A stretch of 64,000 bases of DNA from contig NZ_QNHG01000001.1 of NCBI RefSeq assembly GCF_003290025.1, forward strand, positions 1,190,656-1,254,655, in the 5' to 3' direction. The notes below the pieces were generated by a model. It was given only the letters and a program-made list of their open reading frames with translations, was not told the origin of the DNA and did no database searches. This DNA comes from Pseudogemmobacter bohemicus. GTDB taxonomy: Bacteria > Pseudomonadota > Alphaproteobacteria > Rhodobacterales > Rhodobacteraceae. The position numbers were made by a program, and so were the translations under genes. Of this stretch, positions 1-64,000 are shown piece by piece; position 1 is the first letter of the stretch, and every line of letters begins with the position of its first letter.

Positions 1-18
1 CAGAAACTGACCATCCAT
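1..18 (-). CDS. proA: Start of probable glutamate-5-semialdehyde dehydrogenase (5' end only)
   Basis: An ATG at 18-16 on the minus strand opens a frame that runs off the window after six codons (MDGQFL). A strong Shine-Dalgarno stretch (GAGGTGAGG) lies just upstream at about 22-30, so a real gene probably starts here. The name rests only on context: proA normally follows proB in the obgE-proB-proA order of this family. The six visible residues cannot confirm it. Confidence 0.45.
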
Positions 19-42
19 AGCCTCACCTCTTCGCCCTAAGCT

Positions 43-90
43 CTTCCTCTTGACGCAAATACTCCGGGGTCCGGGGCAGCGCCCCGGCGG
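43..90. repeat. Intergenic repeat, half-palindrome plus GC hairpin (copy A)
   Basis: The block starts with CTTCCTCTTGAC, runs to AAATACTCC, and is followed by a GC hairpin (CCGGGGC, loop AGC, GCCCCGG). The same modules recur near 2357, 7022, 30579, 51435 and 59857. It lies between proB and the next gene, so it is transcribed within the operon and may shape mRNA decay or termination. Confidence 0.6.
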
Positions 91-99
91 CCCGCCAGA

Positions 100-2315
<2,216 letters not shown>

Positions 2316-2356
2316 TTATCTCAAGCGACGCCGCCCATCCTCACCGCCGCCGCCGC

Positions 2357-2402
2357 TTTCATCTGTCCAAAAACATCCCGGGTGAGTCTGCGAAAGCAGA
2401 CG
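2357..2402. repeat. Intergenic repeat with GNRA-loop hairpin (copy D)
   Basis: TTTCATCTGTCC leads to ACATCCCGGG and then a hairpin GTCTGC-GAAA-GCAGAC. The order of modules (pyrimidine-rich lead, AAATA/ACATCCCGG core, hairpin) matches the copy at 30579 and more loosely those at 43 and 7022. It lies upstream of obgE, close to the inverted repeat that bounds the island. Confidence 0.5.
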
Positions 2403-2408
2403 TGACGC

Positions 2409-2428
2409 GTTTCAATAGGTTTGATACC
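2409..2428 (+). repeat. Left arm of 20-bp inverted repeat bounding the island
   Basis: GTTTCAATAGGTTTGATACC here matches the reverse complement of 4222-4241 at 18 of 20 positions. Weaker similarity continues outward on both sides (GTGAC...). The two arms enclose the ORF remnant and the dead IS3-type element, so they could be terminal repeats of an older mobile unit. Confidence 0.65.
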
Positions 2429-2612
2429 GGCTGATTCTTCGACCCTTTGACTTCAATTGGTCAAAGGGCGGAAATTTCAACTTTGAAGGCTGCACGGGTG
2501 GGGACGGGCCTTCGCGCCTCCGAAGGAGGCACAAAATATTCAATGAAATCAATGATAAAATTTCGAAAATGTGGGATGATTTGCCCACACTCCCCGCCAA
2601 AATGGGAGCCAG

Positions 2613-2974
2613 TTAGGTCCCGCTTCCCTTTTCGGCAGGCGATCCATCTTGCCTGGTCAACTCGTCAAAGCGATCCCTAAGGAGTTCTGTCAGGCGCTCT
2701 GCCCGCGCTGCACGCCACCGCAATAGATCTTCCTTGGTGCCCCCCTCTGCCAGAAACGTGCTTGCTTTTTCCGCAGCCCGCAGCCCAAGGGTGGCCGCCC
2801 ATTCTTCCGGGGAGAAGTTAAGGATACGTTCACCCGTTACGAGGTCAGCCCTTCCTTCGCGCCGGTACCGAAGAAGCGTCTCCGCAAACAGGCTCACAAC
2901 GTGATCGGCAGCACGGTCTGCGACTAGTTCCACATTCTCGCTGGCAGACGGCGTTCCGAATACGATCCAGTCCT
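2613..2974 (-). pseudogene. Unrecognised ORF remnant cut by the IS element
   Basis: A GTG at 2933 would give a 106-residue hydrophilic, charged, largely helical product, but the frame stays open upstream through residues such as KDWIVFGTPSASEN until it enters the IS end near 2976. The true N terminus therefore seems to be missing. Motifs such as ERILNFSPEEWAATLG and LLRWRAARAERLTELL are visible but I do not recognise the family. No matching upstream part is seen on the far side of the IS, so the insertion was probably accompanied by a deletion. It could still be expressed from the GTG. Confidence 0.5.
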
Positions 2975-3015
2975 TCGGTAATCCTTCCCGTTTTAACGGG
3001 ATTTGGCCGTAGAAC

Positions 3016-3898
3016 TCAGGCAGCCATTTTCAGTTTCTGTGCGGGTGATGCCACCGATGCCCATGTTGGGGCGCTCATTTTTGGTAAGTCCAGAGCCAGT
3101 CGGTTGCGATGCTCTGTGCCTCCGCGATGGTTTCAAAGCTGTAGAGGTCGAGCCATTCGTGGCGGACGGTGCGGTTGTATCGCCCGACATAAGCGTTCTG
3201 CTGCGGTTTGCCTGGCTGGATGTGGGTCAGGGCGATACCCTGCTTTGCGGCCCGGATCGCCAGTGTTGCGCTGATGTATTCCGGGCCGTTGTCGACCCTG
3301 ATCACCTTGGGCTTGCCGCGCCATTCGATGTGGAGGAGGATCAGGAAACGGTCCGGGGGACCGTTTCCCCGACGAACGGGTTCAGCGCACGCACGACGCG
3401 CTCGGCGGGCAACGAAAAGTCGACCTCGATGCCCAGACCCTCGCGGTTGAAGTCGTCCAGCACATTCAGCAGCCGGAACTGGCGACCATCGGCCAGCCTG
3501 TCCGCCATAAGGTCCATGGACCATACGAGGTTCAGCGCCTCGGGAACGGCGAGCATGTCCGGCTTGTCCCGTTTGATCCGCCGCCGGGGTTTGATCCGCA
3601 GGTTCAACTCCAACTCGCAGCAGATCAGGCGGACGCGCTTGTGATTCCAGACGTGCCCGCGAACATTGCGCAAATACGAGACAAGCACAGGCCAAAACCC
3701 CAGGTCCGGTGCGCCCTGGTCAGGCCTCCGAGACGATCCGCGATGGTCTCGTTCCCGGCACAGCGCTTCGGGCGGTAACGAAAGCAGGTCTCGCTGACCC
3801 CGAAGGCCCGGCAGGCCAGCGCGATGCTGCCCCCCTCTGTCGCCACCGCTCTCACGGCCAACTCGCGGCATTGGGCTGGCCGCATCACTTTTTTTCAA
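3016..3898 (-). pseudogene. IS3-family transposase OrfB, multiply frameshifted
   Basis: Pieces of one DDE integrase-type transposase lie in different frames: [15 protein letters not shown]; then [14 protein letters not shown] to [22 protein letters not shown]; then KVIRVDNGPEYISATL to DWLWTY; then NERPNMGIGGI; and finally KLKMAA before the stop. Frame breaks fall near 3690, 3380-3331 (an insertion), 3080 and 3040. The two catalytic Asp positions are seen (WSMD, VDNG), but the position 36 residues after the second Asp, normally the catalytic Glu in NAYVERYNR, is Gly (NAYVGRYNR). The enzyme is dead on two independent counts. Confidence 0.88.
3331..3380. repeat. Hairpin-bearing insertion inside the IS transposase
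   Basis: Compared with the expected protein path (ALN-QI-IEWRGKPKV), about 50 extra bases interrupt orfB. Their centre is a perfect hairpin with 11-bp arms, GGAAACGGTCC and GGACCGTTTCC, separated by GGG (3344-3368). It resembles a small palindromic element that inserted after the IS arrived. No second copy was found in this window by eye. Confidence 0.6.
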
Positions 3899-4115
3899 GC
3901 GCTTCCTTGAGCAGATCGGCCTGCATGCTGAGATCCGCGAACATACGCTTCAGACGCCGGTTCTCGTCTTCCAGCGCCTTCATCTGGCTCATCATAGACG
4001 CGTCCATGCCGCCATACTTCGCCCGCCACTTGTAAAAGCTTGCGCTGCTGATCCCATGCTCTCGGCACAGTTCCGGCACCGCAACACCCCCTTCGGCATG
4101 GCGCAGCACCGCCAT
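3885..4115 (-). pseudogene. IS3-family OrfA (helix-turn-helix) remnant
   Basis: The 76-residue frame has the OrfA pattern: a helix-turn-helix (VPELCREHGISSASFYKWRAKYGGMD), then a leucine-zipper-like stretch ([29 protein letters not shown]). The frame continues upstream as TRFTEPQI, the usual N terminus, but the only ATG with a good ribosome site (about 4148) is out of frame by one base. The start therefore appears to have suffered a one-base deletion. In active relatives OrfA and OrfB are joined by a -1 frameshift near the end of this frame. Confidence 0.75.
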
Positions 4116-4221
4116 GATCTGCGGCTCGGTAAATCGGGTCTCCTCATTCGAATCTCCTCAGCTCACGCTACGAGAAAATTCTACCGCCACATCCCCTTAA
4201 CCACGGGGAGGGTTACCGGCT

Positions 4222-4241
4222 GGTATCAAACCAAATGAAAC
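4222..4241 (-). repeat. Right arm of 20-bp inverted repeat bounding the island
   Basis: On the minus strand this reads GTTTCATTTGGTTTGATACC and pairs with 2409-2428 (18 of 20 identical). It abuts the right end of the IS3-type element almost directly, which suggests the IS landed at, or deleted up to, this terminus. Confidence 0.65.
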
Positions 4242-4305
4242 CCGGTCACAGACCTAAGGAAACACAACAAGACGAGGGCCGCGCCCCCGGCCCGGCCAGC
4301 CCCAC

Positions 4306-5379
4306 TCACCCCGCCGGCACCCAGATCACATCCGCAATCCGCGGTGCCCCCAAAGCCAGCATCACCAGCCGGTCAAAGCCAAGCGCACACCCCGCCGCCG
4401 CCGGCATCAAAGCCAGCGCCGCCAGAAAATCCTCATCTATCGGATAGGTCTCCCCGTAAACCCGCGCCTTGATCTCCATCTCTTCGGCAAAGCGCAGGCG
4501 CTGCTCCACCGGATCGGTCAGCTCGCCAAAACCATTGGCCAGCTCCACCCCGCAGGCATAGACCTCAAAGCGCTCGGCCAGCCGCGCATCCCCCGGCACC
4601 CGCCGCGCCAGCGCCGCTTCCGAGGCCGGGTAATGATCCAGCACCGTCAGTCTGCCCATCCCCAGATGCGGCTCGACCCGCTCTGACAGAACCCGGCTGA
4701 ACAGATCCGACCAGCTTTCGCCCGGCATATGGCGGATGCCCTCGCGGTCCATCGACGCCGCCAGTGCCGCCGCATCGGTCACGCCAGCGCCGTCCATACT
4801 GGCCAGCAGGTCAATGCCGGCATAGCGCGAAAACGCCTCCGCCACGCTCACCCGCTCATAAGGCAGCGCCGGATCACAATCCCGCCCGCGAAACCGCAAC
4901 ATGCCCACGGGCGCGGCCAGCCGGACCCAGGCCTGGATATCCTCCATCAGCCGGGTGTAATCCTCGCCGACCCGATACCATTCCAGCATGGTGAATTCCG
5001 GCTCATGCAACGCCCCGCGCTCGCGGTTTCGCCAGACATGCGAGAAGGCATGGATCCGGGTCTCCCCCGCCGCCAGCAGCCGTTTCATCGCAAATTCCGG
5101 CGAGGTATGCAGATACATCTCGCGCGCTGCGCCATCATTGCCGATGGCCGAGGTGCGAAACGCATGCAGATGCGCCTCATTGCCGGGACTCACCTGCAGC
5201 CCCGCCGGATCGACCTCGGTAAAGCCCTCTTCCGCCAGCCAGCACCGGATCCGCGCCTGGATCCGGTTCCGCTCCAGCAGCAAAACCCGCCGCTCGGCAT
5301 GGCGCGCGGGCTGCCACCACTGGCCCCCCATCGCGGTCTGCGGCGGTTTTTCGTCGGCTTCACGGGTCATTTCGGCCAT
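4306..5379 (-). CDS. epmA: EF-P lysyltransferase (class II LysRS-like)
   Basis: EpmA (PoxA/GenX) attaches beta-lysine to a conserved lysine of elongation factor P. The 357-residue protein is the catalytic core of class II lysyl-tRNA synthetase without the anticodon-binding domain. Visible motifs: [22 protein letters not shown] near the N terminus, the motif-2 region [23 protein letters not shown], and the motif-3 region [13 protein letters not shown] near the end. Its target gene efp is divergently transcribed next door, with about 117 bases between the two starts. The partner aminomutase gene epmB is not in this window. Confidence 0.93.
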
Positions 5380-5496
5380 TCCTGCTGGAAATATGTCATC
5401 TCATGCGCTAGGGAGCGCCACAATCGCCACAAGGGGCGCGACCGGGGAAAGCCCCCGCCCCCTCTGGCGCATCCGCATATCAAAGGATCACCACCC

Positions 5497-6063
5497 GTGA
5501 AAGTCATCGCCTCGTCGCTCCGCAAGGGCAATGTTGTTGAGGTGGACGGCAAGCTCTACGCCGTTCTCTCGGCTGAAACCTACCGCCCCGGCAAGGGCAC
5601 GCCGACCACTTCGGTCGATATGCGCCGCATCTCGGATGGCGTGAAGGTCTCGGAACGCTGGAAGACCACCGATCAGGTCGAAAAGGCCACTGTGGACGAG
5701 CGTGACTATGACTTCCTCTATGAGGATGGCGAGGGCTTCCACTTCATGCAGCCCGAAAGCTATGAGCAGGTCGTCGTGACCTCCGATGTCATGGGCGACA
5801 GCAAGGTCTATCTGACCGAAGGCATGCGCTGCTATCTGAAAACCTTTGACGGCGCGCCGATCGCCATCGAAGTGCCGCAAAAGATCACCGTCGAGATCGC
5901 CGAGACCGAGCCGGTCGTCAAAGGCCAGACCGCATCCTCCTCGTATAAGCCCGCATTGACCACCAGCGGCCTGCGCGTGATGGTCCCGGCCCATATCGGT
6001 GTCGAGACCCGCATCGTCATCAATACCGACGACAATTCCTATGTGGAACGCGCCAAGGACTGA
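5497..6063 (+). CDS. efp: Translation elongation factor P
   Basis: EF-P binds between the P and E sites of stalled ribosomes and restores peptide bond formation at polyproline stretches. From the GTG at 5497 the product is 188 residues (usual 185-190), starting [21 protein letters not shown]. The loop [17 protein letters not shown] carries the lysine (about K33) that EpmA modifies. The three beta-barrel domains run the full length and end in [12 protein letters not shown]. The frame stays open upstream, but the GTG matches family N termini. The neighbouring epmA supports lysylation as the modification route. Confidence 0.97.
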
Positions 6064-6088
6064 TCCTGGTCTTTGGAGCGCATGAATG

Positions 6089-6115
6089 GGGCATGGCATC
6101 GCCATGCCCTTTTTC
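6089..6115 (+). terminator. Intrinsic terminator after efp
   Basis: Perfect 9-bp stem GGGCATGGC / GCCATGCCC with a 3-base loop, followed by TTTTTCG. It lies 25 bases after the efp stop codon. Confidence 0.88.
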
Positions 6116-6223
6116 GTTGCGTGAGACGGGCCTCACACGCGGGGCATGGCCCCGCCCCCTCCGCCCCCTTTCCATTTACGCTCCGGGCGCCCTAAATGGG
6201 CGCCGCAGCAGACAGGATCCTCT

Positions 6224-7021
6224 ATGACCCGCCCGCCCTATCACTGGCCCGATCCCGACCGCGACTATGCCAATGGCGATTTCATCGAAGGGGCCGCCCG
6301 CTATCCCGCGCATTGGGACGCTGCCGCCCGGGCCTTTCGCGACAGCCTCGGCGCAAGGGCGCAAGGCGGCCTTGCTTACGGTGATGCGGCTCGCAACCGC
6401 TACGATGTCTTTGCGCCCGAAACTGAGGCCAAGGGCACCGTTCTCTTCATCCATGGCGGCTACTGGCTCGCCTTTGGGCGCGAGACCTGGTCGCATCTGG
6501 CAGCCGGCCCGCTGGCACGGGGCTGGCGGGTGGTGATGCCCTCTTACAGCCTGGCGCCCGGGGCAAGGATCGCGCAAATGACCCTGGAAATGGCGGCTCT
6601 GACCCGGCTGATCCACCGGGATCATCCCGGCCCGATCATCGCCACCGGCCATTCCGCCGGCGGTCATCTGGCTGCGCGCCTCGCCTGCGCGGATCTGGCA
6701 CTGCCCATAGCCCGCACGGTGCCGATCTCGCCGCTCGCGGAACTTGGCCCGCTGATGGCCACGGCCATGAACCTCAAACTCGGCATCACGCCCGCAGAAG
6801 CCGCCCTGGAAAGCCCCGCCCGCCTGCGCCCGAGCCCGGGCATCTCCGCCCATATCCATGTCGGCGCCGATGAGCGCCCGGCCTTCCTCGCCCAGGCCCG
6901 CGCCCTGTCGGAGGAATGGGCCTGCCCCTGGAGCACCGCCCCCGGCAAACATCATTTCACCGTGATAGACGCCCTTGCCGACCCGGCCTCCGCCCTGACG
7001 GAAACCCTTCTCGCGCTTTGA
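6224..7021 (+). CDS. Alpha/beta hydrolase, arylformamidase-like
   Basis: A 265-residue cytoplasmic hydrolase starting MTRPPYHWPDPDRDYANG. The oxyanion-hole motif HGGYW and the nucleophile elbow GHSAGGHLAARL match the kynurenine-formamidase (arylformamidase) branch of the alpha/beta hydrolases; KHHFTVIDAL near the end carries the likely catalytic His. If that assignment holds, it hydrolyses N-formylkynurenine to kynurenine, and a kynureninase gene lies at 34192 in the same window. Related esterases share these motifs, so the substrate is inferred. The start is the ATG at 6224; the frame is open further upstream but without family similarity. Confidence 0.75.
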   Translation: MTRPPYHWPDPDRDYANGDFIEGAARYPAHWDAAARAFRDSLGARAQGGLAYGDAARNRYDVFAPETEAKGTVLFIHGGYWLAFGRETWSHLAAGPLARGWRVVMPSYSLAPGARIAQMTLEMAALTRLIHRDHPGPIIATGHSAGGHLAARLACADLALPIARTVPISPLAELGPLMATAMNLKLGITPAEAALESPARLRPSPGISAHIHVGADERPAFLAQARALSEEWACPWSTAPGKHHFTVIDALADPASALTETLLAL

Positions 7022-7071
7022 CCTTCCCCTGAGAGAAATACTCCGGGGGTCTGAGGGGGCTGGCCCCCTCA
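7022..7071. repeat. Intergenic repeat with GC hairpin (copy B), possible bidirectional terminator
   Basis: CCTTCCCCTGAGAGAAATACTCCGG is followed by a perfect hairpin TGAGGGGGC-TG-GCCCCCTCA (7052-7071). It sits in the 69-base gap between two convergent genes, where it could act as a bidirectional transcription barrier. The modules match copies near 43 and 59857. Confidence 0.6.
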
Positions 7072-7090
7072 CCCGCAATCAGCCTGCGCC

Positions 7091-7852
7091 TCAGCCGCCC
7101 GCCATCTGCACCACCGCAGCCAAAAACCCCTCCGGCGTCACCACCCGGCCGGGCAGAACCACCCGCAAGAGCCGCTCTCCCGCCGCCAGCACCAGGCCCG
7201 TCGGATCCAGCGCAATCGCCCTCCAACGCCCCGCAGCCCCGCCCCCGGCCACGGCCAGCGCGCTCAGCTGATCGGCCTTCGCATTCAGCGCGGCCAGCGT
7301 TTCAGCCTCGGCCTCCAGCAGCGCCTCTGCACCGCTCAGGTCGATTCGGTAAGCATCAAACCCGATATCCGAGGCATTGCGCCCCGGGCCACCGCCGATA
7401 TTGATGCCCAGAACCTCGACCCGGAACAGAGCCGCATCCGGCAATTGCAGATAGAGCTTCGATTTCGGGAATCGCGCCGCATAGCGCGCCGCCAGCGCGG
7501 CAAAGCGCTCTTCCCCGACCCGTTTCGCATGACCCACCAGAGTCAGGCGCGGCCGGGTCAGCGCATCGGGCTTGTCAAAGGCCGCAAACGCCAGCGAGAC
7601 CCGGTCATCCGCCGCGACATTCCTCGCATGCAGCGCCAGCCGCGCCATGAAAAACACCGGGCTGCCATCGTAATCGGGCAGGATATTGGTCACCACCCCA
7701 TAGGGGAACCCACCCGGATCCAGCGTCGAAAGCGCGGCATTGCGGCTTTCATGCAGCAAGGTATTCCCGGTGGCGAGCGGGTCGAATTCAGCCGCCGCGG
7801 CCGGGTTGATTTCGATATCGCGCGGGGTGATGGCGGCTTTGCTGGTCGGCAT
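7091..7852 (-). CDS. HugZ-like haem utilisation protein (PNPOx fold)
   Basis: A 253-residue protein of the HugZ/pyridoxamine-oxidase-like family. The N-terminal split barrel (about 30-170) has the patterns AALSTLDPGGFPYGVVTNI and GSPVFFMARLALHARN; the C-terminal DUF2470-like part has GFDAYRIDLSGAEALL and RWRAIALDPTGLVL. HugZ members bind haem and help use or degrade it. A paralogue lies at 12234 beside a TonB-dependent receptor, making haem the likely substrate. The start is the ATG at 7852 (MPTSKAAITPRDI); the open frame upstream has no similarity. The other family possibility is a flavin-binding oxidoreductase. Confidence 0.8.
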   Translation of the reverse strand: MPTSKAAITPRDIEINPAAAAEFDPLATGNTLLHESRNAALSTLDPGGFPYGVVTNILPDYDGSPVFFMARLALHARNVAADDRVSLAFAAFDKPDALTRPRLTLVGHAKRVGEERFAALAARYAARFPKSKLYLQLPDAALFRVEVLGINIGGGPGRNASDIGFDAYRIDLSGAEALLEAEAETLAALNAKADQLSALAVAGGGAAGRWRAIALDPTGLVLAAGERLLRVVLPGRVVTPEGFLAAVVQMAGG

Positions 7853-8151
7853 TTTGGTACTCCGGATAGCCTGGGGCGCATGTCCGCTGGCTGAATCCTG
7901 GCTACGGCGACCCGGACGATAGCCAGCCGGCCCGACAGGCGAAAGACCATATTGCGGGGGCTGCGACAAATTGCTAGCGCAAGGGCAGTCCCTTGCCGCC
8001 AGCCGGTCCGGGCGGGCCTTTGCAACAGGCCCGCATCCCGGGCGCCCCGCGCGAGCCCCGAGCGGCCCTTGCAACCGATCCGCATCCCTGCGGGCGCGGC
8101 ATCCCCCGCGCGCGCAACCGGATTTGCGGCGCGCAAACAAAGCGGACAGAT
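7853..8151. promoter_or_regulatory. Divergent intergenic region (HugZ-like / BacA-like)
   Basis: About 300 bases separate the two divergent starts, so promoters for both genes should be here. The right part is GC-rich; I see no operator I can name and no additional ORF with family similarity. Confidence 0.4.
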
Positions 8152-9825
8152 ATGAGACAGCTTGCAGGCCGCATCTGGCGGCTGACGAAAATCGCCCTAT
8201 CCGGCCCCGGCGCCTGGATTGCCCTTGTGACCTATGCTTTCGTGCTGGGGCTCCAGTTCTTCAGCGTCTGGATCACGCTGCAGATGATCACCTGGAACAA
8301 GGCCTTCTATGACGCGCTGGAACAGATGAACGCGCCCGAGGCGCTGCGCCAGATCGGGGTGTTCTTTATCCTGACCGGTTTTCTGGCCGGCGCCTTCCTG
8401 ATCGGAGAATGGCTGCGCAAACGGCTTTTGATGCGGCTGCGCACAAGGCTCACGGTACGGGCGCTGGATCTCTGGGTCGGAGCGCGCGCCTATTGGTATC
8501 TGCGCCCCGGCTTCTCGGCCGCGCCGGTCGACAACCCCGATCAGCGCGTCGCCGAGGATTGCCGGCAATTCGTCGAACGGCTCTTGCTTGAGACGCTGGA
8601 CCTGATCTCGAATATCGTGGCGCTGGTCACTTATGTCGCGCTGCTCTGGTCGCTTTCCGACTTCCCTCTCAGTTTCAGCGTCAGTGGATATGCCGTTGAA
8701 ATTCCGCGCTATATGGTGATTCTGGCCTTCCTTTATGTGCTGATCTCCTCGGTGGCGACGCATCTTCTGGGCAGGCCCCTTAAGGCGCTGATCTTTTCGC
8801 AGGAAAAGCATGAGGCCGATTTCCGCCATGCGCTGATCCAGCTGCGCGAAGAGGCCAGCCCCATCGCGCAATCGCGCGGCGAGCCCGCCGAGACCCGCCG
8901 CCTCATGCGCCTCTTTGGCGAGGTACGCGGCAACTGGAACCGGCTGATCCGGCGCGAATTCATCCTTGGCCTTTTCGCGCGGCCCTATTTCCAGACCGTG
9001 CTTCGGGTGCCGACCTTCTTCGCGCTGCCAGCCTATTTCGCAGGCGCCGTCACACTGGGAGGGCTGATGCAACTGGCCTCGGCCTTCTCGAATGTGGCAA
9101 CCACGCTCAGCTGGTTCATCCTCTCCTACCGCGATCTGGCGCAATTCGTGGCGGTCTCGGAACGTCTGGACGGGCTTTTCACCGCCGCAGCCAGCCCGGT
9201 GCCGCGCGACGAAGCTCCGCAAGCGATCAGCCGCGCGCCCTCCGCCTCGGGCGGGCTGGAATTGCAGGGGCTGCGGCTCTTCACCCCCGAAGGTCGCGCG
9301 CTGGCACCGGTGCCGGATCTGAGCCTCGCGCCAGGCGGGCGGCTCTGGGTTTCGGGCGCCTCGGGTGCCGGGAAAAGCACGCTTGTGGCGGCGATTTCCG
9401 GGCTCTGGCCCTATGGCGAAGGTCGGATCGGGCTGCCGGCGGAACCTGTAACCACGCTCTCGCAAGAGCCGCGGCTGTTTCCCGAAAGTCTGACCGCCGC
9501 CGCCTGTTACCCGCTGGCGCCCGGGGATTGCGACCCCGACCGCATCAGCATCGCACTGCGGCAGACCGGGCTGGACCAGGTCGCGCCCGAAGCGCCGCTC
9601 AAGACGCTTTCGGGCGGCGAGCGGCAGCGGCTCGGCTTCGCACGCCTGCTGGTCTCGCGGCCGGATTTCATCATTCTTGATGAGGCGACCAGCGCGCTTG
9701 ATCCTGATGCGGCAGCGGCAATGCTGACGCTGCTGGCGCGGGAACTGCCCGGCGCGACCATCCTCTGCGTCTCGCATGACGAGCCTGCCGCGCTGAGCCC
9801 GCATCAGCGCCTCTCGCTGGGCTGA
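8152..9825 (+). CDS. BacA/BclA-type ABC transporter (fused membrane and ATPase domains)
   Basis: A 557-residue transporter with an SbmA/BacA-type membrane domain (about 1-330; WNKAFYDALEQMNAPEAL, then WLRKRLLMRLRTRLTVRALDLWV) fused to an ABC ATPase. The ATPase has Walker A GASGAGKST, signature LSGGERQRL and Walker B FIILDEATSALD. This is the architecture of YddA and rhizobial BclA, which move peptides or vitamin-like molecules through the inner membrane and affect resistance to antimicrobial peptides. It is divergent from a HugZ-like gene, so a part in haem or peptide handling is possible but unproven. A perfect hairpin terminator follows. Confidence 0.85.
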   Translation: MRQLAGRIWRLTKIALSGPGAWIALVTYAFVLGLQFFSVWITLQMITWNKAFYDALEQMNAPEALRQIGVFFILTGFLAGAFLIGEWLRKRLLMRLRTRLTVRALDLWVGARAYWYLRPGFSAAPVDNPDQRVAEDCRQFVERLLLETLDLISNIVALVTYVALLWSLSDFPLSFSVSGYAVEIPRYMVILAFLYVLISSVATHLLGRPLKALIFSQEKHEADFRHALIQLREEASPIAQSRGEPAETRRLMRLFGEVRGNWNRLIRREFILGLFARPYFQTVLRVPTFFALPAYFAGAVTLGGLMQLASAFSNVATTLSWFILSYRDLAQFVAVSERLDGLFTAAASPVPRDEAPQAISRAPSASGGLELQGLRLFTPEGRALAPVPDLSLAPGGRLWVSGASGAGKSTLVAAISGLWPYGEGRIGLPAEPVTTLSQEPRLFPESLTAAACYPLAPGDCDPDRISIALRQTGLDQVAPEAPLKTLSGGERQRLGFARLLVSRPDFIILDEATSALDPDAAAAMLTLLARELPGATILCVSHDEPAALSPHQRLSLG

Positions 9826-9854
9826 ACCGGCAGACAGAAAAGGGCCTGCCTTCA

Positions 9855-9890
9855 TGGCAAAGCCGGCCCCCCAATGGCAAAGCCGGCCCC
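9855..9890 (+). repeat. Tandem 17-bp direct repeat beside a terminator
   Basis: ATGGCAAAGCCGGCCCC occurs twice, about 19 bases apart; the second copy supplies the left arm of the terminator hairpin. The duplication gives the terminator two alternative left arms. Confidence 0.7.
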
Positions 9891-9911
9891 ATAACAGGGC
9901 CGGCCCGTTTT
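9882..9911 (+). terminator. Intrinsic terminator after the BacA-like gene
   Basis: Perfect 8-bp stem GCCGGCCC/GGGCCGGC with a 7-base loop, then CCGTTTT. It lies between two convergent genes; on the minus strand the tail is less T-rich, so it mainly serves the plus-strand gene. Confidence 0.8.
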
Positions 9912-9929
9912 CAGCTCCTGCCGCCCGGG

Positions 9930-12056
9930 TCAGAACCGCGCGGTCATACCGACGATAAAGGTCCGCCCGCGCCCGGATTCAGAGCGGTAATTGTTCAGCC
10001 CCGAACCGGCATAACCATAGGTCTTGTCGGTGACATTCTCGACCGAGAAGAAGGCCTGGACACTGTCGCTGATCTCATAGCTGCCATAGAGATCCCAGAG
10101 GTCATAGGACGCGGTCTCCTGCCAGCCATTGAAGAACTCGGCCTCTTTGCCCTTACCGACATAGCGATATTGCGCGCCAAGCTGCAGACGCTGATCCATG
10201 AGCCTGACCCCGAAATCGACCGTCGCCACCCGGTCCGGCTGGATCGAGCCCTCACCATTGCCGCCGCCGGTGCCGAATCCGGTCGGCACATCATCGGTCT
10301 TGCTGTCGGAATAACCGAGATTGGCGTAGAACAGCCCCGCATCGTAAGAGCCCTCGATCTCGACGCCGTGGCTGCTGACGGTGCCATCGGTGTTCACCCA
10401 GCGAACCACACCGCCCTGCAGATCATTGACGATGTAATTCTCGATGCGGTTGTTGAAGTAGCCGACCTTCAGCCTGACCTGGTCATCGGCGCGGAACAGC
10501 CCGTCGCGGCGCCAGTTCACCCCGATATCGACGCCTTTCGCCAGTTCCGGCTTCAGGTCCAGATTGTTGTTGTTCGAGCTGCCGACCCCGGTGCCGAAGG
10601 GCACATTGGCATAGAATACCTCATGCGAGCTGGGCGGGCGGTAGGTGTGGGAATAGGTGCCGTAAAGCTCGATCTCGGGGGTCACGTCAAAGGAGAAGCC
10701 GATTTTCGGCAGCACCTCACCGCCCGAGCGTTCGACATATTCGCTGGCCGGTGCGGTCCGGGTGCCCGAGACCTCCCAACGGTCATAGCGCAGACCGCCG
10801 ATCAGGCTCCAGCGGCCGAAATCGAACACCGCTTCGGAAAAGAGCGAGGATTTGTCCAGCGTGCCGGGATGGTTGCCGCCGCGCCGCTCATAGGTTCTGA
10901 AATCGTTCTGCTGCCAGCTGGCGCCGAAGGTCAGGTCAAGGTTCACCCCATTTGCCAGATCGACATTGGCATTGTTGGTGAGGCTGGCGCCTTTGGTGAC
11001 ATCCTCGGTACGCCGGCCGGTATAGCTGCCGGTCGATCCGGGGCGGTAGTTCAGCTCTTCATTGTTGTGGAACAGTTCGAGATCAAGGCTGATCCACTGA
11101 TTGTCGGGGCGCCATTTCCAGGACAGCGTGTCGGTCCGGTTGTCGATATCCCAGTTGTAATTCGAGTTGATGAACTGGTTTCTGTACCAGCGGGTGCCAA
11201 TTGCGAACGTATGTTCGGAATTCGGCTTCACCTCAAGCTTTACAAGGCCACCTTTGGGCGAATTTGACGCGCCCTTGCCGGCCACCACGATGCCATCGCC
11301 ATTCTCGTAATCGCTCTGGCTGGTATGGGCGATGGCGGCCATGACGTTGATCTCGCCCTCGCCCCCCCAAAGGCCGGTGAACCGCTGCCCGTAAGCCAGC
11401 ATCCCCGACTGGTCATAGCCGTTCGAGCCGCCCTTGAGCCGCAGCATACCACCGCGCGTCTCACCCTCCGGCACCACATCGTCAATCGCCAGCGTGCGGA
11501 AATTCGCGGCCCCCGTCAGCGTGCCCGAGCCATGCGCGCCCGAGACCGGGCCGCGCACCACCTCGACGCCGCCGGTCAGCTCGGGATGCACATAAAGCAT
11601 CGAGCCGCCCGAAGCCTCATGGCCGCCGATATTCCTGAAGGTCTGCGGCACGCCGTCGATCATCGCCGTGACCCGGCCATAGCCGCTCATGCCGCGGATA
11701 TTGACCTCGATCCCCGGCTGATTGGCCTGCTGGCGCGAGAAAACGCCCGGAATCGCGCGCAAGGCGGTCTGGGCATTGCCGGAATAACGGCCAAGGATAT
11801 CCGCGCCGGAAATGGCGCTGACCGGGGCCGGCGTCTCATAAACGGCATCACCGGACACGCCGAGGCTCAGCCCCTCGCCGGTCAGGAAAATAGTGCCCAG
11901 ATGTTGCTGGGACTGGTCGGTGCTGTCGCCCTCGCTTGCAGCGGTGGTCTGGGCGGCTGCGGTCAGGGGATATTGCGCGAGAATGCTGCTGCCCAGCAGC
12001 AAGGCCACGAAACGCAAAGCGGGAAGGCGCGCGACGGCGCCAGTGTAACAGGACAT
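9930..12056 (-). CDS. TonB-dependent outer-membrane receptor, probable haem/haemoglobin type
   Basis: A 708-residue outer-membrane receptor driven by TonB. A signal peptide (LLLGSSILAQYPLTAAAQ) is followed by a plug domain (about 60-190; TPAPVSAISGADIL, IRGMSGYGRVTAMIDGVPQ, EVVRGPVSGAHGSGTL) and a 22-strand barrel ending in the aromatic terminus TFIVGMTARF. The block YRPPSSHEVFYAN...NNNLDLKPELAKG is in the place of the FRAP/NPNL boxes of haem receptors, with a His between them. HugZ-like genes on both sides support haem or haemoprotein uptake. Other iron chelates cannot be excluded. Iron-responsive control is likely, but I see no operator I can name. Confidence 0.82.
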   Translation of the reverse strand: MSCYTGAVARLPALRFVALLLGSSILAQYPLTAAAQTTAASEGDSTDQSQQHLGTIFLTGEGLSLGVSGDAVYETPAPVSAISGADILGRYSGNAQTALRAIPGVFSRQQANQPGIEVNIRGMSGYGRVTAMIDGVPQTFRNIGGHEASGGSMLYVHPELTGGVEVVRGPVSGAHGSGTLTGAANFRTLAIDDVVPEGETRGGMLRLKGGSNGYDQSGMLAYGQRFTGLWGGEGEINVMAAIAHTSQSDYENGDGIVVAGKGASNSPKGGLVKLEVKPNSEHTFAIGTRWYRNQFINSNYNWDIDNRTDTLSWKWRPDNQWISLDLELFHNNEELNYRPGSTGSYTGRRTEDVTKGASLTNNANVDLANGVNLDLTFGASWQQNDFRTYERRGGNHPGTLDKSSLFSEAVFDFGRWSLIGGLRYDRWEVSGTRTAPASEYVERSGGEVLPKIGFSFDVTPEIELYGTYSHTYRPPSSHEVFYANVPFGTGVGSSNNNNLDLKPELAKGVDIGVNWRRDGLFRADDQVRLKVGYFNNRIENYIVNDLQGGVVRWVNTDGTVSSHGVEIEGSYDAGLFYANLGYSDSKTDDVPTGFGTGGGNGEGSIQPDRVATVDFGVRLMDQRLQLGAQYRYVGKGKEAEFFNGWQETASYDLWDLYGSYEISDSVQAFFSVENVTDKTYGYAGSGLNNYRSESGRGRTFIVGMTARF

Positions 12057-12233
12057 TGCTGTCTCCGGATCTGTCTCAGGGAAATGACTTCCCCTGGATC
12101 GCCGGAGCCACAGATGTTCTGGCCCAACTGTCTCGGATCGCGTCGCAACCGGGCGTGGATCGCCCGGACGGCGCCAGGTTAGAAAATTGTGGCGGCCAGG
12201 ACAATGCGGCGGCCCTGAATTTTGAATGAAAGA

Positions 12234-13046
12234 TTAATTTTTTTCCCGCCCTTGCGGCATCGCCGCCACGGGCGCCGCGCCGCCAGGGGTCTGCGCGCGC
12301 AGCCCCGCCAGCATGTCGCGCAGCTCTTGCCGGGTAGAGACGCGCTGCGGGAACCAGATCCGGTGCAGGGCGCGCTCGGCGGCAAGGTCGATCCCTTCCG
12401 GGTCGATGGTCGCGATCCGCCAGCGCCCGCGCGCGCCGCCGGCCCGGGCGGTCAGGCTTGCAAAGGTCTCACGATCGGCCATCAGGCAGGTGATCTCTTC
12501 CGCCTCGTGTCGCATCAGATCCTCTGTGCCCGAAAGATCGCATTGCAGATCCCGCGCGGTCAGCTGGTCGGTATTGCGCGCGGCCCCGCCGTTGAGATGG
12601 ATCGCCTCGATCAGCACGCGAAAGAACAGCGTGTCCTTCAGCGGGATATAGACCGAAGCCTTGGCGAAACGGCGCCGGTAACGCTCACCCGCCGCGCGCG
12701 CCGCCTCGCCCTCAAGCCGAAGGGCGCGCCCCACGATGGTCATACGCCGCTCGCTGACCACATCCAGCCCCTCGGCCTGGGCGAGCGTCATCGAGATGCG
12801 CGGATCGGCAAGGATATTGCGCGCATGCAGCGAGATGCCGGCGGCATAGAAGACCGGGCTGCCATCGGGCTCGACCGAGAGATTGGTCACCGTGCTGTAG
12901 GGATAGCCGCTGTGCTGATCCAGCGTCGCCAGCGCGATGCTGCGGCAGCTGCGCAAAAGATCGCGCGCCATATGGCGTGCATCGAAAGGCGCGGCGGCGA
13001 TCTGGTTGATCGGCACGCGGCGCGGGGTGATGGCGCTGGCGCCCAT
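12234..13046 (-). CDS. HugZ-like haem utilisation protein (second paralogue)
   Basis: A 270-residue member of the same family as the gene at 7091, with SIALATLDQHSGYPYSTVTNLSV, GSPVFYAAGISLHARNILADPRISMTLA and RWRIATIDPEGIDLA. It is on the same strand and 177 bases upstream of the TonB-dependent receptor, so the two may be co-transcribed, the usual partnership of hugZ with haem-uptake genes. Compared with the other copy it has a longer Ala/Pro-rich C-terminal tail (about 25 residues). Whether the two paralogues differ in haem binding cannot be told from sequence. Confidence 0.8.
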   Translation of the reverse strand: MGASAITPRRVPINQIAAAPFDARHMARDLLRSCRSIALATLDQHSGYPYSTVTNLSVEPDGSPVFYAAGISLHARNILADPRISMTLAQAEGLDVVSERRMTIVGRALRLEGEAARAAGERYRRRFAKASVYIPLKDTLFFRVLIEAIHLNGGAARNTDQLTARDLQCDLSGTEDLMRHEAEEITCLMADRETFASLTARAGGARGRWRIATIDPEGIDLAAERALHRIWFPQRVSTRQELRDMLAGLRAQTPGGAAPVAAMPQGREKN

Positions 13047-13191
13047 GGGTCACACTCCGGCAGGTCTGTCGGGCAGGTCTGTCGGCTTGCGGGAAGGCTG
13101 GCACCTGCCCCGAAACTATCCCGGAGGCAGAGCCCGCTTCAAGTCCCCACGAAACACAGGGCCGTGTCCGCCCGTCGGCGCGCCGCAGCCC

Positions 13192-13827
13192 TCAGACGGC
13201 GGTATCAACGAATTTGTTGAACCAGTGATATTCCTCGCCCAACAGCCGATGGGCCTGGTCGATCACCCGCTGCGGCAAATCGAGTTTGCGCCCGGATTCA
13301 CGTTCGCGCACCCCGGCGCTGACCTGGGTTCCAAGAAGTTCATTCAGCCGCTCGGCAAATTCGCCATAGCGGTCGGTGCGGCCGATCAGCGTAAAGCGGT
13401 GATTGCCCCAATAGCGCAGGAAATTTTTATAGACCATCCGCATATTCGGGGCCTTCATAATATACTGCACGATATTCACATTGCCTTTGGCAATCTCGCG
13501 GCCGAATTCGGCGAAGAAGCCGGTATCTTCGGGCCGGTCGATCCCCCATTGCATATGGAAATGGTAATTCGAGATCACCCGGTCCAGCGGGTCCCGCACC
13601 AGCGCGATATAACGGAATTCGGGGCCGATATAGCGATCCACCGGGAAATGTCCGAAGATCAGGTCATTGCGGCCGAAATCCTGGGTATCGGCATTGGCGT
13701 CGATGAATTGCGGACCATTATAGGACTCGTAATCCTCATGCATGGTGAGGCCGCTGGTCCGCAATTGGGTGAGCAGACTCGTACCCCCACATTTCGGTAC
13801 ATGGGGAAACACATAACAGGTCTTCAT
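13192..13827 (-). CDS. Sulfotransferase family protein
   Basis: A 211-residue probable PAPS-dependent sulfotransferase. FPHVPKCGGTSLLTQL at residues 7-22 is the 5'-phosphosulfate loop, and YIALVRDPLDRVISNYHFH is the 3'-phosphate-binding segment, both typical of the carbohydrate-type sulfotransferases. The acceptor is unknown; members act on sugars, glycans or small molecules. It lies 79 bases downstream of a methyltransferase gene on the same strand, so the two are probably co-transcribed and may decorate the same molecule. No signal peptide or membrane segment is seen. Confidence 0.8.
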   Translation of the reverse strand: MKTCYVFPHVPKCGGTSLLTQLRTSGLTMHEDYESYNGPQFIDANADTQDFGRNDLIFGHFPVDRYIGPEFRYIALVRDPLDRVISNYHFHMQWGIDRPEDTGFFAEFGREIAKGNVNIVQYIMKAPNMRMVYKNFLRYWGNHRFTLIGRTDRYGEFAERLNELLGTQVSAGVRERESGRKLDLPQRVIDQAHRLLGEEYHWFNKFVDTAV

Positions 13828-13906
13828 CAGGTCTCTGTTCCAGTTCTGGCGGTTGGCTGTCCGGAAATTCCCGCAGGCGGGCGATTTGCGCCCACGCCTT
13901 TCGCGG

Positions 13907-14950
13907 TCAGTCCGGAACCCGGATCATGCTCTCAGGGGTGCGGCCCTTATAGAACTTTGGCTTTTCAACGGGTTGCTTTCGAAGCCGGGCATAGATTTGC
14001 GTCGGTTTCAGATAGCCCAGATCGGTGAGGATTTCATTCAGCTCTTCGATAAAAGTGATGAATGCCGCATCGCGCGGATTATTGGCATTGTAATGATGGC
14101 CATAACCACGGTCGACGAAAGGCTCGGCCAGATTGCCCCAGCCGATAAACGTGTCGAAATGGAAATAGCGCAGCAGCAGCGGCAGGATGTCCTGGGCGCG
14201 GATGCCCTCGAACCCTTCGCCGGAACAGTCATGGTTGAGGAAATCCTCGCCATTATAGTTCAGTTGCAGATGGGTGCGGCTTTCGGGCGGCAGGAATTTC
14301 CAGATCGCGTTGATGATCTTATAGGCTTCGGGCCAGCGCATATGGCCATTGCGCCCGATCACGTCGAAAGTGACAAAGGAAGCCTCGTCCTCCATCGCAT
14401 TCCGGGTGGTCTCGAACAGCTTCTCCAGCTCGACGATGTGATGCAGCGCGTGATGGGCCATCATGGCGCCGAATTTGCGGTCCGGCACCCAATTGTTCAG
14501 ATCGACCTCAAGCGGCACGAACTTATCCCCGATCCCGCCCTCGCGCGCTGTTTCCATCGCACGGGCATTCTGGATCGGCGACAATTCCAGCAGCACGAAT
14601 TTGAAATCCGGGAATCCCAGATGGATCATATGGCGCGCGATGGTATTTTCCAGCCCGCCATCGCCCGAACCGATGCTGCCGATATTCGGATTGCCGGTCG
14701 CCTTGATGCTTTCGATGAAAGCATGGGCGTAGATATCTATGTGATTGTGATGCCCGGTGACCTCGGTGATGCGGGGCCGGATAAAGGTCTGCGACCAGAA
14801 GTCGAATATGCCCGACAGTTCGTCATGCATATTCCCTTTTTCTTCATATTGGCGGATCTGCTCGGAAACGCGCTGCTCATGGCTGGCTTCCCGGGCATCG
14901 CTGCGCAGCTCTGCACACATTCGATTCGTAACCTTTCGCTGTCGCTGCAA
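13907..14950 (-). CDS. Class I SAM-dependent methyltransferase
   Basis: Up to 347 residues. The SAM-binding motif I is IGSIGSGDGGLENTIA, followed by FVLLELSPIQNARAMETA (motif II acidic region) and ALHHIVELEKLFETTRNAM. The remainder has no clear family. The annotated ATG at 14950 precedes a second Met ten residues later; either may be used. The downstream sulfotransferase suggests a small modification cassette acting on a surface glycan or secreted metabolite, but the substrate cannot be inferred. Neither gene resembles the adjacent haem or sugar-dehydrogenase genes. Confidence 0.7.
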   Translation of the reverse strand: MQRQRKVTNRMCAELRSDAREASHEQRVSEQIRQYEEKGNMHDELSGIFDFWSQTFIRPRITEVTGHHNHIDIYAHAFIESIKATGNPNIGSIGSGDGGLENTIARHMIHLGFPDFKFVLLELSPIQNARAMETAREGGIGDKFVPLEVDLNNWVPDRKFGAMMAHHALHHIVELEKLFETTRNAMEDEASFVTFDVIGRNGHMRWPEAYKIINAIWKFLPPESRTHLQLNYNGEDFLNHDCSGEGFEGIRAQDILPLLLRYFHFDTFIGWGNLAEPFVDRGYGHHYNANNPRDAAFITFIEELNEILTDLGYLKPTQIYARLRKQPVEKPKFYKGRTPESMIRVPD

Positions 14951-15091
14951 TCGCTAACGCGGTGAGAAAAATGCGGCAACCCTGAACTGGCCGGAGCGGT
15001 TCCGACGGGCGCCGGACCGCCGGTTTTCCTGACCCGGGCGGCTTTTTTCTGTGCGGCTGCTTACGGGCCGGCTGCTCATCGGGGCGGCTGT

Positions 15092-16216
15092 TTATGGGGC
15101 GGGCGCCATGCGGTAAATCGCGCCGCCTGTCTCGGACAGGAACCAGATCGCGCCATCGGGGCCTTCGCTGATATCCCTGACCCGCCCGGTTGCGACCGAG
15201 GCAATGCGCTCTTCGGCCCAGCCGGTGGCGGCGGGCGTATCGGGGTCGAGCCGCGAGATGAAATCGAGCTTCAGAGAGCCCGAGAACACGTCACCCTTCC
15301 AATCCGGCACCAGCGCACCGGAATAGACCATCAGGCCAGAGGGCGCGATGGAGGGGTCCCAGTAATGCAGCGGCTGCTCCATCATCGGCGTCCGGGTGCC
15401 GGTGCCGATTTTTGACCCGTTGTAATTCACCCCGTAAGAGATCACCGGCCAGCCGTAATTCTTGCCCGGGCTGACGCGGTTGATCTCATCGCCCCCCCTC
15501 GCCCCATGTTCCGAGACCAGCAGCTCGCCATCAGGCAGCGCGGCCGCACCCTGCATATTGCGATGCCCGATCGAATAGAGGCCGGTCCGCCAGCCGATCA
15601 GCCCGATATCCGGGCCGCCATCGCGGGCAATGCTGATCACCTTGCCATGGGTCAGATCGGGGTCCTGCGCCTCCAGCCCCGCCGGGCCGGTGCCGCGGTC
15701 GCCGGTGGTGATGAAGATGTTGCCCTTCGCACCCTCGGCGAGGCGGGAGCCGAAATGCCGGCTTGCCACCGCCGGATCGCCGGTGAAAAGCGTGGTGAAA
15801 TCCTCGAGCCGGCTGTTGTCTTCCGACAGCCGCCCGCGCCCCGCCATGGTGGAAAGCCCCTCTCCATTCCGGCCAGACCATGTCAGCCAGACCTCGCGGC
15901 TGGTGGCGAAATCGGCCGGCACCATCACATCGAGAAGCCCGCCCTGCCCCAGATCAGCCACCTCGGGAAGGCCGGTGATTTCGGTCATTGCCCCATCTGC
16001 GACCAGCAGCAGCCGGCCACCTTTTTCGGTCACCAGCAACCGGCCATCGGGCAGGAAGTCGAACGCCCAGGGGGCCACAAGCCCCTCCACGATGCCGGTG
16101 ACCTGCATCTCTCCGGCCGAGGTCTGAACCCGCATCTCTGCCGCGACGCTGCCCGCATCCAGCGCGACCATCGTGACCGCCAGCCCCAGAACCGCCATCC
16201 CTCCCCGTTTTGTCAT
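15092..16216 (-). CDS. PQQ-dependent aldose sugar dehydrogenase, periplasmic
   Basis: A 374-residue exported six-bladed beta-propeller of the soluble glucose dehydrogenase/YliI family. After a signal peptide (LGLAVTMVALDAGSVAAE) come VAPWAFDFLPDGRLLVTEKGG, GLLDVMV, the catalytic-region GDRGTG, YSIGHRNMQG, EHGARGGDEIN and KNYGWPVISYGVNY, all characteristic of the family. These enzymes oxidise aldose sugars to lactones using PQQ and calcium and pass electrons to the respiratory chain. PQQ synthesis genes are not in this window. It stands alone on the minus strand; the Liv-type transporter is divergent from it. Confidence 0.88.
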   Translation of the reverse strand: MTKRGGMAVLGLAVTMVALDAGSVAAEMRVQTSAGEMQVTGIVEGLVAPWAFDFLPDGRLLVTEKGGRLLLVADGAMTEITGLPEVADLGQGGLLDVMVPADFATSREVWLTWSGRNGEGLSTMAGRGRLSEDNSRLEDFTTLFTGDPAVASRHFGSRLAEGAKGNIFITTGDRGTGPAGLEAQDPDLTHGKVISIARDGGPDIGLIGWRTGLYSIGHRNMQGAAALPDGELLVSEHGARGGDEINRVSPGKNYGWPVISYGVNYNGSKIGTGTRTPMMEQPLHYWDPSIAPSGLMVYSGALVPDWKGDVFSGSLKLDFISRLDPDTPAATGWAEERIASVATGRVRDISEGPDGAIWFLSETGGAIYRMAPAP

Positions 16217-16394
16217 CGCGCCTCTCCCTGCCTGTCTGCCGCCACTTTACCCTGGGGAAGATAGGAGCCGCCTTCCCGCTCTGCGAGGGTGAGGCAGGAA
16301 ATTCTCCCTGACCGCCCGGTTTTTCGGCGCTTTTCTTTTGAAATCGGCCCGGCTAGGGTCACAAAAGGATCTCGGTCCAATCAGGGAGATATCT

Positions 16395-17597
16395 ATGAAA
16401 AAGTTTCTGCTGGCCACTGCGGCTTGCGCGCTTGCGGCCGGCTCGGCCTCGGCTGAGGATGTGAAACTGGGCATTCTGCTCGGCTTCACCGGCCCCATCG
16501 AAACCATCGCGCCGAATATGGCGCTGTCGTCGGAAATGGCGATCAAGGAAGTCAACGCATCGGGCAAGGCCGCCAATGGCTGGGTCTTCTCGGGCGTGCG
16601 CGCGGATTCGACCTGTATCGACGCTGCCGCCGCCCAGGCTGCGGCAGAGCGCCTTGTGACCTCGGAAGGCGTCAAGGGCATCATCGGCGCCGATTGCTCG
16701 GGTGTGACCCGCGCGGTGCTGACCAATACCGCGATCCCCAACGGCATCGTGATGATATCGCCCTCGGCCACCTCGCCGGCCTTGTCGGATGACCCGGATG
16801 AGGGGCTCTTCTTCCGCACCGTGCCGTCGGATGCCCGCGAAGGCGTCATCATGGCCGATGTTCTGGCCGAGCGCGGCGTGACCTCGATCGCGATCTCCTA
16901 TTCCAACTCGGATTACGGCAAGGGTCAGGCCGATGCGATTGCCGCAGCCGCCGAAGCCAAGGGGATCAAGGTCACGATCAACGCCTCGCATGATGACGGC
17001 AAGGCGGATTATTCGGCCGAGGTTGCGGCACTGGCGGCAGCGGGCGGCGATGTGCTGGTCGTGGCGGGTTATGTTGACCAGGGCGGCAAAGGGATCATCC
17101 AGGCGGCTGTCGATACCGGCGCCTTCACCACTTTCGGCCTGCCGGGCGGCATGTTCGGCGAAAGCCTGACCCAGGCCATCGGCGCACCGCTCGAAGGCTC
17201 TTACGGTCAGCACCCGTCCTCGGACGCGGCCGGTTACCAGACCTATCTGGATGCGGCGACCGCCAATGACCCGACCTTTGACGGCTCGACCAACTTCGCG
17301 CCGAACTCCTATGACGCGACTGCCATTCTGATCCTTGCCATGCAGGCCGCCGGTTCGACCGATCCGAAGGTCTATAAGGACAAGATCATGGAAGTCGCCA
17401 ATGGTCCGGCCGATGGCTCGGGCGAGGTGATCAATCCGGGCGAGCTTGGCAAGGCGCTTGAGCTGATCGCCGCCGGCAAGCCGGTCAATTATGAAGGCGC
17501 CACCGGCGTCACCTTCCTGGAAAACGGCGATGTCATGGGCCGCTACCGGGAATATCAAATCAAGGACGGCAAGTGGGAAACGGTGAAATACCGTTGA
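16395..17597 (+). CDS. Liv-type ABC transporter substrate-binding protein
   Basis: A 400-residue periplasmic binding protein. Signal peptide MKKFLLATAACALAAGSASA is followed by EDVKLGILLGFTGPIETIAPNMALSSEMAIKEVNASG, typical of the branched-chain amino-acid/amide (HAAT) class. The two-lobed fold spans the mature protein (GIIGADCSGVTRAVLTNTAIPNGIVMISPSATSPAL is the ligand-lobe signature). RBS AGGGAG precedes the ATG. It is first in a cluster of two ATPases, two permeases and three extra secreted proteins. Ligands of this class include amino acids, amides, urea and polyamines; the real ligand is unknown. Confidence 0.92.
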   Translation: MKKFLLATAACALAAGSASAEDVKLGILLGFTGPIETIAPNMALSSEMAIKEVNASGKAANGWVFSGVRADSTCIDAAAAQAAAERLVTSEGVKGIIGADCSGVTRAVLTNTAIPNGIVMISPSATSPALSDDPDEGLFFRTVPSDAREGVIMADVLAERGVTSIAISYSNSDYGKGQADAIAAAAEAKGIKVTINASHDDGKADYSAEVAALAAAGGDVLVVAGYVDQGGKGIIQAAVDTGAFTTFGLPGGMFGESLTQAIGAPLEGSYGQHPSSDAAGYQTYLDAATANDPTFDGSTNFAPNSYDATAILILAMQAAGSTDPKVYKDKIMEVANGPADGSGEVINPGELGKALELIAAGKPVNYEGATGVTFLENGDVMGRYREYQIKDGKWETVKYR

Positions 17598-17647
17598 TCT
17601 GCGGCTGAGATCGGGGCAATTGCCCCGGTGATTGCCTTGACAGGACT

Positions 17648-17677
17648 CTCAGGCCCGTGCATCCGCGCGGGCCTGAG
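17648..17677 (+). other. mRNA stem-loop between binding-protein and ATPase genes
   Basis: CTCAGGCCCG and CGGGCCTGAG form a perfect 10-bp stem around a 10-base loop, without a strong T-run (ACGAAAAATC follows). Such hairpins after a binding-protein gene commonly protect the upstream message and reduce read-through, giving more binding protein than permease. That role is inferred. Confidence 0.65.
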
Positions 17678-17753
17678 ACGAAAAATCTGTGACAAGCCAG
17701 CGCCACCCGGCCGCATCTGACGACATAACAACGGGGGCATTCAGGGGAAGTGT

Positions 17754-18536
17754 ATGATCCGGGTCGAGAACCTTCACCGGCATTTTGGTGGTTTTCATGC
17801 CGTCGATGGCGCCAGCCTTGAGATCGGCAAGGGCACCATCACCGGGCTTATCGGCCCGAATGGCGCCGGGAAATCCACCCTGTTCAACGTCATCGCCGGC
17901 AGGTTGCCGCCCACTTCGGGGCGCGTTTTCATGGGCGACGAGGATATCACCGGCCTCGCGCCGCATGAGCTGTTCCATAAGGGGCTGCTGAGAACCTTCC
18001 AGATCGCGCATGAATTCGGCTCGATGACGGTGCGCGAGAACCTGATGATGGTGCCCGGCCAGCAGCATGGCGAACATCTGTGGAACGCGCTTTTTTCCCG
18101 CAGCAAGATCCGCGAGGAAGAGGAGCGGCTGCGCGCCAAAGCCGATGAGGTGCTGGACTTCCTGACCATCAGCCATATCGCCGACAACAAGGCGAGCCAG
18201 ATCTCGGGTGGCCAGAAAAAGCTGGTGGAGCTGGGCCGGACCATGATGGTCGATGCGAAGATCGTCTTCCTTGACGAGGTCGGTGCCGGCGTCAACCGGA
18301 CGCTTCTGAACACCATCGGCGATGCGATTGTCCGGCTGAACAAGGAACGCGGCTATACGTTCTGCGTGATCGAGCATGACATGGATTTCATCGGCCGCTT
18401 CTGCGACCCGGTGATCGTCATGGCCGAGGGCAAGGTCCTCGCCCAGGGCAGCGCCGCCGAGGTCCGCGCCGATGAGCGCGTGATCGAGGCCTATCTGGGC
18501 CGGGGCCTCAAGAACAAGCTGAAGGCGGAAGCATGA
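17754..18536 (+). CDS. Liv-type ABC transporter ATPase (LivG-like)
   Basis: A 260-residue cytoplasmic ATPase that energises the importer. Walker A GPNGAGKST, signature ISGGQKKLVELGRTMM, Walker B KIVFLDEVGAGVN and switch His IEHDMDFIG are all present. The long insert between Walker A and the signature (HGEHLWNALFSRSKIREEEERL) is typical of LivG-type subunits. The family usually has LDEP; here the sequence is LDEV, a mild change next to an intact catalytic Glu. Its stop overlaps the next gene by four bases (ATGA), indicating translational coupling. Confidence 0.93.
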   Translation: MIRVENLHRHFGGFHAVDGASLEIGKGTITGLIGPNGAGKSTLFNVIAGRLPPTSGRVFMGDEDITGLAPHELFHKGLLRTFQIAHEFGSMTVRENLMMVPGQQHGEHLWNALFSRSKIREEEERLRAKADEVLDFLTISHIADNKASQISGGQKKLVELGRTMMVDAKIVFLDEVGAGVNRTLLNTIGDAIVRLNKERGYTFCVIEHDMDFIGRFCDPVIVMAEGKVLAQGSAAEVRADERVIEAYLGRGLKNKLKAEA

Positions 18537-19150
18537 GATCTCTCTCTCTGACGGCGATGCTGATCGGTACGGCTTTGGCTTTGGCTCCGATTGCGGCCGC
18601 GCCAGCGCTCGCCCAGGGGGTCAGCGGCAAGGCCATGGTCGATGGCCGCGTGGTCACACTTTTCGACGACCGGACCTGGCGTTTCGACGAAGCGACCGAG
18701 GGCTGCGAGACGCTTTCCGCCCGGCTGGAATTCTGCGGCGCCGCCGCCGGCTGGACCATCGCGCAAAAACCGACCCCGGATTACACCGCCGCCTATCGGC
18801 TGACCGACCGGCTTTATGGCGGCTTCATCGTCGAGGAAATCGGCACCGACCAGGGGCTGACCCCGGAAGCGGTGCGCAAGCTTTTGCTCGAAATCCTGCA
18901 AGGCGCGATGAATGTCGTGCCGGTGGTGATCGCGAATGAGCCGGCCACGATTGACGGCAAGACCGGCGAAACCCTGGTTTACGGCTTTCGGGTCGACGGC
19001 ATTGATGTGGTCTATGCGAACAGCTTCCTGCTCAGCAAAGGCAGCGTCCTGCAGGTTCTGACCTATGAGGTCGGGGTCAAAGACTATTCCGACGCCCATC
19101 GCCGCACCCATGACGGGTTCGTGGCGGCGACGCGCTTCAACGCAGACTGA
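18533..19150 (+). CDS. Unrecognised secreted protein inside the Liv-type cluster
   Basis: 205 residues with a clear signal peptide (LIGTALALAPIAAAPALA-QG). The mature part starts with a short SH3-like-looking stretch (GKAMVDGRVVTLFDDRTWRFDEA) and has two cysteines close together (CETLSARLEFC) that may form a disulfide. I do not recognise the family. It overlaps the ATPase stop by four bases and is followed 23 bases later by the second ATPase, so it is made together with the transporter. A periplasmic accessory role (ligand delivery or processing) is inferred from position alone. Confidence 0.75.
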   Translation: MRSLSLTAMLIGTALALAPIAAAPALAQGVSGKAMVDGRVVTLFDDRTWRFDEATEGCETLSARLEFCGAAAGWTIAQKPTPDYTAAYRLTDRLYGGFIVEEIGTDQGLTPEAVRKLLLEILQGAMNVVPVVIANEPATIDGKTGETLVYGFRVDGIDVVYANSFLLSKGSVLQVLTYEVGVKDYSDAHRRTHDGFVAATRFNAD

Positions 19151-19173
19151 CTGAGGGACGAACAGGCGGATTG

Positions 19174-19887
19174 ATGGCGCATCCTTTTCTCATCGGCGAG
19201 AATATGACCGGCGGTTACGGCCCGGTCGATATCCTGCATTCCTGCACTCTGGCGGTCGAAAAAGGCGAGATCGCGGTGATCGTCGGCCCGAACGGGGCCG
19301 GAAAATCCACCGCGATGAAGGCGGTGTTCGGCATGCTGTCTTTGCGCGCGGGCAGCGTGCGGCTGGATGGCGAGGATATCACCAAACTCACCCCCCAGGC
19401 GCGGGTGCGCAAAGGGATGGGGTTCGTGCCTCAGACCCACAACATCTTCACCTCGATGACGGTGGAAGAGAATCTCGAAATGGGTGCCTTCATCCGCGAG
19501 GATGAGGGGGTGAAAGACACCATGGCGCAGATCTACGATCTGTTCCCGATCCTGAAGGAAAAGCGCGGCCAGGCGGCAGGTGAGCTTTCGGGCGGTCAGC
19601 GCCAGCAGGTCGCCGTCGGGCGCGCGCTGATGACGCGGCCCAAAGTGCTGATGCTGGACGAGCCGACCGCCGGGGTTTCCCCCATCGTGATGGATGAGCT
19701 GTTCGACCGCATCATCGAAATCGCCCGCAGCGGCATCTCGATCCTGATGGTCGAGCAGAACGCCCGCCAGGCGCTGGAGATCGCGGATAAGGGCTTTGTG
19801 CTGGTCCAGGGCGCGAACCGCTATACCGACACGGGTGCCGCGCTGCTCGCAGACCCCGAGGTCCGCAAATCCTTCCTCGGGGGCTGA
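19174..19887 (+). CDS. Liv-type ABC transporter ATPase (LivF-like)
   Basis: About 237 residues. Walker A GPNGAGKST, signature LSGGQRQQVAVGRALM, Walker B VLMLDEPTAGVSP and EQNARQALEIAD are diagnostic of LivF-type subunits; GFVPQTHNIFTSMTVEENL is the usual Q-loop region. A TTG directly before the ATG at 19174 is an alternative start one codon earlier. It pairs with the LivG-like subunit to form the ATPase heterodimer. Confidence 0.93.
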   Translation: MAHPFLIGENMTGGYGPVDILHSCTLAVEKGEIAVIVGPNGAGKSTAMKAVFGMLSLRAGSVRLDGEDITKLTPQARVRKGMGFVPQTHNIFTSMTVEENLEMGAFIREDEGVKDTMAQIYDLFPILKEKRGQAAGELSGGQRQQVAVGRALMTRPKVLMLDEPTAGVSPIVMDELFDRIIEIARSGISILMVEQNARQALEIADKGFVLVQGANRYTDTGAALLADPEVRKSFLGG

Positions 19888-19890
19888 GTG

Positions 19891-20310
19891 ATGCGCCGCC
19901 TCCTGCCCCTCATAGGCGCCCTCGCCCCCGCGCCGGCTTTCGCGGCGGACATGGCCTGCGATATCCGGATGCACTGTCTCGGCGCACGGCCGCTTGAGAT
20001 CTGTCGTTACCCGGGGCCGACAAAATCCATGCTCCTCACCGACTATGCGGGTGAAACTCCCGCCGTCAGGATTGCTGACGAAGAGATTGCGCTGCGTCCC
20101 GTGTTTCCGAAGGCTGACGGCGACCAGGACTGCATCCCCAGGACCATATCCTTTACCGGCTCGGCCGCCTCAGGTGCCGAGGTGTCGGTTTTCGGCATGA
20201 TTTCCAAAACATACATTTATGTGCGGTTTGAGGAAGCCGCGTCGAAATCAACGCCGAAGCGCAGTGTGCTGGGCAAATGCCGCATCCTTGACGCGGGAGC
20301 GGAGCAATGA
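19891..20310 (+). CDS. Small unrecognised secreted protein inside the Liv-type cluster
   Basis: About 139 residues with a signal peptide (MRRLLPLIGALAPAPAFAAD). The mature domain begins with cysteines (MACDIRMHCLGARPLEIC) and has two more near the middle and end (DCIPRT, GKCRIL); periplasmic disulfides are likely. It starts directly after the livF-like stop (a GTG at 19888 or ATG at 19891) and overlaps the next gene by four bases. The family is not recognised. Its start resembles that of the next protein (a Cys-rich N terminus followed by a beta-rich body), so the two may be distant relatives. Confidence 0.72.
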   Translation: MRRLLPLIGALAPAPAFAADMACDIRMHCLGARPLEICRYPGPTKSMLLTDYAGETPAVRIADEEIALRPVFPKADGDQDCIPRTISFTGSAASGAEVSVFGMISKTYIYVRFEEAASKSTPKRSVLGKCRILDAGAEQ

Positions 20311-20696
20311 GTGTTTTGCGCAAGGCGGTGATACTGGCCAGCCTCATCTGCCCGCTTTTGCCCGTGACGGCCAGCGCCGCCGATCCCGCCCGCAGTCTCG
20401 ACTGCACCGTGCGCTATGAATGCTCGGGCGGCAGCTGTCGCGAGACTGACCGCAGCTACCGCACCACAGCGGGGGCCGAAAAGATCGCCGTGCAGAGCCA
20501 GGGCTATGAGGCCGATCTGGTCATGCTCGACAAGACCTCGGGCGGTGATCTGGTCTATGGTGGCCAGGTCGGGCCGAACCTTTATGGCGTCTTCTTCCTT
20601 GAACCCTCGAACGGCGCAACGCTCTTGTTGCAGGGCGTCAATGGCTGGTCGGAAATGAAGACCGAGATGCTGATCTGTACGGAGGCCACGGGCTGA
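20307..20696 (+). CDS. Small unrecognised secreted protein inside the Liv-type cluster
   Basis: 129 residues with a signal peptide (AVILASLICPLLPVTASAAD). The mature protein has three Cys near its start (LDCTVRYECSGGSCRETD) and one near the end (EMLICTE), likely disulfide-linked, and a beta-rich body (KIAVQSQGYEADLVMLDKTS, LLLQGVNGWSEMKTEM). It overlaps the previous gene by four bases and the permease start by one (TGATG), so it is tightly coupled to the transporter. I know no named family for it. Confidence 0.75.
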   Translation: MSVLRKAVILASLICPLLPVTASAADPARSLDCTVRYECSGGSCRETDRSYRTTAGAEKIAVQSQGYEADLVMLDKTSGGDLVYGGQVGPNLYGVFFLEPSNGATLLLQGVNGWSEMKTEMLICTEATG

Positions 20697-21700
20697 TGGA
20701 TATTCTCAACGCCCTCGTGGCTTTCGCCAATTTCGTGCTGGTGCCGGGGCTGACCTATGGCAGCCAGCTGGCGCTTGGGGCGCTTGGCGTCTCGCTGATC
20801 TTCGCTGTGCTCAGGTTCTCGAATTTCGCGCATGGCGATACGATGGCCTTTGGCACCGTGATGGCGATCCTCTTCACCTGGGCCTTGCAAAGCTGGGGGA
20901 TCTCTGCCGGCCCGCTGCCGACCGCGCTGATTGCGCTGCCCTTCGCGATCATCGCCACATCGCTGATGGTGCTGGGCACCGACCGCGTCGTCTTCCGCTT
21001 TTACCGCCGCGCGAAAGCCAAACCGATCATCCTGATGATCGCCTCTATCGGCGTCATGTTCGTGATGAACGGTCTGGTGCGGATGATCCTTGGCACCCGC
21101 GAGGTGCAGTTTGCCGATGGCGAGCGCTTCCTGCTGCCGCCTGCCGCCTTTCGCGCCGCGACCGGCCTTGCCGAGCCTCTGGGCATCCGCACCACCCAGG
21201 CGGTTTCCGTTGTGGTGGCGGTGATCTGTGTGGCGGCGCTGTTCTGGTTCCTGAACCGCACCCGGACGGGCAAGTCGATGCGGGCTTTCTCGGATAACGA
21301 AGACCTTGCGCTCCTCTCGGGCATCAACCCCGACCGGGTGGTGATGGTGACCTGGATCATCGCGGGCGCATTGGCGACCATTGCCGGCACGCTTTACGGC
21401 CTGGACAAGAATTACCGCGTCTTCGTCTATTTCGGGATGCTCCTGCCGATCTTTGCCTCGGCCATCGTCGGCGGTCTCGGCTCGCCTCTGGGTGCGATCA
21501 TCGGCGGCTTCGTCATCGCCTTTTCCGAGATCCTCGTCACCAATGCCTGGAGCAAGATCCTCGGCTATCTGGCACCCGAGGGCTGGCTGGGGGATGGCCT
21601 CTATCAGGCGCTTTCCACCGATTACAAGGTGGCGGTCAGTTTCGTGATCCTGATCATCGTGCTTCTCGTGAAGCCCAATGGCATCATGGGGAGCAAGTAA
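20696..21700 (+). CDS. Liv-type ABC transporter permease (LivH-like)
   Basis: A 334-residue inner-membrane permease with about eight hydrophobic segments. The segment LTYGSQLALGALGVSLIFAVLRFSNFAHGD is the LivH N-terminal signature, and GLGSPLGAIIGGFVIAFSEIL is the conserved cytoplasmic/TM block near the C terminus. It forms the pore with the next gene. The start overlaps the stop of the preceding secreted-protein gene. Confidence 0.94.
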   Translation: MDILNALVAFANFVLVPGLTYGSQLALGALGVSLIFAVLRFSNFAHGDTMAFGTVMAILFTWALQSWGISAGPLPTALIALPFAIIATSLMVLGTDRVVFRFYRRAKAKPIILMIASIGVMFVMNGLVRMILGTREVQFADGERFLLPPAAFRAATGLAEPLGIRTTQAVSVVVAVICVAALFWFLNRTRTGKSMRAFSDNEDLALLSGINPDRVVMVTWIIAGALATIAGTLYGLDKNYRVFVYFGMLLPIFASAIVGGLGSPLGAIIGGFVIAFSEILVTNAWSKILGYLAPEGWLGDGLYQALSTDYKVAVSFVILIIVLLVKPNGIMGSK

Positions 21701-21701
21701 G

Positions 21702-22997
21702 ATGCGCAACACCCTTCTCTTCGCCGGCGTGGCGCTTTTGTTCGTGCTGACCGGGTTCTTCCAAAGCTGGAACCTCGCGCTGAATATCCTGAACCTCGCG
21801 CTGATATCGGCGGTGATGGCGATCGGGGTGAATATCCAATGGGGCTGGGCTGGGCTGTTTTCGGCCGGCATCGTCGGTTTCGTGGCACTTGGCGGCCTCG
21901 CGGTGGTGCTGGTTTCCGGCAAGTCCGTCGCCGGCGCGTGGGAGGCCGGCACGCCCGGGATCATCGGCGCGCTGGTCTTTGGCGCCATTGCCATCGCGCT
22001 GGCGGTCTGGATGCAAAAAAAGCTGCCCAAAGGCAGCACGCGGACGCTGGCGACCATCGCCTTCCTGCTGATCTGCTTTTTCATCTACCGCGCGCTGCTT
22101 GACCCGGCGGTGATGGCGGTCGAGGCCAACGATTCCTCCAAAGCCGGCCATATCGGCGGGCTCGGGCTGAATTCGCTCTGGGCCTGGCCGGTGGGCGCAT
22201 TGCTGGCTGGTGCCGTGGCCTGGGTGATCGGCAAAGTGGCGCTTGGCCTGCGCGAGGATTACCTTGCGATTGCGACGCTGGGGATCGGCGAGATCATCGT
22301 CGCGGTCATGCGCAATGAGGACTGGCTGGACCGCGGCGTCAAGAACCTGATCGACCTGCCCCGCCCCTGGCCCGTTCCTTACGAGCTGGAGCTGCAGCGC
22401 AGCCCCGATTTCACCGACTGGATCGGGATGGTGAATGCCGATCCGGTGTCTTCCTCGGCCATCGCGGTCAAACTGCTTTATGCGGGTCTCTTTACCATCG
22501 TGCTGCTGGCGCTTTTGTGGCTTTGTGAGCGCGCGCTGAACAGCCCCTGGGGCCGCATGACCCGCGCCATCCGCGACAATGAAATCTCGGCCGCCGCGAT
22601 GGGCAAGAATGTCAAATACCGGCATCTCCAGATCTTCATCATCGGCTCGGCGGTGGTGGGGCTGGCGGGCGCGATGATGACCTCGCTCGATGGGCAGCTT
22701 ACGCCGTCAAGCTATGCGCCTTTGCGCTTTACCTTCCTGATCTGGGTGATGGTGATCGTCGGCGGGTCGGGAAACAACAAAGGCGCCATTCTCGGCGGTA
22801 TCCTGATCGGCTGGCTCTATCTCGCGGTAGAGTTCCTCGGGCCGCAGATGATGTCCTTTCTGACCGCCGGCCTGCCCGAAGGCGCGCTGAAATCGCAGCT
22901 GGCGGAATCGGCGGCGCATATGCGGCTCTTCACCCTGGGGGTTATCCTGCTCCTCGTGCTGCGCTTCGCGCCACGCGGGCTGATCCCCGAAAAGTAA
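21702..22997 (+). CDS. Liv-type ABC transporter permease (LivM-like)
   Basis: 431 residues, longer than many LivM proteins because of an extended loop around residues 85-150 (WMQKKLPKGSTRTLATIAFLL, DPAVMAVEANDSSKAGH) and another around 205-245. Family motifs are REDYLAIATLGIGEII, WGRMTRAIRDNEISAAAMGKN and GGSGNNKGAILGGILIGWLYL. It begins one base after the LivH-like stop and is the last gene of the cluster, followed by a strong terminator. Confidence 0.93.
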   Translation: MRNTLLFAGVALLFVLTGFFQSWNLALNILNLALISAVMAIGVNIQWGWAGLFSAGIVGFVALGGLAVVLVSGKSVAGAWEAGTPGIIGALVFGAIAIALAVWMQKKLPKGSTRTLATIAFLLICFFIYRALLDPAVMAVEANDSSKAGHIGGLGLNSLWAWPVGALLAGAVAWVIGKVALGLREDYLAIATLGIGEIIVAVMRNEDWLDRGVKNLIDLPRPWPVPYELELQRSPDFTDWIGMVNADPVSSSAIAVKLLYAGLFTIVLLALLWLCERALNSPWGRMTRAIRDNEISAAAMGKNVKYRHLQIFIIGSAVVGLAGAMMTSLDGQLTPSSYAPLRFTFLIWVMVIVGGSGNNKGAILGGILIGWLYLAVEFLGPQMMSFLTAGLPEGALKSQLAESAAHMRLFTLGVILLLVLRFAPRGLIPEK

Positions 22998-23013
22998 ACC
23001 CTTCTGAAAATGC

Positions 23014-23048
23014 AAAAGGCCCCGGATCAGAACCCCGGGGCCTTTTTG
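23014..23048 (+). terminator. Intrinsic terminator closing the Liv-type cluster
   Basis: AAAAGGCCCCGG and CCGGGGCCTTTTT form a long stem around a short loop, with a T-run directly after. It marks the end of the operon and separates it from the downstream flavoenzyme gene. Confidence 0.92.
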
Positions 23049-23081
23049 TTTGTGACAGCCCCGGCAATACGCCCCGTGACC

Positions 23082-23364
23082 TCATCCGTCCCAGGCGCAG
23101 CCCGGCCCTTTAAGGCAGAATTTCGAAGGGGATATGCAGCTGTCGCCGCAGGCCTTGCGCTTTGAGCAGGTCTTGCAGCCGCCCGCGAGGCTGCCCCCTT
23201 CCCCCGGGCTGACAGCACCTTTCGACAGGCCGGGGCGATCCGGCGCCAATGCCAGTCCGGCACCGTCATGGGGAAGAACAGACGGCCTGTGCCAGCGCAA
23301 CCTGAGGCACCAGCGCGGTGACACTCAGCGCCAGAAGCGCTCCGCCTCCGGGGATATTGCGCAT
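23082..23364 (-). pseudogene. Secreted Cys-rich small protein, apparently frameshifted
   Basis: On the minus strand an ATG at 23364 begins a good signal peptide (MRNIPGGGALLALSVTALV, ending LAQA) but that frame stops at 23266. A second frame continues to 23082 and encodes a Cys-rich tail, GGCKTCSKRKACGDSCIS, ending FCLKGPGCAWDG. The two parts are in different frames but look like one protein: an exported domain with a CxxC...C...C...C...C pattern. A single-base indel around 23270-23300 would join them. It could instead be a sequencing error or a shorter gene starting at an internal GTG. The function of this Cys-rich type is unknown to me. Confidence 0.5.
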
Positions 23365-23553
23365 GGAATGACCATTTTTTCCGAAATGCTCGCAGCCATA
23401 AAATTAACCATTCTTAACAACACCGGCAGATACCGGCCAGGCCAAAGCGGTTGATCTGACAAAAGCGACATATCCTGTCGCCACCTGACCTGAGATTTCA
23501 CCGTTCTGCCGCCACTCTCGGCCCATGTCCCAGCATTGCACCGGAGTTGAGCG

Positions 23554-25974
23554 ATGAAATCCCATGCCCGCGTGGTGGTGATCGGTGGCGGCGTCGTCGG
23601 CTGTTCGGTGCTTTACCACCTGACGAAACTCGGCTGGTCGGATGTGATGCTGATCGAGCGGTCCGATCTGACCTCTGGCTCGACCTGGCATGCGGCGGGC
23701 GGGTTCCACACGATGAACGGCGACACAAATATGGCGGCGCTGCAGGGCTATACGATCCGGCTTTACAAAGAGCTGGAGGCGATCACCGGCATGTCCTGCG
23801 GGCTGCACCATGTCGGCGGCGTGACCCTGGCCGACAACCCGGCGCGGTTTGAACAGCTGAAGGCCGAGCGCGCGAAACACCGCTATATGGGGCTCGATAC
23901 CGAGATCCTCTCCCCCGCCGAGATCTCGAAAATGACCGATGGCATGGTCAATCTCGACGGGATCATCGGCGGACTTTACGACCCGCTGGATGGTCACCTT
24001 GACCCTTCCGGCACCACCCATGCCTATGCCAAAGCCGCACGGATGGCGGGCGCCGAGATCGTCCTGCACAACCGCGTGCTGGAGACGAACCCGACCAAAG
24101 ACGGCTGGGAAGTGGTGACCGGGAAAGGCACCGTCACCTGCGAACATCTGGTGAACGCGGGCGGCCTCTGGGCGCGCGAGATCGGCGCGATGGCCGGGGT
24201 CTACCTGCCGCTTTTGCCGATGGCGCATCAATATCTGGTGACCGAGGACATCCCCGAAATCATGGATATCCTCGCCCAGGGCCGCGAATTCCCGCATGTG
24301 ATGGACCCGGGCGGTGAGAGCTATCTGCGCCAGGAGGGTCGCGGCCTCTGCATCGGCTTCTATGAAAAGCCCTGCGAGCCCTGGGCGGTCGATGGCACCC
24401 CCTGGACATTCGGCCATGAGCTTCTGAACGAGAATTTCGACAAGATCGAGGATTCCGTCGCCTTCGCCTATCGCCGCTTCCCGGTGCTGGAACGCTCGGG
24501 CGTGAAACGCGTGATCCATGGGCCGTTTACCTTTGCCCCCGATGGCAACCCGCTGATCGGCCCGGTGCCGGGGCTGAAAAACTACTGGTCCGCCTGCGCG
24601 GTGATGGCCGGGTTCAGCCAGGGCGGCGGCATGGGCCTCGCGCTGGCGCAATGGATGATCGAAGGCGAGGTCGAACGCGACCCGCGCGGCTTTGATGTGG
24701 CGCGTTTCGGCACCTGGACCAGCCCTGGCTATACGGTGCCGAAGGTCATTGAAAACTACCAGATGCGCTTCAACGTCTCTTACCCGAACGAGGAGCGCCC
24801 TGCCGCCCGCCCCTTCCGCACCACGCCGATGTACGACATTTTCGACAAGATGGGCGCGGTCTGGGGCCAGCAATACGGGCTTGAGGTCGTCAATTACTTT
24901 GCCCTGCCCGGCGAGCCGCGGCTGGAGACGCCAACGTTCAAGCGCTCCAACGCCTGGGAGGCCACCGCGGGCGAGGTCAAAGGCCTGCGCGAGGGCGTTG
25001 GCATCAATGAGTTGCAGAATTTTGGCAAATACCTGGTGAAAGGCCCGGGCGCGCGCGCCTGGCTTGACCGCATCATGGCGGGTCGCATCCCGAAACCCGG
25101 CCGCATCTCGCTGACGCCAATGCTGGCGGAATCGGGCAAGATCATCGGCGATTTCACCGTGTCGTGCCTTTCCGGGACCGAATTCCAGCTGACCGCCAGC
25201 TACGGTGCGCAAGGCTGGCACAGCCGCTGGTTCCAGGATCACGCCGAAGCGGGCGTCACGGTCGAGAATATCTCGGATACACGGTCGGGCTTCACCATTG
25301 CCGGCCCGAATGCGCGCAAACTGCTCGCCCGCGTCACCCGCTCGGATGTCTCGGCGCAGGCGTTCAAATTCATGGATGTGAAGCCGATGACCGTCGGCAT
25401 GGCGAATTGCCTCGTGCAGCGCGTCAGCTACACGGCTGACCTCGGCTATGAGATTTTCTGCGACCAGATGTCGGTGCGCCACCTCTGGGAGGTGCTGATG
25501 AAGGCCGGCGCCGATCTCGGCATCACCCCCTTCGGGATGCGCGCGATGATGAGCCTGAGGCTCGACAAATGGTTCGGCTCCTGGGGGCGCGAGTTCTCGC
25601 CCGATTACACCCCGGCCGAGACCGGGCTGGACCGCTTCATCGCCTGGACCAAACCCGTCGACTGGATCGGCAAGGCCGCCGCGCTGAAAGAACGCGAAAC
25701 CGGCCCGTCGCGCCGCCTCGTCACCATGGAGGTCGACGTGTCTGATGCCGATGTCGTGGCATGGGAGCCGGTCTGGCTTGACGGAAAAGTCGTCGGCTGG
25801 TGCACCTCGGGCGGGTTCAGCCACTGGACGGGCAAATCGCTGGCCATGGGCTTCATCCCGGCGGATCGCGTCGAAGACGGCCTCGCGCTGGAGGTGGAAA
25901 TCCTCGGCGAACGCCGCCCTGCCCGCGTCCATCTCGCCCCGGTCTGGGATGATGCCGGCCGGATGCGGGACTAA
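23554..25974 (+). CDS. FAD-dependent dimethylglycine/sarcosine dehydrogenase-like enzyme with GcvT domain
   Basis: An 806-residue two-domain enzyme. The N-terminal half is a DAO-type flavoprotein (VVVIGGGVVGCSVLYHLTKLG; SGSTWHAAGG, where the family attaches FAD covalently to His). The C-terminal half (about 430-800) is an aminomethyltransferase (GcvT)-type tetrahydrofolate domain (NELQNFGKYLVKGPGARAWLD, GFTIAGPNARKLL, DLGYEIFC). Relatives oxidatively demethylate dimethylglycine, sarcosine or similar N-methyl compounds and pass the one-carbon unit to folate. The precise substrate is unknown. It lies 0.55 kb after the Liv-type operon, separated by a terminator and an oppositely oriented small ORF; a link to that transporter's ligand is possible. 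Confidence 0.85.
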   Translation: MKSHARVVVIGGGVVGCSVLYHLTKLGWSDVMLIERSDLTSGSTWHAAGGFHTMNGDTNMAALQGYTIRLYKELEAITGMSCGLHHVGGVTLADNPARFEQLKAERAKHRYMGLDTEILSPAEISKMTDGMVNLDGIIGGLYDPLDGHLDPSGTTHAYAKAARMAGAEIVLHNRVLETNPTKDGWEVVTGKGTVTCEHLVNAGGLWAREIGAMAGVYLPLLPMAHQYLVTEDIPEIMDILAQGREFPHVMDPGGESYLRQEGRGLCIGFYEKPCEPWAVDGTPWTFGHELLNENFDKIEDSVAFAYRRFPVLERSGVKRVIHGPFTFAPDGNPLIGPVPGLKNYWSACAVMAGFSQGGGMGLALAQWMIEGEVERDPRGFDVARFGTWTSPGYTVPKVIENYQMRFNVSYPNEERPAARPFRTTPMYDIFDKMGAVWGQQYGLEVVNYFALPGEPRLETPTFKRSNAWEATAGEVKGLREGVGINELQNFGKYLVKGPGARAWLDRIMAGRIPKPGRISLTPMLAESGKIIGDFTVSCLSGTEFQLTASYGAQGWHSRWFQDHAEAGVTVENISDTRSGFTIAGPNARKLLARVTRSDVSAQAFKFMDVKPMTVGMANCLVQRVSYTADLGYEIFCDQMSVRHLWEVLMKAGADLGITPFGMRAMMSLRLDKWFGSWGREFSPDYTPAETGLDRFIAWTKPVDWIGKAAALKERETGPSRRLVTMEVDVSDADVVAWEPVWLDGKVVGWCTSGGFSHWTGKSLAMGFIPADRVEDGLALEVEILGERRPARVHLAPVWDDAGRMRD

Positions 25975-26008
25975 GCCAATGGCTCGACAGATTTGCGGGA
26001 TGAGGACC

Positions 26009-26039
26009 CGGCCGGGCGGCTGAGGCGCCCGGGCCTTTT
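26009..26039 (+). terminator. Probable terminator after the flavoenzyme gene
   Basis: GGCCGGGCG pairs with CGCCCGGGCC (one bulged G) across a short loop and is followed by TTTTC, 35 bases after the stop codon. Confidence 0.6.
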
Positions 26040-26360
26040 CCATGTTGCCCGCTTTCCAGGTCGAAGGCCCACGCCCCCGGAAAACGCACCAAAAGCCGAG
26101 GATCAAGGGGCCCGATGTTGCTGAACCGCGCCGGTTCCAGCGCGCAGCCTGACGGCGCCCGACGTCAGCCGCTTCAGGCTCTGCGCGCCAGGCCCGGCCC
26201 ACTGTCCGGTCTCCCGGAACCGGCAGCGAAACCTGGTTTTCTGTATCTGTCAGCGGGGTGGGGCCGCCCGCCTGAAAGGGTCCAGGAGGACCGCCTTCAT
26301 CCAAAGGGGCGAACCAGCAGAAGAACATCCGGGGCGCCAATTGCGGGGCTGCCACCCCCG

Positions 26361-26393
26361 AAAAAGCAAAAACCCCGGAAGAACCGGGGTTTG
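26361..26393 (-). terminator. Intrinsic terminator after tRNA-Leu
   Basis: On the minus strand CAAACCCCGG and CCGGGGTTTTTG form a stem around TTCTT, followed by a T-rich tail. It is 12 bases after the tRNA 3' end. Confidence 0.8.
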
Positions 26394-26404
26394 CCTGAAC
26401 CGAT

Positions 26405-26491
26405 TGGTGCGGATGAAAAGACTCGAACTTTCACTCCGGTTAAGGAACAGCGACCTCAACGCTGCGCGTCTACCAATTCCGCCACATCCGC
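26405..26491 (-). tRNA. tRNA-Leu (anticodon GAG)
   Basis: 87 bases including an encoded CCA (26405-26407). Acceptor arms GCGGATG (26491-26485) and CATCCGC pair perfectly. The anticodon stem CAGCG/CGCTG encloses loop TTGAGGT with anticodon GAG, reading CUC/CUU leucine codons. A long variable arm and the TTCGAGT T-loop fit a class II tRNA. A terminator follows. Confidence 0.96.
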
Positions 26492-26733
26492 ACTTGTCAG
26501 ATCAGGTGGCGGGTATGTAGCTTTACTCGCGCGCGAAGGAAAGGGGTAATTTCAACTTTCTCCATCGCCCGCACGAGGTTTCTGCGCCACCGGACTTGTC
26601 GTTCTGTTCCGGAGGGTTATCTGACGCTTATGTCCGGGCTGAAGCGGTTGCCTGGACGAGAGACTTCATGGCACAAACGGCGCGGCGCCCCGATCTGCCC
26701 AGACCTCGCGTCGATAAACGAAAGACCCGCATC

Positions 26734-27411
26734 GTGACCGAATGGACCCATATTCCGGGCCTCGCCCCCTACTCCGAGACCCTCGCGAAGATGGAGGCGC
26801 GTGCCGCCGCCATTGCCACCGGCGAGGCGGATGAGGCGGTCTGGCTGCTGGAACATCCGCCGCTTTACACGGCCGGAACTTCGGCAAAAGCGGTGGATCT
26901 GGTGCAGCCTGACCGATTCCCGGTCTATGCCGCCGGGCGCGGCGGGCAATATACCTATCACGGGCCGGGCCAGCGGGTGATCTATACCATGCTCGACCTG
27001 AAGAAACGCGGCGGCCCCAAAGGAAATGACGTGCGCTGCTTCGTGCGCGCGCTGGAACGCTGGGTGATCGACACCCTGGCCGAATTCGGCGTCAAAGGCG
27101 AGATCCGCCCGGGCCGCGTCGGGGTCTGGGTGGTGCGTCCCGACCGACCGGCAGCCCCGGATGGCAGCCCCGCCGAAGACAAGATCGCGGCCATCGGCAT
27201 CAAGATCCGGCGCGGCGTCAGCTTTCACGGCATCTCGATCAATGTCGAGCCGGACCTGTCGCATTTCACCGGCATCGTACCCTGCGGTATCCAGGATCAC
27301 GGCGTCACCAGCCTCGTGGATCTGGGTCTGCCGGTCGGCATGTCCGATCTCGACGCCGCGCTGATGCAGTATTTCGAACCCGCTTTCACCTTTGCCTGCG
27401 CCACCGCCTGA
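26734..27411 (+). CDS. lipB: Octanoyltransferase (lipoate biosynthesis)
   Basis: LipB moves octanoyl groups from acyl carrier protein to lipoyl domains of 2-oxoacid dehydrogenases and the glycine cleavage H protein. Motifs: [38 protein letters not shown], and [22 protein letters not shown] with catalytic-site residues, then GIVPCGI containing the acyl-thioester Cys. From the GTG at 26734 the protein is 225 residues, matching family N termini ([11 protein letters not shown]); an ATG at 26668 would add 22 residues of basic sequence without similarity. Confidence 0.93.
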
Positions 27412-27449
27412 TCTGGCCAGGCCCCTGGAAAGGGATCCCTCTGCGGCAT

Positions 27450-27801
27450 CTCCGCCCTCCCCCGTTTCCTTTGCTGGCAGCACCGGTCCTGACCCGGGAC
27501 TACACCTATATCGGCGACAACCATGCCTGGGCGATCAGCTGCAACGCCAATGGCTATGTGCTGAAATCGGTCAATCCGGTCTCGCGCGTGCTGGGTCTGG
27601 GGGGCAGAGACAGAAGTCGCCCCCCACCCGCGAGACGCTCACGCTCGGGAAATCCTGCGAGGCGCTGCACAGCGTCTACGGCAAGGGCGGCTGGTGCTAT
27701 TCGAATGGGGTTTCGCCGCCGAATTCCCCGATCACACCATCCGCTTCCCGCGCCAGGAGATCTGGTGCGAGCCGGATCCGGAACCCGACTGCCTGTACTG
27801 A
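27450..27801 (+). pseudogene. Decayed small secreted-protein gene (two frameshifts)
   Basis: Three consecutive segments in different frames read as one Cys-containing protein: DYTYIGDNHAWAISCNANGY to VSRVLGLGG, then RETLTLGKSCEALHSVYGKG to WCYSNG, then GFAAEFPDHTIRFPRQEIWC to DCLY and a stop at 27799. Frame changes fall near 27600 and 27705. No start codon or complete signal peptide is visible before LLAAPVLTRDYTY, so the 5' end is damaged too. The conserved-looking cysteines suggest a periplasmic protein. I do not recognise the family. Confidence 0.55.
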
Positions 27802-27911
27802 TGCCGCTTGCCGCCGGCGCCCTTGCGGCAGAGACTACAGCAGTGACTGCGGCAGAGGCTGGTGAAACCGGCCCGCAAAAAGCGCCGCGCCCGCATCGGG
27901 AGGGATGATCC

Positions 27912-29426
27912 ATGACCTGCATTCTCGCCATCGACCAGGGCACCACCTCGTCGCGCGCGATTCTGTTTGAGGCGGGCCAGCCTGGCGGGGGCCAGGTTGA
28001 GGGAATCCTGCGCCCCATCGCCAGCGCGCAGGAAGAATTCCCGCAGATCTTCCCCGCGCCGGGCCTCGTCGAACATGATCCCGCCGATCTCTGGGCCTCG
28101 GTCGCGGCCACGTCGCGGGCGGCGATCGAAAAAGCCGGGATCGGCGCGGGGGACATCGCCGCCATAGGCATCACCAATCAGCGCGAGACCACCCTTTTAT
28201 GGGACCGCGCCACCGGCCAGCCGCTGCACAACGCCATCGTCTGGCAGGACCGCCGTACCGCCAGCCAATGCGAGGCTTTGCGCGAGGCCGGGCATGAGCC
28301 GATGATCTCCGCCCGGACCGGGCTGCTGCTTGACCCTTATTTCTCGGCAACCAAGCTGGCATATCTGCTCGATACTATCCCCGGCGCGCGCGCACGGGCA
28401 AAGCGGGGTGAGCTGGCCTTCGGCACCGTCGACAGCTGGCTGATCTGGAACCTGACCGGCGGGCGCATCCATGCCACCGACGCCACCAATGCCGCCCGCA
28501 CCATGCTGTTCAACATCCGGGAAAACCGCTGGGATCCGGATCTCTGCGCGCTGTTCGATATCCCTGCGCAGCTCCTCCCCGAGGTGCGCGACTGCGCTGC
28601 GGATTACGGCCGGACCCGCGCCGATCTTTTCGGGCGCGAGATCCCGATCCTCGGCGTGGCAGGCGATCAGCAGGCGGCGGCGATGGGCCAGGCCTGTTTC
28701 CACCCCGGCATGCTGAAAGCCACCTATGGCACCGGCTGCTTCGCGCTGCTGAATACCGGTGAAACCTTCATCCCATCGCAAAACCGGCTGCTGACCACGG
28801 TGGCCAGCCGGCTGAACGGACGCATCCATTACGCGCTGGAGGGCTCGGTCTTCATCGCAGGCGCCGTGGTGCAATGGCTGCGCGTCGGGCTCAGGATCAT
28901 CCGCGAGGCCGGCGAGGCCGAGGTGCTGGCCGCCCGCGCGGATCCGGGCCAGGACGTCATCCTCGTCCCCGCTTTTACCGGCATCGGCGCGCCTTACTGG
29001 CATCCCGAAAGCCGGGGCGCCATCTTTGGCCTGACCCGCAATACCGGCCCCGCAGAGCTTACCCGCGCGGCGCTTGAGAGCATCGGCTACCAGACCCGCG
29101 ACCTGATCGGCGCCATGCAGGCCGATTGGGGTGCGGAAAAGACCGGCATCCTGCGCGCCGATGGCGGTGTGACGGTGTCGGACCGGGTGATGCAATTCCT
29201 TGCTGATATGATCGGACAGCGGGTGGACCGGCCGGTCGTGACCGAAACGACGGCGCTCGGCGCGGCCTTCCTAGCCGGCATGCAAGCCGGGATCAGTGGA
29301 GGGCCAGAGGACTTCGCCCGCTCCTGGGCGCTGGATCGCAGCTTCCTGCCGCAAATGCCCGGGATGCTGCGCGATGAGAAATATACGCGCTGGCAGCGGG
29401 CCGTCGCCGCCACAATGCAATTCTGA
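27912..29426 (+). CDS. glpK: Glycerol kinase
   Basis: GlpK phosphorylates glycerol to glycerol 3-phosphate with ATP in the cytoplasm. The 504-residue protein has the FGGY-kinase layout: [17 protein letters not shown] at the N terminus, [73 protein letters not shown] and [22 protein letters not shown] small insertion near residue 25 ([13 protein letters not shown]) lengthens the first hairpin. RBS GGAGGG precedes the ATG. The gene for an iron alcohol dehydrogenase starts 18 bases later, so they probably form an operon; no glpD or glpF is nearby. Confidence 0.96.
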
Positions 29427-29444
29427 AGCAATTCCGAGGCCTCC

Positions 29445-30578
29445 ATGCAATACCGGATCGAAGCCCCCGCCCGCATCCTCTTTGGCCGGGGCGAGGCAAA
29501 GGCAGCGCCAGAGCTGATGCGCGGCTTTGGCCGTCGCGGGCTGATCATCCACGGCGCCAGTCCCGCCCGGGCGGCCTGGGCACTGGACGCGCTTGCAGAT
29601 TGCGCGCTGCTGGCGCTGCCCATCGCCACAGAGCCGCTCCTGTCTGACCTGACCGCCGCCCTGCCCGAGGCCCGCGCCCACCGGCCCGACTGGGTCGCGG
29701 CCATCGGTGGCGGCGCGGCGCTCGATTTCGGCAAGGCGCTGGCGGCGCTGATCCCCGCGCCCGGGGAACCGATGGACCATCTTGAAGTGGTCGGGCGCGG
29801 CTTGCCGCTGAGGGCCGCGCCACTCCCATTCATCGCGATCCCCACCACTGCCGGAACCGGCGCCGAAGTCACCAAAAACGCGGTGATCGGCATTCCCGAC
29901 CATGGCCGCAAAGTGTCGTTGCGCGACCCTTTGATGCTGGCGCGGCTGGTGATCATCGACCCGGCGCTCACCGATCACTGCCCGCAACGCGTCACCCTCG
30001 CCTCGGGCCTCGACGCCATCACCCAGGTGATCGAACCCTTCCTCTCATCAAAAGCCACCCCTTACACCGATGCCATCACCCGCCCGGCACTGGTCCCCGG
30101 CCTACCGGCCCTGATGCGGCTGATGCAAGAGGAAGACCCGCAAGCGCGCGATATCATGGCCCATATCAGCCTGACCGGCGGCCTCGCGCTGGCAAATGGC
30201 GGCCTCGGCGCGGTGCATGGCCTTGCCGGCGTGATCGGCGGCCGGTTCAACGCGCCCCATGGCGCGATCTGCGGCGCCCTCCTCGGCCCCACACTGCGCG
30301 CCAATACCGAGGCCTGCGCCGATACGAAATACGCCCCGCGTCTCACCGAGGTCTTCAAAGCCCTCGCCCCAGCTCTCGGCTGCCCGCCCGAAGATACCCC
30401 CGAAGCCCTCGGCTCCTGGGCGCATCAGACCGGTCTTCCCCGCCTCAGCACCTTCGGCCTGACGCAAAGCCAGATCCCCGACATCGCCGCAGCCTCCGCC
30501 GCCTCCAGTTCCATGAAGGGCAACCCGGTCGCACTCGCCGCAGAAACCCTGGAATCCATTCTCCACGCCGCTCTCTGA
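29445..30578 (+). CDS. Iron-containing alcohol dehydrogenase
   Basis: A 377-residue group III (Fe-type) NAD(P)-dependent dehydrogenase. The N-terminal Rossmann part includes AIGGGAALDFGKALAAL (cofactor loop) and IPTTAGTGAEVTKNAVIG; metal ligands are expected in LDAITQVIEP (Asp) and AVHGLAGVIGG...APHGAICG (two His). Substrates in the family range from short alcohols and glycerol to maleylacetate. Coupling to glpK suggests a role in glycerol or related C3 metabolism, but the substrate is unproven. It ends just before a modular repeat and a strong bidirectional terminator. Confidence 0.88.
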   Translation: MQYRIEAPARILFGRGEAKAAPELMRGFGRRGLIIHGASPARAAWALDALADCALLALPIATEPLLSDLTAALPEARAHRPDWVAAIGGGAALDFGKALAALIPAPGEPMDHLEVVGRGLPLRAAPLPFIAIPTTAGTGAEVTKNAVIGIPDHGRKVSLRDPLMLARLVIIDPALTDHCPQRVTLASGLDAITQVIEPFLSSKATPYTDAITRPALVPGLPALMRLMQEEDPQARDIMAHISLTGGLALANGGLGAVHGLAGVIGGRFNAPHGAICGALLGPTLRANTEACADTKYAPRLTEVFKALAPALGCPPEDTPEALGSWAHQTGLPRLSTFGLTQSQIPDIAAASAASSSMKGNPVALAAETLESILHAAL

Positions 30579-30665
30579 TTTCATCTGTCTCTAAATATCC
30601 CGGGGTTTGCCGACGTTTCCGCCACCGGTTCGAGGAACCGGCGGCATGGGGGGCAGAGCCCCCGC
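30579..30665. repeat. Intergenic repeat with two hairpins (copy C)
   Basis: TTTCATCTGTC leads to AAATATCCCGGGG, then a hairpin CCGGTTC-GAG-GAACCGG and another GGGGGC-AGA-GCCCCC. Module order matches the copies at 2357, 43 and 7022. It starts at the stop codon of the alcohol dehydrogenase gene. Confidence 0.6.
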
Positions 30666-30669
30666 CACC

Positions 30670-30713
30670 GCAAATGGAAAGGGCCGCCCGAATGGGCGGC
30701 CCTTTCCATTTGC
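30670..30713. terminator. Bidirectional terminator with perfect 20-bp stem
   Basis: GCAAATGGAAAGGGCCGCCC and its exact complement flank a 4-base loop (GAAT). The A/T-rich base of the stem gives T-rich tails on both strands. It separates the convergent alcohol dehydrogenase and pntB genes. Confidence 0.92.
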
Positions 30714-30728
30714 ATCACAAGCGTCAGA

Positions 30729-32237
30729 TCACTCGATCATCGGCAGCAGCTGATCAATCGACTTCTTCGCGTCACCATAGAACATCCGCGTATTGTCTTT
30801 GTAGAACAGCGGGTTCTCGATCCCGGAATAGCCGGTGCCCTGGCCGCGTTTTGAGACGAACACCTGCCGCGCCTTCCAGACCTCCAGCACCGGCATCCCG
30901 GCGATGGGCGAATTCGGATCCTCCTGCGCCGCCGGATTCACGATGTCATTCGAGCCGATGATGATCACCACATCCGTCTCGGGGAAGTCCTCATTGATCT
31001 CGTCCATTTCCAGAACGATATCATAAGGCACCTTCGCCTCCGCGAGCAGCACGTTCATATGGCCTGGCAGACGACCCGCAACCGGGTGAATGGCGAAGCG
31101 CACATTCTTGCCCTTGGCCCGCAGTTTCCGGGTCAGTTCCGACACCGATTGCTGCGCCTGGGCCACCGCCATGCCGTAACCCGGCACGATGATCACCGAA
31201 TCCGCATCATTCAGCGCGGAGGCCACACCATCGGCATCAATCGCCACCTGCTCGCCCGAGATCTCCATCGCGGGGCCGGTGGTGCCACCAAATCCGCCCA
31301 GGATCACCGAGACAAATGACCGGTTCATCGCCTTGCACATGATGTAGCTGAGGATCGCCCCCGAAGAGCCGACCAGCGCGCCGACCACGATCAGGAGGTC
31401 ATTCGACAGCGAGAAGCCGATCGCCGCCGCCGCCCAGCCGGAATAGCTGTTCAGCATCGAGACCACGACAGGCATATCCGCGCCGCCGATCCCCATGATC
31501 AGGTGATAGCCGATGAACAAAGCCGCCACCGTCATCACAACCAGCGGCCAGGCTGCACCGGTCTGCAGATAGACTGCCAGCATGATCACCGAAATCACCG
31601 CAGCGCCTGCGTTCAGCATATGGCCGCCCGGCAGCTTCTTCGCCTTGCCATCGACCTTGCCCGAAAGCTTGCCGAAAGCAATGACCGAACCGGTGAAGGT
31701 CACCGCCCCGATGAAGACGCCAAGGAAAGTCTCGACCCTGAGGATCGCGATCTCGGTCAGGTCTTTCTTCAGCAGCGTCGCCATAAAGCCCGAGACCTCG
31801 CCATTGGCCATGCCTTCAAGCGTTTTCAGGACTTCCGGATTGGCACCGAAGGCCAGCCCCATCAGCTTCTCGGGGTCTGCAAGCATGCCTGCCAGCTCGC
31901 CCAGCGAGGCAACCTCGATATGGGTGTTAAAGCCGATGAACACGGCTGCCAGACCCACCAGCGAGTGCATTGCCGCAACAAGCTGCGGCATTTCAGTCAT
32001 CTGGACGCGCTGTGCGACCACATAGCCCGCCGCACCGCCTGCAGCGATCAGCAGAGCCGACAGCCACCAAAGGCCCGCACCGGGCCCGACCAGCGTGGCG
32101 ACAACCGCCAGCGCCATGCCGGTGATCCCATACCAGACCGCGCGTTTGGCGCTTTCCTGGTTCGACAGGCCCCCGAGCGAGAGGATGAAAAGAACAGCCG
32201 CGACGACATAGGCGGCGGTGGTGAAACCAAGAGACAT
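30729..32237 (-). CDS. pntB: NAD(P) transhydrogenase subunit beta
   Basis: PntB forms the membrane proton channel and NADP(H)-binding domain of the transhydrogenase that makes NADPH from NADH using the proton gradient. The 502-residue protein has about nine hydrophobic segments (starting [21 protein letters not shown]), followed by the soluble domain III with [15 protein letters not shown] and [11 protein letters not shown]. It is somewhat longer than E. coli PntB (462) because of the extended sequence around residues 125-170. It lies 15 bases downstream of pntA. Confidence 0.96.
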
Positions 32238-32252
32238 TCTGTTCCCCCTCCC

Positions 32253-33827
32253 TTACGACTTCTGGAACATGGCGAGCATGCGCCTTGTGACGAGGAAACC
32301 GCCGAAGATATTCACCCCGGCCATCAGCACCGACAATGCCGCCAGCACGATCACCAGCCAGTTGCCCGAGCCGATCTGCAACAGCGCGCCAAGAATGATG
32401 ATCGACGAGATCGCATTGGTGATCGCCATCAGGGGCGTATGCAGCGAATGCGCCACATTCCAGATCACCTGAAAGCCGATGAAACACGACAGCACGAAGA
32501 CGATGAAATGCGACATGAAGCTTGCCGGCGCGAAAAGCCCCGCCAGCAGCAAAAGGCCACCGCCCACCGCCAGCAAAGTGAACTGGTTGCGGGTTTGCGC
32601 TTTGAACGCCGCCACTTCCGCCGCGCGTTTTTCTTCCGGCGTCAGCTCTTTGGCGGCCTCTTTCGGCTTTTGCACCGCAATCGCCGCGATCTTCGGGGCC
32701 GGCGGCGGATATGTGACCTCGCCCGCCTTGGCCACGGTCGCGCCGCGGATCACGTCATCTTCCATATTATGGTTGATGACACCGTCCTTGCCCGGCGTAA
32801 GATCGGCCAGCATGTGGCGGATATTGTTCGAATAAAGGTTCGATGCCTGGGTCGCCATCCGGCTGGGGAAGTCGGTATAGCCCACGATGGTCACGCCATT
32901 GGCGGTCACGATCTTCTGGTCCGGGACCGTCAGGTCGCAATTGCCGCCCCGCTCGGCGGCGAGATCGACGATGACCGAGCCGCGCTTCATCAGCCCGACC
33001 ATATCCTCGGTCCAGAGCTTCGGCGCCGGCCGGCCCGGGATCAGCGCGGTGGTGATGACAATGTCAATCTCCGGCGCCAGTTCGCGGAATTTCTTCAGCT
33101 GCGCTTCGCGGAATTCGGGCGAGGACGGGGCCGCATAGCCACCGGTCGCCGCGCCATCGGTCTGCGTTTCCGAGAAATCGAGGTAGACGAATTCCGCCCC
33201 CATCGAATTGATCTGTTCGGCCACTTCGGGTCGCACGTCGAACGCATAGGTGATCGCGCCCAGCGACACGCTCGCGCCAATCGCCGCCAGACCCGCCACG
33301 CCAGCCCCCACCACCAGCACTTTGGCCGGAGGCACTTTGCCCGCTGCCGTCACCTGACCGGTGAAAAAGCGCGGGAAGTTGTTCGCCGCCTCGATCACCG
33401 CGCGGTAGCCGGCAATATTGGCCATCGAAGACAGCGCATCCATCTTCTGCGCGCGGCTGATCCGGGGGACCATATCCATCGCGACAGCAGTGACGCCCTT
33501 CGCCTTTGCCTGTTCCAGCAGTTCAGGATTCTGCGCCGGCCAGAAGAACGAGATCAGCGTCTCGCCCTCATGCAGGAGATCAAGCTCCTGCGGCTCGGGC
33601 CCGCGAACCTTCACTACCACATCAGCCAGTTCCGCCACGGCGCTGGCCGAGCTCAGAACGGTGACGCCGGCGGCTTTATAGGCCTCATCGGTGAAGCCCG
33701 CATTCGCGCCGGCTCCGGTCTCGATCAGACAGCTATGGCCCAGCTTTTGCAGCTGCAACGCGGAATCCGGAGTCATCGCGACCCGGTTTTCCCCCGCGAA
33801 GATCTCTTTCAAGGCACCAATCTTCAA
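32253..33827 (-). CDS. pntA: NAD(P) transhydrogenase subunit alpha
   Basis: PntA binds NAD(H) (domain I) and contributes several C-terminal membrane helices. The 524-residue protein is full length: [20 protein letters not shown], the nucleotide-binding fold [41 protein letters not shown], and hydrophobic helices after about residue 415 ([19 protein letters not shown] onward). The start is a TTG at 33827, with a purine-rich ribosome site (GGGGGAGAA) about 5 bases upstream; no ATG fits the family N terminus. Unlike some alphaproteobacteria with a split alpha subunit, this one is fused in one gene. Confidence 0.95.
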
Positions 33828-34191
33828 AGTGCGTTCTCCCCCTTCTTCTGAGCAGGCGCGCCCCAATAACATTGGGCAACAAAATTACAATCCCTACTTT
33901 CGGGTTGAAGTTTTGTTACGCTACGTTTTGGCGCAGGATCACGAAGGCGTAATCTTCGGCGGACCTTTCCCTTACCCGGCGGAAAGTGCAAGCGCTTTAC
34001 GACGCTTTTGGTGGGAAAAACGCCCCACCCGTTCGGGCGGGTCCGGCAGATAGCGCTAACGATGCGCCACACCGCGCCCACCCCGGCCCGCGCCCCGACC
34101 AGCACACTGGCCCGCACACTGGCCCGAGGGCAGACTGGCATATTCGCCGGCGGCATGCGACACCGGATCACCGGGATCGAAGGAGCCGTTC
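33828..34191. promoter_or_regulatory. Divergent intergenic region between pntA and kynU
   Basis: 364 bases without a supported gene. It must hold both promoters. The only structure I note is a short hairpin CCACCCG-TTC-GGGCGGG near 34025-34044 and an AAGCGCTT palindrome at about 33991; neither can be tied to a named regulator. Confidence 0.4.
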
Positions 34192-35388
34192 ATGCCAACC
34201 GATTTCACAGCCACGAAAGCCATGTTCGACCTTCCCGAGGGGGTGGTCTACCTGGACGGCAATTCGCTGGGGCCGCTGCCAAGGGCAGTGGCGGCGCGGG
34301 TGGCTCAGACGGTTATCGCCGAATGGGGCCAGATGCTGATCCGCGCCTGGAATGAGGCAGGGTGGATGGAGATGCCCTCGCGCGTCGGCGACCGGGTGGC
34401 GCGGCTGATCGGGGCCGAGACGGGCTCGGTCGTGATGGGCGACACGCTTTCCATCAAGGTCTGGCAGGCGCTGGCGGCGGGGCTTGATCTGGTGCCGGGC
34501 CGGCGGGTGATCCTCTCGGATACCGGCAATTTCCCCTCGGATCTCTATATAGCCCAGGGGCTGACCGGGATGCTTGGCCCCGAATACAGCCTGAAAACCG
34601 TGGCGCCCGAAGAGGTGGCCGATGCCATCGACGAGACCATCGCGGTGGTGATGATCACCGAGACCGATTACCGCACCGGGCGGCGCCATGACATGGCCGG
34701 GCTTGCCCGGATCGCCCATGCGAAAGGCGCGGTTCTGGTCTGGGATCTGGCGCATTCCGCCGGCGCCTTCCCGGTGGAACTGGCGCGCGACGGCGCCGAT
34801 TTCGCGGTCGGCTGCACCTATAAATATCTCAATTCCGGCCCGGGCGGCCCGGCCTTCATCTATGTAGCCCCCCGCCATCAGGAGCGCGCCCGCCCGGCCC
34901 TGTCCGGCTGGCTCGGCCACGAATCACCCTTTGCCTTTGACCCCGATTACCGCCCCGGCCGCGGGGTGGAGCGGATGCGGGTCGGCACGCCGCCGATCCT
35001 GCAGCTGGCTGCGCTGGATGCGGCACTCGATGTCTGGGAAGGCGTCGATCTCCAGGACCTGCGCCGCGTCTCGCTGGAATTGCAGGACCAGTTCATCGCG
35101 GGTGTCGAGGCGGCCTGCCCCGATCTGATCCTTGCCACGCCGCGCGATCACGCGATGCGCAGCAGCCAGGTCAGTTTCCGCCATGCCGAGGGCTATGCCA
35201 TCATGCAGGCGCTGATCTCGGCGGGCGTGATCGGTGATTTCCGCGCCCCCGATATCCTGCGATTCGGCTTCACGCCGCTTTATATCGACCGCGATGACGT
35301 GGCCCGCGCCATCGAAATCCTGGCCCGGATCATGCAGGACCGGCTCTGGGACCGTCCGGAATTCCGGATTCGCGGCCGCGTCACCTGA
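34192..35388 (+). CDS. kynU: Kynureninase
   Basis: A PLP enzyme that cleaves kynurenine to anthranilate and alanine. The 398-residue protein shows VVYLDGNSLGPLPRA near the N terminus, DTLSIKVWQAL, VWDLAHSAGAFPVEL (Asp for PLP) and VGCTYKYLNSGPGGPAF with the PLP-binding Lys, all characteristic of kynureninase. Tryptophan dioxygenase is not in the window, but an arylformamidase-like gene at 6224 could supply kynurenine. It stands alone, divergent from pntA. Confidence 0.94.
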   Translation: MPTDFTATKAMFDLPEGVVYLDGNSLGPLPRAVAARVAQTVIAEWGQMLIRAWNEAGWMEMPSRVGDRVARLIGAETGSVVMGDTLSIKVWQALAAGLDLVPGRRVILSDTGNFPSDLYIAQGLTGMLGPEYSLKTVAPEEVADAIDETIAVVMITETDYRTGRRHDMAGLARIAHAKGAVLVWDLAHSAGAFPVELARDGADFAVGCTYKYLNSGPGGPAFIYVAPRHQERARPALSGWLGHESPFAFDPDYRPGRGVERMRVGTPPILQLAALDAALDVWEGVDLQDLRRVSLELQDQFIAGVEAACPDLILATPRDHAMRSSQVSFRHAEGYAIMQALISAGVIGDFRAPDILRFGFTPLYIDRDDVARAIEILARIMQDRLWDRPEFRIRGRVT

Positions 35389-35619
35389 GGCCCCGACCGC
35401 GCCGTCCGGGGCGCTGTTTCCGGATGAGATACACCCACAGGAGGAATTTGCCTGTAAAGCGGGCGGATTCTCACGATCCTGTGTTCACATCAGAGTGTCC
35501 CGATCATCACGGGACTTGACCTCGGGGCTAGGCTCGCCCACTGAAAAGCGAGGGGAAACGTCGGCGCCCTTTCGGGACCGGACGATGATTTCCATACGAA
35601 AATTTGATGCGAGATCCAG

Positions 35620-36711
35620 ATGCGAATGACCGGTTTCGTCGCCCCGCTGCGCGGTATCGCGACCAGCCCCGCCAGGGCGGTTCTTCTTGCGGCAATGCTG
35701 CTGTCGGCCTGTGTCGATACGATGACCACCACCACGGGCAAGGACCAGCCCGCAGCCCAGCTGATTGAACAACCCAAGATCGTCACCGATCCCACGATCT
35801 ATGCCGCGCGCGCTGACGGGGCCTTTACCGTTCCCGGCCTGCCGGTCGATCAGATCCCCGAGGCCTATCGCCGCCAGGTGGTCGATTACCCGAGCGACCT
35901 CGCCCCCGGCACCATCGTGATCGACCCGACGCCACGCTTCCTTTACTATGTGCTGGGCAAGAACAAGGCGCTGCGCTACGGCATCGCGGTCGGCGCTGAC
36001 GGCTTTGGCTGGTCGGGCGAATCCATCGTCGCGAACAAACGGCAATGGCCGACCTGGACGCCACCCGCCGAGATGATCGCCCGCAAGCCCTCGCTTGAGA
36101 AATGGCGCAATGGCCAGCCGGGCGGCCCCAGCAACCCGCTGGGCTCGCGCGCGATCTACCTGACCTCGGGCGGTCGCGACTATGGTTACCGCATCCATGG
36201 CACTCCGGAATGGAAGTCGATTGGCAGCAACGCCTCGTCGGGCTGTTTCCGGATGATCAACCAGGACGTGATGGACCTTTTTGAGCGCGTCAAAGGCGGC
36301 GAGCGGGTGATCACCCTGACCGCCAGCGGTCAGATGCCGACCGGTCTGAACATTCCGAAACCGGTCGCGCCGAAAAAGGCCGCAGCCAGGAAAGCCGCCG
36401 CACCGGCTGCGACCCCGGCGGTGCCGCCGATGATCGGCCCGGCAATCCCCGGTGCCCCCACTGGCACCCCGGCTGCCGCAGCACCTGACGCCGCGACGCC
36501 TGCGGCTGTTGCTCCGGCCGTGGTTGCCCCCTCGGCATCGACCACCGCGCCGGCAGACAGTTTCACCGTGACCGCACCCGCAGCGCCTGCCGCCCCGGCA
36601 GCCGCGCAGCCGGCTGCAACGCCGGCGGCCCCCGCCGTTGCAGCACCCGCCGCAACAGCACCCGCCGGTGCAGCGCCGGCCTGCACCGGTGCCGATTGCC
36701 CCGCCAATTAA
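35620..36711 (+). CDS. L,D-transpeptidase lipoprotein with Ala/Pro-rich tail
   Basis: A cell-wall cross-linking (or lipoprotein-attaching) enzyme of the YkuD family. 363 residues: a lipobox-like signal (LLAAMLLSAC, Cys about residue 31), a YkuD domain (about 95-235; TIVIDPTPRFLYYVLG to the active site YRIHGTPEWKSIGSNASSGCFRM with catalytic His and Cys), and about 120 residues of Ala/Pro-rich sequence that may span the periplasm. The start is the ATG at 35620. A 14-bp duplication spans the stop codon and a terminator follows. Confidence 0.93.
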   Translation: MRMTGFVAPLRGIATSPARAVLLAAMLLSACVDTMTTTTGKDQPAAQLIEQPKIVTDPTIYAARADGAFTVPGLPVDQIPEAYRRQVVDYPSDLAPGTIVIDPTPRFLYYVLGKNKALRYGIAVGADGFGWSGESIVANKRQWPTWTPPAEMIARKPSLEKWRNGQPGGPSNPLGSRAIYLTSGGRDYGYRIHGTPEWKSIGSNASSGCFRMINQDVMDLFERVKGGERVITLTASGQMPTGLNIPKPVAPKKAAARKAAAPAATPAVPPMIGPAIPGAPTGTPAAAAPDAATPAAVAPAVVAPSASTTAPADSFTVTAPAAPAAPAAAQPAATPAAPAVAAPAATAPAGAAPACTGADCPAN

Positions 36712-36730
36712 GACTGGCCAATTAAGACTG
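36703..36730 (+). repeat. 14-bp tandem duplication across the stop codon
   Basis: GCCAATTAAGACTG occurs twice in a row (36703-36716 and 36717-36730). The first copy contains the TAA of the L,D-transpeptidase. It looks like a recent slippage event with no effect on the protein. Confidence 0.8.
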
Positions 36731-36742
36731 GCGAAAGAACTG

Positions 36743-36770
36743 AAAAGGCCGCCCCCAAGGCGGCCTTTTT
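36743..36770. terminator. Bidirectional terminator
   Basis: AAAAGGCCGCC-CCCAA-GGCGGCCTTTTT between two convergent genes, with A- and T-runs on both sides. Confidence 0.9.
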
Positions 36771-36792
36771 GCGTATCAAGCGCCAGGCGGGG

Positions 36793-37479
36793 TCAGGCGA
36801 GCCAGGTCTCGTAATCGCTGACCAGAAGATGGGTCGGCGCCACATCCTCCTCGATCGCAGCAAAGCGCCCGATCGGCTCGCGGAAGATATTGTCGGTGAG
36901 ATCGTCATTCACGGTCGAAACCTCGCCGATCAGCACATCGCCGCCCTCGCCCCAGAAAGCATGCCAGTCGCCCGGCATCAGCGTCACCGACTCGCCCGGC
37001 GCCAGCCGCAGCCTGTCGCCCGGGGCATAGGGCCGGTCGACCCCGTCGCAGCGCACCAGCCCGCCACGATCCGCAGCGAATGCGCCTTTGTCATCGCTGC
37101 CGAACAGTTCGACCACCAGCGTCGCACCGCCGCGATTGATGATGTCTTCGGCCTTGATGACATGGGTATGCATCGGCGAGATCTGATCCTGGCGCGAGAT
37201 CAGCAGCTTTTCCGCATAGCACATGCCGCCGCCGCGCTGCAGATCGGCCAGCTCGCCATTTCTCAGCGTGAAGAGGAAGAGGCCCAGCTCGTCAAACCGC
37301 CCCTCGCCGTAATCGGTGATATCCCAGCCGCAGCGCCCCGAAACGATGCGCGAGGCACTGTCGCGCCGCGCCCGGAATTCCCCGGGGCTCCACCGGGCGA
37401 AAGGTGGCAGGGTGAACCCGTAATGGCGGATCATCTCATCCGCCGCCGCCATGATCTCATTGATACGCGAGCGCTTCAT
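36793..37479 (-). CDS. D-lyxose isomerase-like cupin protein
   Basis: A 228-residue single cupin of the D-lyxose ketol-isomerase family, which interconverts D-lyxose and D-xylulose (some also D-mannose and D-fructose). The metal site is visible as PMHTHVIKAEDIINRGG (two His and Glu) and later TLMPGDWHAFWGEGGDVLIGEVSTVNDD (third His). MCYAEKLLISRQDQISP is the preceding conserved segment. It lies on the same strand as a class I amidotransferase 88 bases upstream. No sugar transporter or kinase is adjacent. Confidence 0.87.
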   Translation of the reverse strand: MKRSRINEIMAAADEMIRHYGFTLPPFARWSPGEFRARRDSASRIVSGRCGWDITDYGEGRFDELGLFLFTLRNGELADLQRGGGMCYAEKLLISRQDQISPMHTHVIKAEDIINRGGATLVVELFGSDDKGAFAADRGGLVRCDGVDRPYAPGDRLRLAPGESVTLMPGDWHAFWGEGGDVLIGEVSTVNDDLTDNIFREPIGRFAAIEEDVAPTHLLVSDYETWLA

Positions 37480-37567
37480 CTTTCCTCCCGGCCTGCGCCC
37501 GGGCCATGCCGGACGTTTGCGCTAACTTAACGGGGGAAGGGCCTGCGGGAAAGCCGGTATCGGGGGA

Positions 37568-38380
37568 TCAGGCGGTCAGCGGACGGCCGCCATCGACCCA
37601 GGCGCGGGCGGCGCGGCCGAAGGCCTCGAACAGAGGGCGCGAGACCGGATCCTCGCCGGCATGCCATTCCGGATGCCATTGCACCGACAGCGTGAAGCCC
37701 GGCGCACCCTCGACATAAATCGCCTCGGGGGTGCCGTCGGGCGCGGTGCCGTCGATCACGATGCGCTTGCCGGGGCGGTTGATGCCCTGGCCATGCAGCG
37801 AATTGGTCATCACCGCAGAGGCCCCCATCAGCCGGTGGAACACGCCGCCTTCGGTGAATTTGACCGGATGGCGCAGGGCGAATTTCTCTTCCATCGTGCC
37901 TTCGGGCGGCATGCGGTGGTTCATCCGCCCGGGCAGGTCGCGGATCTCGGGGTAAAGGCTGCCACCCATCGCGACATTGACCTCCTGAAAGCCGCGGCAA
38001 ATGCCGAAGACCGGCTGGCCGCGCTCAACACAGGCGCGGATCAGCGGCAGCGTGATCGCATCGCGCGAGCGGTCGAAATCGCCATGGGCCGGGGTTTCGT
38101 CCTCGCCATATTCCGAAGGATGCACATTGGGCCGCCCGCCGGTCAGCAGGAAGCCGTCACATTGATCAAGCAGATCCTCCAGCCGCACGAGGCGCGGATC
38201 GGTCGGCACGATCAGCGGCAACACGCCCGAGACCTGAGCCAGCGCCTCGGTATTGATCACGCCGCTGCCATGCACCTCATAGCGGCCGTCAACATGGTGC
38301 GAATTGGCAATCACCCCGATCAGCGGCCGGCGGAGAGCGGCGCGGGAACCTTTGTCAGAGACGGACTCGGGGCGGGACAT
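37568..38380 (-). CDS. Class I glutamine amidotransferase-like hydrolase (PuuD-like, peptidase C26)
   Basis: 270 residues of the gamma-glutamyl-gamma-aminobutyrate hydrolase family. The nucleophile is in PVFGICRGFQEVNVAMGG; the His-Glu pair is in LSVQWHPEWHAGEDP; SLYPEIRDL and SLHGQGINRPG are the family's substrate-side segments. PuuD releases GABA from its gamma-glutamyl form in putrescine breakdown, but no other puu gene is present, so the substrate is open. It may form an operon with the downstream cupin isomerase. Confidence 0.88.
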   Translation of the reverse strand: MSRPESVSDKGSRAALRRPLIGVIANSHHVDGRYEVHGSGVINTEALAQVSGVLPLIVPTDPRLVRLEDLLDQCDGFLLTGGRPNVHPSEYGEDETPAHGDFDRSRDAITLPLIRACVERGQPVFGICRGFQEVNVAMGGSLYPEIRDLPGRMNHRMPPEGTMEEKFALRHPVKFTEGGVFHRLMGASAVMTNSLHGQGINRPGKRIVIDGTAPDGTPEAIYVEGAPGFTLSVQWHPEWHAGEDPVSRPLFEAFGRAARAWVDGGRPLTA

Positions 38381-38609
38381 GAATCAATCCGTTACTACGT
38401 TATGGCTGCAAGATAACGGTCAGACCCGGTGGTTTGAACCTCTCCCGGTCGCACAATGAACCGGCCTTCGCTGCACATTGCGCGATTTCCGGGGGGGCTG
38501 CCCGGAAAAATGGCATCTCGGGCGCGGGACGGCCTCACCCGAGCGTGACTTGCCTTCCCCCAGCCGGAAGGCTGCATGAGGCCAGGGTCAGAACGAAGGA
38601 GAAAGCCAG

Positions 38610-38990
38610 ATGTTCAAAGCCCCCATCCTTGCCGCGCTGCTGTTTGCGGCGGCTGCCCCGCTTGCGGCCGAGGAAATGCCCGCGATGGATCATTCCGCCC
38701 ATGGCGCGGCACCGGCGGCAACCGCCCCCCCTGCCTCGACGGCGGCATTCGAGGCGGCGGCCATGAAGATGCATGGCGATATGGGGATCGACTATACCGG
38801 CAATGCCGATGTCGATTTCCTGCGCGGCATGATCCCGCATCACGAAGGCGCGGTCGAGATGGCGCGGGTGGCGCTGGAACACGGCTCCGACCCGGAGGTG
38901 CGCAAACTGGCCGAGGGAATCATCGCAGCCCAGGAAGGCGAGATCGCCTGGATGAAGGCCTGGCTCGCGAAAAACGCACCGGCAGAGTAA
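38610..38990 (+). CDS. DUF305 family secreted protein
   Basis: 126 residues with a signal peptide ([20 protein letters not shown]). A Met/His-rich, Ala-rich linker ([16 protein letters not shown]) precedes the DUF305 domain (about 48-120) with [46 protein letters not shown]. The HH and Met residues fit metal (copper) binding, as in the CopM-type members. RBS AAGGAG precedes the ATG by about 9 bases. No copper exporter is adjacent. Confidence 0.88.
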
Positions 38991-39362
38991 AACGGCGGCA
39001 GCGCCCCGGGACAGCCGCCACGGCACCGCGCAAGGACTGCCCCGGCCCCGGCTGCGACTGCCGCAGCCGGGGCCGGACGCCACCTGACCGGCGGCATCCG
39101 GACCATGGCGCCGCTGGTGACCGTCTCGGCCGGATGCGCCCGTCTTTTGGCACGGCCCACAGACGAGGCGGCAGGCCAGGCGGCGGGCTTTTATCGTTTG
39201 ACCACCGCAGTCGCCTGCGGGGTTTTGCCGATGGCGGCCCCGTTCGCGGCCCTCCCCCTTGCGGTGGCGCCTCGCAATGACGAGATCGGGCCTCACCCCC
39301 TGCTACGGCGCCCCGCATCCCCGGGCGCGCCTCAGGGGCTTTCTTTTGAAGGTTGCGCCCGC
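38991..39362. other. Gene-less stretch with a strong stem-loop
   Basis: A perfect 15-bp stem (39042-39056 with 39062-39076; core GGCCCCGGCTGCG) around a 5-base loop lies downstream of the DUF305 gene. It has no T-run, so it may stabilise mRNA rather than terminate. The rest shows no supported gene; the frame of the next gene is open through part of it without similarity. Confidence 0.55.
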
Positions 39363-40064
39363 GTGGAAGACCAGAACGAGACCTCTGCCACCCCGCCCCC
39401 GTCCGAGGGCGCACGGCCTGGCAATCCGGATGCATCCGTCAGGCCGGGCACCAGATCAGGCGCCAGACCGCATGGGCTGAGCACAATCCTCGCGGCGCTG
39501 GCCAATGACGAGAGCCGCGAGCGGGTGGCGATCGGCGATATGCTCGACATTATGCGCGCCCGTGCCTTCGGGGCGCTGCTGCTGATCTTTGCCTTTCCGA
39601 ATATCCTGCCCTCGCCGCCTGGCCTTGCAGGAGTGCTTGGCCTGCCGCTGATCTTTCTGGCGACGCAGATGATGCTGGGCCAGGCCCCCTGGCTCCCGGA
39701 CTTCATCGCGAAACGGTCGATGTCGCGCGCGGTCTTTGCCAGCATGGTCGCGAAAATCGACCCCTGGATCCGGCGGGCCGAATCCCTGATGCATCCCCGG
39801 CTGGAAGTGCTGGCCAGCCCCGGCGCGCAGCGCGTGCTGGGCCTTGTCTGCCTGATCCTCGCCATTGCGCTGGCGCTGCCGGTGCCCTTTGCCAATCTGG
39901 CGCCCGCAGCTGCGATCTCGGTGATCGGGCTGGGCATCCTGCAGCGCGACGGGCTCTGGATCGCGCTTGGCCTTGTCGGCGCGGCCATCGCGCTGGCCTG
40001 GGTGGCGGGGCTGGGCTATGCGCTGTTCCAGTCGCTGGTCTTTGTGGTCAATAACGCGTTCTGA
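39363..40064 (+). CDS. exoD: ExoD-like membrane protein
   Basis: A 233-residue inner-membrane protein of the ExoD family (first described in rhizobial exopolysaccharide production and alkali tolerance). The conserved block GLSTILAALANDESRERVAIGDMLDIMRARAFGALLLIFAFPNILPSPPG marks the domain start. It is followed by IFLATQMMLGQAPWLP, a paired helix region (VLGLVCLILAIALALPVPFANLAPAAAISVIGLGIL) and a C-terminal helix. The start is ambiguous: the GTG at 39363 gives a hydrophilic Pro-rich leader of about 35 residues; the frame is open farther upstream. Confidence 0.85.
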   Translation: MEDQNETSATPPPSEGARPGNPDASVRPGTRSGARPHGLSTILAALANDESRERVAIGDMLDIMRARAFGALLLIFAFPNILPSPPGLAGVLGLPLIFLATQMMLGQAPWLPDFIAKRSMSRAVFASMVAKIDPWIRRAESLMHPRLEVLASPGAQRVLGLVCLILAIALALPVPFANLAPAAAISVIGLGILQRDGLWIALGLVGAAIALAWVAGLGYALFQSLVFVVNNAF

Positions 40065-40292
40065 CGATCAGCCACCAGCCTTGTGCAGCCCAAAGGGCCC
40101 GAGGCCCCGGGGCTGAGGCTTGAGCGAAGCCGCCCTCTCGGATACACCCCCCGGCACAGATGCCGCAAACTGATCACGCAGACGGCAACAGAGAGGCGCC
40201 GCCCCTTGCAATCCCCCCTGCCCACCCCAGTGCCCCCCCCCGAGCACCCCCTCGCGCAATCCCGGCCCTTCTCCGGGACCGCTCAGGTCCCG

Positions 40293-42047
40293 ATGCCCGG
40301 GCCGGTGGCGCCGGAAAAGCGGGACCAGCTGTTCCGCCGCTTCTGGCGCGATTTCCTGAAACGGCGCTTTGGGCTGATGATGATCGCGCTGCTGGTCTCG
40401 GCGCTGGAAGGCTCGACGCTGGGGCTTTTATCGGCCACGCTGGAGCCGTTGTTCGATGATGTCTTCACCTCGCGCTCCGAAGGGGCGCTGATCTGGGTCG
40501 GCCTTGGCATCCTTGCACTTTTCTTCTTCCGCGCCATGACCTCGATCCTCGGGCGCTGGCTGCTGGCGCTGGTCAACTTCACCAATGCAACCGAGATGCA
40601 GATCGCGCTTTTGCGCCATTTGCTGACGCTGGACGGTGATTTCTATCAGAAGAACCCGCCAGGCTCGCTGATCGAGCGGGTGCAGGGTGACACCATCGCC
40701 GCCCAGACCACGACGCAACTGGTGATTGCCGGTATCGGGCGCGACCTCGTTTCGCTGATCGGGCTGTTTGTGGTGGCACTGATGATCGACGTGCAATGGA
40801 CGCTGGTGGCGCTGATCGGCACGCCGCTGCTGCTGCTGCCCGCGATGGCGCTGCAACGCTATGTGCGCCGCAAGACCCGGCAGATGCGGGTGGAATCCGG
40901 GCTGCGAGCCACCAGGCTCGACGAGATTTTCCACGGTATCCAGCAGGTCAAGCTGAACCGGATGGAGGCGTATCAGACCAGCCGTTTCGCGGGCATCGTC
41001 CGCCGCATCTGCCGCGCCGAGATCAAATCGACGCTGGGGCGGTCAACCATGCCGGCTCTGGTCGATATCGTCACCGGGGTCGGCTTTTTCGCGGTGCTGA
41101 TCTTTGGCGGCACCCAGGTGGTCGAGGGCACCCGCACCACCGGCGAATTCATGGCCTTCTTCACCGCCATGGCGCTGACCTTCCAGCCGATCCGCAAACT
41201 CTCGGAAATCGCCGGGCAGCGCCAGATCGCGCTGGCCTCGCTGGAACGCATCTACGGCCTGTTCGACACCGAACCGAAGACCACCCGCCCCGCCACCAGC
41301 CTTGCCGCGCCCGATGCGCTGCCGCCCGAGATCCGGCTGGAAAATGTCAGCTTCGGCTATGAGGAAACGCCGGTGCTGCGCGGGCTGAGTTTCACCGCCA
41401 AAGCGGGCCGCGTGACCGCGCTGGTCGGCGCCTCGGGGGCTGGGAAATCGACGATCTTCCATCTGTTGACCGCATTGGCCGATCCCGGTCAGGGCCGCAT
41501 CCTGATCGGCGGCGCCGATACGCGACAGATGAGCCTTGCCGGTCAGCGCAGCCTCTTTGCCGCCGTCAGCCAGGAGGCGGCTCTCTTTGACGAGACGCTG
41601 CGCGAGAACCTGATCCTTGGCCGCGAGGGCATTACCGATGCCCGCCTCGATGCCGCGCTGGAAGATGCGCGGGTCAGCGAATTCCTTGCCCGCCTGCCGC
41701 AGGGCGTCGACAGCATGGCCGGCCCGCGCGGCTCGGCCCTGTCGGGGGGGCAGCGGCAACGCGTCGCCATCGCGCGGGCTCTGCTGGCGGATGCGCCGGT
41801 GCTTTTGCTGGATGAGGCGACCTCGGCGCTGGATACCGCCTCCGAGCGCGCAGTGACCAGCGCGCTGGCCCGCGCCCAGGCCGGGCGCACCACGCTGGTG
41901 ATCGCGCATCGCCTGGCCACCGTGCGCGAGGCCGATCATATCGTGGTGCTCGATCAGGGAAGCGTGGTCGAGGAAGGTAGCCATGACGCGCTGATTGCCG
42001 CCGGCGGCCATTATGCCCGGCTCTATGCGCTGCAATTCCGCGACTGA
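40293..42047 (+). CDS. ABC exporter, lipid A flippase-like (MsbA type)
   Basis: A 584-residue half-transporter with six membrane helices (about 20-310) fused to an ATPase. Walker A GASGAGKST, signature LSGGQRQRVAIARALL, Walker B VLLLDEATSALD, and H-loop VIAHRLATVREADHIVV are intact. Length and order match MsbA-type lipid or multidrug exporters; the exact substrate is unknown. The ATG at 40293 (MPGPVAPEKRDQLFRRF) fits; the frame is open for 70 codons upstream, so a longer form is possible. The YgfZ gene begins 75 bases after its stop. Confidence 0.87.
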   Translation: MPGPVAPEKRDQLFRRFWRDFLKRRFGLMMIALLVSALEGSTLGLLSATLEPLFDDVFTSRSEGALIWVGLGILALFFFRAMTSILGRWLLALVNFTNATEMQIALLRHLLTLDGDFYQKNPPGSLIERVQGDTIAAQTTTQLVIAGIGRDLVSLIGLFVVALMIDVQWTLVALIGTPLLLLPAMALQRYVRRKTRQMRVESGLRATRLDEIFHGIQQVKLNRMEAYQTSRFAGIVRRICRAEIKSTLGRSTMPALVDIVTGVGFFAVLIFGGTQVVEGTRTTGEFMAFFTAMALTFQPIRKLSEIAGQRQIALASLERIYGLFDTEPKTTRPATSLAAPDALPPEIRLENVSFGYEETPVLRGLSFTAKAGRVTALVGASGAGKSTIFHLLTALADPGQGRILIGGADTRQMSLAGQRSLFAAVSQEAALFDETLRENLILGREGITDARLDAALEDARVSEFLARLPQGVDSMAGPRGSALSGGQRQRVAIARALLADAPVLLLDEATSALDTASERAVTSALARAQAGRTTLVIAHRLATVREADHIVVLDQGSVVEEGSHDALIAAGGHYARLYALQFRD

Positions 42048-42122
42048 ATGTCCAGGCACCCCCTTCCCGGCCCGGCAGCCCTGCCCCATATTGCCATGAC
42101 AGCGACCAGACCGGACCAGACC

Positions 42123-42950
42123 ATGACCGACACCGCCCCCTCACCGCGCCCCCGCAAGATCCTGCGGATCGAGGGCAAGGACGCGGTCCCCTTCCTGCAG
42201 GGCCTTGTCACCAATGATGTGCTGCCGCTGCAAAAGGGGCCGGGCCTCGTCTGGGCGGCTTTGCTGACGCCCCAGGGCAAATATATCGCCGACTTCTTCC
42301 TTGCGCGCCGTCCGGGCGATCCCGAAGGGCTGATCTTCCTGGATATCGACGCGGAACTCGCGCCGCAGGTGCAGCGGCTGCTGACGCTTTACAAGCTGCG
42401 CGCGGCGGTGGTGATCAGCGCCGGCGATCTGGTGCTGTCCCGCGGCACCGGCGCGCCGCCCGACGGCGCGATACCTGATCCGCGCCATCAGGCGCTTGGC
42501 TGGCGGCTTTACGGCGACGCGCCGATGCCAAAGCCCGACACAGACTTGCCCGAGACAGACTTGCCCGGCACCGACTTGCCCGCCCCGGACTGGGACAGGA
42601 TCCGCCTTGCCAATCTGATCCCGGAATATCCCAACGAGTTGCGCCCGAATGAAAGCTTCATCCTCGAGCAGGGATTCGAGCGGCTGCATGGCGTCGATTT
42701 CCGCAAGGGCTGCTATGTCGGCCAGGAAGTCACCGCGCGGATGAAACACAAGACCGAGCTGCGCAAGGGTCTGGTGCGGCTGGCGATCGAGGGCGAGGCC
42801 GCGCCCGGCACGCCGATCACCCTGCCCGACGGGCGCGAGGCCGGCCAGATCGGCACCAGCGCCGGTGGCCAGGCGCTGGCCCATATGCGCTTTGACCGCA
42901 TGGGGGGCGATCTGAGCGCTGGAGAGGCCCGGCTGCGCCCGGAAGGCTGA
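42123..42950 (+). CDS. ygfZ: Folate-binding Fe-S maintenance protein YgfZ
   Basis: A 275-residue tetrahydrofolate-dependent protein that supports a subset of Fe-S enzymes. The signature KGCYVGQEVTARMKH carries the conserved functional Cys; KILRIEGKDAVPFLQGLVTNDV and LLTPQGKYIADFFL mark the N-terminal domain. A linker at about residues 139-157 contains DLPET/DLPGT/DLPAP repeats encoded by 15-base tandem repeats, absent from a typical family member. It is downstream of the ABC exporter on the same strand. Confidence 0.93.
   Translation: MTDTAPSPRPRKILRIEGKDAVPFLQGLVTNDVLPLQKGPGLVWAALLTPQGKYIADFFLARRPGDPEGLIFLDIDAELAPQVQRLLTLYKLRAAVVISAGDLVLSRGTGAPPDGAIPDPRHQALGWRLYGDAPMPKPDTDLPETDLPGTDLPAPDWDRIRLANLIPEYPNELRPNESFILEQGFERLHGVDFRKGCYVGQEVTARMKHKTELRKGLVRLAIEGEAAPGTPITLPDGREAGQIGTSAGGQALAHMRFDRMGGDLSAGEARLRPEG
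42538..42590 (+). repeat. In-frame 15-bp tandem repeat within ygfZ
   Basis: Units of about 15 bases (ACAGACTTGCCCGAG and variants) repeat three to four times and encode TDLPE/TDLPG/TDLPA. They extend a surface linker in YgfZ, and slippage could change the copy number without breaking the frame. Confidence 0.8.
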
Positions 42951-43325
42951 GCCAGAAGACGCAGTGACGGGCAAGGGCCGGGCCGCAGAGCCCGGATCAC
43001 GGCTGTCGTCAGGATTTCGGAAACGATGATTTTCCGCGCATCCCCCTGCCGAAAATCCGGGCAGAGGCATCTTTCACCGGCAGGGGCAAGCAGAAATGCC
43101 GCCGATTTTACGGTCATTCAATCCGGGTGAGCTTGAAAATCTTCTCCCTGAACCCATATTTCGGCGGTGCCCCCCCTGCACAACACCCAGATTATGTGGC
43201 CAATGTTCTGACCTATGCGCCTGGTGCATGACAGCCATTCCAAACAGGACTGCCCGAATCGTGATCAAGGCGTTACAAGCGGCAGGCGGCCCGGCAAGAT
43301 CAAAAAACGACCAAGGATGTGCGTG

Positions 43326-43652
43326 ATGCTCGATTCCATCGATAGTACGGCTTTCAATTTCGAGCAGGGTCAGCGCGCTCGCAAGCTTTTTGCTGCCGTG
43401 GTTCTGGCGGCGCTCGATGATGCGATTGCCGATGATAAGAAATACGGTAATGGCCCCGAGCAGATCGCCCGCTGGGCCCGCTCGCGCGATGGGCGCGAAG
43501 TGCTGTCCTGTGCCGGCATCGACCCGAATGAGCGTGTGGTCAAAGGGCTGATGGAATTCGTCGCCAAAGGCATCCGTACCTCGGTCGCGCTGAGCCGCGA
43601 GGAATCCGAGCGTCGTGCAGCGCTGGAAGCGGATCAGGCAGAAGCCGCCTGA
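43326..43652 (+). CDS. Small conserved alphaproteobacterial protein (DUF6280-like)
   Basis: 108 residues starting MLDSIDSTAFNFEQGQRARKLFAAVVLAALDDAIADDKKYGNGPEQ; the sequence is mostly helical with a C-terminal charged, Ala-rich tail (SREESERRAALEADQAEAA). It resembles a short protein widely conserved in Rhodobacteraceae, which I recall as DUF6280, with no known function. ATG at 43326 has AAGGA about 10 bases upstream; an ATG nine bases earlier is possible. It is monocistronic: a terminator follows 31 bases after the stop. Confidence 0.75.
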   Translation: MLDSIDSTAFNFEQGQRARKLFAAVVLAALDDAIADDKKYGNGPEQIARWARSRDGREVLSCAGIDPNERVVKGLMEFVAKGIRTSVALSREESERRAALEADQAEAA

Positions 43653-43683
43653 TCGCAGCCCAAAGCGACGGAACAGGAATGAC

Positions 43684-43710
43684 AAAAGCGCCCTTTCGGG
43701 GCGCTTTTTC
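43684..43710. terminator. Bidirectional terminator
   Basis: AAAAGCGCCC-TTTC-GGGGCGCTTTTT, with A- and T-runs at both edges, between two convergent genes. Confidence 0.9.
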
Positions 43711-43763
43711 GTTTCGGGGCTCTGGCAGTCCCGGCATTGGCTGGGGTTTACTCGGGCTGGGGT

Positions 43764-44687
43764 TTACTCGAAATCGCGGGCGGTCAGGGCGCGGTTGACC
43801 TCAAGCCGCACCAGCTTGCGCACATTGCGGGTGATGCGTTCGCCCAGCGTACCGGCGAGTTCCTCGCGGATGATCCCGGTGACCAGATCGCGAAGCAGTT
43901 CCTCGTCGATCCAGGAATCATCGCTCTCGGCCTCTGCGGCTTCTGCCCCGACAGGCATTGCCTGCGGGGGAATCCGCTCGCCCATCCGATCCTGCGCGGC
44001 CCCGCCAACGGGGCTTTCCACCATCGGAATCACACGCACCGGCGCCGGGCGAGGCATTTCCGGGCGGGTCAGTTCTTCTTTGATCTGCGCCTCGGCGCGG
44101 TCGGCCCATGCGCGTGCCAGAGGCTCTTGCGAACGGTCCTGGCGGGGCGGCGGCGCAAGCGCCCCGGCCTCCATGTCTTCTGCCCAATCCTCACCGCCCT
44201 GATTCCAGTCGACCACCGGAACGGCGGCCCGGAGCAGCATGGGCTTATCCGCCGTTTCCCCCGCATCGGCCTCGGTCAGCGGTTCGGCGATGGTGGGACG
44301 GCTGTCCAGCACCACCCGCAGGCCCGGGCCGCCTTCAGAGAGGCCCGCATCATCATAGACTTCACCGCGATAGGAACGACCAAGCGGCGCAGCCTCGCCG
44401 AAGAAGACCTGAATCTCGTCATCGCCAAGCACTGCCATCGGCGCCTCATCCCCCCCCCCGGCAGGCGCGGCCTCTGGCGCGGTCTCGGCGACGGGTGCGG
44501 GCGCGACGGGTGCGGGTTTCACCACTGGCGGATCCCCGACAATGCGCAAAGACGGGGTCAGCAGCAGCTTATCCACCGCCGCGCCATTGACCGGCGGTTT
44601 CAGCGATGGCCGAAGTTCGGAAGATACAAGGCGGCGAATCGAGGAAAGAACATCCTCGATCTCATGCGATGTGAGTGGTTCCGACAT
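43764..44687 (-). CDS. PopZ/DUF2497-like acidic protein
   Basis: 307 residues with a layout recalling the polar organising protein PopZ: a short N-terminal helix (EPLTSHEIEDVLSSIRRLVSSE), a long acidic Pro/Ala-rich middle (about 40-255) of low complexity, and a conserved C-terminal helical region (IDEELLRDLVTGIIREELAGTLGERITRNVRKLVRLEVNRAL). PopZ-like proteins multimerise at cell poles and anchor chromosome origins. The similarity is by architecture rather than a diagnostic motif, so this is tentative. Start is the ATG at 44687 (MSEPLTSHEIEDVL). It precedes no co-directional gene. Confidence 0.5.
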   Translation of the reverse strand: MSEPLTSHEIEDVLSSIRRLVSSELRPSLKPPVNGAAVDKLLLTPSLRIVGDPPVVKPAPVAPAPVAETAPEAAPAGGGDEAPMAVLGDDEIQVFFGEAAPLGRSYRGEVYDDAGLSEGGPGLRVVLDSRPTIAEPLTEADAGETADKPMLLRAAVPVVDWNQGGEDWAEDMEAGALAPPPRQDRSQEPLARAWADRAEAQIKEELTRPEMPRPAPVRVIPMVESPVGGAAQDRMGERIPPQAMPVGAEAAEAESDDSWIDEELLRDLVTGIIREELAGTLGERITRNVRKLVRLEVNRALTARDFE

Positions 44688-44892
44688 GCTGCCCTGCCCG
44701 TCACTGACTTTTCTTAGCGCCAGTGTATCGCCAGTTCGGCCCGCAGACAAGGAAGCTGCCGAAATCGCAACCTGGGGATGCAGATCCCGCCCCCCCCCGG
44801 AATGGGACAGGGCCGGAATGCCTGTCGCATTCCGGCCCTGTCTGAAAGTTTCCCGCGATCCGCCAGGGCAATGCCCGCAGATCCGCTGCGGA

Positions 44893-46329
44893 TCAGTTAT
44901 TGCCGCGTTTCAGGATACGGTCGAGTTTCTTACCCTGGACCGAGGTGGTCGGCGCCGATTTGACCGCGTTGTAATAGGCCTCGGGGTCGTAGGTCGGGAT
45001 GCCGAGATTCAGATGTTCGACGGTCAGCAGACCCATGCCCGACAGGATCTGGTAGACTGCGTAATAGCGGTTGGCCTCGGCCTCAAGCCGCGAGGCGCGG
45101 GCGTTGAGCAGATCCTGTTCCGCATCCAGCACGTCAAGCGTGGTCCTGGCGCCAAGCGCCGCCTCTTCACGCACCCCCTCAAAGGCCGCCTGGGCCGCAG
45201 CGATCTGCTGGCGCGAGGCCTCGATCGAGGCGTTATAGACCTCAAGCATCGCCCAGAGCGTGCCGATATTCTGCTCGACCGTCACCACGGTCTGATGCAG
45301 CGCGGCGCGGGCGCCCTCTTTCTGCGCCACCGCCTTGCGATAGCGGGCGGAATATTCACCGCCGGCATAGATCGTCTGGCTCAGATTGAGACCAACGCTG
45401 CCGCCCAGCACATCGGTATCGCGGGTCAGACCATCGGCTTCGGAGCGGCTGGCACTGAGGCCGGCGGAAAGGCCCAGCACCGGCTTCATCGCCGCTTCGG
45501 CCAGTTCCACGTTCAGATCGGCCACTTTGACCGTGTGCTGCGACTGACGGATCGCCGGATGGCTGCGCACCGCAACATCGCGCGATTCTTCCATCCTATT
45601 GCCGATCCCCGGACTTTTCGGCAGCGCCGCAAGCTTGCCCGGATAGGCGCCGGTCGCGGCCTTATAGGTCTCGCGTGCGACTTTCAGATCGCCCTCGGCC
45701 GCAGCCAGATTGGCGCGCGACGCCGCCAGCGCCGCCTCGGCGATAGAGACGTCAGTGCGGGTGATCTCCCCCACTTCGAACCGGTCCTGAGCGGCGCGGA
45801 GTTCCTGGGTGATCAGCCGCACATTCGACTGGCGCAGCGCCACGATTTCCAGCTGCAGCCGCACCTGAACATAGGCGCGCACTGCGGCCAGCAGCACATC
45901 CTGTTCGACCGAAACCAGCGCCTGGCGTGTCGCCATGACGTTCTCGCGCGCGATCTCCAGCGACAGCGCGCGGCGCCCGAAATCCATCAGCGTCAGCGTG
46001 ACGCTGAGCTCGAACGAGGCGCTGAAATTTTTGGACCAGTTCGAGGTGGGGATCACCGGGCCAGTGCCCAGAAAACCGCTATTCGCGAAGCCTTCGGTAT
46101 GGGAATAGCTGGATCCGGCGCGGACCGCATAGGCCACCACGGGGCGCAAGGCCGACATGGCAATCGCCGCATCCTCATCGGCTGCGCGCAGCACCGCCTG
46201 GTTCTGCGCCATGAGGTTCGAATTCCGATAGGCCGCGATCAGCGCATCGGCCAGGGTCTCCGCCTTTGCCGGCAACGACACCATTGCCGCCGCCACGCTG
46301 ATCGTCATCACCTTGAGCCAGTTGCGCAT
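44893..46329 (-). CDS. tolC: TolC family outer-membrane efflux channel
   Basis: A 478-residue outer-membrane protein that links inner-membrane exporters to the exterior. A signal peptide (KVMTISVAAAMVSLPAKA) is followed by two repeats of the TolC helix-hairpin and strand motif: NLMAQNQAVLRAADEDAAIAMSALRPVV and, in the second half, SHPAIRQSQHTVKVADLNVELAEAAMKPVLGLSAGLS, then DAEQDLLNARASRLEAEANRYYAVYQIL. It lies 59 bases downstream of a pcm-like gene on the same strand, the usual order in alphaproteobacteria. Confidence 0.93.
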   Translation of the reverse strand: MRNWLKVMTISVAAAMVSLPAKAETLADALIAAYRNSNLMAQNQAVLRAADEDAAIAMSALRPVVAYAVRAGSSYSHTEGFANSGFLGTGPVIPTSNWSKNFSASFELSVTLTLMDFGRRALSLEIARENVMATRQALVSVEQDVLLAAVRAYVQVRLQLEIVALRQSNVRLITQELRAAQDRFEVGEITRTDVSIAEAALAASRANLAAAEGDLKVARETYKAATGAYPGKLAALPKSPGIGNRMEESRDVAVRSHPAIRQSQHTVKVADLNVELAEAAMKPVLGLSAGLSASRSEADGLTRDTDVLGGSVGLNLSQTIYAGGEYSARYRKAVAQKEGARAALHQTVVTVEQNIGTLWAMLEVYNASIEASRQQIAAAQAAFEGVREEAALGARTTLDVLDAEQDLLNARASRLEAEANRYYAVYQILSGMGLLTVEHLNLGIPTYDPEAYYNAVKSAPTTSVQGKKLDRILKRGNN

Positions 46330-46388
46330 ATACGTCCGTCCTGTCTGCTCGCAAGCCCCGGGGCCCCGGGCCGGTTCCTGTCACCCTG

Positions 46389-47042
46389 TCAGAGGGAGAA
46401 GGTCTTTTCTTTTGCAAATCCCGGCAGAACCGGCGCGCTGGCATTGAAGGCGTAACGCCAGTCGATGCGGCCATCGGTTTTCAGCCCGTGTTTCACGGTG
46501 CCAAGCGCCCCGGACATGACGACGGTGACGATGCGGCCCCCCTCTTTCAGCTGATCGGCAAGCGCCTGCGGCACATCCTCGACGCCGCCGCCGATCATAA
46601 TCACATCATAAGGCGCGTATTTCGCGGCGCCGGCCGTCAGCGCGCCCTTGACCACCACCGCATTATCGACCCCGTCAGCCGCCAGAACGCGCCCGGCCTC
46701 GTCAGCCATGGCCTCATCCTCTTCCAGCGCCACCACGGTCTGCGCCAGCCGCGCCAGCAGCGCGGTGGAATAGCCAAGCCCGGCGCCCACATCCAGCACC
46801 AGGTCCGAGGGCAGGATGTCCAGCGTCTCGATCATCTTGGCGAAGGTGCGCGGCTCCAGCAGCGCACGGCCGCCGCCGAGATCGATATTGGCGCCGATAT
46901 AGGCCGCATCGCGTTTCGATTGCGGCACATAGTTCTCACGGGGAACATGCAGCATCGCGTCGATGATCGGGAACCGGGTGACGTCGGAAGGCCGGATCTG
47001 GGTATCCACCATCGTCATGCGGAGGGAAGCGAAGTCGCTCAT
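46389..47042 (-). CDS. pcm: Protein-L-isoaspartate O-methyltransferase-like protein
   Basis: 217 residues of the Pcm family. The N-terminal segment DTQIRPSDVTRFPIIDAMLHVPRENYVP precedes the SAM-binding core LVLDVGAGLGYSTALLARLAQTVVALEEDE. In classical Pcm the enzyme methylates isoaspartyl residues so that damaged proteins can be repaired; the usual catalytic-loop Ser/Thr motif is replaced here by LLEPRTFAKM, as in the tolC-linked version. The activity may therefore differ. It is cotranscribed with tolC. Confidence 0.8.
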   Translation of the reverse strand: MSDFASLRMTMVDTQIRPSDVTRFPIIDAMLHVPRENYVPQSKRDAAYIGANIDLGGGRALLEPRTFAKMIETLDILPSDLVLDVGAGLGYSTALLARLAQTVVALEEDEAMADEAGRVLAADGVDNAVVVKGALTAGAAKYAPYDVIMIGGGVEDVPQALADQLKEGGRIVTVVMSGALGTVKHGLKTDGRIDWRYAFNASAPVLPGFAKEKTFSL

Positions 47043-47288
47043 TCTGAACCCTGCGGTTTAGTTCTGTTCCTGAATGCCCGGAACGCCGCCCGAAGGCAAC
47101 GCCGGTTCAGCAGTGTTTTGCCCTGGAAAGCGTAAATTTGCCAGTGCGTAAAAGCCTGTTGCGTAAACGCCGCGGGCAAATATTTCCGTCGCGACCGGAT
47201 CGGGGAAAACTGCGGCGCGAGCCCCGGTCAGGATGTCAGCCGGATCGCGTCGGATCGCGCCGGATCCGGGGCAGTATCCCGGCAAGGA

Positions 47289-47942
47289 TCAGCCCAGAAT
47301 GGCCTTCACATAGGCCTTGGTTTCGGCATAGGGCGGCACGCCGCCATGTTTCTCGACCGCAGCAGGCCCGGCATTATAGGCGGCCAGCGCCAGCTTCCAC
47401 GAGCCGAATTTCGCATGCATCATCTTGAGATAGCGCGCGCCGCCCTCAAGGTTCTGTTTCGGATCGTCGATATCGACGCCCAGCAGCCTGGCCGTGCCCG
47501 GCATCAGCTGCGCAAGGCCCGTAGCGCCTTTGTTGCTGACCGCGCGGGCATTCCAGCCGCTTTCCTGCTGCACGAGGCGCAGGAACAGATCCTCCGGCAC
47601 GCCATGTTTGCGCGCCACAGACTTCGCATATTCCAGATGCTCGCCCTTGTAGCGGCCATTATAGCGCGGCACGGATTCCGCCGAGGCGGTCTCTGTCGCG
47701 CCCTCCCCCTCTTTGCCCGCCTTGTAATTCGGTTTAAGTTTGACCGAACCGGAATATTGTTTGGACAACTTGCCATCAAGCAGCGCGGTTTGCGATTCGA
47801 AGACCGAATTGCGCGACTTGCTGGACCCGTGGAGCTTGAGCGACTCGGCAGCGGCGATGCCGGAAAACCCGACAGAAATCGCACCCGTAGCGGCCATAAG
47901 GGAAACATTCAGCGCCAGCGCTGCTCTGAACCGAAGATGCAT
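47289..47942 (-). CDS. Soluble lytic transglycosylase (SLT domain)
   Basis: 217 residues starting [20 protein letters not shown] with a signal peptide. After a low-complexity linker, the SLT domain covers about residues 105-215: [34 protein letters not shown] with catalytic Glu, and [33 protein letters not shown]. These enzymes cleave peptidoglycan and form 1,6-anhydro-MurNAc ends. The ATG at 47942 gives the signal peptide; the open frame upstream to 48488 has no similarity. It is on the opposite strand to ssb. Confidence 0.9.
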
Positions 47943-48231
47943 ATGAAAGCCGTCCACAGCCACCAAATCGGGGCAGACTATAGCGGCGCAAGGGCAATCC
48001 GGCCAGCCGGTAATCGCCCGCCCCTGGCGGGAAACCGGCAAATCCCCGCCGATCCGGCGCGGCCACGCTGCGTTTCCTGCCCCGGAGCGCGCGAAATGAC
48101 CTTTGCTCGACAGGGTCCCTTTGCTCAACAGGGTCAGAGAGTCCGGTTGCGACAGGGCGGTCCTGGCTTTAGAAGCGGTCGTCAACGGAGTGGTAACCCT
48201 GATCACGCCAGTGTCCGGGGCAGTCAGAAAT

Positions 48232-48255
48232 TCAGAGATCACATCAGAGATCACA
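48232..48255 (+). repeat. Tandem 12-bp duplication just upstream of ssb
   Basis: TCAGAGATCACA occurs twice back to back, ending 12 bases before the ssb ATG and directly before the ribosome site GTGGAGG. It lies in the 5' untranslated region. Confidence 0.75.
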
Positions 48256-48267
48256 GTGGAGGCGCAT

Positions 48268-48846
48268 ATGGCCGGATCGGTCAACAAGGTCATTCTCATC
48301 GGCAATCTCGGCCGCGACCCCGAGGTGCGCAGCTTTCCCAATGGCGGCAAGGTCTGCAATCTGCGGATCGCCACCTCTGAGACCTGGCGCGACCGCAATA
48401 CCGGCGAGCGCAAGGAGCGCACCGAATGGCATTCGGTTGCGATCTTCTCGGAACCGCTTGCGAAAATCGCCGAGCAATATCTGCGCAAGGGCTCGACCGT
48501 CTATATCGAAGGCGCGCTGGAGACCCGCAAATGGCAGGATCAGTCCGGCCAGGACCGCTATTCCACCGAGGTGGTGCTGCGCCCCTTCTCGGGCAATCTG
48601 ACGCTGCTCGGCGGGCGCGGTGAAGGCGGCGGCGGCGATCGCGGCCCGTCGGGTGGTGGCTATGGCGACGATTACGGCGGCCAGGGCGGCGGCTATGGTG
48701 GCGGTTCGGGCGGGGGCTCGGGTGGCAGCTATGGCGGCGGGAACCAGGGTGGCGGCAATCAGGGTGGTGGCTCTGGCGGCGGGCGCGGCGGTTTCGGCGG
48801 CCCCTCGGGCGGCAATTCCGATATGGATGACGAGATCCCGTTCTGA
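48268..48846 (+). CDS. ssb: Single-stranded DNA-binding protein
   Basis: A 192-residue SSB that coats single-stranded DNA in replication, repair and recombination. OB-fold about 1-110: [45 protein letters not shown] and [17 protein letters not shown] Gly-rich linker (about 115-180) follows, ending in the acidic tip MDDEIPF that recruits partner proteins. The Gly-rich linker is repetitive at DNA level. The ATG at 48268 has GTGGAGG upstream. Confidence 0.97.
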
Positions 48847-49243
48847 ACCGCGGCTCCTTTCGCAATATTGGCGCCGGCGTCCTAAAGACCGCCGGTCGTC
48901 CTTGCTGTGCGGTGCTGTTTCAGCGGTCGCCCTGCCCGGTCCCTGTCTCAGCCCCCTGAGCACACGCCCTGCCCGGCGCCACAAGCCCGACCAGACAGTC
49001 GCGGTTTACCGCCCCGCCCCTGCCGCGCTGCGCGCGGTATTTTTCGGGTAGCCGCGCTACGCGCGGTGGCTTTTCGAAACCCGTACTTCGCGCGGGCGGG
49101 GCTGCATCCTGATCAGGCTCTGCGCCAGGACGGCGCCCATGCCGCCCCCTTATGGCTGCGGCCGAAACAGACCGGCGGATCTGGACCTTGGCGGCACAAT
49201 CCCTATATTGAGACCAGAAGTTTTCCGGACCGGGACCATTCCG
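48847..49243. other. Gene-less gap with hairpin repeats between ssb and sufT
   Basis: No supported gene. The segment 49023-49090 has three related palindromic units: GCCGCGCTGCGCGCGGT then TTTTTCG (49023), GCCGCGCTACGCGCGGT then TTTTCG (49052), and a degenerate third. They could act as terminators for ssb. The promoter for sufT should lie in the right part. Confidence 0.55.
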
Positions 49244-49621
49244 ATGGACATGACCGCCTCGACTGCCGATCAGACTGCTGATGAAGGCGCGCCGCTGATT
49301 GCGCCCTCCTCTGTCGACCACCCGCTTTACGATCAGGTGGCGGATGCCTGTCGCACGGTATTCGACCCGGAAATCCCGGTGAATATCTTCGATCTCGGGC
49401 TGGTCTATACCATCGCCATCGACGGTGAGAATGCGGTTAAGATCGTGATGACGCTGACCGCCCCCGGCTGCCCGGTTGCCGGCGAGATGCCGGGCTGGGT
49501 GCAGGAGGCTGTCGAGGCCACGCCTGGCGTGCGCGAGGTCCAGGTCGAGATGACATTCGACCCGCCCTGGGGAATGGAGATGATGTCGGATGAGGCCCGC
49601 CTTGAACTGGGCTTCATGTAA
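49244..49621 (+). CDS. sufT: SufT/MIP18-like Fe-S assembly factor
   Basis: 125 residues of the DUF59 family. After a variable leader (MDMTASTADQTADEG) the domain shows ACRTVFDPEIPVNIFDLGLVYTIAIDG, TLTAPGCPVAGEMPGWV with the conserved Cys, and VEMTFDPPWGMEMMSDEAR. SufT supports Fe-S cluster maturation; an A-type Fe-S carrier gene is 0.5 kb downstream. The reading frame continues directly past its TAA into a T4-endonuclease-V-like ORF, giving a near operon. Confidence 0.88.
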   Translation: MDMTASTADQTADEGAPLIAPSSVDHPLYDQVADACRTVFDPEIPVNIFDLGLVYTIAIDGENAVKIVMTLTAPGCPVAGEMPGWVQEAVEATPGVREVQVEMTFDPPWGMEMMSDEARLELGFM

Positions 49622-49633
49622 GCGTCCACCGCC

Positions 49634-50053
49634 CTGACCCGTATCAACTGCATCCCGCCCGAAGAGCTGAGCGCCGCGCATCTGATCGCGGAATATCGCG
49701 AATTGCCGCGTATTTTTGGCCTTGTCCGCGCCGCCATTCTGCGCGGCGAGGCGCCGGATGATCCGCGCAATCCGCGCGAGTACCGGCTCGGTTCGGGGCA
49801 TGTGCGGTTCTTTTATCCCCGGCTCGGCTGGCTGGCCTACCGCCAGGCCGCGCTGATCGCCGAGATGCAGGCGCGCGGATATCAGCCCTCCTTCACCAGC
49901 CCGGGGGATCTTACCACGGGAATTCCTGCGGCCTCGACCGGCGACTGGCGGCCCGATGCGCTGGCGCTGGCGCTGAACCGCGACCGGATCGCGACGCGGC
50001 TGGCGGAAAGTGCGGCACGGCGACGCGAGAAGGCCCCGCTTGCACCTTCGTGA
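49634..50053 (+). CDS. T4 endonuclease V-like pyrimidine-dimer DNA glycosylase, CTG start inferred
   Basis: T4 endonuclease V cuts DNA at UV-induced pyrimidine dimers as a glycosylase/AP lyase. Read from CTG at 49634, this frame gives 139 residues (T4 protein 138): TRINCIPPEELSAAHLIAEY, then RELPRIFGLVRAAI and HVRFFYPRLGWLAYRQAALIAEMQARG. Aligned to the phage enzyme, Thr2 (imine-forming nucleophile), Arg22, Glu23 (catalytic) and Arg26 are at the same positions. No ATG or GTG lies at the N terminus; the preceding TAA of sufT is in the same frame, 12 bases upstream. CTG initiation, or re-initiation from sufT, is inferred. An ATG start, if used at 49703, would remove all catalytic residues. Confidence 0.8.
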   Translation: MTRINCIPPEELSAAHLIAEYRELPRIFGLVRAAILRGEAPDDPRNPREYRLGSGHVRFFYPRLGWLAYRQAALIAEMQARGYQPSFTSPGDLTTGIPAASTGDWRPDALALALNRDRIATRLAESAARRREKAPLAPS

Positions 50054-50137
50054 CGACTTGCGCCTTCGTAACAGGCGCCCCCTCTTGAAGCGATCACGCT
50101 GCGGGATTACCTTTGTGTCAGACAAAGGATTTCCATC

Positions 50138-50509
50138 ATGTTCGGCATCCCCGGCAAAGCCGCCGTTTCAATCACCCCGGCAGCTGCAAAGCAGATCACC
50201 CGCCTGATGGCGCGCGATGGCAGCCAGGGCCTGCGGATTGGCGTCAAAAAGGGCGGCTGTGCGGGGATGGAATACACGATGGATTACGTCCAGGAGGTCA
50301 ATCCGCTGGATGAGATCGTCGAACAGGATGGTGCCCGCGTGCTGATCGCCCCCATGGCACAGATGTTCCTGATCGGCACGGTGATTGATTACGAGACCAG
50401 CCTGCTCGAATCGAAATTCGTCTTCCGCAATCCGAATGTGGCCGAGGCCTGCGGCTGCGGCGAATCAATCCGCTTTAGCGAGCCTGCGGAAACACCACCC
50501 GCGCCCTGA
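50138..50509 (+). CDS. A-type Fe-S carrier (SufA/IscA/HesB)
   Basis: 123 residues that carry or scaffold Fe-S clusters. The three conserved Cys are visible in IGVKKGGCAGMEYTM and VAEACGCGESIRF, and VSITPAAAKQITRLM starts the family domain. The C-terminal tail (SEPAETPPAP) is short and acidic. It follows the repair gene by 84 bases and may belong with sufT. It could be SufA- or IscA-like; the sequence does not separate them. Confidence 0.92.
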   Translation: MFGIPGKAAVSITPAAAKQITRLMARDGSQGLRIGVKKGGCAGMEYTMDYVQEVNPLDEIVEQDGARVLIAPMAQMFLIGTVIDYETSLLESKFVFRNPNVAEACGCGESIRFSEPAETPPAP

Positions 50510-50653
50510 CCGGAGCGGCCTCGCCCTGATGCAAAGCCCATCCTGTAAGGGCCCCCGTCCTGCAAAGACCCGCATCCTGTAAAGACCCGGGCGCCCATTG
50601 CATGAGGGGCTGGAATTTGCGACCAGATGTCAGCGGCAACGGGGAGAGATCGG

Positions 50654-51397
50654 ATGCGCAGACTGGCAGCAGGCAACTGGAAGATGAACGGCAGCACGGC
50701 TTCTCTGGGCGAGATCCGGAGCCTGCTGGCGGACCATCCCGATCCGGGCTGTGAAATGCTCATCTGCCCACCCGCGACACTGCTTGCGCCGATGGCGGCA
50801 CTGGCAGCGGGGACCGCGCTGTCGCTGGGTGGCCAGGACTGCCACCAGAACACCTCCGGTGCGCATACCGGCGATGTTTCGGCGGCGATGCTGAAGGATG
50901 CCGGGGCCGGCTATGTGATCCTCGGCCATTCCGAGCGCCGCGCCGATCATGGTGAAACCGATCAGCTGGTGGCGCAAAAGGCGCTGGCAGCGCGTGAAGC
51001 GGGGCTGGTTGCGGTGATCTGTCTCGGCGAGACCGGGGGCGAGCGCGATGCCGGGCGCACCCTCGATGTCGTTGGGGCGCAGCTGGCCGGATCGGTGCCC
51101 GATGGCGCCAGCGCCGCCAATACGGTGATCGCCTATGAACCGGTCTGGGCGATTGGAACCGGACGCATCCCGACCCTTGAACAGATCGCCGAAGTGCATG
51201 ATTTCATTGCGCGCGCGCTGAATGCCCGCTTTGGCAGCGCTGCCGGCGCGATCCGGATCCTGTATGGCGGCTCGGTCAAACCCTCGAATGCGGGTGAGAT
51301 CTTTGCGGTCCCGCATGTGCATGGGGCGCTGGTCGGTGGCGCCAGCCTGAAAGCGGCGGATTTTGGTGCAATTGTTTCGGCGCTTGCTGCCTTCTGA
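50654..51397 (+). CDS. tpiA: Triosephosphate isomerase
   Basis: Interconverts glyceraldehyde 3-phosphate and dihydroxyacetone phosphate. A 247-residue TIM barrel with AAGNWKMNG (Lys), VILGHSERR (His) and [13 protein letters not shown] (catalytic Glu), plus [15 protein letters not shown] near the C terminus. ATG at 50654 follows GGGGAGAG. It stands alone; a palindromic repeat lies downstream. Confidence 0.97.
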
Positions 51398-51434
51398 GGC
51401 ATGGCCCCTGGCTGCGTGCGGATGCCTCCGGCGG

Positions 51435-51485
51435 GAGTATTTTATCAAGAGGAAGTCATGCCTCTTCCTCTTGACCTAAATACTC
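51435..51485. repeat. Large intergenic palindrome (copy E)
   Basis: GAGTATTTTATCAAGAGGAAG and CTTCCTCTTGACCTAAATACTC form nearly complementary 21-22 base arms around an 8-base loop, 37 bases after tpiA. The same sequence with higher symmetry recurs at 59857-59906, and single arms occur at 43 and 7022. Confidence 0.75.
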
Positions 51486-51570
51486 ATCTTCCGTCCGGGG
51501 CGGCCAGATTGCGCCAGGACAGGTCGCGGGCAGAACAGTTGCGGGTGGTACGACATGACAGCATGCCTGC

Positions 51571-52536
51571 ATGACAAGTTATGCCCGCCCTGCCCCGCCT
51601 TCTGATCCGATCCCTGGCCAGCAGGTGCCGGGGAACCGGTTGCTATCTGGCCATCTGATCTGCATGGCTTCGATGGTGGTCTGGGCGGCCGGCTTGCCGG
51701 CGGCGGAGTTCCTGATCCCGATCATGCCTTCGGACCAGCTGGGCGCCTTGCGGATCAGCCTTGCGGCTATGGTATTGCTGCCGGTCTGGATCCTTGCCGA
51801 TGGCTGGCGGGCGGTTATCCGGGCGGACTGGCTGCGCGGTATTCTCGTGGGCGCGCTGATCGGGGTCGCGGCCTGGTGTCTGATCATGGGCCAGGCGGCG
51901 GGCGGGCCGGTGACGGCTGCCGTGATCACCGCTGCGATGCCGATTGTTGCCATCGCACTGGAGGTGTTGTGGGACGGGCGCCGGCTCACCGGGCAACTTC
52001 TTGCCGGGATTGGGCTTTCCATGGCCGGGGGCGTGCTTGCGCTGGATTTCAGCGCGGGGGGCAGCAATGTGGCGCTTGGAGCGCTGTTTTGCTTTGGCTC
52101 GGTGTTGCTATACACGCTGGGATCGCGGCTGACCGTGACCGCCTTCCCCTCGCTTTCGCTGATCGGACGCACCGCGCTGACCATGGCGGGGGCGGCGATT
52201 TCCATGCTGGTGATCGCGGGCGCCAACCTGGCCCTTGGCACGCCGCTGGCCGATCCCGGCCTCTGGGGGCTGCGCGAGGTGATCTCGCTTTGCCTTTTCG
52301 CCATCGGTGGCCTCGCGCTGTGCCAGCTTTTGTGGATCATTTCGATCAACCGGATCGGCATCGGCATGTCTTCGCTGCACACCAATGCCTCACCGTTTTA
52401 TGTGATGATCATCATGTTCCTCTGGCTCTCGGCGCCGTGGAACTGGCTCCAGGCCGGAGCGGCAGGCCTTGTGGCGCTTGGGGTGCTGGTGGCGCAGGGG
52501 ATCGTGCGCCTGCCCCGACTGCGCCAGACCGGCTGA
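51571..52536 (+). CDS. EamA-family transporter (DMT superfamily)
   Basis: A 321-residue inner-membrane protein with ten predicted helices in two EamA repeats (first about 25-160, second about 170-305). Typical motifs: PAAEFLIPIMPSDQLGALRISLAAMVLLP, GPVTAAVITAAMPIVAIALEVL and RIGIGMSSLHTNASPFYVMIIMF. EamA members export amino acids or metabolites or act as permeases; no substrate can be assigned. It is convergent with an Lrp-type regulator gene 24 bases beyond its stop. Confidence 0.85.
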   Translation: MTSYARPAPPSDPIPGQQVPGNRLLSGHLICMASMVVWAAGLPAAEFLIPIMPSDQLGALRISLAAMVLLPVWILADGWRAVIRADWLRGILVGALIGVAAWCLIMGQAAGGPVTAAVITAAMPIVAIALEVLWDGRRLTGQLLAGIGLSMAGGVLALDFSAGGSNVALGALFCFGSVLLYTLGSRLTVTAFPSLSLIGRTALTMAGAAISMLVIAGANLALGTPLADPGLWGLREVISLCLFAIGGLALCQLLWIISINRIGIGMSSLHTNASPFYVMIIMFLWLSAPWNWLQAGAAGLVALGVLVAQGIVRLPRLRQTG

Positions 52537-52560
52537 TCGGCCCGCCTTTCAGACAGCCTT

Positions 52561-53022
52561 TCAGACCGGCAGCACCGTGGTCGATTTGATCTCTTCCATG
52601 CTCAGAAGCGCGGTCACATTGTAGATCCGCACCTCGGAGATCAGCGCCTGATAGAATTCATCATAGGCGCGCGCGTTTTTCACCCGCACTTTCAGAATGT
52701 AATCAATATCGCCGGCCAGGCGATGCGCCTCCAGCACCTCGGGGCGTTCGCGCAGGGCGTGGAGGAATTTCCGCTGCCATTCCGCCTCATGTTCCGAGGT
52801 GCGGATCAGCACGAAGAAGCAGGCCTCCAGCCCCAGAGCCTCGGCATCAAGGATCACCGTCTGACGCGAGATCACGCCCTGTTCCTTCATCCGCCGGATC
52901 CGGTTCCAGACCGGGGTTTTCGACGAGCCCACCTTGCGGGCAATCTCGTCCAGTGACTGCTCTGCATCCTGTTGCAGTTCGGACAGGATTTTCCGGTCCA
53001 GATCGTCCAGCGCGGCTGCCAT
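52561..53022 (-). CDS. Lrp/AsnC-family regulator
   Basis: A 153-residue DNA-binding regulator: N-terminal winged helix (LDDLDRKILSELQQDAEQSLDEIARKVGSSKTPVWNRIRRMKEQGVI) and C-terminal RAM domain (DIDYILKVRVKNARAYDEFYQALISEV). It is divergent from cobA and the sulfite-reduction genes, a position typical of a dedicated regulator for that cluster, presumably sensing a sulfur amino acid. The start at 53022 (MAAALDDLDRKI) fits the family; the open frame continues 19 residues upstream. Confidence 0.9.
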   Translation of the reverse strand: MAAALDDLDRKILSELQQDAEQSLDEIARKVGSSKTPVWNRIRRMKEQGVISRQTVILDAEALGLEACFFVLIRTSEHEAEWQRKFLHALRERPEVLEAHRLAGDIDYILKVRVKNARAYDEFYQALISEVRIYNVTALLSMEEIKSTTVLPV

Positions 53023-53072
53023 TCCTGATTTCCCCTCTGACGCAGAACTGCGTTCCTTGGCGCCAGAGTATC

Positions 53073-53085
53073 GGAACATTCTTCC
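53073..53085. promoter_or_regulatory. Candidate operator between lrp and cobA
   Basis: GGAACATTCTTCC has a 4+4 palindrome (GGAA/TTCC) around CATTC in the divergent gap; TATATT at about 53131-53136 could be a -10 element for cobA. Attribution to the Lrp-type regulator is inference. Confidence 0.3.
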
Positions 53086-53178
53086 TTATCTGCAAGAGGA
53101 TCTGGCCGATTCATGGGAAAAAGTCCTATATTGCTGCTACCGCGAAAGCGACTCCGCAACAAAGCCAAGACCGAAGCC

Positions 53179-53952
53179 ATGTTCCAGGCCAGCGCCGACA
53201 AACAAGACCTTCCGCCCGTGATCTTTGCGGGTGCCGGGCCGGGTGCGGCCGATCACCTGACGCTGGGCGTGCTGCGCGCGCTGGAAGGCGCCGATGTGGT
53301 GATCCATGACCGTCTGGTCGGTGACGAGGTGCTTGATCTGATCCCCGACCATGTGCGGCTGATTGATGTCGGCAAAGAGGGGTTCGGCCCCTCGACGGCA
53401 CAGAGTGACATCAACCGGCTTCTGGTCGAAACCGCGCTGAGCGGCGCCCGTGTGGTGCGGCTGAAAGGCGGCGATCCCGGAATTTTCGCCCGTCTCGACG
53501 AAGAGGTTGCGGCGCTTGAGGCGAGGGGCCTTTCCTTCCGCATCCTGCCCGGCCTTTCCACCGCACCGGTTGCCGCCGCCGCCATTGGCCAGGCGCTGAC
53601 CAAACGCGGCCGCAATGCCAGCCTGCGCATCGTCACCGGACATGACATGGCGGGCTTTGCCGAGCAGGACTGGCGCGGCCTCGCACGGCCCGGCGAGGTG
53701 GCCGGGATCTATATGGGCAAGAAATCGGCCCGCTTCATTCAGGGCCGGCTTTTGATGCATGGGGCGCGGCCGGAAACGCCGGTCACCCTGGTCGAAAACG
53801 CCTCGCGTCCGGATCAGCGTATCCATGCGGGGACCCTCGCCACGCTGCCGGCACTGGCCCTTTGTTGCAACGGCCCCGCCGTCATCCTTTTCGGCCTCGC
53901 GCCCCGCGCCGCCGTCATTGCCCTTACCAGTCACGAGGAAGCCCGCGCATGA
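53179..53952 (+). CDS. cobA: Uroporphyrinogen-III C-methyltransferase
   Basis: A 257-residue SAM-dependent methyltransferase that makes precorrin-2, the first step to sirohaem, the cofactor of the sulfite reductase encoded two genes later. Signatures: VIFAGAGPGAADHLTLGVLRAL, DVGKEGFG, ARVVRLKGGDPGIFAR and VTLVENASRPDQRIHAGTL. It lacks the dehydrogenase/ferrochelatase half of CysG, so those functions must be elsewhere. It overlaps the next gene by four bases (ATGA). Confidence 0.94.
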   Translation: MFQASADKQDLPPVIFAGAGPGAADHLTLGVLRALEGADVVIHDRLVGDEVLDLIPDHVRLIDVGKEGFGPSTAQSDINRLLVETALSGARVVRLKGGDPGIFARLDEEVAALEARGLSFRILPGLSTAPVAAAAIGQALTKRGRNASLRIVTGHDMAGFAEQDWRGLARPGEVAGIYMGKKSARFIQGRLLMHGARPETPVTLVENASRPDQRIHAGTLATLPALALCCNGPAVILFGLAPRAAVIALTSHEEARA

Positions 53953-54257
53953 GCCGCCGCTTTACCCCGAAAGTCGTCACCGCCAACCGCCTGCGTGAAG
54001 GCGATGTGGTTTACCTCACCGCCGATGACCGCTGGACGCTGGTTCACGGCGAGGCCGAGCTGATCGAAGACGAGGCCCATGCCCAGCTGCGCCTGCTGCA
54101 TGCCAATGCGCAAGGCAGGCTGATCGTCGGCGCCTATCTGGCCGATGCGAAACCGGGCCCCAATGGCCCTGAACCCACCCATTTCCGTGAGGAGTTCCGC
54201 ACCCGCGGCCCCTCGAACTATCACCACGGGAAACAGGCAGACCTCGATCATGTATGA
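53949..54257 (+). CDS. DUF2849 protein of the sulfite-reduction cluster
   Basis: 102 residues, starting MSRRFTPKVVTANRLREGDVVYLTADDRWTLVHGEAELIEDEAHAQL. It is typical in alphaproteobacterial sulfur clusters between cobA and the reductase gene, and is thought to be an accessory or electron-transfer partner, but its function is not established. It overlaps both neighbours (4 bases at the start, 8 at the end), showing translational coupling. Confidence 0.9.
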   Translation: MSRRFTPKVVTANRLREGDVVYLTADDRWTLVHGEAELIEDEAHAQLRLLHANAQGRLIVGAYLADAKPGPNGPEPTHFREEFRTRGPSNYHHGKQADLDHV

Positions 54258-55920
54258 TTACACCGATTTCGATGAGCGTTTCGTCCGCGAGCGTGTGGCG
54301 CAGTTCAGCCAGCAGGTGGAGCGCCGGCTGGATGGCAGCCTGACCGAGGAAGAGTTCCGTCCCTTGCGGCTGATGAACGGGCTCTATCTGCAGCTGCATG
54401 CCTATATGCTGCGGGTCGCGATCCCTTACGGCACGCTGAATGCCGCCAAGATGCGCCAGCTGGCGATGATCGGGGCGCGGTGGGACAAAGGGTATGGTCA
54501 CTGGACCACGCGGCAGAACATCCAGTTCAACTGGCCGAAACTGCCTGACGTGCCCGCGATCCTGACCGCGCTGGCCGATGTCGGCATGCATGCGATCCAG
54601 ACCTCGGGGAATACCGTGCGCAACGTGACGGCGGATCATTTCGCCGGCGCCGCTGCCGATGAGATCGCCGATCCCCGCGCCTATGCCGAGCTTTTGCGCC
54701 AGTGGTCGACCGACCACCCGGAATTCCAGTTCCTGCCCCGGAAGTTCAAGATCGCGATCACCGGCGCTGTGCATGACCGCGCCGTGATCCGCGCGCATGA
54801 TATCGGGCTGCAGGTGGTAAAGAATGAGCGTGGCGAGACCGGCTTTCGCGTGCTGGTCGGTGGTGGCCTTGGCCGCACGCCGCTGATCGGCATGGTGGTG
54901 CGGGATTTCCTGCCCGAAGCCGATCTGCTGCCCTATGTCGAGGCGGTGCTCAGCGTCTATAACGTGCTGGGCCGGCGCGACAACAAATACAAGGCGCGGA
55001 TCAAGATCACCCTGCATGAGACCGGCAAGGAAGAGATCACCCGCCTGATCGAGGAGCGGTTCGAAGAGCTGCGCCCGCTGTTCGGTGGCGCCGATCAGGC
55101 CCTGCTGGAAGACATCCGCGACGCCTTCGCTCCGCCGGCCTTCCGCAATGCGCCCGTCACGGCCTTTGATGATTTCTACAAATCCGATCCGGTCTTCCGC
55201 GCCTGGGCCGATACCAACCTCGCCGCGCATAAGAACGATCAATATGCGATCGTGACGATTTCGGTGAAGGAACAGGGCAAGACGCCGGGCGATATGACCT
55301 CGGCCCAGATGGAGCTGGTGGCGGATCTCGCCGAGAAATTCGGCCATGACGATATCCGCATCAGCCATGAGCAAAACGTCATCCTGCCACATATCCATAA
55401 AGGCGATCTGCCGGCGCTGCATGCGGCGCTGGTTCAGGGCGGCATCGCCACCGCCAATGTCGGGCTGATTTCCGACATCATCGCCTGCCCCGGCATGGAT
55501 TATTGCGCGCTGGCCACCGCGCGCTCGATCCCTGTCGCGCAAGAGATCGCTGTGCGGTTTAAGGAACTCGATCTGGAACATGAGATCGGGCCGCTGAAGA
55601 TCAAGATCTCGGGCTGCATCAATGCCTGCGGCCATCACCATGTCGGCCATATCGGCATTCTGGGCCTCGACCGCGCGGGCGTGGAAAACTACCAGATCAC
55701 GCTGGGCGGATCGGGGGCAGAAGACGCGCATATCGGCGACAAGACCGGCCCCGGCTTTGCTTATGACCAGGTCGTCCCGGCGGTGGAGCGGATCGTGCGC
55801 GCCTATCTCGCGGAACGCGATGGTCCGGGCGAGAGCTTCCTCGACGCCTTCCGCCGTCTCGGGATGGAGCCTTTCAAAGCCGCCCTTTACGAGACCGGAG
55901 ACGCGAAGGATGCCGCGTGA
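54250..55920 (+). CDS. cysI: Sulfite reductase (haemoprotein subunit)
   Basis: A 556-residue sirohaem and 4Fe-4S enzyme that reduces sulfite to sulfide, in two tandem half-domains. GYGHWTTRQNIQFNWPKLPDV and SGNTVRNVTADHF are the first-half sirohaem signature; the cluster ligands are in ACPGMDYCALA and ISGCINACGHHHVGHIG (C-X5-C...C-X3-C). It could also reduce nitrite, but gene context (cysH, cobA, fpr) favours sulfite. The ATG at 54250 overlaps the preceding gene. Confidence 0.93.
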   Translation: MYDYTDFDERFVRERVAQFSQQVERRLDGSLTEEEFRPLRLMNGLYLQLHAYMLRVAIPYGTLNAAKMRQLAMIGARWDKGYGHWTTRQNIQFNWPKLPDVPAILTALADVGMHAIQTSGNTVRNVTADHFAGAAADEIADPRAYAELLRQWSTDHPEFQFLPRKFKIAITGAVHDRAVIRAHDIGLQVVKNERGETGFRVLVGGGLGRTPLIGMVVRDFLPEADLLPYVEAVLSVYNVLGRRDNKYKARIKITLHETGKEEITRLIEERFEELRPLFGGADQALLEDIRDAFAPPAFRNAPVTAFDDFYKSDPVFRAWADTNLAAHKNDQYAIVTISVKEQGKTPGDMTSAQMELVADLAEKFGHDDIRISHEQNVILPHIHKGDLPALHAALVQGGIATANVGLISDIIACPGMDYCALATARSIPVAQEIAVRFKELDLEHEIGPLKIKISGCINACGHHHVGHIGILGLDRAGVENYQITLGGSGAEDAHIGDKTGPGFAYDQVVPAVERIVRAYLAERDGPGESFLDAFRRLGMEPFKAALYETGDAKDAA

Positions 55921-56659
55921 TCTGAACGCCTATCCGGTGGCGGACCGGGTGGCCGCGCTGAATGCGCGCTACAAACACCACTCTGCCCATGATGTGCTGG
56001 AACATGCCTTGCAGGATGAAGACCTGGGCCGGGTGGCCCTTGTCTCGTCTTTCGGGGCGGAATCGGTGGTGCTTTTGCATCTGGTCTCGCTGCTCGCGCC
56101 AGAGACCCCGGTGCTGTTCGTCGATACACGGATGCTGTTCAAGGAGACGCTGGATTATCAGCGCGAGCTGGCCGAACGCCTCGATCTTTGCGATATCCGC
56201 ACCATCCGCGCCAATCCGCGCCGGCTGCAATTCGAGGATCCGGACAATACCCTGCATCTCTACAGCACCGATTCCTGCTGCAATGTCAGGAAGGTCGAGC
56301 CGCTGGAACGCGCGCTGAAACCGTTTGACGGCTGGATCACCGGCCGCAAACGCTTTCAGAACTCGGATCGCGGCACGCTGGATTTCTTCGAGAATGAGGG
56401 TGATTTCCGCATCAAGGTGAACCCGCTGGCGCATTGGGGCCGTGAAGACCTTGAGGATTATATCGTCAACAACAACCTTCCGCGCCATCCGCTGGTCGCG
56501 AAAGGCTATCCGTCGATCGGCTGTGCCCCTTGCACCAGCCCGGTGAAGCCCGGCGAAGACCCGCGCGCAGGCCGCTGGCGCGGGCAGACCAAGTCGGAAT
56601 GCGGCATCCATTTCGCGGGCGGCAACCCCGTCCGCAACAACACCGGAAGCGCGGCATGA
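55910..56659 (+). CDS. cysH: Assimilatory APS/PAPS reductase
   Basis: A 249-residue reductase that releases sulfite for cysI. LGRVALVSSFGAESVVLLHLVSL is the phosphosulfate-binding loop; VRKVEPLERAL and ECGIHFAGG follow. The Cys pairs DSCCNV and GCAPCT mark the 4Fe-4S version, which prefers adenylylsulfate (APS). It overlaps the end of cysI by 11 bases; its stop is followed by an overlapping micro-ORF and two palindromes. Confidence 0.94.
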   Translation: MPRDLNAYPVADRVAALNARYKHHSAHDVLEHALQDEDLGRVALVSSFGAESVVLLHLVSLLAPETPVLFVDTRMLFKETLDYQRELAERLDLCDIRTIRANPRRLQFEDPDNTLHLYSTDSCCNVRKVEPLERALKPFDGWITGRKRFQNSDRGTLDFFENEGDFRIKVNPLAHWGREDLEDYIVNNNLPRHPLVAKGYPSIGCAPCTSPVKPGEDPRAGRWRGQTKSECGIHFAGGNPVRNNTGSAA

Positions 56660-56745
56660 GCGGCGCCGATTTCTTGCAAGAAATCGGTCCGGTTCCTTCA
56701 AAGGAACCGGGCTCCTTGTCCGCCCCTGCGAACATAAAGGACTGA
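56656..56745 (+). other. Overlapping micro-ORF with twin 22-bp palindromes
   Basis: An ATG overlaps the cysH stop (ATGA) and encodes 29 residues (MSGADFLQEIGPVPSKEPGS and nine more), ending 3 bases before the DUF934 ATG. Within it lie CCGATTTCTTGCAAGAAATC (GG) at 56666-56687 (perfect, no loop) and CCGGTTCCTT-CA-AAGGAACCGG at 56689-56710, one base apart. The hairpins could regulate read-through to DUF934 and fpr, with translation of the micro-ORF opening them. Whether the peptide is made is unknown. Confidence 0.55.
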
Positions 56746-56748
56746 GAC

Positions 56749-57153
56749 ATGAGCATTATTGTCACCGATGCCGGTTTCGCCCCGGCCCCTGCGCGGGAAA
56801 TTCCTGCCCTTGCCGATCTCACCGCCGGCGATCTTGCTGTCGATCTCTCGAATACCGACAATCCCGAGGCGCTGATCCCGCATCTCGACCGGCTCAGCCT
56901 GATCCGCGTCGCCTTCCCCGCCTTTTCCGATGGCCGTGCCTTTACCATTGCACGCCGGTTGCGGATGCTCGGCTATAAGGGGCAATTGCTTGCGCTCGGG
57001 CCGGTTATCTCCGATCAATATGCGATGTGTCGCCGGGTTGGCTTTGACGGGGTGGAAATCCCGGACGAGCTCGCCCAACGCCAGCCGGAAGAGCAATGGA
57101 AATTCCGCGCCAACTGGACGGCGCATGATTACCAGGGCCGCCTGCGCGCCTGA
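56749..57153 (+). CDS. DUF934 protein of the sulfite-reduction cluster
   Basis: 134 residues, MSIIVTDAGFAPAPAREIPALADL to the end motif ANWTAHDYQGRLRA. DUF934 proteins occur next to cysH/cysI in many proteobacteria and are considered oxidoreductase-related accessory proteins of sulfite reduction. Core motif: RVAFPAFSDGRAFTIARRLRMLGYKGQLLALG. AAAGGA lies about 12 bases before the ATG. Precise role unknown. Confidence 0.9.
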   Translation: MSIIVTDAGFAPAPAREIPALADLTAGDLAVDLSNTDNPEALIPHLDRLSLIRVAFPAFSDGRAFTIARRLRMLGYKGQLLALGPVISDQYAMCRRVGFDGVEIPDELAQRQPEEQWKFRANWTAHDYQGRLRA

Positions 57154-57271
57154 TATATACGGCAACGCGAAGATATGCCGCAGTGAAGCCGGGGTGAAGC
57201 CGGGTTCCCCTCGGCCCGTCCTCGCCTTAAATGAATCAGCGCCCCGATGGCGCCCCGAGACGGAGCCTGAG

Positions 57272-58093
57272 ATGACCGAGACCGCCGCCACCACCGAGCG
57301 CCCGGCGAAGCCGCATTTGCCCGATGCCCAGACCGTCACCTCGGTGAAACACTGGACCGACCGGCTGTTTTCCTTCCGCGTCTCACGGCCGCAATCGCTG
57401 CGCTTCCGTTCGGGCGAATTCGTGATGATCGGGCTGATGGGCGATAATGGCAAACCGCTCTTGCGGGCCTATTCCATCGCCTCGCCCGCCTGGGATGAAG
57501 AGCTGGAATTCTATTCGATCAAAGTGCCGGATGGCCCGCTGACCTCGAAGCTGCAGCATGTGCAGGTCGGAGACGAGATCATCCTGCGCCCGAAACCCGT
57601 GGGCACCCTGGTGCATGACGCGCTGCTTCCGGGCAAGCGGCTGTGGTTCCTGGCCACCGGCACCGGCTTCGCGCCTTTCGCGTCGCTCTTGCGCGAGCCG
57701 GAGACCTGGGAGAAATATGACCAGGTCATTATGATGCATACCTGCCGCGAGAATGGCGAGCTGGCTTATGGCTGTGCCCTGGTCGAGGGCCTGAAGCAAG
57801 ATCCGCTGATCGGTGAACTGATCGGCGACAAGCTCCTTTACTACCCGACAACCACCCGCGAGGAATCGCAGTATAAAGGCCGGATCACCGACAACCTCGC
57901 CTCGGGCAAGGTGTTCGGGGATCTCGGCCTGCCGAAGATGAACCCCGAGGAAGACCGCGCCATGGTCTGCGGTTCGCTCGCGTTCAACGTCGATGTGAAG
58001 GCGACGCTGGAAAGCTTTGGCCTCGAAGAGGGCGCCAATTCCGACCCGAAGCAATTCGTGGTCGAGAAGGCCTTTGTCGGCGAAGGGATCTGA
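57272..58093 (+). CDS. fpr: Ferredoxin/flavodoxin-NADP reductase
   Basis: A 273-residue FAD enzyme that exchanges electrons between NADPH and ferredoxin or flavodoxin. Motifs: [12 protein letters not shown] and [23 protein letters not shown] (FAD), [15 protein letters not shown] (NADP), [11 protein letters not shown] and the C-terminal [10 protein letters not shown] of the bacterial subclass II form. Its place after cysI and cysH suggests it feeds sulfite reductase. The start at 57272 ([15 protein letters not shown]) matches family length; upstream frame lacks similarity. A terminator follows. Confidence 0.94.
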
Positions 58094-58117
58094 TTTCCCA
58101 CCCGCTGGAAGAAACAG

Positions 58118-58146
58118 GGCCGCCGGAGCAATCCGGCGGCCTTTTC
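58118..58146 (+). terminator. Terminator after fpr
   Basis: GGCCGCCGGA-GCAA-TCCGGCGGCC, then TTTTCC. It lies 24 bases after the fpr stop. Confidence 0.9.
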
Positions 58147-58205
58147 CTTGCTCATCTCAGAGGCCACCCGGTGTTCTGAGACAGGAGACAGCCCCCGGGC
58201 CAGAA

Positions 58206-58240
58206 CGAAAAACGGCTGCGGGATTGCGCCCGCAGCCGTC
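58206..58240 (-). terminator. Terminator for the Ala-rich protein gene (minus strand)
   Basis: On the minus strand ACGGCTGCGGG pairs with CCCGCAGCCGT around CGCAAT, with TTTTT after it. It lies about 56 bases past the stop of the minus-strand gene. Confidence 0.82.
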
Positions 58241-58295
58241 TCTCATGTCTTGCTGCCGGCCGGGGCCGGCAGGGCATCCGGATCAGAGGCCCGGA

Positions 58296-58970
58296 TCAGA
58301 GGCCGAGTGCGGTCCGCACCTGGGCCAGAACGCTGGCAACCAGAGCCGGGTTCGCTTTGGCGCTGTCCACAGCGGTTTTCAGCACGCCCTTGGTCGCGTC
58401 ATCCAGCGAGGAGGCGTCGATCAGCGCGGTGACTTTGGCCGCATCGAAATTGGCCGGGTCGAGGGCTGCGGCGGCATCCGAAGCGCCGGCAGCTGCCCCG
58501 GCGGCGGCATCATTTGCGGCCTCTGCGGTGCCGGTGACAGCTTCGGTCGCGCCTTCGACAGCATTGCCGGCTGCGGTTGCGGCACCTTCAACGGCGTTTT
58601 CGGTCGCAGTGGCAGCCTCTTCGGCAGCGCCGGTCACGGCTTCGCCGGCCGAGGCTGCGGCATCGCCAGCGGCTTCGACCGCAGCACCAGCGGCATTGCC
58701 TGCGGCTTCGGTGGCAGTGCCGACAGCTTCACCGGCAGTCTCGGCAGCACCGGCGACGGCTTCGCCGGCATCGGTTGCGGCTTCGGTCGCGGCGCCGGCA
58801 GCATCACCGTCAGCTTCGGTAGCAGTGCCCGCGGCCTCGGCTGCGGCGGCGGCATTCCTGGCGGCTTCGGCAGCGGCGGCGGCTTCCTGCTCTGGCTTAT
58901 ATTTGAACTGGTAGTATCCACCCGCCGCCAGCAGGACGACGATGGCGCCGATGATTACGCTTCTGTTCAT
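58296..58970 (-). CDS. Membrane-anchored Ala/Glu-rich low-complexity protein
   Basis: 224 residues. An N-terminal helix ([20 protein letters not shown]) probably anchors it in the membrane; residues 25-165 are an Ala/Glu/Gly/Thr-rich repeat ([36 protein letters not shown]), likely a long amphipathic helix or disordered spacer resembling late-embryogenesis-like proteins. The last 55 residues ([50 protein letters not shown]) look like a small folded domain. I do not recognise the family. A terminator follows. The complementary strand also encodes a long frame, but it is a shadow. Confidence 0.7.
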
Positions 58971-59192
58971 GATGAATCTCCCATTGCCGGAAAAAAACGC
59001 CCGGATGGCCCGGATATGCCAGCATCACTGCCCGTTGAAAAGACTTTGGGCGCCAAACCGGCGGAAAAGCGGAGAAATCCGCGCAGTTGCCCCCGCAGAT
59101 TTCCCGCGGACGGCGGCGCAGTCGGGCGCTTGAAAGCCCGTCACTTCAGGAGTAAGTTCGCCGCGACTTTCACCTCAGAAGGAAATACTACC

Positions 59193-59732
59193 ATAGGACG
59201 CAGACCCCATAACGCCCCGCCGCAACGTGAGACCGGCCCGCGCGTCAACGACCGTATCCGCGCGCCCGAAATCCGTCTGATCGGCGCAGATGGCGAAAAT
59301 GTCGGTGTTGTCACTCCGGCGCGTGCGATGGCGATGGCGGAAGAAGCCGGGCTCGACCTGGTCGAGATCTCGCCCAATGCCGTGCCGCCGGTCTGCAAGA
59401 TCATGGATTTCGGCAAGTTCAAATACGAGACGCAAAAGCGCGAAGCCGAAGCCCGCAAGAAACAGAAGATCATCGAGATCAAGGAAATCAAGTTCCGTCC
59501 GGGCACGGATGAACATGATTATCAGGTCAAGATGCGCTCGGTACTGAAATTCCTCGGTGAAGGCGATAAGGTGAAGGTCACCCTGCGCTTCCGCGGCCGC
59601 GAAATGGCGCACCAGGAGCTGGGTCTGGAGCTGTTGAACCGGGTTTCCGCCGATGTCGGCGAGGCCGGCAAGGTCGAAAGCATGCCCAAGCTTGAAGGCC
59701 GCCAGATGGTGATGATGATCGCGCCCAAATAA
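59193..59732 (+). CDS. infC: Translation initiation factor IF-3, ATA start inferred
   Basis: IF-3 checks start-codon pairing and keeps ribosomal subunits apart. From the ATA at 59193 the protein is 179 residues: [78 protein letters not shown], and [25 protein letters not shown]. No ATG, GTG or TTG matches the N terminus; AGAAGGA is about 10 bases before the ATA. Rare AUU/AUA/AUC starts in infC are known to let IF-3 repress its own translation, so self-control is likely. A terminator follows; rpmI and rplT are not adjacent. Confidence 0.93.
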
Positions 59733-59756
59733 GCGAACCATTCGTTTGTTGAGACA

Positions 59757-59788
59757 TAAAGCCCCGCCTTGCAGCGGGGTTTTCTTTT
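59757..59788 (+). terminator. Terminator after infC
   Basis: AAAGCCCCGC-CTTGCA-GCGGGGTTTTCTTTT, 25 bases past the infC stop. Confidence 0.9.
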
Positions 59789-59819
59789 CCGGCCTGGGCG
59801 CTGACTGGTTGTTCGCGCA

Positions 59820-59917
59820 GGGGGCGCTGCCCCCGTCCCGTTCCGGGACTCCCCCGGAGTATTTGGATCAAGAGGAAGTCAGCATTTCCTCTTGACCTAA
59901 ATACTCCCGCAGGAGGC
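59820..59917. repeat. Large intergenic palindrome plus GC hairpin (copy F)
   Basis: A hairpin GGGGGC-GCT-GCCCCC precedes GAGTATTTGGATCAAGAGGAA, which pairs almost perfectly with TTCCTCTTGACCTAAATACTC (59857-59906). Copy E at 51435 is very similar, and copies at 43 and 7022 look like one half with its hairpin. It lies between the infC terminator and valS. Confidence 0.75.
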
Positions 59918-60022
59918 TTCCGAAACCAGTCAGAGAGTGCGAAGCCCGATCTATCGCGCGCCCTGCCCCTTCCCCTTGCGCCCGTCATTGGCTAAATCCC
60001 CTGCAGCAAAAGGGGAAGCGCG

Positions 60023-63136
<3,114 letters not shown>

Positions 63137-63323
63137 CATCCGTCCCTGCGGCGGCTCCCCTTGACCGGGGGCCGCCATCGGCGCGGGCCGCCGGTCGGAC
63201 CCGGCTTTTCTGCCCCCCCTTCGGCAGGAGATCGCGGAAATCGGCGTAAAACCGCTTTACTGCCCCGCTCAATTCAGCAGACTCCCGCGCAGTGACGACC
63301 CAATTCTTGCAGGAGCTTTGCTG

Positions 63324-64000
63324 GTGTTTGCCCAAACCATCGCCGAAAATGGAATTTTTGAACTCGGCGGAGAGCGTCTGAGAGTCGAATCCTCCTCCGT
63401 CCTCCCGCGTCCGGTTTCCGATGCCACCGGCTTCGTTTTGCTCAAGAGCAAACCCTATCTCGACATCTATGCCAGCATCGCCGCCGGCGAAAAGCCGAAG
63501 ACGCTGCTGGAGCTGGGCGTGTTCCAGGGCGGCGGCTATGTCTTTCTCGACAAGCTGCTGAACCCCGAGAAAATGTCGGCGGTGGAGCTGGCGGCGAAGC
63601 CGGTCGAGCCGCTGGTTGACTATGTCAAACGCACGCCGGGGCGGTCGGTGCATTTCGGCACCTCACAATCGGATGAGGCGGCGCTGAACCGCATCGTCGA
63701 CGAGGAATTCGGCGGTCGGCTGGATATGGTCGTCGATGACGCCTCGCATATGTATGAACATACGAAGAAATCCTTCGAGATCCTGTTCCCGAAGCTGCGG
63801 CCGGGCGGGCTTTACATCCTGGAAGACTGGGCCTGGGCGCATCACCCGAATTACCAGTCGCCCGATCACGCCTGGCACAAACACACCTCGTTCAGCCAGC
63901 TGCTGTTCGAGCTGACCGCGCTGATGGGGTCGACCGCGCTGATGACCGAGATGAAGATCCTCAAGCCGCTGGTCGCGATCCGCAAGAACCCGAATTGCCC
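63324..64000 (+). CDS. Class I SAM methyltransferase, cut by the window edge
   Basis: A frame opens with GTG at 63324 behind AGGAG (8-base spacing) and stays open to the last base. Translation: VFAQTIAENGIFELGGERLR...TLLELGVFQGGGYVFLDKLL (SAM-binding motif I)...LDMVVDDASHMYEHTKKSFEILFPKLRPGGLYILEDWAWAH. The DDASHMYEHT and LEDW motifs resemble cephalosporin hydroxylase/CmcI-like and rhamnosyl-type O-methyltransferases acting on sugars or antibiotics. At least 225 residues are visible. The other methyltransferase and the sulfotransferase at 13 kb are not similar to it. Confidence 0.8.
   Translation, partial: MFAQTIAENGIFELGGERLRVESSSVLPRPVSDATGFVLLKSKPYLDIYASIAAGEKPKTLLELGVFQGGGYVFLDKLLNPEKMSAVELAAKPVEPLVDYVKRTPGRSVHFGTSQSDEAALNRIVDEEFGGRLDMVVDDASHMYEHTKKSFEILFPKLRPGGLYILEDWAWAHHPNYQSPDHAWHKHTSFSQLLFELTALMGSTALMTEMKILKPLVAIRKNPNC

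Follow-up and report, generated by a model that had tools for sequence, protein, structure and literature searches.

A chromosomal DenV-type pyrimidine dimer glycosylase gene behind sufT in Pseudogemmobacter bohemicus and its putative CTG start codon

Relationship to T4 endonuclease V

In T4 endonuclease V (DenV), the amine of a threonine forms a Schiff base and is the catalytic nucleophile, with participation of a glutamate, according to excerpts of PMC3285167, whose residue numbering is one less than that used here. DenV chemistry needs an exact N terminus, which makes the start codon of such a gene more than an annotation matter. The closest named phage proteins among the matches listed are the endonuclease V proteins of the roseophages RDJL Phi 1 and 2 and the Rhodobacter phages RcRudolph and RcSimone-Hastad, which share 53–60% identity with the protein described here over residues 1–122/124; these are encoded in phage genomes with ATG starts, whereas the present gene is chromosomal and carries CTG at the equivalent position. 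The family is already known, and what is new is a chromosomal member for whose rare start codon pseudogene remnants set bounds on the age; among the open-licence PMC papers listed, we found none on this DenV gene or on a DenV gene started at CTG.

The gene lies in a 64,000-nucleotide stretch of the P. bohemicus genome (hereafter the window), between sufT and a sufA/iscA-family gene (Table 1). Its product matches PF03013 (Pyr_excise) in a Pfam profile search with 49.8 bits against a cut-off of 23 (E 4.6e-13), T4 endonuclease V (PDB 2end) over residues 1–125 (E 1.7e-22), and PHROG 1183, "endonuclease V N-glycosylase UV repair enzyme" (E 8.9e-38), with no NCBIfam match at 1e-3. An AlphaFold2 model built from 11 aligned homologues without templates has a mean pLDDT of 92.8, and the best Foldseek match of this predicted structure is 2end (E 7.9e-9, rmsd 1.4 Å, TM 0.84), with all four PDB chains that the model retrieves at E < 0.001 being T4 endonuclease V. 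Residues Thr2, Arg3, His16, Arg22, Glu23, and Arg26 are all present, and Thr2, Arg3, Glu23, and Arg26 fall among the 24 invariant columns in an alignment of 19 sequences; Arg3, His16, Arg22, and Arg26 are residues that we take to belong to the functional set of DenV. This bears out the proposal of the first-pass annotation that the open reading frame encodes a relative of T4 endonuclease V with its catalytic residues intact. Judged from sequence, the window frame is a catalytically intact DenV homologue, with homology beyond chance, whose product would incise cyclobutane pyrimidine dimers with a free N-terminal threonine.

The likeness to T4 endonuclease V thus comprises the alignable residues 1–125, the fold, and the six residues named above, while the window gene differs in being chromosomal and bacterial, in its CTG, and in a tail past residue 125. 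This C-terminal tail (50009–50050) is rich in Arg and Lys, unlike that of T4 endonuclease V, and most of the aligned phage homologues stop near residue 122–127. The aromatic stretch that we take to characterise the C terminus of T4 endonuclease V is absent from the window protein.

Table 1. Features of the sufT–sufA interval, in window coordinates
Feature	Position	Strand	Remarks
DenV-type pyrimidine dimer DNA glycosylase / AP lyase gene	49634..50053	+	139 codons from CTG; assigned by PF03013, 2end, PHROG 1183, AlphaFold model, and Foldseek
CTG, putative start codon	49634..49636	+	Aligns with ATG (21) or GTG (2) of 23 relatives; CTG in 3 sister remnants
ACC, Thr2, expected catalytic N terminus once Met is removed	49637..49639	+	Role as given in excerpts of PMC3285167
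Spacer from sufT stop to CTG, 12 nt, without Shine-Dalgarno	49622..49633	+	2–3 of 12 sites differ from three sisters
sufT, upstream gene	49244..49621	+	FeS_assembly_P; SUF_assoc TIGR02945 above cut-off; FeS_long_SufT below cut-off
sufA/iscA-family gene, next downstream	50138..50509	+	TIGR00049 above cut-off; sufA_proteo below cut-off
TTG-started ORF, first in-frame standard start	49703..50053	+	Would miss Thr2 to Glu23

Location and distribution

The first-pass annotation had placed the gene at 49616–50053. Its frame and its stop codon (TGA, 50051–50053) stand, whereas position 49616 does not, as the ATG at 49616–49618 is the last sense codon of sufT and is followed by the sufT TAA at 49619–49621. 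The next codons read GCG TCC ACC GCC CTG ACC, confirming that the codon at the Met1 position is CTG, in the frame of sufT and 12 nt behind its TAA, with no ATG or other usable start. The spacer between sufT and sufA is 519 nt in the window, as against 228–282 nt in the three most closely related species. A consensus scan found no promoter or terminator between sufT and the DenV gene; a sigma-70-like match at 49182–49209 and a terminator-like match at 49021 are hits to consensus only. Between ssb and sufT there is one 12-nt repeat pair and otherwise nothing notable.

The pairing of a dimer glycosylase with Fe-S assembly genes had been thought odd, and looks incidental. Linkage to suf, as expected for a SUF Fe-S assembly component, is not conserved, since an intact copy was found in none of the 12 congeners and two close homologues, 67–71% identical to the window protein in protein alignment, stand at other loci: that of Sinirhodobacter populi (L004 543-2417) is directly behind fumC (63 nt) and that of Asticcacaulis tiandongensis (L005 745-2384) directly behind tyrS (2 nt). 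Both are single genes on the coding strand with GTG starts, and like the window gene are solitary behind a housekeeping gene. Across these three cases, the common theme seems to be capture behind a well-expressed housekeeping gene, with its transcript borrowed, and not iron-sulfur biology.

Protein or family searches of the 13 genomes of the genus returned the gene from the window's own genome only. Counts in the wider sets, which overlap and each include the window genome, were 2/394 for the family, 1/390 for the order, 3/385 for the class, and 4/398 for the phylum. The second hit in the family (L003 1501-1998, genome G293) is a different-looking PF03013 protein on a 20-kb contig, beginning MNIFVTDPSP; one of the three class hits is at E 9.6e-4, and one of the four phylum hits is at E 1e-4 and has an internal stop. 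A pattern scan of named genomes found two, S. populi and A. tiandongensis. Matches were present in 1,040 of 50,697 phage records (the best at 60% identity, from roseophages RDJL Phi 1 and 2) and in 1 of 72,556 plasmids, and nine loci from viral contigs were taken for comparison. Phage as the source of the window gene is the natural reading, though the protein tree, with 4 of 16 branches starred as supported, lacks the strength to position the window sequence.

The start codon

Between the sufT TAA and the TTG at 49703 there is no in-frame ATG, GTG, or TTG, so that only the CTG at 49634 places threonine as residue 2, and no standard start could yield the conserved N terminus. The TTG at 49703 is the first standard start in frame, but lies past Glu23 and thus cannot give the catalytic N terminus; a shortened protein initiated there would be without its catalytic part, and we give this reading almost no weight. 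The shared frame of sufT and the DenV gene, 12 nt apart, raised the suggestion that read-through of the sufT TAA yields a SufT-repair fusion. Such a fusion would bury Thr2 and remove the free amine that serves as nucleophile in the account excerpted from PMC3285167, and TAA is the sufT stop in the window and in three sister species alike, leaving read-through a scarcely credible explanation.

The codon aligned with Met1 is ATG in 21 and GTG in two of 23 relatives, and CTG in none. This survey took in 20 loci, each oriented to its coding strand, plus three others, and includes the near-duplicates L032/L033 and L034/L041; the hits L003, which starts with ATG, L021, and L024 lie outside it. As the relatives have ATG or GTG, the start must have changed at some time. 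Among the phage records, the annotated start of RDJL Phi 2 endonuclease V (L041 1001-1381) is 18 nt 3' of an ATG that is in frame and corresponds to the family start, which would remove Thr2. In the metagenomic phage record MW202557 (L039 824-1381), the annotated ATG lies 177 nt upstream of the family start, and Thr2 would therefore be buried.

No Shine-Dalgarno sequence precedes the CTG, the 20 nt upstream pairing with the anti-Shine-Dalgarno at 0.0 kcal/mol, compared with +1.4 to -10.7 kcal/mol for 19 relatives and a median of -3.0 kcal/mol for random 20-mers of the window (in this comparison the value for ssb is void, the gene having been begun 9 nt, or three codons, early). Initiation at the CTG would consequently lean on coupling to sufT. 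In E. coli gene pairs, re-initiation drops by 40–80% at +14 nt and is nearly gone at +38 nt, as reported in excerpts of PMC10666635, by which figures the 12-nt distance from sufT is tolerable but poor. Initiation complexes on CUG are described as less stable than those on AUG, GUG, and UUG (PMC11497404, in excerpt), and low output is expected from the CTG. Among 486 N termini of Ruegeria pomeroyi, starts are ATG (94%), GTG (5%), and TTG (1%) in the excerpted data of PMC3305630, and the portion of PMC5622118 available gives switches to CUG for 2 of 61,358 ancestral AUG starts and 1 of 5,080 GUG starts. From the codons and their setting, we infer weak initiation at the CTG, coupled to sufT, as the best reading.

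Remnants in three sister species

The three closest congeners (G011/L007, G009/L008, and G012/L009), whose SufT proteins are 95–96% identical to that of the window, are without an intact copy. In each of them the sufT TAA is followed by 12 nt, 2–3 sites of which differ from the window, and then by CTGAC. Over the next 36 nt the spacers of L007, L008, and L009 match the window gene at 21, 21, and 24 positions, scores reached by 28, 32, and 0 of 126,520 window 36-mers, by 4, 3, and 0 of 20,000 column shuffles, and by none of the 170 window 36-mers anchored on CTGAC. Over 52 nt, L008 and L009 have 30 and 32 matches, neither of which is reached by any of 170 anchored controls; the match of L007, which has a deletion there, is weak (22/52, reached by 3/170). 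In the remainder of the spacer, the top local alignment with the gene reaches a score of 28 for L007 and 33 for L008, compared with control maxima of 26 and 28 over 890 chunks, and beats 998–1000 of 1000 shuffles. The corresponding 3' scores of L009 (16, reached by 241/890 controls and 104–178 of 1000 shuffles) and L010 (10, reached by 561/890 controls) are not significant. These spacer tests cover seven of the 12 congeners (L007–L010, L014, L015, and L018), with L011, L012, and L017, which are without the ATGTTCGG anchor downstream, and L013 and L016 left out; L007 and L008 match the gene, L009 matches at the 5' end only (anchored test), and L010, L014, L015, and L018 show no match. L016 is a short locus, and its sufT end was misplaced in the alignment of the loci. 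A TGA at codon 6 is common to all three sister sequences.

The sister spacers look like a decayed DenV remnant. A tree on four neighbouring genes groups the three sisters with support 100/100 and separates window and sisters from three other congeners with support 99.8/100, the window being sister to the three on the assumption that the root lies among the other congeners; for the tree and the distances below, ssb was again taken 9 nt early, which is harmless for distances. In all probability-weighted simplicity, the gene and its CTG probably date back to an ancestor of all four species, with retention in the window lineage alone. As all three remnants have CTG at the start position, where the intact relatives surveyed have ATG or GTG, the change of start seems to predate the split from the sisters, which suggests that the CTG is old and not a mistake. 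A sequencing or assembly error at the C of the CTG, conceivable in that CTG is one base from ATG or GTG, would have to recur at the same place in three other assemblies and is exceedingly improbable.

A clean recent insertion at CTGAC, to which the empty-looking sister spacers at first pointed, was rejected, as these spacers keep matching the gene past this motif. In a related account, recent capture by short homology, TGAC would have joined an incoming gene to CTGAC in the spacer, with the host C replacing the first base of ATG or GTG. The presence of CCCTGAC in all three sister spacers and the very patchy distribution of the gene are consistent with such an event, but the likeness past CTGAC, and at the 3' end too in two of three sisters, is unexpected from a clean insertion, and we regard recent capture as distinctly improbable.

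Constraint on the open frame

Neighbouring genes differ from those of the sisters at dS 0.42–1.04, meaning that the frame has stayed open over a long time. Single substitutions that create a stop number 35 of 1,242 (about 2.8%), and with third-position identities of 0.65–0.67 we estimate by hand that the window branch would have taken about 90 changes under neutrality, with 2–3 expected stops and a chance of about 5–10% that the frame would remain open, before indels. With so few stops expected from neutral decay, the open frame alone is weak proof of selection. Over 124 codons pN/pS is 0.38, 0.32, and 0.32 for pairs with the window gene and 0.36, 0.39, and 0.32 for other pairs, synonymous sites being near saturation in this comparison. 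The protein tree likewise gives no sign of relaxed constraint, with a window end branch of 0.27 and a median of 0.27. Taken together, the open frame and pN/pS favour a working gene, without amounting to proof.

These data bear on the possibility that the start was lost, that the CTG is dead, and that the body of the gene has yet to decay. All 23 relatives have ATG or GTG, no Shine-Dalgarno sequence is found at the CTG, and three sister species did lose the gene. A CTG common to the sister remnants, however, would have been dead since the split, yet the window gene has neither stop nor frameshift, its invariant residues are kept, and its pN/pS resembles the values for the other pairs; we consider a dead start unlikely, though less so than the alternatives above. 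The first-pass annotation had asked whether relatives carry a start codon that mutation removed here, and the answer is divided: the start did change, but the CTG of the three sister remnants makes it seem that it did so before their split, after which the gene stayed intact in the window lineage.

Our preferred reading, which we hold to be probable as a whole, is that a DenV-type glycosylase/AP lyase of ultimate phage origin became lodged behind sufT on the chromosome and is translated weakly from its CTG. Ribosomes that have just finished sufT 12 nt upstream would initiate weakly at CTG 49634, where initiator tRNA would place fMet, and removal of the Met would expose Thr2 as the catalytic N terminus. 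The ancestor that the window species shares with the three sister species would already have carried the gene and its CTG; a single loss in the sisters' stem, marked by the shared TGA at codon 6 and an internal deletion, would then have left the window lineage with the intact gene. Translation from the CTG, coupling, Met removal, activity, and the ancestral state of the CTG are each what we infer from these comparisons.

Photolyase

No photolyase (PF03441, PF00875) and no member of the DPRP family was found in the window genome (G000), while photolyase is present in nine of 13 congeners, among them all three sisters that lost the DenV gene. This distribution, with photolyase absent where the gene was kept and present where it was lost, is suggestive, and with few genomes a lead and not a result. 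The link is loose, as G005, G007, and G008 are without both photolyase and the DenV gene, and S. populi has both; A. tiandongensis has the DenV gene and no FAD_binding_7 match. Very tentatively, the CTG may be a long-kept, deliberately weak start, by which a DNA-nicking enzyme of phage origin is held low and metered by sufT, kept in the one lineage that lacks photolyase and lost in sister lineages that possess it; we think this rather unlikely.

Significance

A gene caller restricted to ATG, GTG, and TTG would begin this gene at TTG 49703 and so report a fragment without activity. Should the CTG be in use, it would represent a natural CUG start for which the remnants in sister species set bounds on the age, and evidence of this kind is rare. 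The locus also allows a trade-off between photolyase and a glycosylase captured from phage to be tested.
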